NCBI RefSeq assembly: GCF_029016485.1
Contig: NZ_CP092106.1
Span: forward strand, 2,790,001-2,854,000
Direction of reading: 5' to 3'
Source of the DNA: Vibrio sp. JC009
Lineage (GTDB): Bacteria > Pseudomonadota > Gammaproteobacteria > Enterobacterales > Vibrionaceae
DNA: 64,000 nucleotides
In this document: one piece after another, positions 1 through 64,000 of the stretch
Layout: the number at the start of each line of letters is the position of its first letter
Numbering within the stretch: the first letter of the stretch is position 1
Notes under the pieces: generated by a model
Seen by the model: the letters and a program-made list of their open reading frames with translations, nothing else
Databases searched by the model: none
Told to the model about the DNA's origin: nothing
Translations under genes and position numbers: made by a program

Positions 1-99
1 TGCAGCGGCTGGACGTAAGGTAAGCGTAACTTTACGCCCAGAGTGTAAACCTACCCCGGTCGTTTTTACGATTTCCTTCAGAGTTCGTTGTCTGATCAT
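1..99 (-). CDS. lpxC: UDP-3-O-acyl-N-acetylglucosamine deacetylase LpxC (N-terminal fragment)
   Basis: Only the first 33 residues are in the window; the gene runs off the left edge. They begin [20 protein letters not shown], the typical LpxC amino terminus, and continue [11 protein letters not shown]. LpxC is the cytoplasmic zinc amidase that catalyses the committed step of lipid A synthesis. The start is supported by an AGAGG ribosome site a few bases upstream. It is the last gene of the division and cell wall cluster, as in E. coli, and is separated from ftsZ by 131 bp holding its own promoter. The catalytic residues lie outside the window. Confidence 0.95.
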
Positions 100-130
100 C
101 AGCTTGCCTCTAGTTAAGTGCTACAAATCA

Positions 131-152
131 CGGTCGATCATGTAATCGACCG
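131..152. repeat. Perfect 8-bp stem-loop in the lpxC leader
   Basis: CGGTCGAT and ATCGACCG flank a 6-nt loop. No T-run follows on the minus strand, so it is not a standard terminator. It sits just downstream of the lpxC promoter and could be a 5' leader structure or a protein site. Confidence 0.5.
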
Positions 153-155
153 CGA

Positions 156-183
156 ATACTATCACAAATTTGAAGTCTGTCAA
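156..183 (-). promoter_or_regulatory. Probable sigma-70 promoter for lpxC
   Basis: Reading the minus strand, a perfect TTGACA (183-178) is followed after 16 bp by TAGTAT (161-156, 4 of 6 match to TATAAT). It lies between ftsZ and lpxC, where lpxC of E. coli also has its own promoter. Predicted transcription would begin close to the stem-loop at 131-152. Confidence 0.6.
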
Positions 184-230
184 ATTTGCTGGCTTTTTCA
201 TCACCCAAGAGACAAGTATCTAAACTTAAC

Positions 231-1442
231 TTAGTCTGCTTGGCGACGTAAAAACGCCGGTATATCCAGGTAGTCGCTTTCCCTTTCAGCCTCTGCTGCC
301 GCCTTTGGTGCGCTGTTTGAAACAGCGGCCTGAGACGTAGCTGCAGGTTGCGGTTTTACCTCTGTTTTATTATGCAAAGGCTGTGCCGCTTTTTCCTCTA
401 CTTTTGCCGCTGCAGGTTGAGCTGCAGTTGGCGCTGGTTTTGGCTTAGCTGCTGAACCAGTTACCAGAGTCATCTCTGGTTTCTTATCGTTTCCTATGCC
501 TGTTGCAACAACAGTTACACGGAATTCATCCGACATATCCGGGTCTAGTGACGTACCGATAACCACTGTCGCGTTATCAGATGCAAATGCTTTAACTGTA
601 TTACCAACCGTTTCAAACTCGTCAAGACGCATGTCCAAACCAGCGGTAATGTTAACAAGCACGCCACGAGCACCTGCCAAATCGATATCTTCAAGAAGTG
701 GAGAAGAAATCGCTGCTTCTGCAGCCTCTTCCGCACGTTCTTCGCCTTTCGCTACACCGCTACCCATCATTGCATGACCCATCTCTGACATCACTGTACG
801 TACGTCAGCAAAGTCCACGTTGATCATACCCGGGCGAGTGATTAGCTCAGCAATACCCTGTACTGCATTTTTTAGCACATCGTTCGCGTAACCAAAAGCC
901 TCTAGCAGGGTTACACTACGACCATAGACCTTAAGTAATTTCTCATTTGGAATGGTGATCAAAGAATCGACATGTTTAGATAACTCTTCGATACCCTGTT
1001 CAGCAAAAGCTAAGCGCTTTTTGCCTTCAAATCCAAATGGCTTAGTTACTACGGCAACAGTAAGGATATTTAGTTCCTTAGCAACTTCAGCAATAACAGG
1101 AGCTGCACCTGTACCGGTACCGCCGCCCATACCGGCAGCGATAAATACCATATCGGCACCAGCCAGTACTTCTTTAAGTTTTTCTTGATCTTCGAGAGCT
1201 GAGTCACGTCCTACCTGAGGATTCGCACCTGCTCCAAGACCTTTGGTGATATCTCCACCAATCTGGATCACTGAGCTCACTGACGCTTTGCGAAGTGCTT
1301 GCGCATCCGTATTTACGCTAATAAATTCAACGCCTTCGATGGATTCACGAACCATATGTTCTACTGCGTTACCGCCACCACCACCTACGCCAACGACTTT
1401 AATTACCGCATCGTCTGACATTTCCATCATCGGTTCAAACAT
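231..1442 (-). CDS. ftsZ: Cell division GTPase FtsZ
   Basis: Tubulin-like GTPase that polymerises into the cytoplasmic Z-ring. The 403-residue protein has the tubulin signature GGGTGTG at residues 106-112 and the T7 synergy loop NVDFADV near 208-214. A variable Ala/Pro/Lys-rich linker spans about 320-385. The conserved tail [14 protein letters not shown] binds FtsA, ZipA and other partners. The ATG is preceded by GGAG at good spacing. It lies 29 bp after ftsA in the same direction. Length and motifs match the family, so the call is secure. Confidence 0.99.
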
Positions 1443-1471
1443 GTGTTATCTCCGTTTTTCCTGCTCTCAGG

Positions 1472-2737
1472 TTAAAACTCTTTCTGTATCCAATTACGCA
1501 TTTTACTAAATATTCCGGTGAATGAGGAACTCTTAGGCTCATTATATTCACCCTCGTCATTAAACTGACTGTCTTTTGCGTAATGGAGCAAACCAACCGC
1601 CGTAGAATGATACGGCTCTTTTACATAATCTGTAAGCCCTTTTACTTCAAGTGGCTTACCAATTCTTACTCTGTTTGCGCCAAACACACGTTCAGCGCAC
1701 TCAACCATTCCTTCAATCTGCGAAGCACCGCCAGTCAGAACAATACCCGCCGCTAAGTGTGGCTTGATACCTTCTTCTCTGAGCTTCGCCTGTACCGAAT
1801 TTACCGATTGATTGATAAAGCCCATCAGCTCTGCATAACGGGCTTCAATAACGCCAGCTAATTCCTGGCGTTTCAGCGTTCTTGATGGTCTGCCACCTAC
1901 ACTAGGTACGTTAACAGTATCATCCTTACTAACCAGTTCGCTCAGCGCACAGCCAAAACGAACTTTAATATCTTCTGCATCATTAACCGGTGTACCAAAA
2001 GCAAAAGCAATATCACTGGTCACCGCGTTACCTGCATATGAGAATACCTCTGTATGTCTTAATGCGCCACCGGTCCAGACGGAAACATCCATAGTACCGG
2101 CACCGATATCAACCACACAGACACCAAGCTCTCGTTCATCCTCAGTGATAACCGCATTACTTGCAGCCAGACCGGAAAATACCAGTTGCTCCACATGCAG
2201 GTCGCAACGTTCAACAGCCTTGATGATGTTTCTTGCCATATCGCTATGACAGGTAATCAGATGGACACTCACTTCCATCCGTACACCAGACAAACCAAGA
2301 GGGTTTTTGATTCCTTCCTGATAATCTATAGTAAATTCCTGAGGAATGACATGCAGTATACGCTGTTCATCACTGATTTTTACAGATTTCGCCGTATGAA
2401 TAGCCCGATCCATATCGTCCTGAGACACCTCTTCATCAGAGATAGTGCCCATGCCTTTTTCAATACGGCTGGCGATATGTCTTCCTGATAATGAAATAAA
2501 GACATTGCTGATCTTGCATTCGGCCATCATCTCAGCCTGACCAACAGCAACCTGAATCGACTTTACAACTGATTCCAGGTCATTAACGCCGCCTTTATCC
2601 ATTCCTCTGGACTGACTGGAGCCAGTACCAAGAATGTTAATCTGACCATCTGGTAGTATTTCACCCACTAAGGCTGAAATGGTTGCAGTGCCTATATCAA
2701 GACCGACAAAGATGTTATCGTCAGCGATCTTAGTCAT
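1472..2737 (-). CDS. ftsA: Cell division protein FtsA (actin-like)
   Basis: Actin-fold ATPase that tethers FtsZ to the inner membrane and recruits later division proteins. The 421-residue protein opens with the phosphate-1 motif VGLDIGTATISALVGE and has the phosphate-2 segment VVDIGAGTMDVSVW in the middle. It ends in the amphipathic membrane-targeting helix FSKMRNWIQKEF. Its ATG overlaps the 3' end of ftsQ by 8 bp, indicating translational coupling. The ftsQ-ftsA-ftsZ order is the standard one. Confidence 0.99.
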   Translation of the reverse strand: MTKIADDNIFVGLDIGTATISALVGEILPDGQINILGTGSSQSRGMDKGGVNDLESVVKSIQVAVGQAEMMAECKISNVFISLSGRHIASRIEKGMGTISDEEVSQDDMDRAIHTAKSVKISDEQRILHVIPQEFTIDYQEGIKNPLGLSGVRMEVSVHLITCHSDMARNIIKAVERCDLHVEQLVFSGLAASNAVITEDERELGVCVVDIGAGTMDVSVWTGGALRHTEVFSYAGNAVTSDIAFAFGTPVNDAEDIKVRFGCALSELVSKDDTVNVPSVGGRPSRTLKRQELAGVIEARYAELMGFINQSVNSVQAKLREEGIKPHLAAGIVLTGGASQIEGMVECAERVFGANRVRIGKPLEVKGLTDYVKEPYHSTAVGLLHYAKDSQFNDEGEYNEPKSSSFTGIFSKMRNWIQKEF

Positions 2738-3509
2738 CCGTACTCTCTTGTGCTAAATCATCTTCCGGAAACCAGCCTACAGCTGCACCGGTATCATACC
2801 GCAGGTCAATATAGCTTACTTTCGCAGCCTTATTCCCTAATCTGTTATACAGAGAAATAAATCTATCTAATCTCTCATCTAATGACTCTTTTCCAAGCTC
2901 AAGCCGGATACCGTTATCCAGTATCATCTGCCAGGCTCTTCTGTCATTAAGAACAACGGAAGTCAGAGACAAACCCAATTGAGAAAAAAGAGGCTCTACT
3001 TTTCTCCAGGTTTGTAAAACTTTATGTTCGCTGCCAGCAGGACCATAGAGTTTAATCCGTTCTTCTTTTAGCTGACCCACATCTGCATCAAAAACATCGC
3101 CGGTTTCATTTAATAATGAATTTCCGTTCCAGATAGCCGACGCTTTGTGTTCAACTAAATAGACTTTAATAATATCGGGCCACTGCTTACGTATTGACGC
3201 CCTGGCAACCCAGGGAAGCCCGGTAATCGCAGTTTGTAACTCGTTGACATCCTGAGACATAAAGGTACCCAGATTATCCAGGCTACCCAGTGCATGCTGC
3301 ACGTCCCCAGAAGAGATGTATTCAAGCTCTCCCTGCAATACGATTTTAGACAGCGGCAGACGCTCTGTATCGAGCATCCAGCTAACAGTGGTGTACAACA
3401 AAGTGCCGACAGAAAGCAAAACTAACAAAAGAAAAGCACAGCCCAGGGCATGCTCCTCTATTACTCGTTTTATATGACCGAAATCACCAGCACCAACTGC
3501 ATTATTCAT
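2730..3509 (-). CDS. ftsQ: Cell division protein FtsQ
   Basis: Bitopic inner-membrane protein of the FtsQLB divisome complex. The 259-residue protein has a short cytoplasmic tail, one transmembrane helix at about 24-45 (CAFLLLVLLSVGTLLYTTVSW), a periplasmic POTRA domain at about 52-122 starting LSKIVLQGELEYIS, then the beta domain. It is the first gene after a 137-bp gap following murC. In E. coli ddlB lies at this point; no D-Ala-D-Ala ligase is found here. It overlaps ftsA by 8 bp. Confidence 0.97.
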   Translation of the reverse strand: MNNAVGAGDFGHIKRVIEEHALGCAFLLLVLLSVGTLLYTTVSWMLDTERLPLSKIVLQGELEYISSGDVQHALGSLDNLGTFMSQDVNELQTAITGLPWVARASIRKQWPDIIKVYLVEHKASAIWNGNSLLNETGDVFDADVGQLKEERIKLYGPAGSEHKVLQTWRKVEPLFSQLGLSLTSVVLNDRRAWQMILDNGIRLELGKESLDERLDRFISLYNRLGNKAAKVSYIDLRYDTGAAVGWFPEDDLAQESTDD

Positions 3510-3646
3510 CTATTCGATATCGTTACTTTAATTTGCCCGGTATTCCTTCCAAAAATTAAGCAAATAAAGTTTATGGCTTAACCAAGGAATTATACAAAGC
3601 ATACGCAAACTATCTACCCCAAAATTTAGAATATTGGAAAGTAAAC

Positions 3647-5110
3647 TTATTCTGCCTTCATTTTATTAATATCAAGTTGCAAAGCTGCAAGCTGTTTTGC
3701 CACTTTACCCACATCACCGGCGCCCTGTGTCAGCACCAGATCATTTTCCTGCATCACATTGGCCAGAACTGAAGGTAACGCCTTCATATTTGGGACAAAA
3801 ATCGGATCAATCTTACCGCGACTTCTTATGGTGCGGCATAATGAGCGACCATCTGCGCCTTTAATCGGCTTTTCTCCGGCGGCGTAAACGTCAAGCATGA
3901 TCAGCACATCCACATTTTCCAGCACATTTGCAAAATCATCGTACAGATCACGCGTGCGGCTATAGCGGTGCGGCTGGAATATCATCACCAGACGTTTATC
4001 ACCCCAGCCTGCTCTTGCTGCCTGAATGGTAACATCAACCTCGCTCGGGTGGTGGCCGTAATCATCCACCAGCATGACCTGACCGTTGCCGGTTTCATAC
4101 TCGCCCAGATGTTCAAATCTGCGACCTGTGCCCTGAGTACCTATCATGGCTTTCAGAATAGCTTCATCTGAAATATCATCTTCTGTTGCAACGGCAATGG
4201 CAGCAGAAGCATTCAACGCATTATGTCGTCCTGGAATGTTCAGAGTAATATCAAGATTATCCTTCCCTTTCCTGATCACGGTGAACTTGCCCTGCTGGCC
4301 TTCCTGACGGTAGTTTTCAATCCGCACATCCGCATCTTCAGAGAAACCGTAAGTGATCACGTGACGGCTGATACGGGGAAGCAACTCTCTTACAACAGGA
4401 TCATCGATACAGACAATAGCCTGACCGTAGAAGGGCAGGTTGTGCAGGAAGTCGATAAAAGTCTGCTTCAGGGTTTCAAAGTCACCGCCATAGGTATCCA
4501 TATGGTCTGCTTCAATATTGGTAACAATACTAACCATCGGCTGCAGGTGCAGGAAGGAAGCATCACTCTCATCCGCTTCTGCAATAAGAATACGGCTTGA
4601 GCCAAGACGTGCGTTAGTACCGGCACTCTTAACCAGGCCGCCGTTAACAAAGGTTGGATCCAGACCGGCTTCTGAATAGATCTGTGTAACCAGCGCCGTT
4701 GTGGTTGTTTTCCCGTGGGTGCCTGCAACCGCAATACCATGACGGAAGCGCATCAGCTCAGCCAGCATTTCTGCACGTCTGACAACCGGAATACGTTTGC
4801 GCTTTGCAGCTACCAATTCAGGGTTATCCGCTTTAATTGCGGTAGAAACCACCACCACGCTGGAAGTTTCTACATTGCTTTCCTGATGACCAATAAAGAT
4901 TTTTGCACCTTTACTGCTCAGTCTTTCCGTTACCGGGTTATTGGATAAATCTGAACCGGTAATTTCGTAGCCTTCATTCAGAAGAACTTCAGCAATACCA
5001 CTCATGCCTGCTCCGCCGATACCAACAAAGTGGATAGACTTTACCCTGCGCATTTCAGGGACCATAGCTCTTATCTGGGATAGGTTTTGGGTATGTTCAA
5101 TTGTCATCAA
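3647..5110 (-). CDS. murC: UDP-N-acetylmuramate-L-alanine ligase MurC
   Basis: Cytoplasmic ligase adding L-Ala to UDP-MurNAc, the first step of stem peptide assembly. The 487-residue protein has the N-terminal Rossmann segment [19 protein letters not shown], the Mur ligase ATP loop [10 protein letters not shown] near 120-130 and the DDYGHHPSE motif. A second ATG directly follows the first, so the start could be one codon later. It follows murG by 7 bp and precedes ftsQ. Confidence 0.98.
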
Positions 5111-5117
5111 ATCTTTC

Positions 5118-6182
5118 TCATTTTTCAGTTAAGGCAATAATTGCCTCTGCAACGGTCTTGTCAGCGTCCAGCTTTGCAGCCTGTCGTGCCTGAACCGCCA
5201 TTGCCATTAAATCTTCGCGGGACAGAGAGGCAACCGTGTCAGCCAGTTTTTCGGCTGTCAGCTCAGGTTGCTCAATCATCAGCGCAGCCTTGCACTCCAC
5301 AAGATGATCAGCGTTTAAAGCCTGCTGCCTGTCTTTATGCATAAACGGGATAAATATTGCGCCAACACCGGCTGCAGATACCTCTGAAACCGTCAGCGCA
5401 CCGGAGCGGCAGATCAGTAAATCGGCCCACTCATAAGCCTGAGCGACATTATCTATAAATTCGGTCACTTCTGCATCTTTAACTCCGGCCTGCTCATAAG
5501 CCAGCTCAACATCCTGCTGATTATTCTTACCGGCCTGATGCTTAACTCTGTAACCATCACCCAGTTTTGCCAATACTTCAGGCAGAGTTGTGTTAAGGAT
5601 GCGTGCCCCCTGACTGCCGCCCATCACCAGAATCCGGATATCACCTTCTCTTGAGGCCAGACGCTCCTGAGGCTGCGGCAGTTGAGTCACATCTTCACGC
5701 ACCGGATTACCCACCACTTCCGCTGTCGGAAATGCGCCGGGGAAGGCCTGAAACACTTTTTTAGCCACTTTAGACAGCCACTGGTTAGTCAGCCCGGCTA
5801 CGGCATTTTGCTCATGCAATACCACAGGGATGCCCGAAAGCCAGGCAGCAATACCGCCCGGTCCGCTTACATAGCCGCCCATTCCCAGCACGGCATCCGG
5901 CTGCCAGTTGTTGATATGCTGTTTCGCCTGACGGACAGCGTTAATAATCTGAAATGGTGCTTTAATCAGGCGCGCAATACCCTGACCTCTGATCCCTTTT
6001 ACCCTGATAAAGTCGATCTCAATACCGTGTTTAGGTACCAGATCAGCTTCCATTCTGTCTTCGGTTCCAAGCCAGCGAATTTCCCAGCCCTGCTGTTGCA
6101 GCTGTTTCGCCACCGCTAATCCGGGAAATACGTGTCCGCCCGTACCACCAGCCATGACCAGTAAACGTTTATTCTTTTTCAT
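5118..6182 (-). CDS. murG: Lipid II synthase, UDP-GlcNAc transferase MurG
   Basis: Peripheral inner-membrane GT28 glycosyltransferase converting lipid I to lipid II. The 354-residue protein starts with [16 protein letters not shown], the glycine-rich lipid-carrier loop, and has [12 protein letters not shown] in the C-terminal domain and the [11 protein letters not shown] donor-binding region. Its start overlaps the end of ftsW by 14 bp, so the flippase/polymerase partner and MurG are translationally coupled. Confidence 0.98.
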
Positions 6183-7380
6183 TATTTAATCCATCATCCT
6201 GGTGAGTTTCCTGACTCACTGCCTTTTGCTGGTTCAGGCGCAGCTCAAAATCGATACGCAGCAGAATTGATACTGCAGTGGACATAACTATCAGGCTCGA
6301 ACCACCGTAGCTAATCAGGGGCAGTGTCAGACCTTTGGTCGGCACCAAACCAGCCGCAGCACCAACATTAACCAGCGACTGAAACGCAAACCAGATCCCG
6401 ATACCCAAAGCCAGATAACCGCCAAAACGCTCATTCTGTTCCAGCGCTTTTTTACCTATCAGAACGGCCTTAGTCACCAGAGCAAAGATAAGTATCAGAA
6501 CCAGAGTTACGCCAACAAAGCCAAGTTCTTCGCCAATAACAGCAAACACAAAGTCGGTATGCGCCTCTGGCAGGTATTCAAGTTTCTGTACTGAGTTACC
6601 CAGTCCCTGACCAAACCACTCTCCCCGGCCAAAAGCCATCAGTGACTGAGTTAGCTGATAGCCACTCCCGAAAGGATCCTCCCAGGGGTCCCAGAAGGAG
6701 GTCATACGCCTCATTCGGTATGGCTCAAAGATAATCAGCATACAAACACCGGCAATGCCCACCATCATCAAAGCAATAAACTGCCAGAGCTTGGCACCTG
6801 CAATAAACAGCATACCAAACACAGTCACCAGCATAACCACAACGGTACCCAGGTCCGGCTGCATCAACAGCAAAACAGCAAAGCTACCAAAAACCAGCGC
6901 AGGCTTAAAGAATCCGCCAAAAAACGACTCACGCACCTCTTCTCTTTTGCGTTCCAGATAACCGGATATAAAGACAAATAGCGATAGTTTTGCCACTTCA
7001 GCAGGCTGCAGGTTAAAAAGCCCGAGCGGGATCCAGCGCGACGCACCGTTTACTGACTTTCCCCCAACCAGAACAACCACCAGCAGAGCAAAGGTAACAA
7101 AGAAAAAATGGGTACTGAATTTAAGCCAGGTTTTTGTCTGCACCTGAAGTATTACCGCAGCAGCACCGATAGCAAGAACAAGGAAACTGGCATGCCGGAA
7201 CATAAAGTGGAAGGGCTGCTCAGTCAGACGGGTACTGACAGGAAAAGAGGCCGATGTCACCATCACAAGCCCTGTCAGCATCAGTCCTAAAGCAATCCAA
7301 ACTAACTGTCGATCAAAAAGCGCTTCCGGCGAAGCCGACTGGCTCCAGCTCCGGAGGTTTTCAATCACTCTGGCTACCAT
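6169..7380 (-). CDS. ftsW: Septal peptidoglycan polymerase FtsW (SEDS family)
   Basis: Integral membrane SEDS glycosyltransferase that polymerises lipid II at the septum with FtsI. The 403-residue protein is strongly hydrophobic with about ten helices. It contains the conserved [17 protein letters not shown], the DLGTVVVM region and the C-terminal [14 protein letters not shown] signature. It lies in its usual position between murD and murG, 15 bp after murD and overlapping murG. Confidence 0.98.
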
Positions 7381-7395
7381 CTCGTCAATACATCC

Positions 7396-8721
7396 TTATT
7401 GGTTTGCGTACTTCTTTGCAAGCTCAGTAAAGGCATCGCCTCTGGCCATAAAATTCTTAAACTGATCAAAACTGGCACAGGCAGGAGAAAGCATCACCAT
7501 ATCGCCGGATTCAACTTGTTCAGATACCGCTTTGACTATCTGTTCGATATTATCCCAGCGGGTCGCAGACTTATGAAGAGACATAAACTCATCGCCATCT
7601 TCACCAAAGCAATACAGCTTAACATCCAGTTTATTTAACGCCGGTGCCAGTTCTGAGAAGTCCGCTCCTTTTCCTACACCGCCAACCAGCAGATGCAGGG
7701 TACCCGAACAATCCAGACCAGATAACGCAGCAAGCGTACTGGCAACATTGGTTGCCTTAGAATCATTGACCCACTTAATTCCGTTCTGGTCAGCAACCAC
7801 CTGACAGCGGTGCGTCAGGCCATTATATTCTCTCAGTGTCTGCAACAACTCTTTATAATCAATGCCTGCGCATGTGAGCAAAGCAAGAACCGTCAGTACA
7901 TTAGCAATATTATGCTTACCTACCAGACTCAGCTCGCTGACAGGAACAAGCAATTCACCGTTTGCAACCAGCCACTGCGCACCCTGATGCGGAATAATAC
8001 CGAATTCTTTTTCATCCAGCCCGAAAGTCACCACGTTTTTGTGTGGCTGCTCAGGATAGGTCTGGGGATCATCACGGTTCACAACGGCAAATTCAGCATG
8101 AGAGAAGATTCTCTGTTTCGCCTCTTTGTACAGTGCGATGCTGCCGTCATAGCGGTCCATATGGTCTTCAGACAGATTAAGAAAAGCCGCCGCTTTTAGC
8201 TTAAGACTGGAAGTGGTTTCAAGCTGGAAGCTGGAAAGCTCCAGAACATAGAGATCCGCAGGTTCGTTTAAAAGCTCCAGTGCCGGAACACCGATATTAC
8301 CGCCGACCCCGACCTTAAGTCCGGCAGCCTTTGCCATAACGCCGGTCAGATCCGTCACAGTACTTTTGCCGTTGGAGCCGGTGATGGCAATAACAGGCGC
8401 TTCTGCAGCCCATGCAAACAGCTCGATATCACCGACAATCGGAATATTTTTGTCAGCAGCCGCCTGTATTTCAGGGGTTGCCAGTGCAATTCCCGGGTTA
8501 ACTACAATCAGATCAGCCTGAGCAAGCCAGTCATTCTGCCAGCTTCCGCTGTGCAGTTTAATTTGCGGATCCAGTTCATCCTGCCCCGGAGGATTTGCTC
8601 TGGTATCGATAACCCGGATATCCAGATTCTTGTCGATTTTCGTCAGGTACTTAACAACAGAAAGCCCGGTAATACCGAGCCCTGCTACAACAACTTTGTT
8701 GATATTATTCCAGTTCTGCAT
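7396..8721 (-). CDS. murD: UDP-MurNAc-L-alanine-D-glutamate ligase MurD
   Basis: Cytoplasmic Mur ligase that adds D-Glu to UDP-MurNAc-L-Ala. The 441-residue protein has the N-terminal [13 protein letters not shown] dinucleotide-like loop, the ATP loop [13 protein letters not shown] near residues 110-122, and the C-terminal [19 protein letters not shown] motif typical of MurD. It starts 3 bp after mraY in the same operon. Confidence 0.98.
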
Positions 8722-8724
8722 CTG

Positions 8725-9807
8725 TTATCGAACCTTCAGTGTTGCCAGTCCGATTAGCACAAGCACGATGGAGATAATCCAGAAACGGACGATAACCCTT
8801 GGTTCCGGCCACCCTTTCAGTTCGTAATGGTGGTGAATCGGAGCCATACGGAACACGCGCTGCCCTCTCAGTTTATAAGAGCCAACCTGAAGAATGACCG
8901 ACAATGTTTCCATAACAAAAACGCCGCCCATAATAACCAGCACAAACTCCTGACGAACCAGAACCGCGATGGTACCCAGAGCGCCACCCAGAGCCAGTGA
9001 ACCCACATCACCCATAAATACCTGAGCCGGGTAGGTGTTAAACCACAGGAAGCCTAAACCGGCACCCACCATAGCGGAGCAGAAGATCACCAGCTCACTT
9101 GAGTATGGGATATAAGGGATATTCAGATATTCGGCAAAGTTAACGTTACCTGTTGCCCACGCAATAAAGGCAAAGCCACCAGACACCAGTACCGTTGGCA
9201 GTATTGCCAGACCGTCCAGACCGTCAGTCAGGTTTACCGCATTACTGGTACCAACAATCACAAAGTAAGTCAGCACAACATAAAACAGACCCAGCTGCGG
9301 CATAATATCTTTAAAGAAAGGCACAACCAGTTGGGTAGCTGATGTGTCTTTGCCGTGTGCATACAGAGCAAAGGCAACCACAATGGCAATTGTGGACTGC
9401 CAGAAATACTTCCAGCGTGCGATAAGACCGGCCGGATCTTTGCGGACCACTTTACGGTAATCATCAACAAAACCCACTGCACCATAGCCTAAGAGCACTG
9501 TCATCACTGCCCAGATATATGGGTTAGAAAGATCTGCCCACAGCAGAACACTGACAACAATGGATGCCAGAATCATAACACCGCCCATTGTTGGCGTGCC
9601 GCGCTTACTGAAATGAGACTCAGGGCCGTCATTACGTACCACCTGACCAATCTGCATCAGCTGCAGACGGGCAATCAGTCTCGGACCGATCCACAAAGAA
9701 AGTCCCAGAGCGGTAAGTGCGCTCAGGATGGAACGGAAAGATAAATATTCAAATAATCGAAAAAACGAAAAATATGGCTGTATCAACTCAGCAAGCCAGA
9801 TCATCAT
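8725..9807 (-). CDS. mraY: Phospho-MurNAc-pentapeptide translocase MraY
   Basis: Polytopic inner-membrane enzyme that transfers phospho-MurNAc-pentapeptide to undecaprenyl phosphate to make lipid I. The 360-residue protein carries the catalytic motifs [19 protein letters not shown] and [12 protein letters not shown] and the [12 protein letters not shown] loop. About ten hydrophobic segments are evident. Its ATG overlaps the end of murF by 4 bp. Confidence 0.98.
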
Positions 9808-11165
9808 TTGTGCTTCTCCTTCAAAGCTTCAGCCACTTTACTCATACGGGCACTATTTGCCCCTTTTACAAGAAGAGTATGTACCTGGTCAGAGGCTTTG
9901 TACAACTCGCTTTCGATATATGCCATTAACTCTTCATGAGAAGAGAAATGATGCCCCTGGCAAATATCGCTAATCACTTTAGTGTCCTCACCATAGGTAA
10001 GAACATGTTCAAACTTAAATGGTGCTGCATGTTCACCGACTTGACGGTGAAGTGCAAGACTTTCCTCACCCAATTCAGCCATGTAGCCCAAAATCAGCCA
10101 TCTGATTCCTGAATATGTGGAAAGCAGATCCGCTGCCGCCTTCATTGCAGGAACGCTGGCATTATAGCTGTCGTCAATTAAACGAATATTATCCTTTAGC
10201 ATTTCGACCTCTACCCGGCCTTTTACATTGGACAGATTCGCCAGACCATATTTTACATCATCCAGTGACGCGCCAAAGCTCATCGCCAGAGAAGCGGCTG
10301 CCAGCGCATTGGAAACATTGTGCTGACCAATAATACCCAGCTGAACCTGAATCTGCCCTTCTGGTGTATTCAGAGTAAAACCGGCTTCACCCAGTTCGTT
10401 CATACCGATATCTGTCGGGTAGTAATCCGCTTTCTCATCGGTCGCAGAAAAAGTGATGGTCTGCTTATCCTGCAGAACTTGCTGCCAGTAGTTCTCACCG
10501 TGGCTGTCCAGGTTTACGATTGCTGTCTGATTCTTGCCAAGACCCTGATAAATTTCACCTTTGGCCTGTTTTACGCCGTCGATAGAACCAAAACCTTCAA
10601 GGTGTGATTCCGCGACATTGTTGACCAGAGCTACGCTTGGTTTAACCAGAGCCGCAGTATAGGCAATTTCACCGATATGGTTTGCACCCAGCTCAATAAC
10701 GGCATAGTCATACTCCGGCTCAGAACGAAGCAGAGTGAGAGGCACCCCGATATCATTATTAAAGTTACCTGCGGTAGCCAGTACTTTACCTTTCTGAGAC
10801 AGTATCGCCGCCGTCATCTCTTTTACCGTGGTCTTTCCGCAACTGCCTGTGATCGCCAGAGTCTGAATATCGCACTCTTTATGCACCCAGGCGGCAAGGA
10901 CACCTAAAGCAATCAGAGTATCCTTAACAATAATCTGTGGCAGCTCAACATCCAGCTTTCGGTTTACCAGAATTGCGCTGGCGCCGTTATCCTGTGCCTG
11001 CTGCGCAAAATCATGCGCATCAAAACGCTCTCCCACAAGAGCGACAAACAGCGCTCCTTCTGACAGAGTTCTGGTATCTGTGGATACTGCGTTAATCGCG
11101 CAGTCAGCTCCCTCCAGGCGCCCTTCGACAACCTGACAGATTTCGCTTAAGCGGGTTGAAATCAT
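9804..11165 (-). CDS. murF: UDP-MurNAc-tripeptide D-alanyl-D-alanine ligase MurF
   Basis: Cytoplasmic ligase that adds D-Ala-D-Ala to complete the pentapeptide precursor. The 453-residue protein has the ATP loop [13 protein letters not shown] near 105-117 and [10 protein letters not shown], plus [14 protein letters not shown] in the central domain, as in MurF. It overlaps murE and mraY by 4 bp on each side, so all three are probably translated in a coupled way. The ligase making its D-Ala-D-Ala substrate is not encoded in the window. Confidence 0.98.
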
Positions 11166-12646
11166 TCTGTTATTCCTAAAACTTTCATTGCAGACTCCCG
11201 GTCAGAATAGTGGATCGTTTCCCCTTTCAGTACCTGATAGTCTTCATGTCCTTTGCCTGCCAGCAGGATAATATCCTGGCTCTGAGCTTTTTCTGCGGCA
11301 AAGGTCAGTGCATCAAATCTGTTATGCGCAACTGTCGCCGCCTTTGGATTTTGCATACCGGCAAGCATATCATTCACAATTATGGCAGGATCTTCGCTGC
11401 GTGGGTTGTCATCGGTCAGAATTACTTCATCGGCCAGTTTTTCAGCAATGGAGGCCATCATTGGACGCTTACCCGCATCTCTGTCACCGCCACAGCCGAA
11501 TATTGCCCAGAGCTTTCCGCTGCAATGCACCCTAAGTGCAGACAGTGCTTTTTCCAGTGCATCAGGCGTGTGCGCGTAATCCACAACAATTTTGGCCTTT
11601 TGCTCTGCGCTGAACAGCTCCATACGGCCGATAACCGGCTGCAGTTTTTCAGAGCTTTCCGTCAACTCAGAAACAGAAAAGCCCAGTGACAGCAGAGCAG
11701 CAAACGCCAGCATCACATTGGATGCGTTAAAGGCACCGACGAGGGGAGCATTCAGAGTTCCGGCCCCCCAGTGACCATCAAAGCGGATGGAAATACCTTT
11801 TTCAGAATAGTGAACGTCTGTGGCCCAGAGCCCTTTTTCACACTCCGGTGCTTTTTCCAGTGAAACGCCCACAGCTTGTGGCAGTTGCTTAATCCACTCT
11901 CTGCCAACGCTGTCATCGGCGTTAATAATGGCATATTTGCACTGATGCTGGGTAAACAGCTCCAGCTTAGCACTGGCGTAGTTTTCCATGGAGCCGTGAT
12001 AGTCAAGGTGATCCCGGCTCAGGTTAGTAAAGACACCCGCCTCAAACTGCAGGGCTTTCACCCGTCCCTGAACAAGGCCGTGTGAAGAGACTTCCAGTGC
12101 GGTGAGTTCCGCGCCTTCCTGAGACAATTCGTTCAGTGTTCTCTGGATATCTATGGCACTGCCGGTGGTATTCTGAGCCGGTTTCAGCTTTTCCAGAAAG
12201 CCGTTACCTGTGGTTCCCATCACTGAAGCTCGCTTGCCAACCAGAGTCATCCACTGAGCGATAAGCTGGGTAATGGTGGTCTTACCGTTGGTGCCGGTCA
12301 CGCCAATAAGCTCCGGCTTATCGGTATAAAGCTGGCCAGCCAGTTCAGACAGCTTAAGATTAAGCGCCTCAATATACACCACAGGTATCTCTGAAACATA
12401 TTCAGTCAGCCCGTGAGGCTTCTCTTCACAAGACTGTGCAATGACCGCATTTGCGCCGTTTTCCAATGCCTTAGCTATGAATTTACGACCATCAACCGCG
12501 TGACCGATAACGGCAACAAAGGTGGTGCCTGGTTTAACCCTGCGGCTGTCCAGTTCAAGATCTGTCACTTCAATCTGGCTAAAACGGCTATCAGCCGACG
12601 CCAGCCAGGGAGATAAAAGGGATTCAAGAGTGAAGGGGGATATCAT
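11162..12646 (-). CDS. murE: UDP-MurNAc-tripeptide ligase MurE (meso-DAP type)
   Basis: Adds meso-diaminopimelate to UDP-MurNAc-L-Ala-D-Glu. Motifs include [18 protein letters not shown] and the meso-DAP selectivity motif DNPRSEDP, where the Arg contacts the DAP carboxylate. I chose the ATG at 12646 ([12 protein letters not shown], 494 residues) because GAGAG stands about 7 bp upstream and family members begin there. A longer in-frame start at 12685 would add 13 basic residues and overlap ftsI by 23 bp, and is less likely. Confidence 0.96.
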
Positions 12647-12662
12647 TATTATTCTCTCGATT

Positions 12663-14405
12663 TTATTGCGCGTCCGGCGCGACATTTAATATTTGCAGAG
12701 TCGATTTCATCACATCAGAAAATACCGGGCCTGCAACCGTACCGCCGTAGTAAAGGTCGCCCTGTGGCTCGTTAACCACCACCACCATGGCAACTTTAGG
12801 ATCACTGACCGGCGCAACCCCTGCCACAATGGCAACATATTCATCACTGTAACCGCCAGCTGTTGCTTTACGGGAAGTACCTGTCTTAGCCGCAATTCTG
12901 TATCCCGGCACCGCCGCACGCGTTGCCGTACCGCCTTTTTGAGTGACGGTTTCCAGAATTTCCAGCACGTATCTGGCGTTTTCTCTTTCTATCACCTGAC
13001 GTGACGTTTCATGCTTATTGTCTTTGATGATATGCAGAGGCCGGTATTTACCGTAGCTCCCCAGAGTTGCGTAGGCATGAGCGAGCTGCAATGGCGTTAT
13101 GGACATACCATAACCAAAGGCCAGAGTGGCAATTTCAAACTTCGACCAGCGTCTTCTGTTTGGGAACAAGCCTTCGGTTTCACCAATCAGGTTAATTCCT
13201 GTCGATGCGCCAAAGCCCACAGAGCTGTACTGACCAAGCAGCGCTTCCAGCGGCATATCCAGAGCCAGCTTAGCCACGCCGATATTACTGGACTTTTTCA
13301 GTATGGTAAGCAGGTCCGCCTTGCCGATCTTGGAGGTATCCCGGACCCGGCTGCCGCCTATCTGCATTATGCCGTTGCCGGTATCAATAATGGTATCCGA
13401 GTCTGCAATGCCGTTTTCCAGAGCGGCCAGAACCACAAAAGGTTTTACCGTGGACCCCGGCTCCATTGAGTCGGTAATAGTCCGGTTTCTCATTTTATAG
13501 CTTTGCAGCTGCTCTCTGTTATTCGGGTTATAGGAAGGAGCATTGACCATGGCCAGGATCTCTCCGCTATCCACATCCAGAATAACGATTGAGCCGGAAG
13601 TTGCTCTGTGGTCGGCAACCGCCTGTTTAATCGCCCGGTATGAAATGGCCTGAAGACGCTGATCAATCGTCAGTTGCAGCGGCTTACCTTCTTTGCGCTC
13701 GTTCAGGGAGATGTTCTCCACCACCCGGCCAAAACGGTCTTTCCGGATCGTCTGCTTACCGGCTTCACCGGTCAGCCAGGAGTCGTAGCTTCGCTCAACC
13801 CCTTCAAGGCCCTTATCATCAATGCCGGTCACGCCAATAACGTGAGCACTTACTTCACCGGAAGGATAATAGCGACGTGATTCATTATTCAGCCCAACGC
13901 CAGATAACTTAAGCTCTTTAATATAATTCGCCATGGCCGGGCTTACCTGTCTCTGCAGATAAATAAAGCGGCGCTTTTTGTTCTTTTTAATTTTTTCAAT
14001 CAGAGCTTTACGTTGCAGCCCAAGCACATCAGCCAGAGCATACCAGCGCTCGATCTGTTCAAAACCACCGGCTTTAAAGATAGCCACAGGATCAGCCCAC
14101 ACCGCCTGAACCGGCACACTCACAGCGAGCTGCTCACCATTACGGTCAGAAATAATGCCACGGGCAGAGGGAAGGGCCTGGGTACGGACAGAGCGCATAT
14201 CGCCCTGGCGGATCAGGTTATCCGGCTCAATAATCTGAATATAAGCCGCGCGCCCAACCAAAGAGACAAAAGCACAGAAAACAAAAACCAGCACCAGGTT
14301 AAAACGCCACTTTATCAGCAACGACTCTTCTTCTTGCTTAGTGACTCGCTGGTTTGAGGTTTTAGGTTTTTCCGGCTTTTTCGGCTTTTGCTTTCTCAGA
14401 ATCAT
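12663..14405 (-). CDS. ftsI: Septal transpeptidase FtsI (PBP3)
   Basis: Class B penicillin-binding protein that cross-links septal peptidoglycan in partnership with FtsW. The 580-residue protein has a cytoplasmic Lys/Pro-rich tail, one transmembrane helix at about 33-56, a pedestal domain, then the transpeptidase domain. The active site motifs are all present: STVK at 318-321, SSN at 372-374 and KTG at 507-509. It overlaps ftsL by 4 bp. Confidence 0.98.
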
Positions 14406-14719
14406 CGTAACGACACCACCACTTCTCTGTTCGCTTCGGGGCGAATCATCTGAAGGTCATCTTTTGCCATCTCCTGAACCCGGCTGTGCTCAGACAGTGC
14501 GTTTTCTTCCAGAATCAGGTTTCGCCATTCATTGTCCAGGCGGTCGCGTTCAATCAGGGTCAGGTTTTTTTCAGAAATCGCCAGTCTGGTATGGTGGGTA
14601 CTGAAAACCACGCCCATAGCAACAGCAAAGATAGCAATAAGCAGAAACAGCGGGAGCTTGCCCACTGTAAAAATATCTTTGAGGATCAGTAATGCCAGAT
14701 TGGGTTGCTTCTCAGTCAT
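14402..14719 (-). CDS. ftsL: Cell division protein FtsL
   Basis: Small bitopic divisome protein of the FtsQLB complex that activates FtsWI. The 105-residue protein has one transmembrane helix at about 18-38 (LPLFLLIAIFAVAMGVVFST) and a periplasmic coiled coil (ISEKNLTLIERDRLDNEWRN), the standard layout and length. It sits between rsmH and ftsI, 25 bp after rsmH. Confidence 0.95.
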   Translation of the reverse strand: MTEKQPNLALLILKDIFTVGKLPLFLLIAIFAVAMGVVFSTHHTRLAISEKNLTLIERDRLDNEWRNLILEENALSEHSRVQEMAKDDLQMIRPEANREVVVSLR

Positions 14720-14744
14720 AACCTTAGCCGCACGATTGTATTTA

Positions 14745-15692
14745 TTACAATTTTTCAGCGATACGAAGAACCGAACTGCGTGAGCGGCTGTTCACTTCAA
14801 CCTCTTCCTTGGAAGGCATGATAGCTTTGCCAACGGTCTTCAGGCTGGCGCTGCCCAGCTCTTTAATCTGCGCTTCTGTCAGCGGAATGCCGTGAGGGAC
14901 TTCCGGTCCCTTACTCTCTTTGCGCATAAAGCGTTTAACCATGCGGTCTTCCAGAGAGTGGAAGCTGATGACTGAAAGGCGTCCTTCTGGCGCAAGTATT
15001 GATAATGCGCCTTTTAGTGCCGTATCAATCTCTTCCAGTTCGCTGTTAATGTAAATCCGGATCGCCTGAAAACTGCGGGTAGCAGGGTGCTTTTTCTTCT
15101 CTCTGGAAGGAGAAACATCTGAAATCAGCTTCGCAAGCTGACTGGTGCGGGTCAGAGGCTCTTTCTCTTCATCCTCTCTGTGCGCAACAATGGCTTTGGC
15201 AATTCGCCATGCAAATTTCTCTTCGCCAAATTGCTTCAGTACCCAACTGATATCCTCTGCGTCAGCCTCAGCCAGCCATTGTGATGCTGGAATACCTGAA
15301 GTGGGGTCCATACGCATATCCAGCGGGCCGTCTTTCATAAAGCTAAAGCCGCGCTCAGCATCATCCAATTGAGGTGAGGAAACGCCTAAATCAAGCAACA
15401 CACCATCAATTTTGCCTGCTATACCGTAGTCTTCAGCATATTCTGCCATTCCAGAAAAGGGGCCGTGAATAATGGTAAAACGAGGGTCATCAATCTTATT
15501 AGCCTCTGCAATGGCTGTCGGATCTCTGTCGATACTGTAAAGGCGGCCATTCTCACCAAGATGAGAAAGTATCTTACGGCTGTGTCCGCCACGACCAAAA
15601 GTTCCGTCGATATAGATGCCGTCAGGCTTAATCGCCAGACCTTCAATAGATTCATTTAATAATACAGAGACGTGTTGAAAAGATTCAGTCAT
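14745..15692 (-). CDS. rsmH: 16S rRNA m4C1402 methyltransferase RsmH
   Basis: SAM-dependent enzyme that N4-methylates C1402 of 16S rRNA. The chosen start at 15692 gives [19 protein letters not shown] and 315 residues, the normal length. An in-frame start at 15785 would add 31 unconserved residues. Motifs include [15 protein letters not shown] (SAM-binding loop), [14 protein letters not shown] and [15 protein letters not shown]. It is the first gene of the division cluster here; mraZ, which precedes it in E. coli, is not found upstream. Confidence 0.97.
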
Positions 15693-15821
15693 GGTTGGAA
15701 CTCGTTTTCCCAATATATTCAGGCAAACCCATAGTGTACTGATTTGCACTCTGCTGGCTAGTTTTAATCTGATAAATGGTGTCAAAATTGCGTAAATCAG
15801 AAATTACGGCAATCTATGAGG
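15693..15821 (-). promoter_or_regulatory. Leader and presumed promoter region of the division and cell wall cluster
   Basis: This gap lies between the terminator of the upstream lipoprotein gene and rsmH, so the promoter of the large dcw operon should be here. A perfect TTGACA is present on the minus strand at 15785-15780, but no good -10 element sits 16-18 bp downstream. The exact promoter is therefore not assigned. No mraZ-like reading frame is present. Confidence 0.35.
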
Positions 15822-15853
15822 ACGAAAAAGCCCGAGCATTATACTCAGGCTTT
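15822..15853 (-). terminator. Rho-independent terminator after the lipoprotein gene
   Basis: On the minus strand AAAGCCTGAG and CTCGGGCTTT form a 10-bp stem with one wobble pair around a 7-nt loop, followed by a T-run. It separates the lipoprotein gene from the division cluster. Confidence 0.8.
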
Positions 15854-15884
15854 GCCAAATAATAATTTTTAAAGTCTAATTAGG

Positions 15885-16595
15885 TCAGATTGCCCAACCA
15901 GCAGTCAACAGAATACTCATTACACTCTGCTCCTGAATTGCAGGCTGTTCACCTTTCAACCACACAGTCAGCTCCTGGCCACCAAACATATTCTTACCAA
16001 CAGTGACAGTGCCAACCAGCTTACCCCCTTTAGTCACTTTGTAGCCATATGGGGAGCCACTTTCATTACCTTCTGCATCTTTGTATACAGATCCCAGCTT
16101 GTACTGCACACCGAGAATCTTAGCTCCACCAGTCAGGTCAAGGTTTGTATTAGCCAGTCCGTCTAAGCCAACATATTCAAGCACTTCATTTTTAGCGTTA
16201 ATTTCTGGAAGATCAATCCCGATTTTACCAATAACTTTACCGTCACGACGAACAACACCAAGGTAAGGGTTTTTCAGACTTACACCAATTCCTTTTATTC
16301 CACCAACAGAAGTTCTCTGGCTCTCTGCCTTAATATTCCACTTTTGAGCCGCATCCAAGTTAACTTCAATCTTTTGCTCTCCAGCATATACAACCAAACC
16401 AGCCTCATATCCAAAAGCCTTCATAGTGCCAGTTGCTATGTTCTCAAACTTAAAGCCAGATGTTACACCAATATCTGTATACTCAAGTTCAGCAACCTTA
16501 TCCTTATTCGTTGGGGTCACAAGAGCAGTTTTTGAAGAAGAAGCACACCCAAAGAGCACTGTAGACATTAAAAGTGCAAGCCCAAATTTTTTCAT
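15885..16595 (-). CDS. Predicted lipoprotein of unknown function
   Basis: The 236-residue protein starts MKKFGLALLMSTVLFGCASS. It has a lipoprotein signal peptide with lipobox LFGC and acylated Cys17; Ala at +2 suggests outer-membrane sorting. The mature part is rich in Gly, Val and Lys, looks mostly beta-stranded, and has no motif I recognise. AAAGGA lies about 7 bp before the ATG. It ends in its own terminator and starts about 100 bp downstream of the GGDEF gene, so it may be transcribed alone or with the signalling operon. I cannot assign a function. Confidence 0.8.
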   Translation of the reverse strand: MKKFGLALLMSTVLFGCASSSKTALVTPTNKDKVAELEYTDIGVTSGFKFENIATGTMKAFGYEAGLVVYAGEQKIEVNLDAAQKWNIKAESQRTSVGGIKGIGVSLKNPYLGVVRRDGKVIGKIGIDLPEINAKNEVLEYVGLDGLANTNLDLTGGAKILGVQYKLGSVYKDAEGNESGSPYGYKVTKGGKLVGTVTVGKNMFGGQELTVWLKGEQPAIQEQSVMSILLTAGWAI

Positions 16596-16696
16596 CTTTG
16601 ATTCCTTTAGTTACGTCATTAGAGTAAAAAACCCACAAAAGGTTATTCTATGATCAAATTAAGACTATTTTATACTCAATATTGAGACAGATAGAA

Positions 16697-17719
16697 CTAA
16701 TTCCCCGCCAGCTCTTGTTCTTCTTTAATTTCCCGGAAACTGCAGCAGTTACGGTTATTTCGTTTTGAGTCGTACAAGGCTTTATCCGCAGCTTTGCCCA
16801 GAGATACCGGCAACATTTCTTTATCCGGCACAATGGAGCTGTAGCCGACACTCACAGTAACCCAGTCTCTGTCAGCCGCTTCACAGTGCGGAATATTCAG
16901 TTTCTCCACCTCACTGCGTACCCGCTCGGCAACGATAGCAGCGCCTTCTTTGTCTGTTTCAGGCAGAAGGATGGCAAACTCTTCACCACCAACACGAGCC
17001 ACTTTGTCCAGATGACGCAAACTGCCAGTCTGCAAAGAAGCCGCGACGGCTTTCAGGCAGTCATCCCCGGCATGGTGACCAAAAGTATCGTTATAGAGCT
17101 TAAAGTGATCGATATCGATCATCACAAGAGAGAGTGAATGGTTTGCCCGTAATGCACGCTGCCACTCGTCTTCAAATACTTCCTGATAACGGCGCTTGTT
17201 GAGCAGCCCCGTCAGGCCATCTGTGGTTGAAAGCAGCAAAAGCTGCTCATTGGTCTCTTCCAGTTGCTGCTGCAGCTCTTCCATCTCCACAAGCTGGCGG
17301 TTAAATTCCGCAGTTTTTCGCTTCAAAGCAAGCTTTTGCTCAAACAGCTCAATAAAAACGCCGACTTTGCTTCTGAATATTTCTGCCTGTAACGGTTTAA
17401 ACAGATAGTCTACAGCTCCGGATTCATAGCCCTTAAACACATGAGCATCACCCATGGACTCAGCGGTGACAAAGATAATCGGGATATTACGGGTATCACG
17501 ATTACCGCGCATCAGCTCGGCAACTTCATAACCGTCCATTTCCGGCATCTGAACATCCAGCAGTACCAGCGCAAAGTCGTGGTCCAGCGTGTGGCCCAGC
17601 GCTTCGATACCCGAAGTTGCCCGGATCAGTTCAATGTTAAAACTATCAAGCAGATTTTCCAGGGTAATCAGGTTTTCAACCCTGTCATCAACTATCAGTA
17701 CCTTAGGTATTTCTTCCAT
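16697..17719 (-). CDS. Response regulator with diguanylate cyclase (REC-GGDEF)
   Basis: About 340 residues: an N-terminal receiver domain starting EIPKVLIVDDRVENL with phospho-acceptor Asp at about 55, a coiled-coil linker at about 125-160 and a C-terminal GGDEF domain. The active site reads GGEEF (about 244-248), which is catalytically competent in the family. An inhibitory I-site RHLD lies at the usual spacing before it, so product inhibition by c-di-GMP is expected. ATG codons at 17728 and 17719 are both possible; I use the second because receiver domains normally start there. It is the last gene of the four-gene operon and probably its output. Confidence 0.92.
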   Translation of the reverse strand: MEEIPKVLIVDDRVENLITLENLLDSFNIELIRATSGIEALGHTLDHDFALVLLDVQMPEMDGYEVAELMRGNRDTRNIPIIFVTAESMGDAHVFKGYESGAVDYLFKPLQAEIFRSKVGVFIELFEQKLALKRKTAEFNRQLVEMEELQQQLEETNEQLLLLSTTDGLTGLLNKRRYQEVFEDEWQRALRANHSLSLVMIDIDHFKLYNDTFGHHAGDDCLKAVAASLQTGSLRHLDKVARVGGEEFAILLPETDKEGAAIVAERVRSEVEKLNIPHCEAADRDWVTVSVGYSSIVPDKEMLPVSLGKAADKALYDSKRNNRNCCSFREIKEEQELAGN

Positions 17720-17721
17720 AA

Positions 17722-18303
17722 TTAGCATTCGCAAAGATCACTCAAAAAACGACCTATTTCATCCAGAGGAAGAATATGATCAACATCCACTGCTTCAATC
17801 GCAGCTTTAGGCATGGCTGTCGCCTCGGCGGTTTCTGCCGACTGCACTATCGTCAGACCACCTTTTTCTTTTATTTTTTTTAGCCCCTGAGCGCCGTCGG
17901 AATTAGCCCCCGTAAGCACTAAACCAATTAACGACTCACCATAGTACTCGGCCGCAGACTCAAACAGCACATCGATAGAAGGCCGGGAAAAGTTTACCGG
18001 AGGTTCAACAGAGAGCGTTATGCTGCCATCGTACTCCACCATCATATGGTAGTTTGGCGGTGCGATATACATGGCGCCCTTTTGAATCGGTTCTTTATCT
18101 TCACCTTCCTGAACATCAAGCCGGCAGCGACTGGCAAAATGAGAAGCCAGATAACTGTCTACATTAGGACTGATATGCTGAACCAATAAAACAGGCAGAC
18201 AAAAGTTAGATTTAAGCTCACGAACCACCCGCTCAACCGCAGCTAACCCGCCAGCAGAAGCTCCGATCACGATAGCCCTGTATTGAGCCTGTTCACACGC
18301 CAT
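17722..18303 (-). CDS. Stand-alone CheB-type protein-glutamate methylesterase
   Basis: 193 residues covering only the CheB methylesterase domain, without the receiver domain that regulates classical CheB. The catalytic triad is visible: Ser16 in GASAGG, His43 in QHIS and Asp136 in TGANSDGA. CheB enzymes hydrolyse glutamyl methyl esters or deamidate Gln on chemoreceptors. Here the gene lies 6 bp after cheR and abuts the GGDEF regulator, in an operon with a hybrid kinase but no chemoreceptor, so its substrate is probably not a classical receptor. Paralogue of cheB rather than the chemotaxis gene itself. Confidence 0.92.
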   Translation of the reverse strand: MACEQAQYRAIVIGASAGGLAAVERVVRELKSNFCLPVLLVQHISPNVDSYLASHFASRCRLDVQEGEDKEPIQKGAMYIAPPNYHMMVEYDGSITLSVEPPVNFSRPSIDVLFESAAEYYGESLIGLVLTGANSDGAQGLKKIKEKGGLTIVQSAETAEATAMPKAAIEAVDVDHILPLDEIGRFLSDLCEC

Positions 18304-18309
18304 ACAATC

Positions 18310-19146
18310 TTACTCCCGTTTTTTCCGGTATATTTTTTCCCGCTCTGATACCAACTCAAACTTATCGGCAACATCTGCAAAGCGCATACTCTCTTTCGAA
18401 CCCAGACAAAGGAAACCACCGGGAACCAGGCTGTCATAAAACAGGTTAAATACCCGGTTTTGCAGCTCCCGGTTAAAGTAGATAAGAACATTACGACAGA
18501 ATATCACATGCATTTCCCCAAAAACGCCATCGGAAGCAAGGTTATGAGGAGTAAACAATACTTTATCCTTTAAGCTGCTTTTCATAATGACGTTATCGTA
18601 ATCTGCCGTGTAGTAATCCGACAGTGACTCAAGCCCTCCGGCCGCCTGATAATTGGCTGTGTACTGACGCACCAGATCCATCGGGTAGATACCGGCTTTG
18701 GCTTTCTCAAGGATAGCTTCATTAAAGTCCGTGGCATACACCTGGGCCCGGTTTTCCATCCCCTCTTCATCCAGCACTATGCCCATGGAGTAAACTTCCT
18801 GCCCGGCGGAACAGCCAGCGTGCCAGACCTTTATATAAGGATAGGTCTGAAGATGAGGCAGAACCAGCTCCCGTACTTTCTTGTAAAACCAGGGGTCGCG
18901 GAACATCTCAGTCACGTTAATTGAGAGATCCAGCAACAGGCGGTTAAAGAAACGCTCATCGTAAAGCACCCTGTGCTGCATTTCGGAGTAGTTTCTCATT
19001 CCCTCAATGGCACGCCGGTACTCAAGACGACGCCGGGTATGGGCAACCGAATACTGCCGGAAGTCGTAATCGTACTTCCGGTAGATAGCTTCTAACAGCA
19101 GCTGAATTTCAAGCTGCTCACTGGTCAGTTCCTGTGTCTGTTCCAT
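18310..19146 (-). CDS. CheR-type protein-glutamate methyltransferase
   Basis: 278 residues. It has the N-terminal helical CheR domain, the NVTEMFRD segment (about 77-84), the SAM-binding loop WHAGCSAGQEVYS (about 108-120) and the FCRNVLIYFN motif (216-225). CheR enzymes methylate Glu side chains on receptor coiled coils using SAM. The start is 1 bp after the kinase stop codon, so translation is coupled. No other chemotaxis genes (cheA, cheW, cheY) are adjacent. Confidence 0.93.
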   Translation of the reverse strand: MEQTQELTSEQLEIQLLLEAIYRKYDYDFRQYSVAHTRRRLEYRRAIEGMRNYSEMQHRVLYDERFFNRLLLDLSINVTEMFRDPWFYKKVRELVLPHLQTYPYIKVWHAGCSAGQEVYSMGIVLDEEGMENRAQVYATDFNEAILEKAKAGIYPMDLVRQYTANYQAAGGLESLSDYYTADYDNVIMKSSLKDKVLFTPHNLASDGVFGEMHVIFCRNVLIYFNRELQNRVFNLFYDSLVPGGFLCLGSKESMRFADVADKFELVSEREKIYRKKRE

Positions 19147-19147
19147 A

Positions 19148-22100
19148 TCAGTACAACCAAACTCTTAGCATTGATAACAACTTGCCGGTGTCGATAGGTT
19201 TGGCCAGATAGTCACTGGCACCGGCTTCAATACATTTGCTCCGGTCGCCCTTCATCGCTTTTGCGGTCAGGGCAATTATCGGCAACTTATCATGCACTCT
19301 CTGCTTTCTGATTTCACGCATGGCTTCATAGCCATCCATCTTAGGCATCATAATATCCATCAGTACCAGATCGATATCCAGATTCTCTTTCAGCTTCTCC
19401 AGACTCTCGGCGCCATCACGGGCTATCACAATTTCCATTCCCTTATCGTCAAGGATACTGGAAAGCGCAAATACGTTGCGCATATCATCATCCACCAACA
19501 GAACTTTTTTGCCCTGAAGTACGGATTCTTTATCATGCACAGCCTGAAGCATGGCCTGCTGTTCAACCGGCAGATTCGCCTCTACCCTGTGCAGGAACAG
19601 AGCAGATTCATCCAGCAGGCGTTCCGGAGATTTCACCCCTTTGATGATAATACTCTCGGCATACTGGTTAAGATCTTTCTCTTCATCCTGAGTCAGCTCG
19701 CGTCCGGTATAGACGATAATTGGCACCCTGGCCGCTTTTTCACTGCGTCTGATTTTCTCCAGAAGATCAAAGCCGGTCATATCCTCAAGGCCAAGATCGA
19801 GAATCATACAGTCGTAAGGTTTGCTCTCCAGCTCCTTAAGCGCCGCTCTGCCGGTGGAAACCGCAGAAATAACGATATCGCCATCTCCCACCAGCTCACA
19901 GATACTGTCACGCTGAATCTCATCATCTTCCACCACAAGCAGGCGTTTCACCGGCTTGGAGATAATATCCTCAATGTTGCCAAAGGCCTTTTCCATCTTT
20001 TTCACATCAACCGGCTTGGTCAGATAGCCGATGGCTCCCATGCGCATGGCATCCAGGTTTTCATCACTGGCTGACATAAAGTGCACCGGAATATGGCGCA
20101 GATCCGGGTTCTCTTTCAGACGTTCCATCACTGTCCAGCCATCAATACCAGGCAGGCCAATATCCAGAATAATGGCACTTGGTTTGTAATAATCGGCAAA
20201 GTGAAGTCCGGTTTCTCCGGTTTCAGCAACGATACACTTAAAGCCGCGTTCACGGCCAAAGTCGCGCATGACTCCGGCAAAAGCTCTGTCATCTTCGATA
20301 ATCAGCAGCGTTCTGTCTTCCGGAACTATGGACTGCCTGTCATCTTCCACATAACTGTCTTCTTTTGGTTTTACCACCGCAGTTGGTCTGGCAATTTGCG
20401 GCTCCGGCTTAGGTTCCGGATCTTTTACTGTCTCAACAGGCGGAGTTTCAACCTTCACTTCCTGAGGTTTTTCTGCCATTACCGAAGGTTTAATCGGCGC
20501 TTCTTCCGCATCCTGTTTAGCTTCATAGCTAACCGGCAGAACCACGGTAAAGGTGCTTCCCTCACCCTCTTTACTCTTAAGCAGGATCTCCCCGCCAAGC
20601 AGGTGTGTCAGTTCTTTAGAGATAGAAAGGCCAAGTCCGGTACCGCCATACTTACGGCTGGTACTGCCGTCTGCCTGCTGGAATGCCTGGAAGATAGCGG
20701 CCTGCTGCTCTTCCTTGATGCCGATACCGTCATCTTTCACATGGAATGCCAGCAGCTCTTCCCTTGGTTTGTTCAGACGCATGGCCATCTCAGGGGTTGG
20801 CATGGACATATTCAGGGTTACCGAACCTTCATGAGTAAACTTGAAGGCGTTGGTCAGCAGGTTACGCAGCACCTGTTGCAGGCGCTGAGAATCGGTCTGA
20901 ATGCTCTTAGGAACATTGCCTGCACGGATAATCTGAAAATCCAGCCCCTTCTCTTCCGCAATATCTTTGTACAGACGGGTGATATCCGCATCGATTGAGT
21001 CCAGGCCCACATCTTCAATATGCAGTTCAATCTTACCGGCCTCGACTTTAGACAGATCCAGGATTTCATTAATCAGAGACAAAAGATCCGAACCGGATGA
21101 GTTGATCGCTTTTGCTGATTCAATCTGCTTATCCGACAGATTGCCGTCCTTGTTGCCTGAAAGCAGCTGCGACAGAATAAGAATACTGTTAAGCGGCGTA
21201 CGCAGCTCATGGGACATATTGGCCAGAAACTCAGATTTGTATTTACTGGCGATCTCCAGCTCTTTGGCTTTGTCCTCAACCACCTGACGAGCTAAATGCA
21301 GTTCATCGTTTTTCTCCTGCATACCGATCTTCTGATCTTCCAGCGCTTTGGTGCGCTCTTCCAGCTCTTCGTTGGTGACCCGCAGCTCTTCCTGCTGGGC
21401 CTGCAACTCAGCTTCCGACTCTTTCAGAACCTTGGTCTGCTCTTCCAGCTCTTCGTTGGTCACCCGCAACTCTTCCTGCTGGGTCTGAAGTGCCTGCTCT
21501 GATTTTTTCAGCGCATCGGTTTGTGCTTCCAGTTCTTTGTTTGCATCCAGCAGGCTTTCCTGCTGCTGCTGAGCCTGTTGCAGAAGTTTTTCGATAATCT
21601 GACGGGCATTGGCTGCGTTAAACAGCACAGCTGCATTAGCTACTACCTCTTCAACAAACTTACGCTGCAATGGTGTAAAATGCTGCTGAGAGCCTAACAG
21701 AATAGCTCCCAGAAGATGTCCGTCCACCATCAGCGGTATGGACATAAAGTGACTGGGGATAACCTCTCCGCTGCCATAATTCAGTGCCGGGGCATCCCTG
21801 GTCACATTGTTAAAGACAATAACTTCCTGCTCCAGAGCAGACTGGCCGACTATGCCCTCTCCCAGCTTAATGCGGTTGAAGTTACCTTCCCGGTCAACAA
21901 AGGCGTAGCTGGACTGAAGATTAAGCAGCTTCTCTTCTTCATCGAACAGATACAGAACACCCAACTGAACGCCCATATGTTTAGTGAAGAAGGTAATAAA
22001 GCGGCGCGAGATCTCATCAACCTCAAGGTCGCCACGCAGTTGATCGTCCAGATTCTCTTTACCGGACTGAATCCAGTCCATATCACGGAGCTGCCCCGCC

Positions 22101-23248
22101 ATATCATTCAGAGCAGAACCAAGAGAGCCAACCTCATCCTTACGGTCGAGTTCAAGGCTTGCATCAAGCTTGCCCTGAGAAATATCCTTGGCAAAGCTCA
22201 TTCCCTGAACCAGAGGATCAACAATTGAGCGGGCCAGACCACGGGCAACAAAGGCAACAAAAAGGATCATTATCAGAGAAGCGCCTAAAACGGTCTCATA
22301 GATAGTGCGAATTGGTGCTGTAACTTCGTCCTGATTGATCTTGGAGATCAGATACCAGTCATAGCCGGGAATATTTACTTTATCAAAGGTGACAAGCACC
22401 TGATTTCCCGCACTATCGGTATAAACTGACTGACCACCTTCCAGACCTGCCGTTTGCGCATCGACCCAGTAGTCAAGCGTTCTGTCCAGCTGGTAACCGA
22501 CCACATAACGCCCACTGCCCATGGTGACAAGATCGCTTCGGAACTCAAACTGCTTCTGTTCGTTCACCCCAATCAGATAAGACTCGCCGGTCTCCCCCAT
22601 ACCAACACGGGAGCCGACAATTTTAGAGATCAGCTTAGGCGTTACTTTCAGCACCAGTACGCCATTAAGGTTGCCCTGCGAATCTCTGACCGGGCTGGAC
22701 AGATAAGCTATATAGCCTTCCTGACCATCGTTCTGCTCGGCAAAGTCTGTAAAGGATGGCATTTCTGACCGGACAGCAGCCTGCCAGGCTTTCACCAGAG
22801 CTTCGTCATTACTCTGACCTGAACGCATCTTCTCCCCTTCTCTCTCTCTTTCATTCAGAGAGTAGAGAATTTCACCATCCCCGGAATCAAGTATAAGCAG
22901 GTCGCTAAACTCGTAATCTCCGATAAACCCTTTAATAGCGTTGCGGAAATGCCCCTTCTCAAGCTCCAGGCCGGTTTTATCTTTGCTCAGTAGCATCTTA
23001 GTTAAACGCTCTGCCCGCTCTCCGGAGGCAATGGTCCGGATATCAATCAGCTTTTCATGAAAGAAGTCTTCAATTGAAGCCCGCCGAAGAGACTGAATGG
23101 CATGAAGCTTGTCGAAGGAGTTTTCAACAAGCGATTTAGACGCAAGCTGGCTGGCAAAGATCGCCGCAGCCAGCATTGGCAGAACACCAAAAATAACCAA
23201 GAGAGAGATCAATTTGGGTCTCATCTTGATATCAGAAAATTTAATCAT
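19148..23248 (-). CDS. Giant hybrid sensor histidine kinase (Cache-HAMP-GAF-HK-REC-REC-REC)
   Basis: 1366 residues from the ATG at 23248 (GAG upstream; a TTG four codons earlier is also in frame). Order of parts: transmembrane helix about 13-34, periplasmic Cache-like sensor to about 315, second helix about 317-337, HAMP about 340-392, GAF about 415-560, and a coiled coil about 560-665 with two near-identical copies of EELRVTNEELEE. HisKA follows with phospho-acceptor His680 in SHELRTPLNS, then the HATPase domain with GGTGLGLSISKEL. Three receiver domains have Asp1029, Asp1151 and Asp1298. The middle receiver lacks the usual Lys context, reading IIIKGVKSPE. It probably passes phosphate to the REC-GGDEF protein encoded downstream. 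Confidence 0.93.
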   Translation of the reverse strand: MIKFSDIKMRPKLISLLVIFGVLPMLAAAIFASQLASKSLVENSFDKLHAIQSLRRASIEDFFHEKLIDIRTIASGERAERLTKMLLSKDKTGLELEKGHFRNAIKGFIGDYEFSDLLILDSGDGEILYSLNEREREGEKMRSGQSNDEALVKAWQAAVRSEMPSFTDFAEQNDGQEGYIAYLSSPVRDSQGNLNGVLVLKVTPKLISKIVGSRVGMGETGESYLIGVNEQKQFEFRSDLVTMGSGRYVVGYQLDRTLDYWVDAQTAGLEGGQSVYTDSAGNQVLVTFDKVNIPGYDWYLISKINQDEVTAPIRTIYETVLGASLIMILFVAFVARGLARSIVDPLVQGMSFAKDISQGKLDASLELDRKDEVGSLGSALNDMAGQLRDMDWIQSGKENLDDQLRGDLEVDEISRRFITFFTKHMGVQLGVLYLFDEEEKLLNLQSSYAFVDREGNFNRIKLGEGIVGQSALEQEVIVFNNVTRDAPALNYGSGEVIPSHFMSIPLMVDGHLLGAILLGSQQHFTPLQRKFVEEVVANAAVLFNAANARQIIEKLLQQAQQQQESLLDANKELEAQTDALKKSEQALQTQQEELRVTNEELEEQTKVLKESEAELQAQQEELRVTNEELEERTKALEDQKIGMQEKNDELHLARQVVEDKAKELEIASKYKSEFLANMSHELRTPLNSILILSQLLSGNKDGNLSDKQIESAKAINSSGSDLLSLINEILDLSKVEAGKIELHIEDVGLDSIDADITRLYKDIAEEKGLDFQIIRAGNVPKSIQTDSQRLQQVLRNLLTNAFKFTHEGSVTLNMSMPTPEMAMRLNKPREELLAFHVKDDGIGIKEEQQAAIFQAFQQADGSTSRKYGGTGLGLSISKELTHLLGGEILLKSKEGEGSTFTVVLPVSYEAKQDAEEAPIKPSVMAEKPQEVKVETPPVETVKDPEPKPEPQIARPTAVVKPKEDSYVEDDRQSIVPEDRTLLIIEDDRAFAGVMRDFGRERGFKCIVAETGETGLHFADYYKPSAIILDIGLPGIDGWTVMERLKENPDLRHIPVHFMSASDENLDAMRMGAIGYLTKPVDVKKMEKAFGNIEDIISKPVKRLLVVEDDEIQRDSICELVGDGDIVISAVSTGRAALKELESKPYDCMILDLGLEDMTGFDLLEKIRRSEKAARVPIIVYTGRELTQDEEKDLNQYAESIIIKGVKSPERLLDESALFLHRVEANLPVEQQAMLQAVHDKESVLQGKKVLLVDDDMRNVFALSSILDDKGMEIVIARDGAESLEKLKENLDIDLVLMDIMMPKMDGYEAMREIRKQRVHDKLPIIALTAKAMKGDRSKCIEAGASDYLAKPIDTGKLLSMLRVWLY

Positions 23249-23292
23249 GAGTAGACTCAACTAATTAAGCGCAATGTTATTGAGTTTATAAT

Positions 23293-23352
23293 GATTAGAT
23301 TTTCCTAATCAATACCTTAATCGGTATAAAAATAAACAGCCTGGTGTTTATT
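23293..23352. repeat. Two short inverted repeats between the channel gene and the kinase gene
   Basis: GATTAG/CTAATC (23293-23310, 6-nt loop) and AATAAACA/TGTTTATT (23331-23352, 6-nt loop) are both perfect. The second is followed on the minus strand by a T-rich run and may be a weak terminator of the channel gene. The first may be an operator in the kinase promoter region. Confidence 0.35.
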
Positions 23353-23400
23353 GACCGCCGTCATACGAATCATTGTTTGTATTGGTATAACGGCCTTCTA

Positions 23401-26400
23401 TCAACTACCGACAGGTTCAGGCCGCTCTAAAACCCCGGCTAAATTTGCTGTCCGGATATTGAGATCCCGCTGCGGGAAAGGAATCTCAATATTCTCTTGC
23501 CCAAAGACCTTACTGATCTGACGGTTGATCTGATCCCGCACCGATAAAATATCGTCCGGAGATGAAACAAACACACGCAGTTCCAGATCCAGTGAACTGT
23601 CACCGTGCTGCATAAACAGCACATTCGGGCGCGGGAAGTTCAGCACTTTCGGCTGATCTTTAGCAATGCCCATCAGAAGCTCTGTGACATGATCCAGATC
23701 GCTGCCATAGGCAACCCCTATACCTATCACCACCCGGTTGATGGTGTCACTGCGGGTCCAGTTGATCACTTCATTGGTGATCAGATTACGGTTAGGCACC
23801 ATAACCTCCTGGCGATCAAAGTTCACTATAGTCGTCGCCCGGATATTGATATGACTTACCGTACCGGTCAGATCCCCGATTGTGATGGTGTCCCCCGGTT
23901 TAACAGGGCGCTCTGCTAAAAGGATCAGGCCGCTGACAAAGTTCGAGACAATCTCCTGCAGGCCGAACCCCAGCCCCACACCGATAGCAGCCATCAGCCA
24001 GCCAAGCTTGGCTATGTCCAGATGCAGCTCTGAGATAATATAGATAACGCCGACTAAAAACAGACCATAGCGTGAGATTGTGGTGACAGCATATTTTACC
24101 CCGACATCCGCTCCCCAGTGCGGGAACAGCCAGACGTTCATAAATCCCGCCAGATTACGCATCGCCCAGAAGACAACAAACACAGACACAATACTACGCA
24201 CATAACTGCCCAGAGTGACAAATTCAGGCTCCGCTCCGGTGATCTGCACCTTATAAAGCTGGATATCATCGAGAGTGAGTAAAGCCTGTTCATCCACACC
24301 CCAGATCCGTAACAGGATAAGCGCCCCCAGTACAATGGCGACAAACTTAAAGATCCGCACCGTATTATTTTTCTGCTCAGCCTTATCAACCGGCTCGGTT
24401 TCCGCAGTAGCCGCTTTCCTCACCCGCTGCTCAACAAATCTGACAAAGTTCTGGCGGACAAGCCGGTAGAGCGGCGGGAACAGGGCAAACAGCAGCAGAG
24501 TACCGGCCAGGCGGTAAACTATCGACTGTGAGGCATACTGATAACCGGCGGCACTCAGCACAATGGTAGAGAAAGCCACAAGTACCAGCAGACGGGAAAC
24601 TAAAACCCAGCCAGTGGTTACGCGCTCCACATTCAGAGCTTTAAGCTGATGCTGCACAAAGTCAGACTGCGGCCGGGTCAGGCGGTATACCGACACAGTG
24701 GTAAGAATTAAGAACAGCAGACTGAAAAACTGCGGCAAAGCGTGATTGTTAAATGGAGCAGCAGTTAAAACAACGGCAGGCAACAGCAGCAGGTAACCAA
24801 CCAAAAACCAGCGAAATCCCGAATAGAGTCTGTTCGCCACATTGCGCGGTAAATCAAACTGCACTTCGGTAATACTGCGCCCGGCAAAAAAGGAGCGGCT
24901 GAAAAACCAGAGAAGGAAAAACAGCGCAAGATGATCAAATACCTTGCTGGAAACCAGATTAAGATCGGCCGGCAGTCGGGCCACTTCAGCCAGACGGGCG
25001 ATCACAAAAAAGTAAGCAGGAAGCAGTGCCGCACTGAGGAAACCGGTAATCAGCACAAATACCGCCAGATAGACCAGCTTACCTTCGCTCTGAACCCTGT
25101 CATTAATCCGTACACTCAGACCACGCAGATAGCGGCGCAGCAGATACAGGATAACCGGCAGAACTAAAAACAGAGCGAGCATATAGAGCATGCTCTGCGT
25201 TGTTTTTACTCCCTCGCTTAATTGTTCCCTGCTGCGGGCGGAAATGAGATCTTTCAGCCAGTCAAAGTTTTTCTTCAGATCAGACGGAACACTGGACAGC
25301 ATCTGCAGACTTAGCGGCTTACTGTCACGAATCCAGAATGAGGAGCTCTGAACAAAGCGCTCAAACTCTTCAAGCTTAGTCAGTCTCTGCTCCGTGGCTA
25401 CGGCCAGCTTCTGACCATAGCTGATAACCTCTGTCAGCGCCGCCTTTTCATCACGCAGTATATTTCTGTACTCCAGCAATAACCCCTTACCCGACGCTTT
25501 AAAGGCGGCCTGTTGTGACTCTTCCAGTTCACTGAGCACTTCCTGCTGCTGCTTTTCAAACTCATCGGTAAGCCCATAGAGAATATCGGCTATAGCGAAA
25601 CTCCGCTCACGGTACTCGCTCACCCTGGTAAACATCTCGTCTCTTAACAGTGAACGCAGGAGATCACTATGCTGCTGCAGTTGCTGCAATGAGCGTTTTA
25701 TCCGGTCGGAGGCATCATAATTGTCCTGACCGGAAAGCAGGTTTTTAATGGTAATAAACTCATCGTTTTCCAGTGCCAGCCACTTTTCCTGTTCTGTAGT
25801 CTCTTTAGTCAGGGTCACGGCCATCGCCTGATATTCGCTGATGTTTTTCTGAGATCGCGCTATCGCGGCTTCCCAGCCAGCAATAAAACGTTTATCCGGC
25901 TCTTTGGCCTCCTGGGCGGTACGCTCTTTTTCCAGCAACTCCTCTTCAGCCTGTTTTGCCTGCTCCGCTAACTCCTGCTCCAGAGCCTGGTGATAGGCTT
26001 CCAGCTGCGCCTCCAGTTTCGCTATCTCAATCTCGATCACTTCCAGCTCAACCTGAACCAGAGGTTCATTATTGCGATACCACTGACGACGGGCTTCAAA
26101 AAGAGTTTCTGACTGTTTTGCGATGAATTTGTCGATTTGGGTGTTTTCTATCTGCTTATCCACCAGCGCCAGTGCCGTCTGGCTCTGCTCATCCGCTTTG
26201 GACTTGGTAAGCATGGACTCACGCTGCTCAGCCTCCTGAAAACGGGTATTGGCAGCCTGCAGGTAGCCTGATAACTCATCCTCCAGCTTCTGCTGCTGAA
26301 GCTGTTGATTAACCAGACCGGTTTTCTTCTCCCTTGCCTGATTTAGCTGATTTTCCAGTGCAGTAAGATCAATACTGGCAGGATCCACAATTTCAGGCTC

Positions 26401-26832
26401 AGAATCGGGGTCTTCAGCAGGAATGGCGGAAAGCTCAGCAAGCCTGACTTTGGCTTTTTCAATGGCAGCACTATTATCCGTTTCCTGCTCTGTCAGCTGG
26501 TTCAGCGAATCCTTCTGACTGATCAACTCTTCCAGCAAACTGAGCTGTTTTTGCAGTGTGACTTTATTCTGCTGGTCCTGCTCACTCGCCTCTGCACCTT
26601 CTGGAATACCGGCCAGTGATTGCTTCAGCTCTTCCAGCTTCTGATTCAACTGCTCGCTACCAAGCTGAGCAATACCATTTGAATGAGCTGACTCCGTCTC
26701 TTCCGCAGCCAACAGCGAAAAAGAGGTAAGACTAAAAAAGATAAATAAACAGGAGAGTACAACCCTGAAATTTGAGTATATGGGAAATGCCCTGGAATCA
26801 GGCAGCGAATAGCAGTTATGGCCTTTGCTCAT
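23401..26832 (-). CDS. Large MscS-family mechanosensitive channel (MscK/MscM type)
   Basis: 1143 residues. A signal peptide (to about residue 43) precedes a long Gln/Glu-rich periplasmic coiled-coil region to about 510. About ten transmembrane helices follow, then the MscS pore and beta domain. The pore-lining segment is near GWLMAAIGVGLGFGLQEIVSN; next come ERPVKPGDTI and VNFDRQEVMVPNRNLI, typical of MscS. Such channels release solutes under hypo-osmotic shock, and MscK is also gated by potassium. The ATG at 26832 has GAGG just upstream. Length is close to E. coli MscK and MscM; I cannot separate the two without an alignment. Confidence 0.9.
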   Translation of the reverse strand: MSKGHNCYSLPDSRAFPIYSNFRVVLSCLFIFFSLTSFSLLAAEETESAHSNGIAQLGSEQLNQKLEELKQSLAGIPEGAEASEQDQQNKVTLQKQLSLLEELISQKDSLNQLTEQETDNSAAIEKAKVRLAELSAIPAEDPDSEPEIVDPASIDLTALENQLNQAREKKTGLVNQQLQQQKLEDELSGYLQAANTRFQEAEQRESMLTKSKADEQSQTALALVDKQIENTQIDKFIAKQSETLFEARRQWYRNNEPLVQVELEVIEIEIAKLEAQLEAYHQALEQELAEQAKQAEEELLEKERTAQEAKEPDKRFIAGWEAAIARSQKNISEYQAMAVTLTKETTEQEKWLALENDEFITIKNLLSGQDNYDASDRIKRSLQQLQQHSDLLRSLLRDEMFTRVSEYRERSFAIADILYGLTDEFEKQQQEVLSELEESQQAAFKASGKGLLLEYRNILRDEKAALTEVISYGQKLAVATEQRLTKLEEFERFVQSSSFWIRDSKPLSLQMLSSVPSDLKKNFDWLKDLISARSREQLSEGVKTTQSMLYMLALFLVLPVILYLLRRYLRGLSVRINDRVQSEGKLVYLAVFVLITGFLSAALLPAYFFVIARLAEVARLPADLNLVSSKVFDHLALFFLLWFFSRSFFAGRSITEVQFDLPRNVANRLYSGFRWFLVGYLLLLPAVVLTAAPFNNHALPQFFSLLFLILTTVSVYRLTRPQSDFVQHQLKALNVERVTTGWVLVSRLLVLVAFSTIVLSAAGYQYASQSIVYRLAGTLLLFALFPPLYRLVRQNFVRFVEQRVRKAATAETEPVDKAEQKNNTVRIFKFVAIVLGALILLRIWGVDEQALLTLDDIQLYKVQITGAEPEFVTLGSYVRSIVSVFVVFWAMRNLAGFMNVWLFPHWGADVGVKYAVTTISRYGLFLVGVIYIISELHLDIAKLGWLMAAIGVGLGFGLQEIVSNFVSGLILLAERPVKPGDTITIGDLTGTVSHINIRATTIVNFDRQEVMVPNRNLITNEVINWTRSDTINRVVIGIGVAYGSDLDHVTELLMGIAKDQPKVLNFPRPNVLFMQHGDSSLDLELRVFVSSPDDILSVRDQINRQISKVFGQENIEIPFPQRDLNIRTANLAGVLERPEPVGS

Positions 26833-27021
26833 GATAGCCTCACCCGTTTCTACCGCCCCTGATAAAGTTCATAGCAATATGAAACCTGCTGCTACCCTGC
26901 ACGCGATAATGTTTATTGATTTTATACAGCTTACTTTTGAGTATTGCAGGTTTTGGGGTAAAGGGTAGAAGTTCGGTAAAAATGAAAAGTGATGAAAATC
27001 GCGGTCAGATTTTGCTTCTGC

Positions 27022-27060
27022 AAAAAGCACAATGCCCCGCAGTTTATGCGGGGCATTGTG
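27022..27060 (-). terminator. Strong terminator of rnpB
   Basis: CACAATGCCCCGCA and TGCGGGGCATTGTG form a perfect 14-bp stem around a GTTTA/TAAAC loop, followed on the minus strand by CTTTTTG. It lies 10 bp beyond the predicted RNA 3' end. Confidence 0.9.
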
Positions 27061-27069
27061 AATATGAAT

Positions 27070-27451
<382 letters not shown>

Positions 27452-27459
27452 GGCCGCGG

Positions 27460-27488
27460 ATTATACTCGACACTCGCCTTAGTGGCAA
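27460..27488 (-). promoter_or_regulatory. Sigma-70 promoter of rnpB
   Basis: On the minus strand TTGCCA (27488-27483) and a perfect TATAAT (27465-27460) are separated by exactly 17 bp. The transcript start predicted 7-9 bp downstream coincides with the RNase P RNA 5' end. The promoter abuts the stop codon of the upstream membrane protein gene. Confidence 0.88.
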
Positions 27489-27490
27489 CT

Positions 27491-27940
27491 TTAATCCTTT
27501 TGTTTCCAGGAATAATCTTTACATAAGCTTTCAGACTTTGCGTAGATGCGGTAACTGGTTCTACGCGAAGTACTGTATTCTTTTACGCATCTTACATAGC
27601 CTGCCTGATCGACTTTGTAACCTAGGTGGATACGAGGAAAAACAGACAATACTCCTGTGGCTACACTTATCCATATAAGCACCATAAACGCATTGTGATA
27701 TTTATCAGCATATTTTTCCGGGCTATCTAACGGATTAAATAACTGGTGAAAAATAATAACAACGATCCCTCCCAAGTAAAAAAAACCCGCAAATAGAAAA
27801 ATATACTCTACATACGAAAGCAATTGAACGCGATCATCGAGATCTGTAAATGGCAAAAGTAAAAGCTCAACTACCCCTGTCCAAGCCATAAACATAAAAA
27901 GCAGGCCAAAAAATGCTATAGAGGCAACTCTAGTGATCAT
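27491..27940 (-). CDS. Three-helix membrane protein, probable immunity protein to the adjacent effector
   Basis: 149 residues with three hydrophobic helices at about 5-31, 43-68 and 84-101. A polar C-terminal tail follows, with two cysteines (Cys118 and Cys140) in a GYVRC...SLC arrangement that resembles the DUF1240 family; that link is from memory and unverified. The ATG at 27940 is preceded by an AAGGAGGAG ribosome site. It overlaps the effector stop codon as ATGA, so the two are translationally coupled. Immunity proteins to pore-forming toxins are usually polytopic membrane proteins, which fits. The gene is visibly more A+T-rich than the flanking housekeeping genes. Function is inferred from context. 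Confidence 0.75.
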   Translation of the reverse strand: MITRVASIAFFGLLFMFMAWTGVVELLLLPFTDLDDRVQLLSYVEYIFLFAGFFYLGGIVVIIFHQLFNPLDSPEKYADKYHNAFMVLIWISVATGVLSVFPRIHLGYKVDQAGYVRCVKEYSTSRRTSYRIYAKSESLCKDYSWKQKD

Positions 27941-29043
27941 AAACACTCCTCCTTGAGCTTATGAATCAGTTCATCAGAAATACCATAGCTTTTATCAAAA
28001 TAGTCCAAGCCGACACTCGTAAAAAATGAAGCAACCGCGAATGCTCCCCCTATAGCAACCAGAGAAGCAGATAGTGCCCCAACAATAATTACAGCGACAG
28101 TTCCAACCCCAGTAGCAATCATGCCCTTAACAATATAAATTCCTGAATGCCCAACCAAATCAACCATAGTTTTTTCATCATGAACAATCGCATCAACAGC
28201 ATTAATGGCAACTGCAAAAGTGATATCGACAACCAGGTTAACTTTTAACGCTTTCCTCGCCATATTTTTTGCGTAATTTTTAGTTCCCAGCCCCAGTTGA
28301 ACCACCTGAGGATTATTAGCCCTCCAGCGATTCCCTTTAGTCAAAGTTTTAAGGTGCTTTTTATAGCCTTTAATGATGACATATTCTTTTCCATTTACTG
28401 TCCTGGTATAAGCTTTAACCCCGATCCCTCCAAGCCCTTTTGCAAGGGTATAAGCATCCTGAGCATTGCCTGCGCCATCCCAGACTTTCTTAAAGTCATC
28501 TAACTTGCCTTTACCATTTTGCTCTTTCCAAAAGTTCTCTGAAAACTCATAAGCCTCTTCAAGCGACATTACAGCTAAATCAACGATATTTTGAGTGAAC
28601 TCAACTTCGATTTCTTCGCCTTTTGTGAAATCGTAAGGTGGCCAATAAGCTGACTCTGACGGAACTTGCACAACCTTAGCTGCGCCATTGAGTTCACCAC
28701 TATGAGTTGCAGCACCATGCGTATCAGATAAGCCTGAAAAAGCAGCTGGCTCATATTTATCACCAATATTTACAGTTCCGCTGCCAATGGTTACGCCACC
28801 ACAGCTTATGGCTCCGCCGGTGATAGCGGCTGGTTTCCCGTTGATAAATACAGTGGAAGATCCGGAAGCGACCGTTCTTCCGTGAGGGGGATGTTTGGGT
28901 TTGCTGTGTGGTGCTAAGGAATCGCCAACTCTTGCGGCTGGCATATTGTCAAAATTAACGTCAGGGGAACCGGAAGTTACCGGAGTTGCGGGAAAACCGT
29001 CATGCTCTGTGCCGGTATCTCCGACTTTTACCGCTTTGCTCAT
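27937..29043 (-). CDS. PAAR-domain protein with hydrophobic C-terminus, putative type VI secretion effector
   Basis: 368 residues from the ATG at 29043 (GAGGG upstream; a GTG four codons earlier is also in frame). Residues 1-96 form a PAAR domain with repeated VFINGKPAA-like turns and His/Cys residues (APHSKPKHPPHGRT, ISCGG) suited to zinc binding. This is the spike tip that docks on VgrG. A middle part with Glu-rich helices follows. The end carries a hydrophobic helix (about 270-287) and a long hydrophobic hairpin (about 302-341) rich in Gly, Ala and Val. No catalytic motif is visible, so membrane disruption is the likeliest activity. No VgrG, Hcp or sheath genes are nearby, making it an orphan effector. 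Confidence 0.78.
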   Translation of the reverse strand: MSKAVKVGDTGTEHDGFPATPVTSGSPDVNFDNMPAARVGDSLAPHSKPKHPPHGRTVASGSSTVFINGKPAAITGGAISCGGVTIGSGTVNIGDKYEPAAFSGLSDTHGAATHSGELNGAAKVVQVPSESAYWPPYDFTKGEEIEVEFTQNIVDLAVMSLEEAYEFSENFWKEQNGKGKLDDFKKVWDGAGNAQDAYTLAKGLGGIGVKAYTRTVNGKEYVIIKGYKKHLKTLTKGNRWRANNPQVVQLGLGTKNYAKNMARKALKVNLVVDITFAVAINAVDAIVHDEKTMVDLVGHSGIYIVKGMIATGVGTVAVIIVGALSASLVAIGGAFAVASFFTSVGLDYFDKSYGISDELIHKLKEECL

Positions 29044-29175
29044 AAATGCCCTCACTGTCTTTTACAACACTGAGGGCGAGAGTACTAAGCTGTTAAAAAA
29101 TAACAAATTAGCTTTTGTTAAATACGAAGAAACACTGAAAGTGTCACTCTAAATGTCATACTTCCAGAATAGCGG
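29044..29175. other. Intergenic region upstream of the PAAR gene with inverted repeats
   Basis: 132 bp rich in A+T. GCCCTCA and TGAGGGC form a 7-bp inverted repeat whose first arm overlaps the PAAR gene ribosome site (GAGGGC on the minus strand), so folding could hide it. A second pair, ACACT/AGTGT with a 3-nt loop, lies near 29133-29145. No T-run terminator follows rsmI or precedes the PAAR gene. Confidence 0.35.
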
Positions 29176-30039
29176 TTACTCCAGGTTTTCCAATCCCCAC
29201 TTATAAAGCGCATTTTTCTTGAGGCCGTGCATCTCTGCCACAATCGCGGCCGCTTTTTTCAGTGGAAGTTCTTTGGTTAAAAGTTCCAGCAGTCTTAACG
29301 CTTCAGGCGAGAACTCTTCCTCGGCACTTTCTCTGTAGCCGTGAATCAGAACTACCATCTCACCTTTTTTGCGATTCTCATCTTCTTCGATCCATGGGAT
29401 TAGCTCGCCCAGCGGCATTCCCTGAATGGTTTCAAAGGTTTTGGTCAGCTCTCTGGCGAGCACTACTTCTCTGTCCGGACCCAGTACTGCCAGCATATCC
29501 TTAAGAGAATCCATGATTCTGTGTGGTGACTCGTAAAATATACAGGTACGTTCTGCTTTTTCGATTTCCCGGAATTTATCCTGACGGCCTTTGCTCTTTG
29601 GCGGCAGGAAACCCTCGAAGCTAAAGCGGTCTGACGGTAAGCCGGATGCACTCAGCGCTGTAACAAAAGCACAAGCACCCGGTAGCGGCACTACCTTAAC
29701 ACCCGCATCACGGCACTGACTTACCAGGTGATAGCCAGGATCGCTAATCAGTGGCGTACCCGCATCGGAAACCAGAGCAATAGACTGCCCCTGAAGTAAG
29801 CGGTCGACCAGTACTTGCGCCTTCTGCTGTTCATTGTGATCATGTAAAGCAAAGGTTTTCGTTTGAATATTGAAGTGAGACAATAGCTTCCCGGTATGCC
29901 TTGTATCTTCTGCGGCGATAACGTCTACACTTGAAAGGACATCAAGCGCGCGCTGGGTTATATCTCCCAAATTCCCAATTGGAGTGGGTACAATATAGAG
30001 AGTTGGGATCTCTGACGGGGAAGTTTTGTTATCTGTCAT
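29176..30039 (-). CDS. rsmI: 16S rRNA 2'-O-ribose C1402 methyltransferase RsmI
   Basis: 287 residues of the tetrapyrrole-methylase-like fold. Motifs include [19 protein letters not shown] at the N-terminus, [33 protein letters not shown] and the [20 protein letters not shown] stretch. It 2'-O-methylates C1402, the same nucleotide that RsmH (also in this window) N4-methylates. It is divergent from lpoA with 62 bp between starts, as in E. coli. Confidence 0.97.
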
Positions 30040-30101
30040 TTGTTTACCATCACTTCAGCGATTAATATAGAGATAATTCTACACATAGTTGAAAAGAACT
30101 C

Positions 30102-32040
30102 ATGGCTAAAAAAAACCATCAGCAAATAAGTGTATCACGCATTCTTACTCCAGTTGCACTGGCAATTACATTAGCGGCGTGTTCCTCTAAACCGCCGGCA
30201 CCGGATTCCGTTGATATTACCTCAGCTCCGGATCAAAGTGTTCAGGCTTATATCATTAAAGCTGACCGCTCTCAGGGCGAGATTCAGAGTGACTGGCTAA
30301 TTATGGCTCTGAAAGCCGCTATCCTTGATGGCGACACAGAGCAGGCTTCACGCATTATCGCACGTCTGGAAAAGCAGTTCCTGACCACGGAACAAAGAGC
30401 AGCCTGGATGCTGTTAAGGGCAGAAAACAATCTGATGCTGGAAAGACCGGAACTGGTACTGGAACAGCTTAATTTTGAACCCTGGTGGCAGCTAACAGAT
30501 GCTCAGTGGCGTAGCTATCATTACATGCGGGCAGATGCCTTCGAAAACACAGGTGACTACTACCACGCCGTTGAAGAGCTTAACTGGCTGTTCAACCTTC
30601 CATTGGAAGTGACAGAAGAGCCGGTAGCAGAAGATGCTGAGGTAGAGCAAATCCCGGCGGAGCCTGAAATCACTCAAGAAACAGAAGAGCTAACAGCAGA
30701 GACTGAACAAGCTTTGGAAGCAGAACCTCTTCCAGAGCCAAGAGAAGGGTACGATCTTATCTCAGACCGTATCTGGGAAAACCTGTCACAACTGCTGCCT
30801 TCAGAACTAAAAGGCTATGCAGGTGAAGCTGAAGAGTGGGTAATGCAAGGCTGGCTGGAACTGGCACTTGAGGCACAAAGATACAGCGGCAACGTCCCTA
30901 AACTAAAGTCTGCCATAGAGGCATTTATCCAGTCCAAACCGGGCCACCCGGCGGCAATGTTTGTCCCGGCTGCGATTCAGGAGATCCTTGATCTTGAAAT
31001 CATACAGCCTAAGAAAACGACACTTCTGCTACCTCTGACCGGTAAATTTGCTAAACAGGCTCAACTGGTACGTGACGGTTTCCTTCTGGCAATGCTGGAC
31101 GATAAAGCCAGAGATGAAGATGCCATCCTGTCTGTTATCGATACAAACAGATACAGCATGGAAGAGATCGATGCGAAGCTGGCCGAAGAGCAAAGCGACT
31201 TTATTGTCGGTCCGCTGGTTAAATCAAACATAGAAAAGATGCAGCAACTGCAGAGCCAGAAAGCGGCTTCAACGCCTATGCTGGCGTTAAACCTGCCAAA
31301 TGAGCTGGATACTTCAGCAGGCACTTGTTATCTGACGCTCTCCCCTGAGCAGGAAGTGACTCAGGCGGCTGAGTATCTGACAGAAAAAGGCTTCAAATAC
31401 CCGTTGATTCTGGCTCCGCAGGGGCCTCTGGGCGAACGGGTAACCGATGCCTTTACCACTGAATGGAAAAAGAAAAACATCACGGATGTTGAAGTCGCCC
31501 TGTTCGGTACTAAGGCACAGCTTCAGCAGACTATCGATAAGGTATTTGGCCTGAAAGAGAGCCAGTCCCGGATCGTTCAGATGGATAACCTGCTGGGTAT
31601 CGAGAGCGAAAATCAGGCTCGCAGCCGCAGAGATATAGATTCGGTTTATATTGTTGCGAAAAGATCTGAGCTAACGCTGATCAAACCATTTATCGATGTA
31701 GCGATAAACCCGGAAGCTCAGCCTCCGAAGCTGTTTTCTAACTCCATGAGCAACACAGGTGGCAAGCGTCAGTTTGAAGATCTCTCCGGCGTTATTTTCA
31801 GTGATATTCCGTTGCTGTTAAATGAAGATCAACTGCTGAACGCACAGCTAAATGATCTGTGGCCGGATCAGAGTAATGCTCAGAAACGCCTTCAGGCACT
31901 GGGTATGGACGCTTATGATCTGATCAGAGAGCTACCTAAGATGAAGGTGGTTCCTGGCTATCAGCTAAGCGGTCAGACAGGCGTCCTAAGCCTGGGCGAG
32001 CAGTGTATCATTCAGCGGGAAATCAGCTGGGCTGAGCACG

Positions 32041-32057
<17 letters not shown>
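30102..32057 (+). CDS. lpoA: Outer-membrane lipoprotein LpoA, activator of PBP1a
   Basis: 651 residues. A lipoprotein signal ends in lipobox LAAC with acylated Cys27. The N-terminal TPR-like part runs to about 170. An acidic Glu/Pro-rich stretch at about 172-213 follows, then the C-terminal domain with a periplasmic-binding-protein fold starting around TTLLLPLTGKFAKQAQLVRD. LpoA reaches through the peptidoglycan from the outer membrane to stimulate PBP1a. It is the first gene of lpoA-yraN-diaA-dolP and overlaps yraN by 17 bp. Confidence 0.96.
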
Positions 32058-33002
<945 letters not shown>

Positions 33003-33008
33003 GTGTTT

Positions 33009-33749
33009 ATGAAAATTCTACGTTCAGTTTTAGTTGCACTCTTGCTTCTGAACCTTTCAGGTTGCGCAGGTGTCTTGGTTGCAGGAGCGGCAACCGGTGT
33101 AGCCGTGGTAACCGATCCCCGCTCGACCAAAGAAATTCTTAAAGATAACGAGATATCTCTGAATGCAACCGCTTTTGGTAACAAGGCTCCTTTTCAGTTT
33201 AATGCCAGGGTTTCAGCAAACACTTTCAGAGGAGAGGTTCTGCTGATGGGACAGGCTGTCAGTCAGAGCTACAAAGATCAGCTTACAGAGAAAGTTCGCA
33301 GGATTAATGGTGTTAAGGCTGTCTATAACGAAATGAGAGTCCGGCCGCTGTTAAATGTCGGTGATATAAGCAAAGATACCTGGATAACCACCAAAGTGAA
33401 GTCTGCGCTTGTTGCTAACGAACAGCTCAGGATGGTAAAAGTGACGGTTTATACCGAAGACGGCGAAGTCTTCCTGGTTGGCGCACTTTCCCGGACTAAT
33501 GCCGACCTGGCAATAGATATCGCGAGAAATATTTCCGGAGTCAGGCAGGTCATTACCTCTTTCTATTACGGAGAGCTGCCTGCAGTGGCAGAAAAAGAGC
33601 CTGAGTCAAAACCTGCGCCGACTAAGGCTCTGTCCCACTCATCAGTCGCGGCTAGTGAGCCGGTTTCTAATCAGGAACAGGTCGCTTCTACTGAGACCAT
33701 TCCTTATATAGAGCCAATCGAAGAACCGTTAGGTGAAGATGACTTATAA
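33009..33749 (+). CDS. dolP: Outer-membrane lipoprotein DolP (two BON domains)
   Basis: 246 residues from the ATG at 33009 (a GTG at 33003 is in frame but poorer). The signal peptide ends in lipobox LSGC with Cys19. Two BON domains follow at about 45-115 (FRGEVLLMGQAV) and about 120-192 (DGEVFLVGALS). A Pro/Glu/Ser-rich tail of about 50 residues makes it longer than E. coli DolP, which is about 190 residues. DolP supports outer-membrane integrity and acts near BAM at division sites. It ends at a strong terminator. Confidence 0.93.
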   Translation: MKILRSVLVALLLLNLSGCAGVLVAGAATGVAVVTDPRSTKEILKDNEISLNATAFGNKAPFQFNARVSANTFRGEVLLMGQAVSQSYKDQLTEKVRRINGVKAVYNEMRVRPLLNVGDISKDTWITTKVKSALVANEQLRMVKVTVYTEDGEVFLVGALSRTNADLAIDIARNISGVRQVITSFYYGELPAVAEKEPESKPAPTKALSHSSVAASEPVSNQEQVASTETIPYIEPIEEPLGEDDL

Positions 33750-33771
33750 AGAAACATAAAGCCCAGACGTA

Positions 33772-33800
33772 AAAAAAGCAGCTAAGTCAGCTGCTTTTTT
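33772..33800 (+). terminator. Bidirectional rho-independent terminator
   Basis: AAAAAAGCAGCT and AGCTGCTTTTTT form a perfect 12-bp stem with loop AAGTC between the convergent genes dolP and sspB. A and T runs on both sides make it usable in both directions. Confidence 0.9.
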
Positions 33801-33803
33801 ATT

Positions 33804-33850
33804 ATACCAATACCAGTAATTAACTGTTCAGTGATTGCTGGAATTGGTAT
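33804..33850. repeat. 47-bp Vibrio-type intergenic palindrome
   Basis: Outer arms ATACCAATACCAG (33804-33816) and CTGGAATTGGTAT (33838-33850) pair with one mismatch. The interior continues the symmetry as TAATTAACTG, TT, CAGTGATTG, so nearly the whole unit folds back on itself. It touches the sspB stop codon. I recall similar TTGGTAT-ended palindromes in Vibrio intergenic regions, unverified here. Confidence 0.7.
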
Positions 33851-34308
33851 TACTTTATCACCCGAAGACTCGGCCTGCCTTTCGGCTTTGGTGGCTCATC
33901 ATCCGGTGTCGGTTCATCATCGATACTGTCAACAACTGTCAGTTCGTCTGCTGAGTCTGCCTCCATGATCGCACCTTCATAGGCCTCTTCAGGCTCAAAC
34001 ATAGTGCCTGCTCCGTTTTCACGGGCATAGATTGCCTGAACAGCATACAGAGGAACGATAACAGAGTGTGGACGACCACCAAAACGAGCATTAAAGGTAA
34101 TCGCCTCATTGCCCATTTCAAGGTTGCCGACAGCACGAGGAGCAACATTAAGAATAATCTGACCATCCTGAATAAAATCCACCGGGACACGAACACCAAC
34201 CAATGTGGCATCAACAACCAGATGAGGAGTCAGGTCATTATCAACTAACCAATCGTAAAACGCCCTTAGCAAATAAGGGCGACGTGGTTTCATTGCTTCA
34301 ATTTCCAT
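33850..34308 (-). CDS. sspB: ClpXP protease specificity adaptor SspB
   Basis: 152 residues. The conserved substrate-binding domain begins KPRRPYLLRAFYDWLVDN and includes the LNVAPRAVGNLEMGNEAITFNARFGG stretch. An acidic disordered linker follows, ending in the ClpX-docking motif RPSLRVIK. SspB delivers ssrA-tagged proteins to ClpXP. It starts 3 bp after sspA; the sspA-sspB pair is standard. Confidence 0.97.
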   Translation of the reverse strand: MEIEAMKPRRPYLLRAFYDWLVDNDLTPHLVVDATLVGVRVPVDFIQDGQIILNVAPRAVGNLEMGNEAITFNARFGGRPHSVIVPLYAVQAIYARENGAGTMFEPEEAYEGAIMEADSADELTVVDSIDDEPTPDDEPPKPKGRPSLRVIK

Positions 34309-34311
34309 GAA

Positions 34312-34947
34312 TTAGCGTACCAGACGCATCTCACGTTCCGCTTCTGTCAGAGAAGCCAGGAATGAGTCACGTTCGAATACACGGTTCATATAGACTTTCA
34401 GCTCTTTTGAACCAGGACCTGTCAGTTCGATACCCAGTACAGGCAGACGCCAAAGCAGCGGAGCCAGGTAGCAGTCAATCAGGCTAAACTCTTCGCTCAT
34501 AAAGTACTCAAACTCAGCAAATACAGGAGCCAGAGTAAGAAGATCGTTGCGAAGCTTTTGACGAGCCTGCTCAGACTCTTCCGCGTTACCTTCCATTACT
34601 TTGCGAGCCAGTGAATACCAGTTACGCTCAATACGGTAGATCATCAGACGAGTGTTACCACGTGCAACAGGATATACAGGCATCAGTGGTGGGTGAGGAA
34701 AACGCTCGTCCAGGTACTCCATGATGATTTTAGAATCATACAGTGCCAGTTCACGGTCAATCAGAGTAGGTACTGACTTATAAGGGTTTAGCTCAACAAG
34801 TTCGTTTGGCAGATTGGCTTCATCAACCAATTCAACTTCAACACTTACCCCTTTTTCCGCAAGAACGATACGTACCTGATGACTGTACAAGTCAGAGGCA
34901 CTTGAAAAAAGAGTCATTACAGAACGTTTATTGGCAGCAACAGCCAT
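34312..34947 (-). CDS. sspA: Stringent starvation protein A (GST-fold RNA polymerase-associated)
   Basis: 211 residues from the ATG at 34947, which has GGAGGG upstream; a longer start at 34980 would run into the preceding terminator stem. The protein has a glutathione-transferase-like fold with MTLFSSASDLYSHQVRIVLAEKGV, PYKSVPTLIDRELALYDSKIIMEYLDERFPHPPL and the C-terminal helical domain. SspA binds RNA polymerase and alters transcription under starvation and acid stress. Confidence 0.96.
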   Translation of the reverse strand: MAVAANKRSVMTLFSSASDLYSHQVRIVLAEKGVSVEVELVDEANLPNELVELNPYKSVPTLIDRELALYDSKIIMEYLDERFPHPPLMPVYPVARGNTRLMIYRIERNWYSLARKVMEGNAEESEQARQKLRNDLLTLAPVFAEFEYFMSEEFSLIDCYLAPLLWRLPVLGIELTGPGSKELKVYMNRVFERDSFLASLTEAEREMRLVR

Positions 34948-34972
34948 TGAGCCCTCCAGAACACTTACAAAC

Positions 34973-35002
34973 AAAAACAATGGAGGCGGACCGCCTCCAT
35001 TG
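34973..35002 (-). terminator. Terminator of petABC
   Basis: CAATGGAGGCGG and CCGCCTCCATTG pair perfectly over 12 bp (actual loop a few nucleotides), followed on the minus strand by TTTTTGTTTG. It separates petC from sspA. Confidence 0.88.
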
Positions 35003-35032
35003 AAAACAAATTAGCGAAGTATTGTAGCATAT

Positions 35033-35773
35033 TTAATGTACATCACGCCAATACTCTTTCTTAAGCAGAACAACAACGATAGTAAACAGAACAAGGAATG
35101 CCATAGCCCACCATCCCATACGCTCTCTTTCTAGCTTCATTGGCTCGCCAGAGTACTCAAGGAAGTTAACCAAATCGCGAATCGCAGCGTCATATTCGCC
35201 ATCACTCAGCTCACCTCTGCCGTCGGACTGAACACCAACCACAACCTGCTTCTCTTCGCCGTTTACAGTCTGAGTTTCGGTGACCGGACCTGGCAGGCCC
35301 TGCAACTCTTCAAGGACATGCGGCATGCCCACACTTGGGAATACAACATTGTTGACTCCAAACGGGCGCGAAGGGTCGGCATAAAAAGAGCGGAGATAGG
35401 TATAAAGCCAGTCCGTTCCTCTTACTCTGGAAACCAGCGTCAAATCAGGTGGCGGCGCACCAAACCATTTAGCAGCCTGTTTCTCAGGAATGGCATTTTC
35501 CATCAGCTGACCAATCTTATCATTCGGGTCAAAAACAAGATGTTCCTTCATCAGATCCAGCGGAATGTCCAGATCTTCAGCCACACGCTGAAAACGCTGA
35601 TATTTTGTCGAATGACAGCCAAAGCAGTAGTTCATAAACAACTTGGCGCCGTTTTGCAGTGATGCCTTATCTGACAGGTCGTTATTCGGTTCATCTAAGT
35701 GAACACTGCTTCCTCCAGCAGCAAAAACCAGAGCCGGGAACATTATAAAAAAGGCAGAAATCCATTTTCTCAT
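35033..35773 (-). CDS. petC: Cytochrome c1 of the bc1 complex
   Basis: 246 residues. A signal peptide of about 19 residues precedes the mature protein. The haem c site CFGCH is at residues 50-54. A single C-terminal transmembrane anchor (WAMAFLVLFTIVVVLL, about 223-240) holds it in the inner membrane facing the periplasm. It passes electrons from the Rieske protein to soluble cytochrome c. It overlaps petB by 4 bp and is the last gene of the operon. Confidence 0.97.
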   Translation of the reverse strand: MRKWISAFFIMFPALVFAAGGSSVHLDEPNNDLSDKASLQNGAKLFMNYCFGCHSTKYQRFQRVAEDLDIPLDLMKEHLVFDPNDKIGQLMENAIPEKQAAKWFGAPPPDLTLVSRVRGTDWLYTYLRSFYADPSRPFGVNNVVFPSVGMPHVLEELQGLPGPVTETQTVNGEEKQVVVGVQSDGRGELSDGEYDAAIRDLVNFLEYSGEPMKLERERMGWWAMAFLVLFTIVVVLLKKEYWRDVH

Positions 35774-37035
35774 TTGTACGTCACCCTCTCTGGTAATGGC
35801 TTAGTTGCTTCATTTTTACTGTAGAAGAACAGGAGCACAAAGAACATGAAATAACCCAGGCTGAATATTCTGGCCAGAAGCGTGTAAAGATCGGTCGCAG
35901 GAAGCGCCCCTAAGATACCCAGGGCAACAAAGCTAACCGTAAACTGAGCAATATTTATCAGGTGGAATTTGCTCCGGTAACGGTAGGAACGCACTTTACA
36001 GCGATCCAGCCACGGCAGCACAAACAGCACAGCGATTGCGCCCCCCATTGCCACCACACCCAGCAACTTATCCGGCACTGCACGGAGAATCGCGTAGAAG
36101 GGAGTAAAGTACCAGACCGGCGCAATATGCTCAGGCGTCTTCAGCGGGTTTGCTGCCTCAAAGTTAGGCGGCTCAAGGAAGTAACCTCCCATCTCAGGAT
36201 TGAAGAACAACACATAACAGAAGAAGAACAGGAATCCGGCAACACCGACAAGATCCTTAACCGTCCCGTATGGATGGAAAGGAATGGAATCAATAATGTC
36301 GTACTTCTTCTCATAATATTCATGGAACTTAAACTGACTCTTATATCCCTCTCCCTTAGAGCCTTTGGCAAGCTTGGTATCAATACCGTCAGGGTTATTT
36401 GAGCCCACTTCATGCAGCGCCAGAATATGCAGCACAACCAGAAGCAAAAGCACCAGCGGCAGAGCAATAACATGCAGCGCAAAGAAGCGGTTTAGTGTTG
36501 CGCCGGAGATCACATAGTCACCCCGGATCCAGAGGGTCAGATCATCGCCTATCACAGGTATGGCACCAAACAGCGAGATGATTACCTGGGCTCCCCAGTA
36601 AGACATCTGTCCCCATGGAAGCAGATAGCCCATAAAGGCTTCAGCCATCAGGATCAGGAAGATCAACATACCGAAGATCCACACCAGCTCGCGTGGTTTC
36701 TGGTAAGAACCATAAATAAGCCCGCGGAACATATGCAGATAGACAACCACAAAGAAAGCGGAGGCGCCGGTAGAGTGCATATAACGCAGCAACCAGCCGT
36801 ATTCCACATCACGCATAATATATTCTATTGATGCAAAAGCACCGTCGCCCGAGGGCTCGTAGCTCATGGTCAGCCAGATACCGGTAACCAGTTGGTTAAC
36901 CAGAACCAGCATAGCCAGCGAGCCGAACAGATACCAAAAGTTAAAGTTCTTCGGCATCGGATACTCTGATAAATGCTTCTTGTAGGCATTCATCATGGGC
37001 AAGCGTTTTTCAAGCCAATCCATTAATCCCTGCAT
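35770..37035 (-). CDS. petB: Cytochrome b of the bc1 complex
   Basis: 421 residues, polytopic, with eight expected helices. Haem-ligating histidines appear in RYMHSTGASAFFVVVYLHMFRG and in FFALHVIALPLVLLLLVVLHI. The quinol-site motif reads PVWYFTPFYAILRA (PEWY-like, here with V in place of E). It oxidises ubiquinol and starts the Q cycle. Its ATG shares one base with the petA stop codon. Confidence 0.97.
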   Translation of the reverse strand: MQGLMDWLEKRLPMMNAYKKHLSEYPMPKNFNFWYLFGSLAMLVLVNQLVTGIWLTMSYEPSGDGAFASIEYIMRDVEYGWLLRYMHSTGASAFFVVVYLHMFRGLIYGSYQKPRELVWIFGMLIFLILMAEAFMGYLLPWGQMSYWGAQVIISLFGAIPVIGDDLTLWIRGDYVISGATLNRFFALHVIALPLVLLLLVVLHILALHEVGSNNPDGIDTKLAKGSKGEGYKSQFKFHEYYEKKYDIIDSIPFHPYGTVKDLVGVAGFLFFFCYVLFFNPEMGGYFLEPPNFEAANPLKTPEHIAPVWYFTPFYAILRAVPDKLLGVVAMGGAIAVLFVLPWLDRCKVRSYRYRSKFHLINIAQFTVSFVALGILGALPATDLYTLLARIFSLGYFMFFVLLFFYSKNEATKPLPERVTYK

Positions 37036-37628
37036 CAGGCTTCTCCCTCTTCATCCACACCGATAATAATCCTGTTATCGCTCAGATACATATGTCTTGG
37101 TATCACAAGGTTGTATGGTGCTGGTACACCGGAGAAAACCCGGCCGGCCATATCAAACTTAGAACCATGGCAGGGGCAGAAAAAGCCGGACTTAACACCC
37201 TGAACCTGATCACCAAAACTGTCTGGTAAATAGGTAGGCGAACAGCCAAGGTGGGTACAGATGCCGACGGCGACAAAATATTCAGGCTTGATAGAACGGT
37301 GGGCATTCTGCGCATAAAGGGGTTGTTGCTCAACACTTGAACCCGGGTCAGCCAATTGTCCATCAATATCTTTCAGGCTGTTTACAATTGATTCCGGGCG
37401 TCTGACCACCCAAACGGGTTTGCCGCGCCACTCCACGCGCACCATCTGCCCTTCTTCCAGCTTACCGATATCTACTTCAACGGGCGCACCAGCCGCTTTG
37501 GCTTTTGCGCTGGGATTCCAGGACTTGATAAAAGGAACAGCCACAGTAACGGCTCCCAAACCACCGACAACGGCTGTTGTCGCGGTAAGAAAACGCCTGC
37601 GTCCGCTGTTTAAAGGCGTATCGCTCAT
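37035..37628 (-). CDS. petA: Rieske iron-sulfur subunit of the bc1 complex
   Basis: 197 residues. The N-terminus carries a twin-arginine-like signal anchor (GRRRFLTATTAVVGG). The 2Fe-2S ligands are visible as Cys124/His126 in CTHLGC and Cys151/His154 in CPCHGSKFD. Cys129 and Cys153 form the family disulfide. It carries electrons from quinol to cytochrome c1. First gene of petABC; its leader holds an 8-bp inverted repeat (ACTCCGTA at 37647-37654 with TACGGAGT at 37674-37681) next to the AGGAGA ribosome site. Confidence 0.97.
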   Translation of the reverse strand: MSDTPLNSGRRRFLTATTAVVGGLGAVTVAVPFIKSWNPSAKAKAAGAPVEVDIGKLEEGQMVRVEWRGKPVWVVRRPESIVNSLKDIDGQLADPGSSVEQQPLYAQNAHRSIKPEYFVAVGICTHLGCSPTYLPDSFGDQVQGVKSGFFCPCHGSKFDMAGRVFSGVPAPYNLVIPRHMYLSDNRIIIGVDEEGEA

Positions 37629-37778
37629 CCAACATTTCTCCTGTTTACTCCGTATCCAGGATATTGCTGTTGTTACGGAGTCTTCCGGCTGACAAAGATA
37701 GTTATTTTATTATTGCCGAAAATATTAAGAGAAAAATCACTTTTTGTTAACATTGTTATTACAAAAGCTTTTACAAGC

Positions 37779-37816
37779 TCACAAAAAACAAAAAGCCCGG
37801 CATATAGCCGAGCTTT
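37779..37816 (-). terminator. Terminator of rplM-rpsI
   Basis: AAAGCTCGGC and GCCGGGCTTT on the minus strand form a 10-bp stem with one wobble pair around a TATAT loop, followed by TTTTTGTTTTTTG. Confidence 0.88.
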
Positions 37817-37864
37817 GAACCACAATCCGGTAAAAACCGGAGCGAACTTTTCCGGAAGGAAAAA

Positions 37865-38257
37865 TTAACGCTTAGAGAATTGTGGACGACGACGTGCTTT
37901 ACGTAGACCAACTTTCTTACGTTCAACGCGACGAGCGTCACGAGTAACGTAGCCAGCTGCACGTAGAGCAGGACGTAGAGACTCATCGTACTCCATAAGA
38001 GCGCGAGTGATACCGTGACGGATAGCACCAGCTTGACCAGAGATACCACCACCTTTAACAGTGATGTATAGGTCTAGCTTCTCAGTCATTTCAACTAGCT
38101 CTAGTGGCTGACGAACAACCATGCGAGAAGTTTCACGACCGAAGTATACGTCTAGGTCACGCTTGTTGATTACGATGTTACCGCTGCCTGGTTTGATGAA
38201 AACACGAGCAGCTGAGCTTTTGCGACGGCCAGTGCCGTAGTATTGATTCTCTGCCAT
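37865..38257 (-). CDS. rpsI: 30S ribosomal protein S9
   Basis: 130 residues from the ATG at 38257 ([20 protein letters not shown]), identical in start to the E. coli protein; a nearer in-frame ATG at 38263 is less likely. The basic tail ends in [14 protein letters not shown], which contacts P-site tRNA. GGGGAT precedes the start. It forms the standard rplM-rpsI pair, 15 bp after rplM. Confidence 0.98.
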
Positions 38258-38272
38258 TTTCATAATCCCCAA

Positions 38273-38701
38273 TTAGATGTCTAGTACTTGTGGTTGTTGA
38301 GCAGCGTGGTTGTGCTCAGCGCCAGCGTAAACTTTTAGCTTACGGTACATAGCACGGCCTAGAGGACCACGTGGTAGCATACCTTTAACAGCTAGTTCGA
38401 TTACCATCTCTGGCTTCTTGTCGATCAGCTTGTCAAAAGTGATAGACTTAAGGCCACCTGGGAATTCAGAGTGACGGTAGTAAGTTTTAGCTGCAGCTTT
38501 GTTACCTGTTACAGCAACTTTCTCAGCGTTAACAACGATGATGTAATCACCAGTATCAACGTGAGGAGTGTATTCAGCTTTATGCTTGCCACGTAGGCGA
38601 GATGCAATTTCACTTGCAAGACGACCAAGAGTTTTACCTTCAGCGTCTACAACGTACCAGTCACGTTTTACAGTTTCTGGTTTAGCAACGAAAGTTTTCA
38701 T
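38273..38701 (-). CDS. rplM: 50S ribosomal protein L13
   Basis: 142 residues, the usual length, starting [20 protein letters not shown] and containing [18 protein letters not shown] and the [20 protein letters not shown] region. Early-assembly protein of the large subunit. First gene of the two-gene operon, preceded by a leader of about 130 nt. Confidence 0.98.
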
Positions 38702-38847
38702 GCTAACAATAACCCGTTAATTTATAAATTTTACACTTAAGGAGTATTTCTACTCCCACTGTCTAAGAGCCCCAGACATCACCCCTTCGAGTGGATGGCA
38801 CTCTCGCCTCATAAGAGACTGCAGTAACGGTGGGTCGCAGGATTATA
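38702..38847 (-). promoter_or_regulatory. rplM promoter and long structured leader
   Basis: A perfect TATAAT lies at 38847-38842 on the minus strand in a CTCTATAATCC context; the -35 element is poor. The resulting leader of about 130 nt contains a perfect hairpin with a GAAA tetraloop (GGAGTA/TACTCC at 38741-38756) and further partly paired segments. In E. coli L13 represses its own operon through this leader, so a similar control is plausible. Confidence 0.5.
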
Positions 38848-38890
38848 GAGAAGTGTGGGGAAAAAATCATCTGTTTTTTGGTTTTTTTTT

Positions 38891-38981
38891 AGGGCTATAG
38901 GGTTATGGGGACGGGCTTCGCCCTTAGGGGGTATAGGGAACACCCAAATCAACGCCCCATAGCCCCATAGCCCCATAGCCC
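38891..38981. repeat. Palindromic element with CCCCATAG tandem arms and GGGCGAAGCCC core
   Basis: On the plus strand GGGCTATAGGGTTATGGGG (38892-38910) pairs, with two mismatches over 19 bp, to an array of three CCCCATAG units (38955-38981). Between them lies a small hairpin core, on the minus strand AGGGCGAAGCCCGTCC (38924-38909). A 9-T run borders the left side. The element sits between the zapE stop and the rplM promoter. The same core recurs at 52254-52269 with different arms. Confidence 0.75.
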
Positions 38982-38987
38982 AAAATC

Positions 38988-40091
38988 CTAAACCAAATGC
39001 TCTTTAGCAAGATATTCCCTCCCCTGCATCTCCACCAACCTGGACAAGCAACGCCTGAACTCAAACTCCAGCGATCCGCCGGCGTATAACTCTTCCATTC
39101 CGACTTCAGCAGAAATAATCAGCTTTATATTACGTTCGTAGAACTCATCAATCAGGGCGATAAATCTTCTGGCGGCGTCGTCTGTGGTGGCGTCCATCTG
39201 GATGACTCCTGCGAGCAATACTGTGTGGTAGATGCGGGATATCTCGATATAGTCATTCTGGCTGCGTGCCGACTGACAGAGCTGTTCAAAGCTTGCGTAC
39301 AGCACGCCATCACAGGCTTTTATCACCGGGACTTTCCTGTGGTTAATCTCAACTTCGCTTGCCACCACATGATAGTCAGCGGTTAGTTGAGCATAGTATT
39401 TATTGAGATTATCCGTTGCCGCCTGATCCAGAGGGAAGTGATAGATCTCAGCTTTTTCCAGAGTTCTTAGTCTGTAATCAATACCGCTATCGACATTGAC
39501 CACTTCACAATGCTTTTTGATTAGTTCGATGGCAGGAAGAAAACGCGCCCTTTGAAGACCATTCCGGTAAAGCTCATCCGGGGGGATATTTGAAGTGGCA
39601 ACCAGCACAATGCCACGCTCAAAAAGCGCCTGAAACAGGGTACCTAAAATCATGGCATCGGTAATATCCGAAACGAAAAACTCATCAAAGCAGATGATGT
39701 CAAATTCACGCTTAAAGTTATCAGCCACTTTTTTTAGTGGATCTTCCACATCACCTAACGCAGCTAACTCCTCATGAACCCAGAGCATAAAACGGTGAAA
39801 GTGAACCCGGAAAGCGCGGGGTGTTGTTAGCGAGTCATAGAAGGTATCCATAAGATAAGTCTTGCCACGCCCTACTCCTCCCCAAAGATAAAGTCCCCTG
39901 GGCATCGGATTCTGTTTTGGCTTAACTCTCATCAGGCGCTCAAACAGGCTCAGCTCCGGTGTTTGCAGTGATTCATAATGAACAAGTTCACTATGTAGTT
40001 TATCCAGCTGAAGTACGGCATTTCTCTGAGCTGCATCTTCCTGAAATGCCAGCTCCTTAATATCTGTCTGATACTTTTGTAATGGTGTCAT
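38988..40091 (-). CDS. zapE: Cell division ATPase ZapE (AFG1 family)
   Basis: 367 residues, AAA-like P-loop ATPase. Walker A is GGVGRGKT (71-78) and Walker B DIICFDEF (131-138), followed by the sensor LVATSNIPPDELYRNGLQR. ZapE acts on the Z-ring at late constriction in E. coli. It is divergent from zapG with 148 bp between starts; that gap has a perfect TGTCAT/ATGACA inverted repeat (40160-40177). Confidence 0.95.
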   Translation of the reverse strand: MTPLQKYQTDIKELAFQEDAAQRNAVLQLDKLHSELVHYESLQTPELSLFERLMRVKPKQNPMPRGLYLWGGVGRGKTYLMDTFYDSLTTPRAFRVHFHRFMLWVHEELAALGDVEDPLKKVADNFKREFDIICFDEFFVSDITDAMILGTLFQALFERGIVLVATSNIPPDELYRNGLQRARFLPAIELIKKHCEVVNVDSGIDYRLRTLEKAEIYHFPLDQAATDNLNKYYAQLTADYHVVASEVEINHRKVPVIKACDGVLYASFEQLCQSARSQNDYIEISRIYHTVLLAGVIQMDATTDDAARRFIALIDEFYERNIKLIISAEVGMEELYAGGSLEFEFRRCLSRLVEMQGREYLAKEHLV

Positions 40092-40239
40092 CCAACTTAT
40101 CCGGAAAGGCTCTGATTAAGGTCCGATTATCTGTACTTTATATCTTTATCCTACAGCTTTGTCATAGTACCATGACAGATAAACATGTGTAATTCAATTG
40201 TATACAACATGTTAATCAAAACTATTATAAGGAGCTGTT

Positions 40240-40671
40240 ATGCCTTGGATTTACGGACTTATCGGTTTATTAGTGGGCGCTATCATAGGTATCATCATTG
40301 CCCGCATTAAGACGCCGCAATACAAAAAGCACAAACAAATGCAGCAAGAGCTCGACAAAGCTAAGTTTGAGCTGGAACAACAACGTCAGGAACTGTCAGA
40401 TCACTTTGCGCAAACGGCTGAAATGCTGGATGTTATTGGCAAAGATTATACTAAGCTGTATCAGCATATGGCCAAGACCTCGAATGAGCTACTTTCGAAC
40501 CTTCCTGAACAAGACAATCCTTTTACCAAGAAAGTAGCGCACGATGATCTTGAGGAAGAAAAAGAGTCAGAAGTAGGAACACAGCCTAAAGATTATGCCA
40601 AGGGTGCGACGGGCCTTCTGAAGCCAGAAGAAAAAGAGATCCTGGAAGCGCCTGAGGCTGTAAAAGCTTAA
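40240..40671 (+). CDS. zapG: Inner-membrane coiled-coil protein ZapG/YhcB
   Basis: 143 residues of the DUF1043 family. One N-terminal transmembrane helix (about 3-22, IYGLIGLLVGAIIGIIIARI) precedes a cytoplasmic coiled coil at about 30-85 and a disordered acidic tail. It links division with envelope growth in E. coli. AAGGAGC stands just before the ATG. Neighbouring zapE and degQ match the E. coli order. Confidence 0.93.
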   Translation: MPWIYGLIGLLVGAIIGIIIARIKTPQYKKHKQMQQELDKAKFELEQQRQELSDHFAQTAEMLDVIGKDYTKLYQHMAKTSNELLSNLPEQDNPFTKKVAHDDLEEEKESEVGTQPKDYAKGATGLLKPEEKEILEAPEAVKA

Positions 40672-40684
40672 GCTCAACAAGCCT

Positions 40685-40708
40685 AAATTTGATTAACTTC
40701 AAATTTTT
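40685..40708 (+). terminator. Possible weak terminator of zapG
   Basis: AAATTTGA and TCAAATTT form a perfect but A+T-rich 8-bp stem with a 6-nt loop, 14 bp after the zapG stop, ending in a run of five T. Confidence 0.4.
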
Positions 40709-40710
40709 CT

Positions 40711-40738
40711 GAACTTAGCATTGGTTTTTGAGTCATAA
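40711..40738 (+). promoter_or_regulatory. Candidate sigma-E promoter for degQ
   Basis: GAACTT (40711-40716), a 15-bp spacer and GTCATAA (732-738) resemble the sigma-E consensus (GGAACTT, 15-16 bp, GTCNNA). The gene behind it is a periplasmic protease of the type often under sigma-E control. A second GAACTT near 40775 has a less suitable spacing. Confidence 0.4.
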
Positions 40739-40807
40739 CTCTCATGTATGCCCTAGTGACCCTTTGAGCGAACTTTATATATAACAGGGTATAAATGAGA
40801 GGAGAAT

Positions 40808-42178
40808 ATGATGAAAAAACCTTTGCTTGTATTGACTGCACTTTCTATCAGCTTAAGTTCAATCATCACACCACTACCTGCGACAGCTGCACTGCCTCTG
40901 TCAGTAAATAACGAACAACTCCCAAGCCTGGCTCCAATGCTGGATAAAGTCACGCCGGCTGTGGTTAGTATCGCTGTCGAAGGTAAGCAGGTTTCTAAGC
41001 AGAGCATTCCGGATGCCTTTAAATACTTCTTTGGCCCGGACTTTCCCACTGAGCAATTAAGAGAAAGGCCATTCAGAGGTCTGGGCTCTGGTGTTGTTAT
41101 CAATGCTAAAAAAGGCTTTGTGGTCACCAACTATCACGTTATCGATGGCGCAGACAAAATCCGCGTTAAGCTGCATGATGGCAGAGAGCTGAATGCAGAA
41201 CTAATCGGCGGCGATGAAATGTCTGACATTGCGCTGCTAAAACTGGAAAAAGCAGAAGACCTGACTCAGGTGAAACTGGCTGACTCTGACAAACTGCGTG
41301 TCGGTGACTTTACCGTTGCTATCGGCAACCCGTTTGGCCTTGGTCAGACAGTGACCTCAGGTATCGTTTCAGCACTGGGCCGCAGCGGACTGAATATCGA
41401 AAACTTCGAGAACTTTATCCAGACCGACGCAGCGATCAACAGCGGTAACTCTGGCGGCGCACTGGTAAACCTTCGTGGCGAACTGATTGGTATCAACACA
41501 GCGATCCTTGGCCCTAACGGCGGCAATATCGGTATCGGTTTTGCAATTCCGTCGAATATGATGAAAAACCTGACAGAGCAGATTCTGGAATTTGGTGAAG
41601 TGAAGCGCGGCATGCTGGGCGTTCAGGGTGGAGAAATCACTTCTGAACTGGCCAAAGCGCTTGGCTACGAATCCAGTAAAGGGGCATTTATCAGCCAGGT
41701 TGTTCCTGACAGCGCTGCGGATAAAGCAGGTCTTCAGGCGGGTGATATTATCACCGGCATCAACGGCCGTGATATTACGACCTTTAGTGAACTGAGAGCG
41801 AAAGTTGCCACCCTTGGCGCAGGTAAGAAAATTGAGCTCAGCGTTGTCCGTGATGGTAAGAAGAAGTCCTTCGATGTCACTTTAGGTGAAGCAAGCGAAA
41901 TCAAAACTCAGGCCAAGAAACTGCATGACGGCCTGACAGGCGCTGAGCTAACCAACACCACTGACAGTGATTCTGTGGAAGGCGTTAAGGTTGCATCGGT
42001 AGAGAAAGGTTCCCGTGCCGAAGCATACCAGCTACAGGAAGGTGACATTATTCTTGGTGTTAACCGCCAGCGGGTACGCAACCTTGCTGAACTGAGAAAG
42101 ATTCTGGAGCAGGAGCCAAGCGTACTGGCAATGAACATCCAGCGCGGTGACAGAACCATTTATCTGGTTGTCAGATAA
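40808..42178 (+). CDS. degQ: Periplasmic serine protease/chaperone DegQ (HtrA family)
   Basis: 456 residues. A signal peptide (cleavage after ATA-A near residue 27) leads to a trypsin-like domain with catalytic triad His110 (NYHVID), Asp140 (SDIALL) and Ser215 (GNSGG). Two PDZ domains follow at about 265-355 and about 370-455. It degrades or refolds damaged envelope proteins. Adjacent ATG codons at 40808 and 40811 share one AGGAG; the second has better spacing. It could equally be named degP; the tandem position with degS is the degQ-degS arrangement. Confidence 0.95.
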   Translation: MMKKPLLVLTALSISLSSIITPLPATAALPLSVNNEQLPSLAPMLDKVTPAVVSIAVEGKQVSKQSIPDAFKYFFGPDFPTEQLRERPFRGLGSGVVINAKKGFVVTNYHVIDGADKIRVKLHDGRELNAELIGGDEMSDIALLKLEKAEDLTQVKLADSDKLRVGDFTVAIGNPFGLGQTVTSGIVSALGRSGLNIENFENFIQTDAAINSGNSGGALVNLRGELIGINTAILGPNGGNIGIGFAIPSNMMKNLTEQILEFGEVKRGMLGVQGGEITSELAKALGYESSKGAFISQVVPDSAADKAGLQAGDIITGINGRDITTFSELRAKVATLGAGKKIELSVVRDGKKKSFDVTLGEASEIKTQAKKLHDGLTGAELTNTTDSDSVEGVKVASVEKGSRAEAYQLQEGDIILGVNRQRVRNLAELRKILEQEPSVLAMNIQRGDRTIYLVVR

Positions 42179-42203
42179 TTTAGTTCCAGAGTACCTCTAT
42201 ACG

Positions 42204-42228
42204 GAAAGGAAGGCGTTGCCTTCCTTTC
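42204..42228 (+). terminator. Terminator-like hairpin after degQ
   Basis: GAAAGGAAGGC and GCCTTCCTTTC form a perfect 11-bp stem with a 3-nt loop 25 bp after the degQ stop. The following TCATTTATT is only moderately T-rich, so termination may be partial. Confidence 0.65.
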
Positions 42229-42334
42229 TCATTTATTAACCTTATGAATCGTATAAAAATTGCTATCACATTTGTCTAAGTGCTATGCTTACCGACTCTG
42301 AGTCTATAGATTGGCACCCAGCATAGAGGACGAC

Positions 42335-43402
42335 ATGCTGAACTTTTTTCTGCGTTCGATTGGTTTAGGATTAGCAACTGCCCTGGTTGTACTGCTCGCC
42401 GTCCCTTCTTTAAGAACAAATATCAATCTCATTCCCCGGGATATCGTAAACAGAGTTGAAAGCTTTCAGGATGTGGAAGTTTCCTTTAATAATGCTGTAC
42501 GCCGCGCTGCACCTGCCGTTGTTAATATCTATAGCCGAAAATATACCGCAGAAGATCGTACCAAGCTGAAAACCCAGGGGCTGGGCTCAGGTGTGATTGT
42601 CAGTGAGAAAGGCTACATCATCACCAATTTCCACGTAATCGCCAAAGCCGATCAGATCATTGTGGCTCTGCAGGATGGCCGTGTGGCAAACGCACAGTTA
42701 GTGGGTAAAGACAGAAGAACGGATATTGCGGTCCTTCGCATTGAAATGGAAAGCCTGCCTGTTATTCCTCTTAATCCGGATTACAGCGGAAAAGTCGGTG
42801 ATATTGTTCTGGCTATCGGTAACCCGTACAACCTTGGACAAACCACTACCTTCGGTATTATTTCTGCAACCGGACGCTCTTCAATCAGCCTGGACGGCCG
42901 ACAGTCCTTTATTCAGACCGATGCCGCAATCAACGAAGGCAACTCAGGTGGTGCTCTGGTGAATTCCAGAGGCGAACTTGTCGGCATCAACACCGCCTCT
43001 TTCCAGCAGGCTACCGAGCTGGAAACTTACGGTATCTCCTTTGCTATCCCTTACCTTCTGGCAAACCGGATCATGGAAAAGATCATTGCTGACGGCAGAG
43101 TAATCCGCGGTTATATCGGCGTCGACGGTCAGGATGTTAACGCCATGACTTCCCGTCTGCTTGGCGGTGACTATACCGGCTCAATTATCGTATTAGGTGT
43201 CGATCCTAACGGCCCGGCGGCAAAAGCAGGCTTCCAGAAAAACGACGTAATTCTCACCATTGGCGAGCAGAAGATTAACGGCCGCCAGAGCGTGATGGAT
43301 CTGGTTACCGACTTAAGACCGGGGACAACGGTAGACTTTGGAATTTTACGGGATGGGGAATTGTTGACGCTTACAGTTACTGTGGCGGAGATGGCGGAAT
43401 AA
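42335..43402 (+). CDS. degS: Membrane-anchored stress-sensor protease DegS
   Basis: 355 residues from the ATG at 42335, which has GAGGA upstream; a TTG 24 bp earlier is in frame but unlikely. An N-terminal transmembrane anchor (about 5-25) is followed by a serine protease domain with His100, Asp130 and Ser204 (GNSGG) and a single PDZ domain (about 255-350). On binding exposed outer-membrane porin tails it cuts RseA, releasing sigma-E. It follows degQ by about 155 bp. Confidence 0.96.
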   Translation: MLNFFLRSIGLGLATALVVLLAVPSLRTNINLIPRDIVNRVESFQDVEVSFNNAVRRAAPAVVNIYSRKYTAEDRTKLKTQGLGSGVIVSEKGYIITNFHVIAKADQIIVALQDGRVANAQLVGKDRRTDIAVLRIEMESLPVIPLNPDYSGKVGDIVLAIGNPYNLGQTTTFGIISATGRSSISLDGRQSFIQTDAAINEGNSGGALVNSRGELVGINTASFQQATELETYGISFAIPYLLANRIMEKIIADGRVIRGYIGVDGQDVNAMTSRLLGGDYTGSIIVLGVDPNGPAAKAGFQKNDVILTIGEQKINGRQSVMDLVTDLRPGTTVDFGILRDGELLTLTVTVAEMAE

Positions 43403-43422
43403 AAGCAGGGCTATGGATTTTT

Positions 43423-43482
43423 AGGCCCTGGACCCTGGGACATCACATGAATTCACTTCCCAGGGCCCAGTTCCCAGGGCCT
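43423..43482. repeat. Palindromic element with repeated CCCAGGGCC arms
   Basis: The left arm AGGCCCTGG/ACCCTGGGA (43423-43440) pairs with a right arm made of two CCCAGGGCC units (43458-43482) as nested 8- and 9-bp perfect stems, with an unpaired spacer on the right. It lies between the convergent genes degS and parC and overlaps the first base of the parC stop codon. There is no T-run, so it is not a standard terminator. Confidence 0.7.
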
Positions 43483-45755
43483 TAAACTTCTTCTGGCGCT
43501 TGAGTTTCAGCAACCTCAATCTCAATCCGGGTCACCCTCTGCAACCCTCTAGGCAACAGACTTCCTCTTCTTCCCCGTTCACCACGGAAGTTTTCCAAGT
43601 CCGCAGGTTTCAGGCCGAGTTTGCGTTTGCCGGCGTAAAGCGTCACTGTTGCTCCGGCCGGGATTGCGGCAAGGTGAGAGACAATCTCTTCTCTTGCTTT
43701 CGCTTTCGCTGCCGGGATGTTGATGATCTTGTTACCCTTGCCCTTGCTTAGCTGAGGAAGATCTTTAAGCGGGAACATCAGCATTCTGCCCTGGTTGGTG
43801 ATCGCCAGAATGTCATCCTGTTCGATATTGGCAACCATCTCAGGCTTCATTACCTCTGCGCTCTCCGGCAGGTTAACCAGAGCTTTACCACTGCGGTTCT
43901 TCGACAGAAGATCGGCTCCTTTACAGATAAAGCCGTAACCGGCATCGGAGCCCACCAGCCATAGCTGCTCATCTTCACCCATAATCACCTGACGGATCGA
44001 GGTGCCTTCTGCAACGTTCAGGCGGCCTGTAATCGGCTCACCCTGGCTACGTGCCGATGGCAGGGTATGGGATTCAAGCGAGTAACTCCGGCCATCAGAA
44101 CCCATAAACACAGCCTGCTGATTACTCTTACCACGGGCGTGAGCCAGATAGCTGTCACCCGCTTTGTAGTTCAGGCCTTCAGGATCGACTTCATGACCTT
44201 TGGCATGACGGATCCAGCCTTTGTCAGAAAGCACAACGGTGATCGCTTCACTTGGTACAAGTTCGCGCTCTGTCAGCGCTTTAGCTTCGCTACGCTCTAC
44301 CAGTGGCGAGCGGCGATCATCACCATACTTCTCAGCATCTGCCTTGATCTCTTTCTTAAGCAGCGTATTCATACGGCGCTCAGAGCCAAGCAGCAGCTCA
44401 AGCTTTTGACGCTCTTTCTCAAGCTCGTCCTGCTCACCGCGGATCTTCATCTCTTCCAGTTTTGCTAAGTGACGAAGTTTAGTGTCCAGAATGGCATCAG
44501 CCTGAATTTCCGTAATACCGAAGCGCTCCATCAGCACCGCTTTTGGATCGTCTTCTGTACGGATAATCTCGATGACTTCATCCAGATTAAGGAAGGCCAC
44601 CAGCAAACCTTCAAGGATATGCAGGCGGGCAAGTACTTTGTCTAAACGGTATTGCAGACGTCTGCGAACCGTTGCTCTGCGGAACTCGATCCACTCAGAA
44701 ATAATCTGAACCAAGCCTTTAACCTGCGGCCGGTTATCCAGCCCGATCATATTCAGGTTAACACGGAAGTTTTTCTCAAGATCCGTTGAAGCAAACAGGT
44801 GATTCATCAAAGGTTCAGCGTCTACACGGTTAGAACGCGGAACGATAACAATACGGGTCGGGTTTTCATGATCCGATTCATCACGCAGATCATCCACCAT
44901 AGGCAGCTTCTTGGCACGCATCTGGGCTGCGATCTGCTCCAGTAGCTTAGCGCCGGAAACCTGGTGAGGAAGCGCGGTAATAACAATATCCGAGCCTTCT
45001 TTGTGCCAGACAGCACGCATTTTCACGCTGCCACGCCCGGTGCGGTAGATCTTCTCAAGCTCTTTTTTAGGCGAGATGATCTCAGCTTCGGTCGGGTAAT
45101 CCGGCCCCTGAATGAAGTTCATCACATCCGGCAATTCTGCTTTCGGATTGTCGATCAGGTGGATTGCAGCATCAGCCACTTCGCGTACGTTGTGTGGCGG
45201 TATATCCGTTGCCATACCAACCGCGATACCCGTTACGCCGTTAAGCAGGATATGCGGAAGACGTGCAGGCAGCATCTGCGGCTCTTTCATTGTGCCGTCA
45301 AAGTTTGGCTGCCACTCAATGGTGCCCTGACCAAGCTCACCTAACAGAACTTCTGCAAATTTAGAAAGCTTTGCTTCGGTATAACGCATTGCTGCGAAAG
45401 ATTTTGGATCGTCCGGTGCACCCCAGTTACCCTGACCGTCTACCAGCGGGTAGCGGTAAGAGAATGGCTGAGCCATCAGCACCATAGCCTCATAACAGGC
45501 AGAGTCACCGTGCGGGTGATACTTACCCAGCACATCACCTACGGTACGGGCCGATTTTTTGTATTTTGCCGCAGCGGAAAGGCCCAGCTCCGACATTGCA
45601 TAAATAATACGTCTCTGTACCGGCTTCAGGCCGTCACCGATATACGGCAGTGCACGGTCCATGATTACGTACATGGAGTAGTTCAGATAAGCGTCTTCTG
45701 TAAACTTGCGCAGCGGCAGCTGTTCAACGCCATCAAAAGTAATTTCTGTAGACAT
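43482..45755 (-). CDS. parC: DNA topoisomerase IV subunit A
   Basis: 757 residues, DNA-cutting subunit that decatenates daughter chromosomes. The catalytic tyrosine is Tyr125 in AAMRYTEAK. The quinolone-resistance region reads [13 protein letters not shown] with Ser85 and Glu89, the susceptible-type residues. The C-terminal beta-pinwheel domain is present and the length is normal. The start is 3 bp after parE. Confidence 0.98.
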
Positions 45756-45758
45756 CCG

Positions 45759-47639
45759 TTAAACCTCTGCTAAGTCGCCGTTGGTCTGCAGCCAGTCGCG
45801 GCGGTCATCCGCGCGCTTTTTACCCAGCAGCATATCCATCATTTCGTTGGTCAACTCATCGTCATCTATGGTCAGCTGAACCAGACGGCGTGTATTCGGA
45901 TCCATGGTTGTTTCGCGAAGCTGAAGCGGGTTCATCTCACCCAGACCTTTGAATCGCTGTACATTGATCTTCGCCTTCTTCTTGCTCAGCCTTTCTAAAA
46001 CGCCGTCTTTCTCTTCATCATCCAGAGCGTAGAAAACCTCTTTACCACAGTCGATGCGGTACAGAGGAGGCATAGCAACATAAACATGCCCGGCCTCTAC
46101 CAGAGCACGGAAGTGACGGGTAAACAGAGCACAAAGCAGAGTGGCAATGTGAAGACCATCGGAGTCCGCATCGGCAAGGATACAAACTTTACCGTAGCGC
46201 AGCTCTTCAAGGTTATCTGAATCCGGGTCGATACCCAGAGCAATAGAAATGTTGTGTACTTCCTGCGAAGCAAGCACCTGATCGGCTGACACTTCCCAGG
46301 TATTCAGAATCTTACCGCGCAAAGGCATGATTGCCTGAAACTCACGGTCACGAGCCTGTTTTGCACTGCCACCCGCCGAGTCACCCTCCACCAGGAAGAG
46401 TTCGGTACGGTTCAGATCCTGAACAGAGCAGTCGGTTAGTTTGCCCGGAAGCGCCGGACCGGAAGCCACCTTCTTACGCACCACTTTTTTGCTGGCACGC
46501 ATACGGCGGTGTGCATTGGCAATACACATTTCAGCCATCTGCTCTGCAAGCTGCGGACGTTCATTCAGCCAGAGGCTGAAGGCATCTTTAACCACACCGG
46601 AAACAAATGCCGCGCACTGACGGGAAGAGAGGCGCTCTTTGGTCTGACCCGCAAACTGCGGATCCTGCATTTTAATGGAAAGTACGTATGAGCAACGTTC
46701 AAAGACGTCATCACCGGTAAGCTTTACACCACGTGGCAGCAGGTTACGGAATTCACAGAACTCGCGCATGGCATCCAAAAGCCCCTGACGCAGACCATTT
46801 ACATGGGTACCACCAAGCGCCGTCGGAATAAGGTTTACATAACTTTCCGTGATCTGGTCACCACCTTCCGGCTGCCAGATAATCGCCCAGTTAGCCGCTT
46901 CGGTTTCTGCCGAAAACTCACCGGTAAAAGGCTCTTCAGGAAGAAGGGTATAACCTTTAACACCTTCTGCCAGATAGTCTTTCAGACCATCTTCGTAATA
47001 CCACTTATGCTCGTTACCATTTACCTTGTCGCTAAAGGTAATCTCCAGCCCCGGACAAAGAACGGCTTTCGCTCTCAGGTTATTTATCAGCCTGGATACA
47101 GAGAAGTTAGCGGAATCAAAATACTGAGCATCCGGCCAGAAATGAACACTGGTACCACGGTTTCTTTTACCACAGGTGCCTGTCACCGTCAGATCGGATA
47201 CTTTATCACCATGTTCAAAGGCGATTTCATAAACCTGACCATCACGACGGACTGTCACTTCAACTCGTTTGGAAAGGGCGTTTACTACCGAGATACCTAC
47301 CCCGTGCAAACCACCTGAAAACTGATAGTTTTTATTTGAGAATTTACCACCAGCGTGAAGCTTACACAGTATCAGTTCAACGCCTGATACCTTCTCTTCC
47401 GGGTGAATATCGACAGGCATACCACGTCCGTCATCAATCACTTCAAGCGACTGATCGGCGTGTAGAATTACTTGTACCTTGGAAGCATGACCGGCCAGCG
47501 CTTCATCGACACTGTTATCGATAACTTCCTGACCCAGATGGTTAGGACGCACTGTATCCGTATACATCCCAGGTCGGCGACGCACTGGCTCAAGACCATT
47601 AAGAACCTCAATGGCTCCAGCGTTATATTGTTCAGTCAT
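45759..47639 (-). CDS. parE: DNA topoisomerase IV subunit B
   Basis: 626 residues, ATPase subunit of topoisomerase IV. It has the GHKL ATP site (EVIDNSVDEALAGHA, DDGRGMPVDIH, GGLHGVGISVVNALS) and the TOPRIM domain with LFLVEGDSAGGSAKQARDR, PLRGKILN and DADSDGLHI. It lacks the extra domain found in GyrB, confirming parE over gyrB. First gene of parE-parC. Confidence 0.98.
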   Translation of the reverse strand: MTEQYNAGAIEVLNGLEPVRRRPGMYTDTVRPNHLGQEVIDNSVDEALAGHASKVQVILHADQSLEVIDDGRGMPVDIHPEEKVSGVELILCKLHAGGKFSNKNYQFSGGLHGVGISVVNALSKRVEVTVRRDGQVYEIAFEHGDKVSDLTVTGTCGKRNRGTSVHFWPDAQYFDSANFSVSRLINNLRAKAVLCPGLEITFSDKVNGNEHKWYYEDGLKDYLAEGVKGYTLLPEEPFTGEFSAETEAANWAIIWQPEGGDQITESYVNLIPTALGGTHVNGLRQGLLDAMREFCEFRNLLPRGVKLTGDDVFERCSYVLSIKMQDPQFAGQTKERLSSRQCAAFVSGVVKDAFSLWLNERPQLAEQMAEMCIANAHRRMRASKKVVRKKVASGPALPGKLTDCSVQDLNRTELFLVEGDSAGGSAKQARDREFQAIMPLRGKILNTWEVSADQVLASQEVHNISIALGIDPDSDNLEELRYGKVCILADADSDGLHIATLLCALFTRHFRALVEAGHVYVAMPPLYRIDCGKEVFYALDDEEKDGVLERLSKKKAKINVQRFKGLGEMNPLQLRETTMDPNTRRLVQLTIDDDELTNEMMDMLLGKKRADDRRDWLQTNGDLAEV

Positions 47640-47759
47640 AATACGGAATTTACTTAAAAAATTTTTGCTGACACATAGTCTGGAACATAGAGGTGGATGT
47701 CAAGCGGGAGGCACATATGCAGTACAATTTTATGAAGCATGCCCCTACCGTGATACAGG

Positions 47760-48344
47760 TCAGAGCTTCAAAAAACTAACAATCTCTTCAGAGTAACGTT
47801 CAAAGCCAATAAAACTATGGTCACCATCAGGCTCAACGGTCTGTCTACATTCCTGAAGCTTCTCTACCGCCTGACGGAAATCCAGTACTTCGTCGCCTTC
47901 CTGCTGGAGCAACCAGAAGTCATCACAGTTTTGGATGGTTTCTACGTCCAGTGCTCTTAGCTGCTCAACGTGGATATCTTCCAGCAGATACTTTTCACCT
48001 GTGTATGGATTTTCCTGCTCACCAAGGTAATCCTTCAGAAGCTCATAGGGCCTAACGGCAGGATTCACTACAACCGCTTTAAAACCATACAGGTGATTCA
48101 GCCAGATAGAGAAGTAGCCGCCCAGAGAACTGCCAACCAAACCTATCTGATAGTCATCCTTATATTTCTCAATAAGCTCCAGAAGAAGAGTCCTGGCATC
48201 AGACGGAAAGCAAGGCATCTGAGGAACCACAACCTTGATATCCGGACGGTGCTCTGCACAGTACTCCTTCATTACATTCGCTTTGTGCGATAAGGGAGAA
48301 CTGTTAAAGCCATGAATATAAAGTAGTAATGCTGGCTTGCTCAT
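47760..48344 (-). CDS. yqiA: YqiA family alpha/beta-hydrolase (esterase)
   Basis: 194 residues. The N-terminal LLLYIHGFNSSPLSHKA carries the oxyanion loop, GLVGSSLGGYFS the nucleophile elbow (Ser near residue 72) and DGDHSFIGFERY the catalytic histidine. E. coli YqiA hydrolyses short-chain and some acyl-CoA esters; its natural substrate is unknown. It shares one base with cpdA and lies 120 bp from parE, in the E. coli order. Confidence 0.93.
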   Translation of the reverse strand: MSKPALLLYIHGFNSSPLSHKANVMKEYCAEHRPDIKVVVPQMPCFPSDARTLLLELIEKYKDDYQIGLVGSSLGGYFSIWLNHLYGFKAVVVNPAVRPYELLKDYLGEQENPYTGEKYLLEDIHVEQLRALDVETIQNCDDFWLLQQEGDEVLDFRQAVEKLQECRQTVEPDGDHSFIGFERYSEEIVSFLKL

Positions 48345-49162
48345 TAGTAACCACCAGCATTGAAATCAGGGAAGAACTCGCTACCTTCCAGCCTGTGCAC
48401 CTGAGCTTTCAGTGTTCCGTCTTCAAACAGCTCGAATGTTCTCCAGCCCGGAGACTGCGCATCCAGAGCAAAGTCCTGCGAATCAGGTTTAAACTGAACA
48501 CAGGTTGAAGGGGTAGTGATAACACGTACGCCATGATGTTTTTCATCAAAGGCCTGGTGAACATGCCCGCAAACGGCAGCCCGGACATTATTATGCTTCT
48601 TAACCACTTCCCAGAAGCTTTCTGCATGATAAAGCGTATGCTGATCAAGCCAGGCACTGCCAACCAGCACAGGATGGTGGTGCAGCAAGATTAGTGTGTG
48701 ACGTTCCGGGTGCTTTGCTAACTTTTCATCCAGAAGAGCAAGTTGTTGTCCGTTCAGACGGCCATGAGGAACGCCTGCTACCTGACTGTCCAGCGAGATG
48801 ATCTGCCAGAAATCTCCGGCCAGAACATGTGGCTCAGAGAAAATCTGATCCGATGGTAGAACGCTTTTCATATTGGGCTTAAAGTCGTGATTTCCCGGCA
48901 GCCACAGGCACGGCTTCTCTAAACAAGAGATCTCCTGCTCAAACCGGCAATAGGACTTAGCGGTGTGATCCTGAGAGATATCACCGGTCGCCAATATTGC
49001 GTCAAATTCTGTATTTCTGTTTTTAACCTCACTCACAACAGCACGAAAACTATCTAAAGTATTCACACTCAACAGGCACCCGTCCTGTATGGAAAACAGG
49101 TGAGTATCTGTCAGCTGCAATAGTTTTATACTATTTCTTTCTGAGGTTGTTGATAATTTCAC
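48344..49162 (-). CDS. cpdA: 3',5'-cyclic AMP phosphodiesterase CpdA
   Basis: 272 residues, class III metallophosphoesterase that hydrolyses cAMP in the cytoplasm. The metal-site motifs are all present in order: LTDTHLF (Asp19, His21), ATGDISQD, PGNHDFKP, LHHHPVLVG and CGHVHQ. It sits 53 bp after yqiB and overlaps yqiA by one base, matching the nudF-yqiB-cpdA-yqiA-parE order. Confidence 0.96.
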   Translation of the reverse strand: MKLSTTSERNSIKLLQLTDTHLFSIQDGCLLSVNTLDSFRAVVSEVKNRNTEFDAILATGDISQDHTAKSYCRFEQEISCLEKPCLWLPGNHDFKPNMKSVLPSDQIFSEPHVLAGDFWQIISLDSQVAGVPHGRLNGQQLALLDEKLAKHPERHTLILLHHHPVLVGSAWLDQHTLYHAESFWEVVKKHNNVRAAVCGHVHQAFDEKHHGVRVITTPSTCVQFKPDSQDFALDAQSPGWRTFELFEDGTLKAQVHRLEGSEFFPDFNAGGY

Positions 49163-49215
49163 AACTGATACCTGATTTTAAATTCTTTTGCTTATTCCCA
49201 TGCTCACGTGGCTTA

Positions 49216-49653
49216 TCAAAATACGGGGGCGCGACTAATCCCATGTCTCAGACAAAATGTCAGCCAGTCACTTAAAAACTGGTTCAACTGAAATTTCTCA
49301 TCTTTTTGCATCATTTTGTCATTTGGATAGTCATAGCGAGCTTTTACTCTTGAGATCTGTTCGCTCGCACACACTTCAGCTACCCGCGCATCGTGATAAA
49401 GCCTTACTGTCATTTTAGGCAATGGAAAAACAGGCTGCTCATTACATTGGCTAACATCAATTACTGTTGTGTATTTTGTGATTTCACTCACTTCTAATTG
49501 ATAAGCCATACTGGCAACCTGGTATGAACGCACATCCCCGACACTTGGCCTGGTCGGTAGCAAAGCATTGAGTTTCGCATAATTTGTTTCGTATACACGC
49601 ATTAGTTCTGCGAGATCAACGTGATACGGTTTGCCAGTACTTATTTCAGCCAT
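49216..49653 (-). CDS. yqiB: DUF1249 family protein YqiB
   Basis: 145 residues, conserved gammaproteobacterial protein of unknown function. Recognisable segments are LAELMRVYETNYAKLNALLP near the N-terminus and ARYDYPNDKMMQKDEKFQLNQFLSDWLTFCLRHG near the C-terminus. No signal peptide or membrane segment. It overlaps nudF by about 13 bp. Confidence 0.92.
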   Translation of the reverse strand: MAEISTGKPYHVDLAELMRVYETNYAKLNALLPTRPSVGDVRSYQVASMAYQLEVSEITKYTTVIDVSQCNEQPVFPLPKMTVRLYHDARVAEVCASEQISRVKARYDYPNDKMMQKDEKFQLNQFLSDWLTFCLRHGISRAPVF

Positions 49654-50252
49654 CGGGATTGTAGTTCTTTATAATTCAGCTCCAACCATTGCAACGCAAT
49701 AATTGAGGCACCGTTCTCAATTTTACCGTCTGCAATCATACGAAATGCGACCTGACGGCTAACAACCTGAACACGAATATCTTCATTCTCGTAGTCCAGA
49801 CCATGGATTCCACCTGCATTTGATGCATCAACCTGGCCTACATATACGTCCAGTTTTTCAGAGCACCCACCCGCTGAAGGGTAGTAGCTAGTCACTTTAG
49901 TCAGTTCTCCAACCTCAACGCCAGCCTCTTCCATCGCTTCGCGACGGACAAGCTCTTCCGGAGACTCATCGGCATCCATAATTCCTGCAACAATCTCTAT
50001 CTGCCACGGCTGCTCCTGCTCCAGGCAGCCGACCCTGACCTGCTCAATCAGAACCACTTCATCGGATACAGGATCGTACGGCAGCATTGCGGCTGCGTGT
50101 CCGCGTATAAATAATTCGCGCTCTACCGGCTCACTCCAGCCACCTTCGAACAGTTTATGCCTGAAGCGGTACTTAACCATTTCAAAAAAGCCCTTAAAAA
50201 GCGTCTCTTTCGACAGAATTTCTACGTCTTTGGTTGTAAACTTTTGCTTCAT
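49641..50252 (-). CDS. nudF: ADP-ribose pyrophosphatase NudF
   Basis: 203 residues from the ATG at 50252 (MKQKFTTKDVEILS), matching where family members begin; an in-frame start at 50309 would add 19 residues. The Nudix box GIMDADESPEELVRREAMEEAGV (about 90-112) has the conserved Glu residues that bind magnesium. It splits ADP-ribose to AMP and ribose 5-phosphate. First gene of its operon, divergent from tolC. Confidence 0.95.
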   Translation of the reverse strand: MKQKFTTKDVEILSKETLFKGFFEMVKYRFRHKLFEGGWSEPVERELFIRGHAAAMLPYDPVSDEVVLIEQVRVGCLEQEQPWQIEIVAGIMDADESPEELVRREAMEEAGVEVGELTKVTSYYPSAGGCSEKLDVYVGQVDASNAGGIHGLDYENEDIRVQVVSRQVAFRMIADGKIENGASIIALQWLELNYKELQSRWLK

Positions 50253-50493
50253 GCTCTCATATGTCCTTAGTGCAAGAGGATTCCTGCGCTCTATTTTAAT
50301 CTTAGTCAATAAGATTGACCAATGATAATGCTCAACTTTTTCAATAAGCCTTAAATAATAGTTTAAATCTCAAAAAATATATTGCACAATTGGATAATTA
50401 AATGTAAAAAAGCGCAAAGATTCGAGCAATTTTCCTACAAGTTAGGTTAAACTCTTGATGGTCAACCAAGTTAACAAGGCGGGACAAGCCAAA

Positions 50494-51816
50494 ATGAAAA
50501 AAATGCTTCCACTAATGATCAGCATGACTCTAGGTAGTGTATCTACTTTCGCAACTGCTGATGATTTAGCTCAGATTTACGATCTTGCAAAAGAAAACGA
50601 TCCAACTCTTCTTCGTTCTGCAGCAGAGCGTGATGCTGCGTTTGAAGCCATTGAACAAAGCCGCAGTACTTTTCTGCCGCAGGTTAACTTAACGGCAAGT
50701 TATGATATTAACCGCACCGATTATAGCAGTGAGTCAGTATCAACAGATAACAATTCCTTCACTGCAGGTATCGGGTTTACTCAGGAGCTGTACAAACGCT
50801 CAAGCTGGCTTAACCTTGATCAGTCAGAGAAAAGTGCTCGCCAGGCTGATGCCGCTTATGCCGCAGAACAGCAAAGCCTGATCCTTCGGGTTGCAACTGC
50901 CTACTTCGAAGTGCTGAGAGCTCAGGACAGCCTTGAGTTTGTTCGCGCTGAAAAAGCAGCCGTTGCCCGTCAGCTTGAGCAGACAAAGCAACGCTTCGAG
51001 GTTGGTCTTTCAGCAATAACTGACGTACACGATGCCCAGGCTCAGTTCGATAGCGTACTGGCAAGCGAAGTCGTCAGTGAAAACTCTCTTATCAACAGCT
51101 ATGAGTCTCTGCGTGAAATCACAGGTCAGGAGCATACCGACCTGAATATTCTGGATACAGAAAGTTTCAGCGCGGCACGTCTTTCAGAAACGCCGGAAGC
51201 GCTGCTTGAGCAAGCACAGACGCAAAACCTGACCCTTCTTTCTGCCCGAATTTCTCAGGACATTGCGCGTGACAATATTGAGCTGGCAAGCTCTGGCCGA
51301 CTTCCTTCTCTGACCCTTGACGGCTCATACGGCCTTCTGGACAGAACAGATGAAAGTGGCAACAACACGGATGTCGATTACAACTCTTTCAACCTCGGTC
51401 TGAACTTCTCAATGCCTCTGTATACCGGCGGTAATATCAACTCACAGGTAAAACAGGCTCAGTTCAACTATGTTGCGGTAAGTGAAAGTCTTGAAGCCAG
51501 TTACCGTGGTGTTGTAACAACAGTTCGCAGCTCTTACAACAACGTAAACGCAAGCATCGGCACAATCAAAGCTTACGAGCAGTCTGTAATCTCAGCAAAA
51601 TCAGCACTTGAAGCAACGGAAGCAGGCTTTGATGTGGGTACTCGTACCATCGTTGACGTACTGGACTCAACCCGTAGCCTTTACGACGCAAACCGTAACC
51701 TTTCAAATGCACGCTACGACTATCTGATCAGCATTCTGAACCTTCGTCAGGCGGTTGGTACGCTTAGCGAGCAGGATGTTATGGATATTAATGCGGGGTT
51801 GAAGGCGCAGGGGTAA
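50494..51816 (+). CDS. tolC: Outer-membrane efflux and secretion channel TolC
   Basis: 440 residues from the ATG at 50494 (MKKMLPLMISMTLGSVSTFA). The signal peptide is cut near ATA-DDLAQIYDLA. The family's two structural repeats are visible, each with long helical stretches and a beta segment (QVNLTASYDINRTD and LTLDGSYGLLDRTD). The conserved LYDANRNLSNARYDYLISILNLRQAVGTL lies near the C-terminus. It forms the trimeric outer-membrane duct for multidrug and type I export. In-frame starts at 50455 and 50458 would spoil the signal peptide. It is followed at once by a 7-bp repeat array. Confidence 0.96.
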   Translation: MKKMLPLMISMTLGSVSTFATADDLAQIYDLAKENDPTLLRSAAERDAAFEAIEQSRSTFLPQVNLTASYDINRTDYSSESVSTDNNSFTAGIGFTQELYKRSSWLNLDQSEKSARQADAAYAAEQQSLILRVATAYFEVLRAQDSLEFVRAEKAAVARQLEQTKQRFEVGLSAITDVHDAQAQFDSVLASEVVSENSLINSYESLREITGQEHTDLNILDTESFSAARLSETPEALLEQAQTQNLTLLSARISQDIARDNIELASSGRLPSLTLDGSYGLLDRTDESGNNTDVDYNSFNLGLNFSMPLYTGGNINSQVKQAQFNYVAVSESLEASYRGVVTTVRSSYNNVNASIGTIKAYEQSVISAKSALEATEAGFDVGTRTIVDVLDSTRSLYDANRNLSNARYDYLISILNLRQAVGTLSEQDVMDINAGLKAQG

Positions 51817-51841
51817 CAGGTTGCAGGTTGCAGGTTGCAGG
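51817..51841. repeat. 7-bp tandem repeat CAGGTTG (left block)
   Basis: 3.6 perfect copies of CAGGTTG start at the first base after the tolC stop codon. The array resumes at 52105, on the far side of the inserted 263-bp element. Confidence 0.9.
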
Positions 51842-52104
51842 CTGACTCTCATACACAAATATTAAAGTGGCCTGAGAACGGTTCTCCCCCTTTAGTGAAA
51901 AAGCCTAACTGGTTGATAAAGCTAATAGAAGGGGGAGTTAGAGGGGGTTGGTTATGCCATGCATGGTTAAACCACCAAAACTTAAACCCATGAGAAACAA
52001 CCCCTCCCAGCCTCCCCTTCGATGTTACTTTTTCGAAAATCCGGCCTTTCGAGGCTAAGGGGAGGAGCATTCTTTGGCTCCTTAAACTTGTGTATAAGAG
52101 TCAG
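51842..52104. mobile_element. 263-bp element with 17-bp terminal inverted repeats (MITE-like)
   Basis: The ends CTGACTCTCATACACAA (51842-51858) and TTGTGTATAAGAGTCAG (52088-52104) are inverted repeats matching at 16 of 17 positions. The inside holds no credible gene. It has two further inverted pairs, CTCCCCCTT/AAGGGGGAG in the left half and CTCCCCTT/AAGGGGAG in the right half, so it can fold heavily. It is flanked on both sides by the same 7-bp array, as if it inserted into it. A target duplication cannot be told apart from the array itself. Confidence 0.65.
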
Positions 52105-52182
52105 GGTTGCAGGTTGCAGGTTGCAGGTTGCAGGTTGCAGGTTGCAGGTTGCAGGTTGCAGGTTGCAGGTTGCAGGTTGCAG
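52105..52182. repeat. 7-bp tandem repeat GGTTGCA (right block)
   Basis: About 11 perfect copies over 78 bp, the same unit as at 51817-51841 in another phase. The perfect copy identity suggests slippage and a copy number that may vary between strains. Confidence 0.93.
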
Positions 52183-52186
52183 AATT

Positions 52187-52220
52187 AAAAAGGCTTGAGA
52201 TATAAATCTCAAGCCTTTTT
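52187..52220. terminator. Bidirectional terminator between tolC and hldE
   Basis: AAAAAGGCTTGAGAT and ATCTCAAGCCTTTTT form a perfect 15-bp stem with a 4-nt loop between the convergent genes. T-runs flank it on both strands. Confidence 0.92.
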
Positions 52221-52230
52221 TATGGGAAAA

Positions 52231-52287
52231 CCTGCATTTACCCTGTAACCTGTAGGGCAAAGCCCGTCCTGTCACCTGTAACCTTTA
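52231..52287. repeat. Core hairpin element with CCTGTAACC-type arms
   Basis: The core AGGGCAAAGCCCGTCC (52254-52269) is flanked by CCTGTAACCTGT on the left and TGTCACCTGTAACC on the right. These arms are degenerate antisense versions of the CAGGTTG array on the other side of the terminator. The core matches that of the element at 38891-38981 at 15 of 16 positions. Confidence 0.7.
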
Positions 52288-53718
52288 CTAACCTTTCCCA
52301 CCCTTAATCGTATTAATAATTTCCGTAGTAGAAACCCCTTCCTCAAAGTTTAGTACCCGTACTTCACCACCCGCTGCGATCACTTCTTCGCCGCCGGCGA
52401 TTTCTTCCGGTTTGTAGTCGCCACCTTTAACTAAAAGGCTTGGTAGTACTTCTGAGATTAAACGCTGTGGTGTCTCTTCGTTGAAAGGTACAACCCAGTC
52501 AACGGCACCTAAACCAGCCAGAACAGCCATGCGGCGGTCTGTCGGGTTTACCGGGCGTCCGGGGCCTTTAAGCATTTTTACTGACTCGTCAGTGTTAACT
52601 GCAACAATCAGACGGTCACCAAGCTCAGCGGCGTGGTTCAGATAAGAAACATGTCCGGCGTGGAGGATGTCGAAACAACCGTTGGTCATTACTACTTTCT
52701 CGCCTTTGGCTCTGGCTTTCTTCACCGCTTCAATCAAAGCAGGCTCTGAGATAATTCCGTAATCAGTGTCCTGACCACCATGAACCGCTTCAGCAAGCTC
52801 AACCTCAGATACGGTGGAAGTACCCAGTTTACCAACGACAACACCAGCCGCTGCATTTGCAAGAGCACAAGCCTGGTCAAGTGGCTTTCCTGCCGCTACT
52901 GAAGCCGCCAGAACAGAGATAACCGTATCACCGGCACCAGTCACATCGTAAACCTCTTTCGCCTGCGTAGGCAGGTGGAAAGGCTTCTCTCCCTTGCGAA
53001 GAAGAGTCATACCGTTCTCACTTCGGGTGACAAGCAGAGCTTCAAAGTCATAGGTATCGATCAGCTCAAGACCTTTCTGAACCAGCTCCTCTTCATCTTT
53101 AATCTTACCAGCGACCAGTTCAAATTCCGCCATATTTGGCGTCAGAAGCGTGGCACCACGGTAGCGCTCAAAGTCAGCGCCTTTCGGGTCGATAAATACA
53201 GGAACACCTGCAGCACGAGCCTTCTGAATCATCACCTGAACATGCTCCAGGCCACCTTTGGCATAATCCGACAGCACGACGGATTTAATTTCAGGCAGAA
53301 CCTTATCCATACGGGATAAAATCAGCTCTGCATCGGTATTCTCAAACTTATCTTCAAAGTCCAGACGGATAAGCTGCTGTCCGCGGCTCATCACTCTTAG
53401 CTTTGTTATTGTCGGGTAGTCCGGTAGGGCGACAAAGTCACAGTTAACTTTTAAAGAAGTCAGTGTGTTAGTCAGAACTTTTGCCGGCTCATCTTCACCA
53501 ACCAGACCAATGATATTTGCCTTTCCGCCCAGTGCAGCTATGTTCATTGCTACGTTTGCAGCACCACCCGGACGTTCTTCATTCTCTTCTACTTTAACAA
53601 CAGGAACCGGAGCTTCTGGAGAGATACGCCCCGTCGGGCCATACCAGTATCTGTCCAGCATCACATCACCAATAATTAATACACCTGCATTTTCATATTC
53701 AGGTAGGCTCGGTTTCAT
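52288..53718 (-). CDS. hldE: Bifunctional heptose 7-phosphate kinase/adenylyltransferase HldE
   Basis: 476 residues from the ATG at 53718 (GGAG upstream). The N-terminal ribokinase-type domain (about 1-315) has the [15 protein letters not shown] opening and the [15 protein letters not shown] anion hole. The C-terminal nucleotidyltransferase domain (about 340-476) has [16 protein letters not shown]. It makes ADP-heptose for the lipopolysaccharide inner core, phosphorylating heptose 7-phosphate and then adenylylating the 1-phosphate. It follows glnE by 53 bp. Confidence 0.98.
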
Positions 53719-53771
53719 AAAATTCTCCAATAATTAAAGCTAACGCGAGTTTAGCACAGGGCTTATCCTGC

Positions 53772-56630
53772 CTAAACCGTTTCGCCCAGCCATTTTTCCC
53801 AGTTTTTACGTACACAGTCGCGTTCATCTGCAAATCTCGACTCATCCACATCTGCATCCTGATTTAACAAATTGCGGTGGTGAATCTCATCGCGCAAACT
53901 TGTATAAGAATCCGTCAGTTCCTTAGCTTCAGAATCAGAAATAATCCCCTGCTGCATCAGTGATTCGAAAACCCTGACATTATCTGACCAGCGAGTGAGT
54001 TCCGGATGCTTAGCGCTGTAGTTAAGGACAAGATACTGAGCAATAAATTCAATATCTGTGATACCTCCGGGGTCTTGTTTGAGCATAAAGCGGCCGGATT
54101 TTTTACCACCAAGATGCTCACGCATTTTTTCGCGCATCCCGGTTACTTCTTTTTTCAGGGCTTCCTGATCCCGTTCGCGGCACAGAACACGCTTACGGAT
54201 ATCATCAAAAGCGCTAACCAGTGGCTCATCACCAAAGATAACCCGGGTCCGGGTCAGGGCCTGATGTTCCCATGTCCAGGCTTCATTGTGCTGATACTCC
54301 TCAAACGCATCCGTCGGGCTCACCAGCAATCCGGATGCACCGGAAGGTCTTAAGCGGGTATCCACTTCATACAAAATACCTGACGCTGTTCTGGATGAGA
54401 AAATATGAATAATTCTCTGAGCAAGGCGCAGATAAAACTGACGTCCGTCAATCTCCTTTTTGCCGTCGGTGTAGACGTGTACCGGGCAGTCATGCATAAA
54501 GACAATATCCAGGTCGGAATTGTAGCCAAGCTCCCAGCCGCCAACCTTGCCGTAACCAATAACAGCAAAACCTTTTCCGTCTCTGTCTTTCAGGTGAGTG
54601 GGTTCACCATATTTCTCAGAAAGCTGCAGCCACGCCTGATGTACCACAGCATCAACAATCGCCTCAGCCAGATAAGTTAAGTGATCACTCACTTTCATGA
54701 CCGGCAGGACGCCTGCGATATCTGCTGCAGCAATACGCAGAATACAAGTCTGCTTAAACTGCCTGAGCGCTTCCATCTGCTGCTCCATATCATCTTCCGG
54801 AATACGGGCGAGATAGTCTCTGAGCTCACTCTTATAAGAAGAGAGAGGCACCGGATTGTACAGATGTTGCGGGTCCAGCAGCTCATCAAGCAATATAGGA
54901 TATCTTCCTAATTGCTCTGAAAGCATCGGGCTTGCGGTGCAGAGGCGAACCAGCTGCTTTAATGCCGCCGGGTGTTCATCAAGCAATTCCAGATAAGTGG
55001 TTCTGGTCAGAATCTTATGCAGAAGATGCAGCACTCTTGGCAGGCCATATTTGGCATCCTGATGCGCATAGATTGCCTGAAAAATCTTAGGCATCAGTCT
55101 GTTAAGCACCTCCCGGCCGCGAGGGCCAAGGGTTTTCTTTGCTGTATCAGATTTAAACTGACGGATTGTTGCCGCATCGCCTTCAACATCAGCAACATTC
55201 AGATCTTCCTGCAGCACATGTTCGATAACCTCATCTTTATCGACCATATCCCACAACTCGGAAAAGTGCTTTTCTACCGGCGCGGACTCTTCTTCCTCTT
55301 CTCCAATCAGATCCTCAAACACAGCATGGACTCTGGCCATATGCCCCTGAGTCTGACTCAACAGTGCGTCCCAGGAAACTTCATCCATCGCAACAGCCAG
55401 TTTTTCTCGTTCGGCATCATTGTCAGGCAGAGTTTGAGTCTGCTTGTCTGCCATAGCCTGGATCAGGTTTTCAAGTCGTCTCAGGTAACGGTAAGCGGAC
55501 TCCAGATCATCCACTTCTTCCGCCCCAAGAAGGCCAAGTTCTTTGATAGCGTCAAGCGTTTCCAGCAAACCCCGCTTGCGCAGGCTCGGTTCACGCCCGC
55601 CACGCACAAGCTGAAATACCTGAGCGATAAACTCCACTTCCCGGATGCCACCGGCACCCAGCTTGATATTGTTTGTCAGCCCTCTGCGCCTTACCTCACT
55701 GGAGATCATGGACTTCATGCGCCGCAGGGCCTGAATCGCACTGAAATCGATATAACGGCGGAACACAAACGGCCGGAGCATTTGTCTCAGCTCCTGGTAG
55801 CGGGGATACATCTCCCTGCCCATCACCCGGGCTTTCACCATGGCGTAGCGTTCCCAGTCACGCCCCTGCTCCTGATAATAATCTTCAAGGGCGGCAAAGC
55901 TCATCACCAGAGGGCCACTGTCACCAAAAGGACGTAAGCGAAGATCAACCCGGTAGCAGAAGCCGTCTACCGTCTGCTGGTCCAGCGCCTTAATGATTCT
56001 CTGACCTAAGCGGGTAAAGAACTGGGCATTGGCAATACTTCTGCGTGCCCCCTGCGTTTCACCATTTTCTGCATAGGTAAAGATAAGGTCGATATCCGAA
56101 GAAAAGTTAAGCTCACCGCCACCCAGTTTCCCCATACCGATGATAAGCATTGGCTGAGCTTCACCCTCTGCATTGCAAGGTGTTCCCCACTCCTTACAGC
56201 AGGCATCATACTGCCATTCATAGGCTTCAAAGATCATGGCTTCAGCAAGCAGGGAAACATGACTCAGGCTCTCTTCCAGCGTCCAGCTGTTTAAAAAGTC
56301 ACGCCAGGCAATAATGGTCATCTCCTGTCTTCTGAACTGGCGGAGTACCTTATGTCCCTGATTTTCATCGCTGCACTGAAAAAGCTTCTCTTTTAACTCC
56401 TCCCGGTAGCCACAGGCTCTGTCGCTCTTTTCCAGTAATTGCGGCAGCTTCGCGCATAGCTCTTCATCGCGCAGCAGAGAATCCTGCACAAACTCACTTA
56501 AAGCCAGCACACGGAACAGGTCCTGTTTTACTGACTCAGGCCACTGCTGAATCGCCTCTTTGATGGTGTCTGAAAATCGCTCATAAGCTTTGTCAGCTTC
56601 AAGCTGAAGCTGCTCACTGATGGGTTGCAT
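53772..56630 (-). CDS. glnE: Glutamine synthetase adenylyltransferase/deadenylase GlnE
   Basis: 952 residues with two nucleotidyltransferase domains. The N-terminal one, with GGGELNFSSDIDLIFTY near 170-186, removes AMP. The C-terminal one, with GGWELGYNSDLDIVFMHD near 690-707, adds it. It tunes glutamine synthetase activity in response to the PII protein. Gene order glnE-hldE matches E. coli; in E. coli ygiF lies directly upstream, whereas here a chemoreceptor gene intervenes. Confidence 0.97.
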   Translation of the reverse strand: MQPISEQLQLEADKAYERFSDTIKEAIQQWPESVKQDLFRVLALSEFVQDSLLRDEELCAKLPQLLEKSDRACGYREELKEKLFQCSDENQGHKVLRQFRRQEMTIIAWRDFLNSWTLEESLSHVSLLAEAMIFEAYEWQYDACCKEWGTPCNAEGEAQPMLIIGMGKLGGGELNFSSDIDLIFTYAENGETQGARRSIANAQFFTRLGQRIIKALDQQTVDGFCYRVDLRLRPFGDSGPLVMSFAALEDYYQEQGRDWERYAMVKARVMGREMYPRYQELRQMLRPFVFRRYIDFSAIQALRRMKSMISSEVRRRGLTNNIKLGAGGIREVEFIAQVFQLVRGGREPSLRKRGLLETLDAIKELGLLGAEEVDDLESAYRYLRRLENLIQAMADKQTQTLPDNDAEREKLAVAMDEVSWDALLSQTQGHMARVHAVFEDLIGEEEEESAPVEKHFSELWDMVDKDEVIEHVLQEDLNVADVEGDAATIRQFKSDTAKKTLGPRGREVLNRLMPKIFQAIYAHQDAKYGLPRVLHLLHKILTRTTYLELLDEHPAALKQLVRLCTASPMLSEQLGRYPILLDELLDPQHLYNPVPLSSYKSELRDYLARIPEDDMEQQMEALRQFKQTCILRIAAADIAGVLPVMKVSDHLTYLAEAIVDAVVHQAWLQLSEKYGEPTHLKDRDGKGFAVIGYGKVGGWELGYNSDLDIVFMHDCPVHVYTDGKKEIDGRQFYLRLAQRIIHIFSSRTASGILYEVDTRLRPSGASGLLVSPTDAFEEYQHNEAWTWEHQALTRTRVIFGDEPLVSAFDDIRKRVLCRERDQEALKKEVTGMREKMREHLGGKKSGRFMLKQDPGGITDIEFIAQYLVLNYSAKHPELTRWSDNVRVFESLMQQGIISDSEAKELTDSYTSLRDEIHHRNLLNQDADVDESRFADERDCVRKNWEKWLGETV

Positions 56631-56675
56631 ATCTCGTCCTTGCGCAAAAGCTGTCGTTTTCCCTACTCTAACAAT

Positions 56676-56708
56676 AAAAAACGCCCACTAAAATTTTAGC
56701 GGGCGTTT
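56676..56708 (-). terminator. Terminator of the chemoreceptor gene
   Basis: On the minus strand AAACGCCCGCTAAAA and TTTTAGTGGGCGTTT form a 15-bp stem (one wobble pair at its middle) followed by TTTATT. It insulates glnE from the chemoreceptor gene. Confidence 0.85.
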
Positions 56709-56736
56709 GTTTTCTATAAATTTTTAAATGATTGAA

Positions 56737-58350
56737 CTAGATCTTGAATGACTGAATCTTACCATCCAGCTCTTCAGCATTGGCCTGCATCATTTCAGAG
56801 GTTTCAAGCAGCTCTGTTACTACCACTACAGAAGCTTCCACCAGCTCACGTACATTAGACAGATTCTGGTTCATCTCATCTGCCACGCTACTCTGCTCAT
56901 CCGCCGCAGTCGCTATCTGGAAGTTCATATCATTAATATTGCTTACCTGCAGAACGATACCATCCAGTTCAGAACCTGCATTGGTTACCAGCTCAACACC
57001 ATCGGCAGCTTCAACCACACTTTTCTCCATCAGCTCTACCGCTGAGTTCGCGCTTTCCTGAAGCTGGCTGATCATATCCTGAATCTCAACCGTGGCGTTC
57101 TGAGTTCTCTGGGCAAGGTTACGCACTTCATCCGCGACCACTGCAAAGCCTCGTCCGGCTTCACCTGCACGAGCAGCCTCAATTGCAGCGTTAAGCGCCA
57201 GCAGGTTAGTCTGTTCAGAGATTCCCTGAATCGTACCGACAACGCTGCCGATAGCTTCAACGCGCTCTTCAACCTGGTTTACCGCTCCCGCAGACTTGGA
57301 AATATCACCGGACAGCTCATTCATTTTACCAACCGTATCCTGAACAAAACGCTGGCCTGAACGAGCCTGTTCAGAAGCCTGCTCTGTAACGCTGGAAGCA
57401 CTCCGGGCATGCTCTGCAACCGTCTGGACCGTTGAAGTCATTTCACTCATAGCCGATGCAAGCTGATCAATTTCAGCAAACTCTTCTTGTGCAGACTCTT
57501 TTGTCTCAGACATACTGATGGTCATCACTTCGGTCAGAGCCGACAGTTCATCGGATGTGGAGACCTGAGCTTTAATCACGTCCTGAAGCTGAGCTCGGGT
57601 TTTCTCCAGCTCACGGGCCAGATCCCCGTATTCATCCTTACAGTTAAGCTCGACAGGCTCCGCTAAATTTTTGTCAGCCATTGTTTTGATGCTGTCCAGT
57701 ATAAACTGAGTCTGGCGAAGCATAGTCCTGGCTGCGCCCATCAAAATCACTACAAAAACAATGATCATTAGTACTGTCTGCCAGATAACATGCGTGATGT
57801 ACGCCTCATAATGCTCTTCAGCACGCTTAGTACTTTCTGAAGACACAAGAACCCAATTTGCACCCTTTACTCTGGTTGCGTGTTCAAATCTATCGCCACT
57901 AGCCAGCTCATAAGCAAGCTCACCCGATAATCCTTTGATCAACTGAGAAACCGTTTTACCCGCATCGGTGTCATCGGTAAGAGCACTTACCCTTTTCGCT
58001 TTCGGGTGCCCCAGAACTTTACCTGTATCCAGTTCAATAAGGTACGCATAGCTATTACTGTCGCCTTGCTTTGCGATAACGCCAAAGGCGAACTCCGCAT
58101 TTTCTGAGCCGTCAACACCATCACGAATACTGGATTGAAGAATAGTCGCCAGAATGCCGGCTTCAGCTCGCGATGTTTCCATCACTTGTTCTTTCTGGAT
58201 TGATACAAGCGACGAATAAAGCGTATTGGCGTCCCACAGCTGCTTACCTACGATAAAGATGGTACTGAACACCATCAATACCAGCAGTTTAGGAACCAGC
58301 CTGATATCCGTAATAACCCTTTCCCATGGCTTAATTGATAAACTTGCCAT
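56737..58350 (-). CDS. Methyl-accepting chemotaxis protein
   Basis: 537 residues. Transmembrane helix 1 is at about 19-36, a Cache-like periplasmic sensor runs to about 185 ([16 protein letters not shown]), helix 2 is at about 188-207 and a HAMP-like segment at about 208-262. The signalling coiled coil has the conserved hairpin tip around 377-405 ([18 protein letters not shown]). There is no C-terminal CheR/CheB-binding pentapeptide. It signals ligand binding to CheA/CheW; the ligand is unknown. It has its own terminator and probable promoter, so it is a single-gene unit. Confidence 0.93.
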
Positions 58351-58735
58351 TTAATAAACTCCACGTAATTTGTGAGTAAGAGACTAAGTGCTTATTGCAG
58401 TTATTTTCTTCTCTTGCAGCGTTTTATTATAGCCTGTAGAGAAATGTCTCTAATTATTTCGAGCCTCGTATGAAAAAAAGATAATAACAAAACTGGGCTC
58501 ATCCAATAGAACTAATGGCGATTTAGTTACCACTTTTATCAGTATTTGTGATCTCGTAAATGTTGTTCTGGTTAATTATTGCAACCCCATGAATAACTGT
58601 TATCGACCTGGATCTGAATTTCTGGAATTTATTTTGTGATAATGCCGCCAAGGTCACACTGGTGTAGTTAACGGGTAATAAAGCCCCGTAAATAGCAGCA
58701 GACCATCAATTGAGCCATACAGAAAACTTAGCGCT
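58351..58735. other. 385-bp gene-free region between ygiF and the chemoreceptor gene
   Basis: No credible gene is seen. A perfect TATAAT stands at 58431-58426 on the minus strand, about 75 bp before the chemoreceptor ATG, without a clear -35; it is the best promoter candidate. A weak ACGGG/CCCGT stem lies near 58669-58689. The base composition is A+T-rich, unlike the neighbouring genes. Confidence 0.4.
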
Positions 58736-58769
58736 TATTAAAAAAGCCAGACACATTGTCTGGCTTTTT
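58736..58769 (-). terminator. Terminator of ygiF
   Basis: AAAAAGCCAGACA and TGTCTGGCTTTTT form a perfect 13-bp stem with a 3-nt loop, followed on the minus strand by T-rich sequence, 27 bp after the ygiF stop. Confidence 0.9.
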
Positions 58770-58795
58770 CTGCAAAAAATATAGCTGCTATATTT

Positions 58796-60316
58796 CTACT
58801 GTCTGAGCCAATATGGCTGGGCTTCCACACACATGTTTCTGGTCTGCTCCATAGCATGAAGAATAGAAGACTCCTGGCGAGACAGCCATCTTTCCAACTG
58901 ATTTTTCTCATCACCCTCAAGCTGATCCACATATTTCTGTAGCGGACCAAGCGTAAGAAGATCATCGATGCCCTGATAAAGATCGGCCCATGGAAGCCTG
59001 AAAGCATTTCGCTGGCCAATATCATAGATAGAGGCAAAGCAGACACCGGTGTACAGATTTCTCATCAGACGGTACTGCTGATCGATATACTCCTGGCGGG
59101 AAAGATCCTGCTCGGTTGGGAAAGCTTCGATAAGTTCAGCCCAGGTTCGGTCAAGCTGCTTTTCTGAAAAACGGCGAATCGGCTTAGCCATCTTTTCTCT
59201 GGCTTTATCATCCAGAAACGGCTGCCAGCCTCTTGCCAGTATCCAGCGACTAAGGTCAAGCAGCAAGCCGGTGTAACGAGCAGACTGTAGAAGATCCAGA
59301 GTTTCTTCTCTGTCCGGAAGGGCTTCCCGCTCGTCGTTTAAGTGTTTTACCAGCCATTTACGCGCATCAAGCTTACGCAGCGCATGCCCTTTGTCTTCAC
59401 ACAGATCATCGATGTAATCTGCATCTTTAAGCCAGTGCAACTCTTCATCCAGCCACTTAAGCTCCTGCCGGAGAATCGCACTTGCGCGCCTTGGTACAAT
59501 GCCACCAAACACTGTCAGAGTCTGTCTGATAAAGGAGATGGAATTACCAATTTCATGCAACGCAGACAAAGAGGGACGTTCAAAAAATATCTGCTCATGG
59601 TAATGCCAGTGAGCAAGTGCGTGCTCCAAAGATTTCACAAAGCAGGCCTCAACAGAATCTTTTTCCCTGGTATCCACAAGAGCAAGAGACTTAACCTTAT
59701 CGCCTCTGTGTCCCTGAGCCAGTCTGTAACCTCGTGCAGCCTTACTCAGATTCCCAAGACGCATACCGCCGCCTTCACTGATAGAGCGCGCCAGAGTAAA
59801 CAGAGCTTCTGTCTGGCCTGACTTAAGTTCCAGCTCCACTTCACAGATAGGCTCTTCTTTATCGTCAGCAACAACAGCGCCCAGATCAAAAGCAACCTCG
59901 ATCTGACTGCCGTCAGGCATGCCGACCAGCCACTGTTCTCTGGTGAAATTGGTTGAAAAGATGGGAATCAGTTCCCCCTGAAGCTTAGCCACTGACTTAC
60001 CGTCTGGCCAAATCTCTTCCGGGTGAAGGGTAAGCTCAGGTTCATTGCTTGTGTGTTCAGCATTGAACTCTGGTCTTTGATGCAGGCCGGCAACTACGCG
60101 ACCTGATGTTTTAACTGTTTGAACGAAAACGTCATCAAACCGTCGAATACGTAAGCCGATATCGTGCTGACGCAACCAGTTGTCCGGAGTGTCAAAATAG
60201 GTGTTCCCTAACTCTCTGCAACTGTTCTGAAGAATTTTAGTTTCTGTGATTTTTTCTTTTAATTTTTCCGAAAAATCTGGCGATACAAAAAACTTCAGCT
60301 CTATCTCGGTTTCCAT
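58796..60316 (-). CDS. ygiF: CYTH-CHAD domain inorganic triphosphatase YgiF
   Basis: 506 residues. The N-terminal CYTH tunnel domain (about 1-200) has the signature EIELK at residues 4-8 and the basic/acidic strands GLRIRRFDD and VELELKSGQ. A C-terminal helical CHAD domain (about 215-505) with regularly spaced histidines and arginines may bind phosphate polymers. E. coli YgiF hydrolyses inorganic triphosphate. It is about 70 residues longer than the E. coli protein. It stands head to head with ygiM. Confidence 0.93.
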   Translation of the reverse strand: METEIELKFFVSPDFSEKLKEKITETKILQNSCRELGNTYFDTPDNWLRQHDIGLRIRRFDDVFVQTVKTSGRVVAGLHQRPEFNAEHTSNEPELTLHPEEIWPDGKSVAKLQGELIPIFSTNFTREQWLVGMPDGSQIEVAFDLGAVVADDKEEPICEVELELKSGQTEALFTLARSISEGGGMRLGNLSKAARGYRLAQGHRGDKVKSLALVDTREKDSVEACFVKSLEHALAHWHYHEQIFFERPSLSALHEIGNSISFIRQTLTVFGGIVPRRASAILRQELKWLDEELHWLKDADYIDDLCEDKGHALRKLDARKWLVKHLNDEREALPDREETLDLLQSARYTGLLLDLSRWILARGWQPFLDDKAREKMAKPIRRFSEKQLDRTWAELIEAFPTEQDLSRQEYIDQQYRLMRNLYTGVCFASIYDIGQRNAFRLPWADLYQGIDDLLTLGPLQKYVDQLEGDEKNQLERWLSRQESSILHAMEQTRNMCVEAQPYWLRQ

Positions 60317-60695
60317 AGTTGTCCCTTAGTAACAAGATAGTGACAGGATATTGCCTATTAAGATTAACAGCAAGCAACAAATCCCCATCAATGAATGATC
60401 TAAGTCAGCTTTCGGCACCAATTCTGAACGCAGATACTCCAGGACCGAAAAAAGCCTGTTTTTTGGAGCAAGAGCAAGCTATCCAGCCTCGAAATATTGT
60501 TAGAAGAATGTCAGATTTGACTCAAAACCGCATAAAGCGCAGATTTGAATGGCTCTTTAGTTGCAGGGGCTTAAGAAACTTCTTACTATTCGGTTCATGA
60601 ATTTGTTTATTAAAGACTACAATTAACTCAGGGCAAGTTAACGCCCTCAGATGATAGTCTTTGTCTCAATAGAAGAATTTGTTAAGGGACTTACC
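60317..60695. other. 379-bp divergent region between ygiF and ygiM
   Basis: It should hold both promoters. A TACAAT -10-like site lies at 60619-60624 on the plus strand, and an AGGGC/GCCCT stem (60630-60647) follows in the ygiM leader. An open frame at 60391-60600 has no ribosome site and no recognisable sequence, so I do not call it a gene. Confidence 0.35.
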
Positions 60696-61307
60696 GTGAA
60701 AAAATTATTCACTTTGGTTTTGTGCACACTACTCGCAACACCAAGTGCTTTTGCTGCACAACGCTATATCGCAGATAACCTGTTTACTTACATGCATTCA
60801 GGACCGAGCAACCAGTTTAGAATTATCGGCAGCGTAAATGCCGGCGATAAGGTTAACCTGGTTAATGTGAACAAGGATACGGGTTACAGCGAAGTTGTTG
60901 ACTCAAAAGGCCGTAAAGGCTGGGTAGAGAGCAAGTTTGTTACTCGTCAGGCAAGTATGGCGGTTCGCCTTCCGAAGCTTGAAAAAGAGCTGGCAGAAGT
61001 TAAGGCAAAACTGGCCAATGCTGAGAAGAGTGCCAATCAGGAGCAAGCCGGTCTGATTGAATCTCTGGATATCCGAAACAAGCAGATTGCTGAGCTGGAA
61101 GCAAACTACAGCGACATCAGCCAGAAGCTGACTGAGTCTCAGAAAGATGTTCGTGAACTGCGTGCCCGTCTTGATACGCAAAAAGAAGATCTTCTGCTGA
61201 AATACTTTATGTATGGCGGCGGTGTTGCAGGTATCGGTCTGCTGTTTGGACTTATCCTTCCACACATCATTCCTCGCCGTAAAAAGTCACCAAATGGCTG
61301 GGCGTAA
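60696..61307 (+). CDS. ygiM: SH3-domain signal transduction protein (YgiM/TIGR04211 family)
   Basis: 203 residues with a GTG start at 60696, chosen because AAGGGA lies upstream and it gives a normal signal peptide (KKLFTLVLCTLLATPSAFA). The in-frame ATG at 60651 would put 15 extra residues before it. A bacterial SH3 domain (about 25-85, with YMHSGPSNQFRIIGSV and GWVESKFV) is followed by a coiled coil (about 90-165) and a C-terminal transmembrane helix with a basic tail (PRRKKS). It is a periplasm-facing, tail-anchored protein of unknown exact role next to cca and ygiF, as in E. coli. Confidence 0.92.
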   Translation: MKKLFTLVLCTLLATPSAFAAQRYIADNLFTYMHSGPSNQFRIIGSVNAGDKVNLVNVNKDTGYSEVVDSKGRKGWVESKFVTRQASMAVRLPKLEKELAEVKAKLANAEKSANQEQAGLIESLDIRNKQIAELEANYSDISQKLTESQKDVRELRARLDTQKEDLLLKYFMYGGGVAGIGLLFGLILPHIIPRRKKSPNGWA

Positions 61308-61321
61308 AAATTGTTTTACTG

Positions 61322-61350
61322 AAAAGAGCCGCGAGGCTCTTTTCTTTTTT
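61322..61350 (+). terminator. Terminator of ygiM
   Basis: AAAAGAGCC and GGCTCTTTT form a perfect 9-bp stem with loop GCGA, then CTTTTTTAT, between convergent ygiM and the GspA-like gene. Confidence 0.88.
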
Positions 61351-63520
61351 ATCCTTCCCACTCGTAAAGCGCCGGAATCTCTACCTGCTGACCATTAAAG
61401 GCGATAACGATATTACGTGGTGAAATCGAAATCAGCTGAATGCTTGTGTCAAGCCACTCTCCTTCACTCAGCTCCTTATCATTAATCTTGACCCATCTGC
61501 GCTTGGAGTCGGAGGCATACATATGTGTTTGCAGGTTCAGAGCCGGTAGTTGTCCTGCGTACTTCTTCAAATTCTCAGTTAGCTTTTCTGGTTTTGGTGC
61601 ATCCTGTTCACCCAAACCAGATGTGGCGCTATCTTCCTCAAAGGCATTCTGCACCCGCTTGGCAAGCTCAGGTGAAAGCTCACTTAGATCCAAAGAATCT
61701 AAATCCAGCTCTTTCGCCCTTTTGCTTTCAGACCCCACCACTTGCTGAGGCACCGGCTCCTCCTGAATAACTTGCGCGGTTACCTCCTGCGCCACTGTAT
61801 CGTCGGCCTTATTTCTGACAACAGGCTGTAACTCACCAAACTGCGGGTAATCCAGGCTTATAACCCGTACATCAGGATCTTGCAAAGCTGAGCTCTCTTC
61901 CGCTACCAACCCCATAGCAACAAGCTCAGGCGCCTCTTTATTAGTAATAATATCCAGCAGCTTCAGCGTATTTTTACCAACAACGCCATCAGCCTGAAGC
62001 CCCTGCCACTTCTGGAAGCTTTTTACCCGCGCTTTCATTTCATCATTAAAACGCTTAGTTTCCAGAGCATCTTCTCCCAGCGCTTTCGCCAGTAAGCTGT
62101 CCAGCAGAATCACGCTGCTGCCCGAATCCCCCGGTTTTAATGTTCTGGCAATCTTATTCGGCCACAGGCTTGTATACTCTCCCCGCCATAGCTTGCTCAA
62201 ATTCTCAGTTGAGATCCGGATCCTCTGCCGGCTATTCAGCAGCTCAACCGAATCAGTATCAACGCGGTAAAGCACGGCGTAGAAAACTTGCCTGTCAGCT
62301 TCCAGGGCTAACACCACCGGACGATTGACTTTCAGAATATCGCTGAGCTCACCCTTGCTGGTTTCACAGTAAAAAGGGTGAGAAGGCAGAAGGTTACAGC
62401 TGGCATCCAGGACTGATGCATCAATCCCCCACAGATGGTACAAAGTGCGAACAGCTGAGATTTCATTCTCCCTGTAAAAACCGGCAACCTCCTGCTCAAA
62501 TGTTGGAGAAGCCACCTCAATCACTAACGGCTCGGAAGATTTTTCCACAACAACAATCGGCTCCGGTTGTTTACCGGTTAACAACTCAGCCTGCTCTCTT
62601 ATCTCAGGAGCAAAATAGATCGCAGAGGCTGCAAGTGCGGCCAAAACAGAAGAACCAATAACAACAGGACCCGGTGAACTTTTAGTCTTAGCTGGAGTAA
62701 AAGCCCCCGGAGCCTGGAATGAGAGCACATCGTCACAGGCCTTTTCTGCCTGACTGGCCCCCACCGTTTTCTGGTTACTGTAATAGGCATATTGCAACGC
62801 CTTATCACAAACCAGGTTAATCAGCCTTGGTACACCCTGAGTTTTACGGGCAATGATTTTCACCGCTTTTTTAGAAAAAAGCTGAACCCGAACTCCGGCT
62901 GTTTGGGTGCGGAAATCGATATACTGGGCGATTTCGTTTTCGGTCAGAGGCAACAGGTGATAACGGCCGGTAATTCTCTGGGCAAGCTGCCTTAGTTCCA
63001 CCGTCTGCAGTTTGAGTTGCAACTCTGGCTGACCAATCAGAAGTACTTTAAGCAGTTTCTGATTGTCCGTTTCCAGATTGGTAAGCAGGCGTAGTTGCTC
63101 CAGTACCTGAGCGGAAAGATGCTGAGCTTCGTCAATCAACAGCAGCGTCTGTTTGCCGTTTTCATGATTGGTATACAGATAGCCGGAGATAGCCTGACTA
63201 AGCTGCTTAAGTGAAGCCTGCTCAGGATATTCAATTCCAAACTCATCACAGATGGCTTCCAGCAAATCAGACTCTGAAAAAGTAGGGTTAAGAATCAGCC
63301 CCGCCTCTATTTCATCATCCAGCGAGGCCAGCATAGCTTTGGACACCGTGGTTTTCCCGGTTCCCACTTCTCCGGTCAGCATAGCAAACCCGCCACCTTC
63401 TCCCAGCCCGGCCTGAAGGTGCGTCATCGCCTCACGATGACGTGAACTTAAAAACAGATATCTGGCATTCGGGACGATAGAAAACGGCTGTTCTATAAAG
63501 CCGAAGTAATCTTTGTACAT
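61349..63520 (-). CDS. GspA-GspB fusion, type II secretion secretin assembly ATPase
   Basis: 723 residues. The N-terminal ExeA-type AAA ATPase has Walker A GEVGTGKT (50-57) and Walker B LLLIDE (126-131). A transmembrane helix is at about 285-304. Periplasmic parts follow: a C39-peptidase-like segment at about 350-450 without an evident catalytic Cys-His pair, and a peptidoglycan-binding domain at about 465-523 (FQKWQGLQADGVVGKNTL). An acidic linker then leads to a C-terminal domain (about 655-721, LPALNLQTHMYAS, RRWVKINDKELSEG) that matches GspB. GspA and GspB help insert the secretin through the peptidoglycan. They are separate proteins in Aeromonas (ExeA, ExeB); here they are one chain. Confidence 0.88.
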   Translation of the reverse strand: MYKDYFGFIEQPFSIVPNARYLFLSSRHREAMTHLQAGLGEGGGFAMLTGEVGTGKTTVSKAMLASLDDEIEAGLILNPTFSESDLLEAICDEFGIEYPEQASLKQLSQAISGYLYTNHENGKQTLLLIDEAQHLSAQVLEQLRLLTNLETDNQKLLKVLLIGQPELQLKLQTVELRQLAQRITGRYHLLPLTENEIAQYIDFRTQTAGVRVQLFSKKAVKIIARKTQGVPRLINLVCDKALQYAYYSNQKTVGASQAEKACDDVLSFQAPGAFTPAKTKSSPGPVVIGSSVLAALAASAIYFAPEIREQAELLTGKQPEPIVVVEKSSEPLVIEVASPTFEQEVAGFYRENEISAVRTLYHLWGIDASVLDASCNLLPSHPFYCETSKGELSDILKVNRPVVLALEADRQVFYAVLYRVDTDSVELLNSRQRIRISTENLSKLWRGEYTSLWPNKIARTLKPGDSGSSVILLDSLLAKALGEDALETKRFNDEMKARVKSFQKWQGLQADGVVGKNTLKLLDIITNKEAPELVAMGLVAEESSALQDPDVRVISLDYPQFGELQPVVRNKADDTVAQEVTAQVIQEEPVPQQVVGSESKRAKELDLDSLDLSELSPELAKRVQNAFEEDSATSGLGEQDAPKPEKLTENLKKYAGQLPALNLQTHMYASDSKRRWVKINDKELSEGEWLDTSIQLISISPRNIVIAFNGQQVEIPALYEWEG

Positions 63521-63613
63521 TTCTCAACACCTATATTTATCGCTAAGCAAAAGTACCACCGGCTGATAGAATGTAAATATCTTTAATCTTATTTTCTCAG
63601 CCCGGAGTGCAAA

Positions 63614-64000
63614 TTGCAGATTTATTTAGTTGGTGGAGCGGTCAGAGACCAGCTATTGGGAATAAAAAGCCACGATAAAGACTGGATGGTCGTTGGCTCG
63701 ACACCAGAGCAAATGCTGGAACTCGGTTATCAGGCGGTTGGTAAAGACTTCCCGGTTTTTCTGCACCCTAAAACCAAACAGGAATACGCACTGGCAAGAA
63801 CGGAAAGAAAAACCGCTGCGGGTTATACCGGATTTGAGTGTCACTTCTCTCAGGACGTAACTCTTGAAGAAGATCTGATTCGCCGGGATCTCACCATCAA
63901 CGCCATGGCGATGGATGAAAACGGTAAGCTATATGATCCTTACAGAGGAAAGCAGGATCTGGATGAGCGTATCCTAAGGCATGTTTCCGATGCTTTTGTC
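63614..64000 (+). CDS. cca: CCA-adding tRNA nucleotidyltransferase (N-terminal fragment)
   Basis: The first 129 codons run to the window edge without a stop. The start is TTG at 63614 ([15 protein letters not shown] follows); there is no in-frame ATG or GTG upstream, and GGAG stands 6-7 bp before the TTG. Motifs are [23 protein letters not shown] and the [15 protein letters not shown] segment of class II nucleotidyltransferases. The enzyme builds or repairs the 3' CCA end of tRNAs. It is divergent from the gspA-like gene with 93 bp between. Confidence 0.96.

Follow-up and report, generated by a model that had tools for sequence, protein, structure and literature searches.

Three kinds of repeat described in bacteria come closest to the elements reported here. 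G-rich heptameric repeats with the units GGGAATC and GGGGAYT have been described in Xanthomonas and Nostoc (Rehm et al. 2015, PMC4692102). In the excerpted text of that study, the Xanthomonas heptamers often form inverted pairs (70 and 75 cases), and the repeats are mostly intergenic, tend to lie no more than 50 bp from a gene end or start, keep the same gene context in a sister species in 83% of cases with variable copy number, are generally unassociated with mobile elements and show no preference for the leading or lagging strand. REP and BIME elements, according to excerpts of a second study (Di Nocera et al. 2013, PMC3733652), are small GTAG-tagged palindromes situated behind genes, often as inverted pairs. 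The same excerpts describe CGTC-tagged palindromes, mostly head-to-head dimers without a known dedicated transposase, with stems of 8-9 bp that almost always start with A-T and loops of 4-5 nt. For Vibrio cholerae, the excerpted passages of PMC2267715 mention ERIC and one small family.

As far as these partial sources describe them, the elements studied here resemble REP/BIME and the heptameric inverted repeats of Xanthomonas in layout, but they lack the tag and the transposase of REP elements. Two of them lie in the window, the whole 64,000-nucleotide stretch of the Vibrio sp. JC009 genome that was analysed: element 1 in the gap between zapE and rplM, with its core on the minus strand, and element 2 in the gap between tolC and hldE, with a plus-strand core (Table 1). 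Re-reading of the window confirmed the initial annotation on both places, on the agreement of the two cores at 15 of 16 bases and on their like arrangement. Along the core strand, both elements run from a G-rich tandem array through a spacer, a degenerate antisense remnant and the core to antisense units, and the sense arrays face degenerate antisense units that flank the core on both sides. All three perfect tandem arrays detected in the window by script (units of 6-10 bp, at least three copies) fall within these two elements. Folded as single-stranded DNA, each element forms a long stem from which the core protrudes as its own small hairpin, with z scores of -3.4 and -7.8 against shuffles, tandem complementary arms favouring a long stem by construction. 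An Rfam search of both returned no family at gathering score. Within the window, the two core matches (12-mer, at most one mismatch) are not above chance, that number being reached in 29 of 100 shuffles.

Table 1. Features of the two window elements (window coordinates) and the copies in rRNA operons (contig C1 coordinates)
Feature	Position	Strand	Remark
Element 1 antisense units right of core	38892..38908	-	minus-strand reading CCATAACCCTATAGCCC
Element 1 core AGGGCGAAGCCCGTCC	38909..38924	-	hairpin GGGC-GAA-GCCC, tail GTCC
Element 1 degenerate antisense remnant, left of core	38925..38938	-	
Element 1 spacer	38939..38953	-	
Element 1 sense array (GGGGCTAT)3.5	38954..38981	-	begins 6 nt past zapE stop codon
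zapE	38988..40091	-	gene ending at element 1; locus anchor
Element 2 first part of sense array (GGTTGCA units)	51817..51841	+	immediately past tolC stop codon
263-bp insertion within element 2 array	51842..52104	+	ends CTGACTCTYATACACAA; outside the core family
Element 2 sense array (GGTTGCA)11.1	52105..52182	+	
Element 2 spacer with terminator-like hairpin and A/T runs	52183..52228	+	
Element 2 antisense remnant AACCTGCA ... CCTGTAACCTGT	52229..52253	+	
Element 2 core AGGGCAAAGCCCGTCC	52254..52269	+	
Element 2 antisense units right of core	52270..52287	+	extend to hldE stop codon
Six rRNA-operon B-type copies	C1 27817, 390644, 396481, 518566, 2992755, 3265991		

The GGTTGCA array after tolC is interrupted by the 263-bp insertion, which the initial annotation did not mention and whose ends we take to resemble the outside end of Tn5. 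Ends of this kind were also seen in six further JC009 loci (L010, L027, L104, L110, L113 and L114), several of which adjoin array units; the observations suggest that the insertion favours these arrays as targets.

Searched across the JC009 genome, the 16-bp core gave 94 matches at up to two mismatches, against eight for the reversed pattern, and 46 against none at up to one mismatch, in keeping with the many genomic copies that had been predicted from the window. Ninety-two of the 94 lie on contig C1 and two on the 1.9-Mb contig C2, an imbalance with a binomial P of 9e-16 by length when copies are taken as independent. A looser hairpin pattern matched 126 places in JC009 against 21 for the control; 100 of the 126 places were listed, so the set scored below is incomplete. 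That set consists of 120 sites, namely the fits to a script pattern in the stretches around the listed sites minus two single look-alikes. Among them are tandem copies at 660 kb, a match that is probably due to chance (1011603) and, between 23S and 5S rRNA genes, six copies that are nearly identical.

The core has a stem of 4 bp (GGGC or GGAC) and a loop of 3 nt. At the sole variable stem pair, the 120 sites carry G-C 61 times, A-T 55 times, G-T four times and A-C never, copies being counted as independent and kinship among them ignored. This covariation bears out the small hairpin that had been proposed for the core. The loops are GAA (80 sites), AAA (23), GGA (7), GCA (6) and GTA (4), a class that can be written as GNA or AAA, with the third loop base fixed in the looser pattern, in the 120-site pattern and in the pattern applied to 227 genomes below. 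Where that base was left free, in the search with up to two mismatches, all six matches with a single loop mismatch vary at the middle base (GCA, GGA or GTA). The tails are GTCC at 63 sites, GTTC at 19, GCCC at 16 and others at 22. Hairpins of the C-GNA-G kind are unusually stable DNA mini-hairpins; they include d(GCGAAGC) and the phage N4 promoter hairpins, which form in single-stranded DNA and which the core resembles. In ViennaRNA folds the core strand is hardly favoured over the complementary one (-3.4 vs -3.0 and -4.7 vs -4.8 kcal/mol), and the argument for special stability therefore rests on the general thermodynamics of such hairpins.

Inverted short tandem arms, which the initial annotation expected around further core copies, recur through the genome. 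A script that scanned 320 nt to the left and 150 nt to the right of each core found 42 perfect arrays of at least three copies at 40 of the 120 sites; the background, taken from these stretches at distances above 500 bp from any core, was two arrays in 197 kb. All 42 arrays lie left of the core, and in 40 of them the G-rich strand is also the core strand. JC009 has three dominant unit types, designated A (GGGGCTAT or GGGGTTAT), B (GGGCCCT) and C (GGTTGCA and relatives). Most of the 42 arrays are of type A, the octamers GGGGCTAT and GGGGTTAT being the commonest array units, and one is of type B. Of 100 scored sites, 85 have at least one left sense unit, and hence a pair of arms, and this holds whichever way the left gene points (55 of the 66 sites where a gene ends on that side and 30 of the other 34). 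Thus, the paired-arm form is a property of the element and not an effect of convergent genes. A half-element model, with one arm per stop codon and a palindrome only between convergent genes, was rejected by the same two fractions.

Cores fitting the site pattern occur in both arms in four pairs in JC009. Some elements are mosaics by eye: C2:50727 has a core with A units on its left and C units on its right, and elements 2031587 and 3037766 combine B with A units. Furthermore, a dispersed spacer cassette was identified by motif in 11 A-type copies, which have the array end, the spacer and the first antisense unit in common. The cassette terminates near the core; the right flanks of the 11 copies are unrelated (26% identity), and their cores differ in stem, loop and tail.

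The placement of the elements at gene ends was checked by their distance to stop codons. Of the 120 sites, 37 have a stop codon no more than 60 nt from the left edge (median 6 nt), 61 from the right edge (median 9 nt) and 19 from both. By crude ORF calls, 101 sites are located outside ORFs of at least 70 codons, and the core-side gene has its stop codon facing the core at 75 of these and starts away from it at 23, with no gene at three. The 19 further sites fall inside ORFs of at least 70 codons, many of them possibly spurious. The core lies opposite the GC-skew leading strand at 86 of 119 C1 sites and on it at the other 33 (P = 1.3e-6), the terminus being placed at 1.6 Mb from the skew of the retrieved stretches, a noisy signal in that region. 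The same bias was found between convergent genes (31 of 45, i.e., 31 to 14; P = 0.016), and the replication-strand bias may partly follow gene orientation. The six near-identical copies in rRNA operons are B-type elements (L023, L083, L084, L087, L127 and L133).

The nearest relative among the genomes searched, G116, encodes a ZapE 75% identical to that of JC009, and over 4098 bases its zapE locus matches a Vibrio hannami record (L053) at 100% identity. Among the 30 best ZapE loci, that of JC009 included, an element by eye stands behind zapE in JC009 and G116 and is absent in the other 28. The unit at this locus is GGGGCTAT in JC009 and GGTGACA in G116, and the G116 core is degenerate. Eleven core matches in G116 represent ten elements, nine of them at JC009 element loci. 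Eight of the nine are matched through both flanks, whereas at 1056612 the right flank alone matches. No JC009 partner of the tenth (L226) turned up in the incomplete site set. Together with zapE and 2519896, this makes 11 shared loci. Judged by eye, the unit type differs at nine of the 11, and C-type arms are found in both genomes at 1056612 and 2192739. The loop is identical at all seven shared loci with the same core orientation, including the rarer GTA (693936) and AAA (2519896), with a permutation P of 0.024 in a test chosen post hoc; stems or tails differ at some of these loci. Place and mostly core thus persist in G116 and arm type differs, as one would expect from the earlier proposal of a single family with a kept core and exchangeable arms. 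At three shared loci (116690, 317849 and 2498215) the core lies on the opposite arm, with loops agreeing in one of three, and such pairs require either an ancestral two-core form, like the four pairs in JC009, or independent insertion.

In 400 kb of G116, 18 JC009 loci have an orthologous gap, which holds an element in five cases, an array without core in two and neither in 11. Five of the eight GTTAC/GTGACA-type arrays in the same 400 kb lie at JC009 loci and three elsewhere. The empty gaps and the arrays off JC009 sites indicate frequent gain and loss. G116 has no tolC-hldE element. Among the 30 hldE loci displayed, a degenerate stretch resembling the core follows hldE in G003, and in several genomes a different gene follows it. 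The hldE gene of G116 (L223), like hldE and nif3 of G062, matches in at least two pieces, and assembly errors or frameshifts are possible in these cases. The idea that spacers are surviving ancestral gap DNA was unsupported between JC009 and G116, with one of 11 loci at P < 0.05, and that one matching another palindrome. Arrays also stand alone: an (AGCTCTT)8 array lies right behind a gene end in a joined G116 stretch (352739-352795, L322), with no core seen beside it. A different palindrome type (CTCGTTCCCACGC...GCGTGGGAACGAG) shares several intergenic gaps in JC009 (L012, L024, L095 and L112) as well as G116 gaps.

A survey of the genus with AGGRCNNAGYCCGTYC found matches in 35 of 227 Vibrio genomes, against at most two per genome for the reversed control, and the family has relatives in other Vibrio. 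Ten genomes, JC009 included, contain at least 20 cores (G000, 85; G099, 81; G243, 79; G244, 62; G078, 53; G020, 51; G199, 26; G131, 25; G144, 22; G178, 22). The core is not genus-wide, since 192 of the 227 genomes gave no match. Outside the genus, a narrower pattern gave one match each in four of 368 genomes of the class and none in the rest. The units of the arrays beside the core, given as canonical rotations, are ACGGGTT and ACAGGTT in G116, AACTGGAT and AAAACTGG in G099, AAGCGAG, AAAACTGG and others in G078, AGAGAGCT in G131, and AGAGCTGG, AAGCGAG and AAAACTGG in G144. The unit sets therefore differ between genomes but overlap, AAAACTGG being common to G099, G078 and G144, and AAGCGAG to G078 and G144. 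Several other genomes are also enriched near cores for a second hairpin, GCGNAGC (for example 4.4 vs 0.8 per kb in G020), which is hardly enriched there in JC009 or G116.

The gap between nif3 and gltA was compared in 31 genomes picked by hand and enriched for core-rich ones, 27 of them scorable. Cores or arrays occupy the gap in 14 and are absent in 13, and six array units are found there. Occupied gaps measure 172-622 bp and empty ones 87-158 bp, bar three of 305-345 bp, in which a different palindromic repeat seems to fill the space. Among the four unscored genomes, G244 and G020 have core-like hairpins behind nif3. The nif3-gltA terminator looks alike, by eye, in occupied and empty genomes. 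Of 99 core-bearing loci in other Vibrio, 91 remain distinct after removal of eight duplicates, and 34 of the 91 (37 of 99 before removal) adjoin orthologs of JC009 element-flanking genes, compared with two of the 91 for control window genes. Counted by genes with at least one hit, sharing with other Vibrio is not significant (32 of 203 flanking vs three of 46 control genes; P = 0.16, Fisher's exact test). Another palindrome type (GACGAAGGAAGGAGTAGGGAATCTC ... GATCCCCAACTCGCTCG) fills similar gene-end gaps in loci of G005, G018, G104, G020 and G144.

Set against the described systems, the Vibrio elements have in common with the Xanthomonas heptamers their 7-bp G-rich tandem units (GGTTGCA and GGGCCCT in JC009; GGGTTAC and GGTTACA in G116), inverted pairs and gene-end intergenic location. 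They differ in that the unit type is not shared with the sister species, at nine of the 11 JC009-G116 loci, and in their strand bias, where the excerpts of PMC4692102 report no strand preference. Those excerpts describe neither a shared hairpin core nor a change of unit between species at one locus. From what the partial sources say of REP, BIME and REPIN elements, these too are small tagged palindromes behind genes, with complementary stem changes. They often come as inverted pairs of hairpins; JC009 has paired arms at 85 of 100 scored sites, but cores in both arms in only four pairs. REP/REPIN hairpins have GTAG (or GYAG/GTRG) at their foot. However, none of the 120 JC009 tails is GTAG or its complement, the Vibrio stem is 4 bp long against 5-13 in REP, the arms are tandem units, and JC009 has no Y1 transposase. 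The tail beside the stem is CGTC-like, as in the CGTC-tagged palindromes, but a stem of 4 bp and a loop of 3 nt rule those families out as the excerpts of PMC3733652 define them. In the open-access literature, words for the core, the arms and the second hairpin gave unrelated titles only, with no recognised description of a Vibrio family of kept core and changing arms.

At a probability of about 0.53, we favor the reading that these are REP-like non-coding palindromes of the genus Vibrio with a DNA mini-hairpin as their anchor, and that slippage together with template switching or conversion rewrites their arms within genomes. The family is large, its stems covary, its members lie near stop codons, and JC009 and G116 share places and mostly cores with differing arm units; the process and the enzyme behind arm replacement we infer. 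Each element would be an inverted pair of arms around the 16-base core, sometimes with the core in both arms. The core could form a small hairpin in single-stranded DNA, with a closing C-G pair, a GNA or AAA loop and a G-T-Y-C-like tail, and a putative factor would recognise it in this single-stranded form, which may be why the core is the most conserved part. Replication slippage would lengthen the arrays, and template switching or gene conversion between elements within one genome would replace the arm units. Anchored at the core and at G-runs, such replacement would let the arms of a genome evolve in concert. Conversion between elements was not seen directly, and the two profiles used, Y1_Tnp and RVT_1, disclosed no factor that binds or copies the core. 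The overlap of unit sets between some genomes, and the three of eight G116 arrays at other places, slightly lower the odds of this reading. A chromosome-wide rewriting, in which a conserved mini-hairpin would mark sites behind genes and a candidate enzyme or replication process anchored at it would overwrite both arms with the current units of the genome, is improbable.

Other processes could place or maintain such elements. The positions shared by JC009 and G116 might reflect target choice and not descent, the elements having inserted recurrently and independently into the same hot spots, gene ends by terminators. Element edges near stop codons, the opposite core orientation at three shared loci and the occupation of nif3-gltA in 14 of 27 scorable, hand-picked genomes, distant ones among them, with 13 empty, would all follow from this. 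Yet nine of ten G116 elements lie at JC009 loci, far above the few percent of gene gaps estimated to carry one, the loops match at seven of seven same-orientation loci, the rarer GTA and AAA included (a comparison made post hoc), and C-type arms are common to both genomes at 2192739 and 1056612, and we regard independent insertion as somewhat unlikely. Selection could also keep the elements as 3'-UTR or bidirectional terminator structures, leaving the arms free to change while they pair. By eye, a clear terminator is missing from many A- and B-type spacers, and no element follows zapE at 28 of the 30 best ZapE loci. Rfam offered no family at gathering score. Such a role accords, on the other side, with the adjoining stop codons, the terminator-like hairpins of the C-type spacers inspected, the long-stem folds that beat shuffles (z of -3.4 and -7.8) and the copy between 23S and 5S rRNA genes in six operons; we consider it quite unlikely as the main explanation.

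Mobilisation by a RAYT (Y1 tyrosine transposase), as for REP/REPIN elements, is very unlikely, small gene-end palindromes, some paired inverted hairpins, patchy high copy number and a bias between the replication strands (86 to 33 on C1) notwithstanding. PF01797 (Y1_Tnp) has no match in JC009, in a search whose control was positive in five of 14 genomes. Y1_Tnp is present in 106 of the 227 genomes, but among the ten core-rich ones only in G199 and G243. With eight of the ten, JC009 included, lacking a match, RAYT is not required, and this reading is already refuted for JC009 unless the enzyme was recently lost or is too diverged for PF01797. A reverse transcriptase that adds units from an RNA template, as at telomeres, with a change of template switching the unit genome-wide, would account for 7-8-bp units that recur throughout one genome and are different in another, and RVT_1 is present in JC009 and G116. 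Several unit types coexist in one genome, however, and RVT_1 (PF00078) has no match in five of 11 core-bearing genomes (G099, G131, G020, G178 and G244, with many cores), in four of which (G099, G131, G020 and G178) arrays were seen. RNA templating is thus not required, as far as PF00078 detects, and we give it hardly any weight. The initial annotation attributed arm turnover to slippage. Turnover itself is upheld by the nine of 11 loci that differ, and slippage suits the variation in copy number, from 3 to 28 units. Slippage as the sole cause fails, since a change from GGGTTAC to GGGGCTAT or GGGCCCT in both arms of one locus is left unexplained. Nor could pure in-place slippage of random intergenic DNA yield the same 16-bp core at more than 90 places or exchange both arms together, and as the sole process it is already excluded. 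Because neither RAYT nor RNA templating is required, a DNA process of arm rewriting around the mini-hairpin is favored.

Palindromic repeats and short tandem repeats of bacteria are usually described apart, and here they form one element. The parts of this element differ greatly in evolutionary speed: between two species its place and hairpin are kept, and its arms are exchanged. Two questions become testable with this family, namely how bacterial repeats can spread when no transposase is known for them and how short repeats at dispersed sites come to be homogenised. Were chromosome-wide rewriting true, a hundred or more dispersed satellites would evolve in concert like telomere repeats, without a known transposase or reverse transcriptase. 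The patchy distribution of the elements, with ten of 227 genomes rich in cores and 192 having none, provides a natural design for finding the responsible gene.
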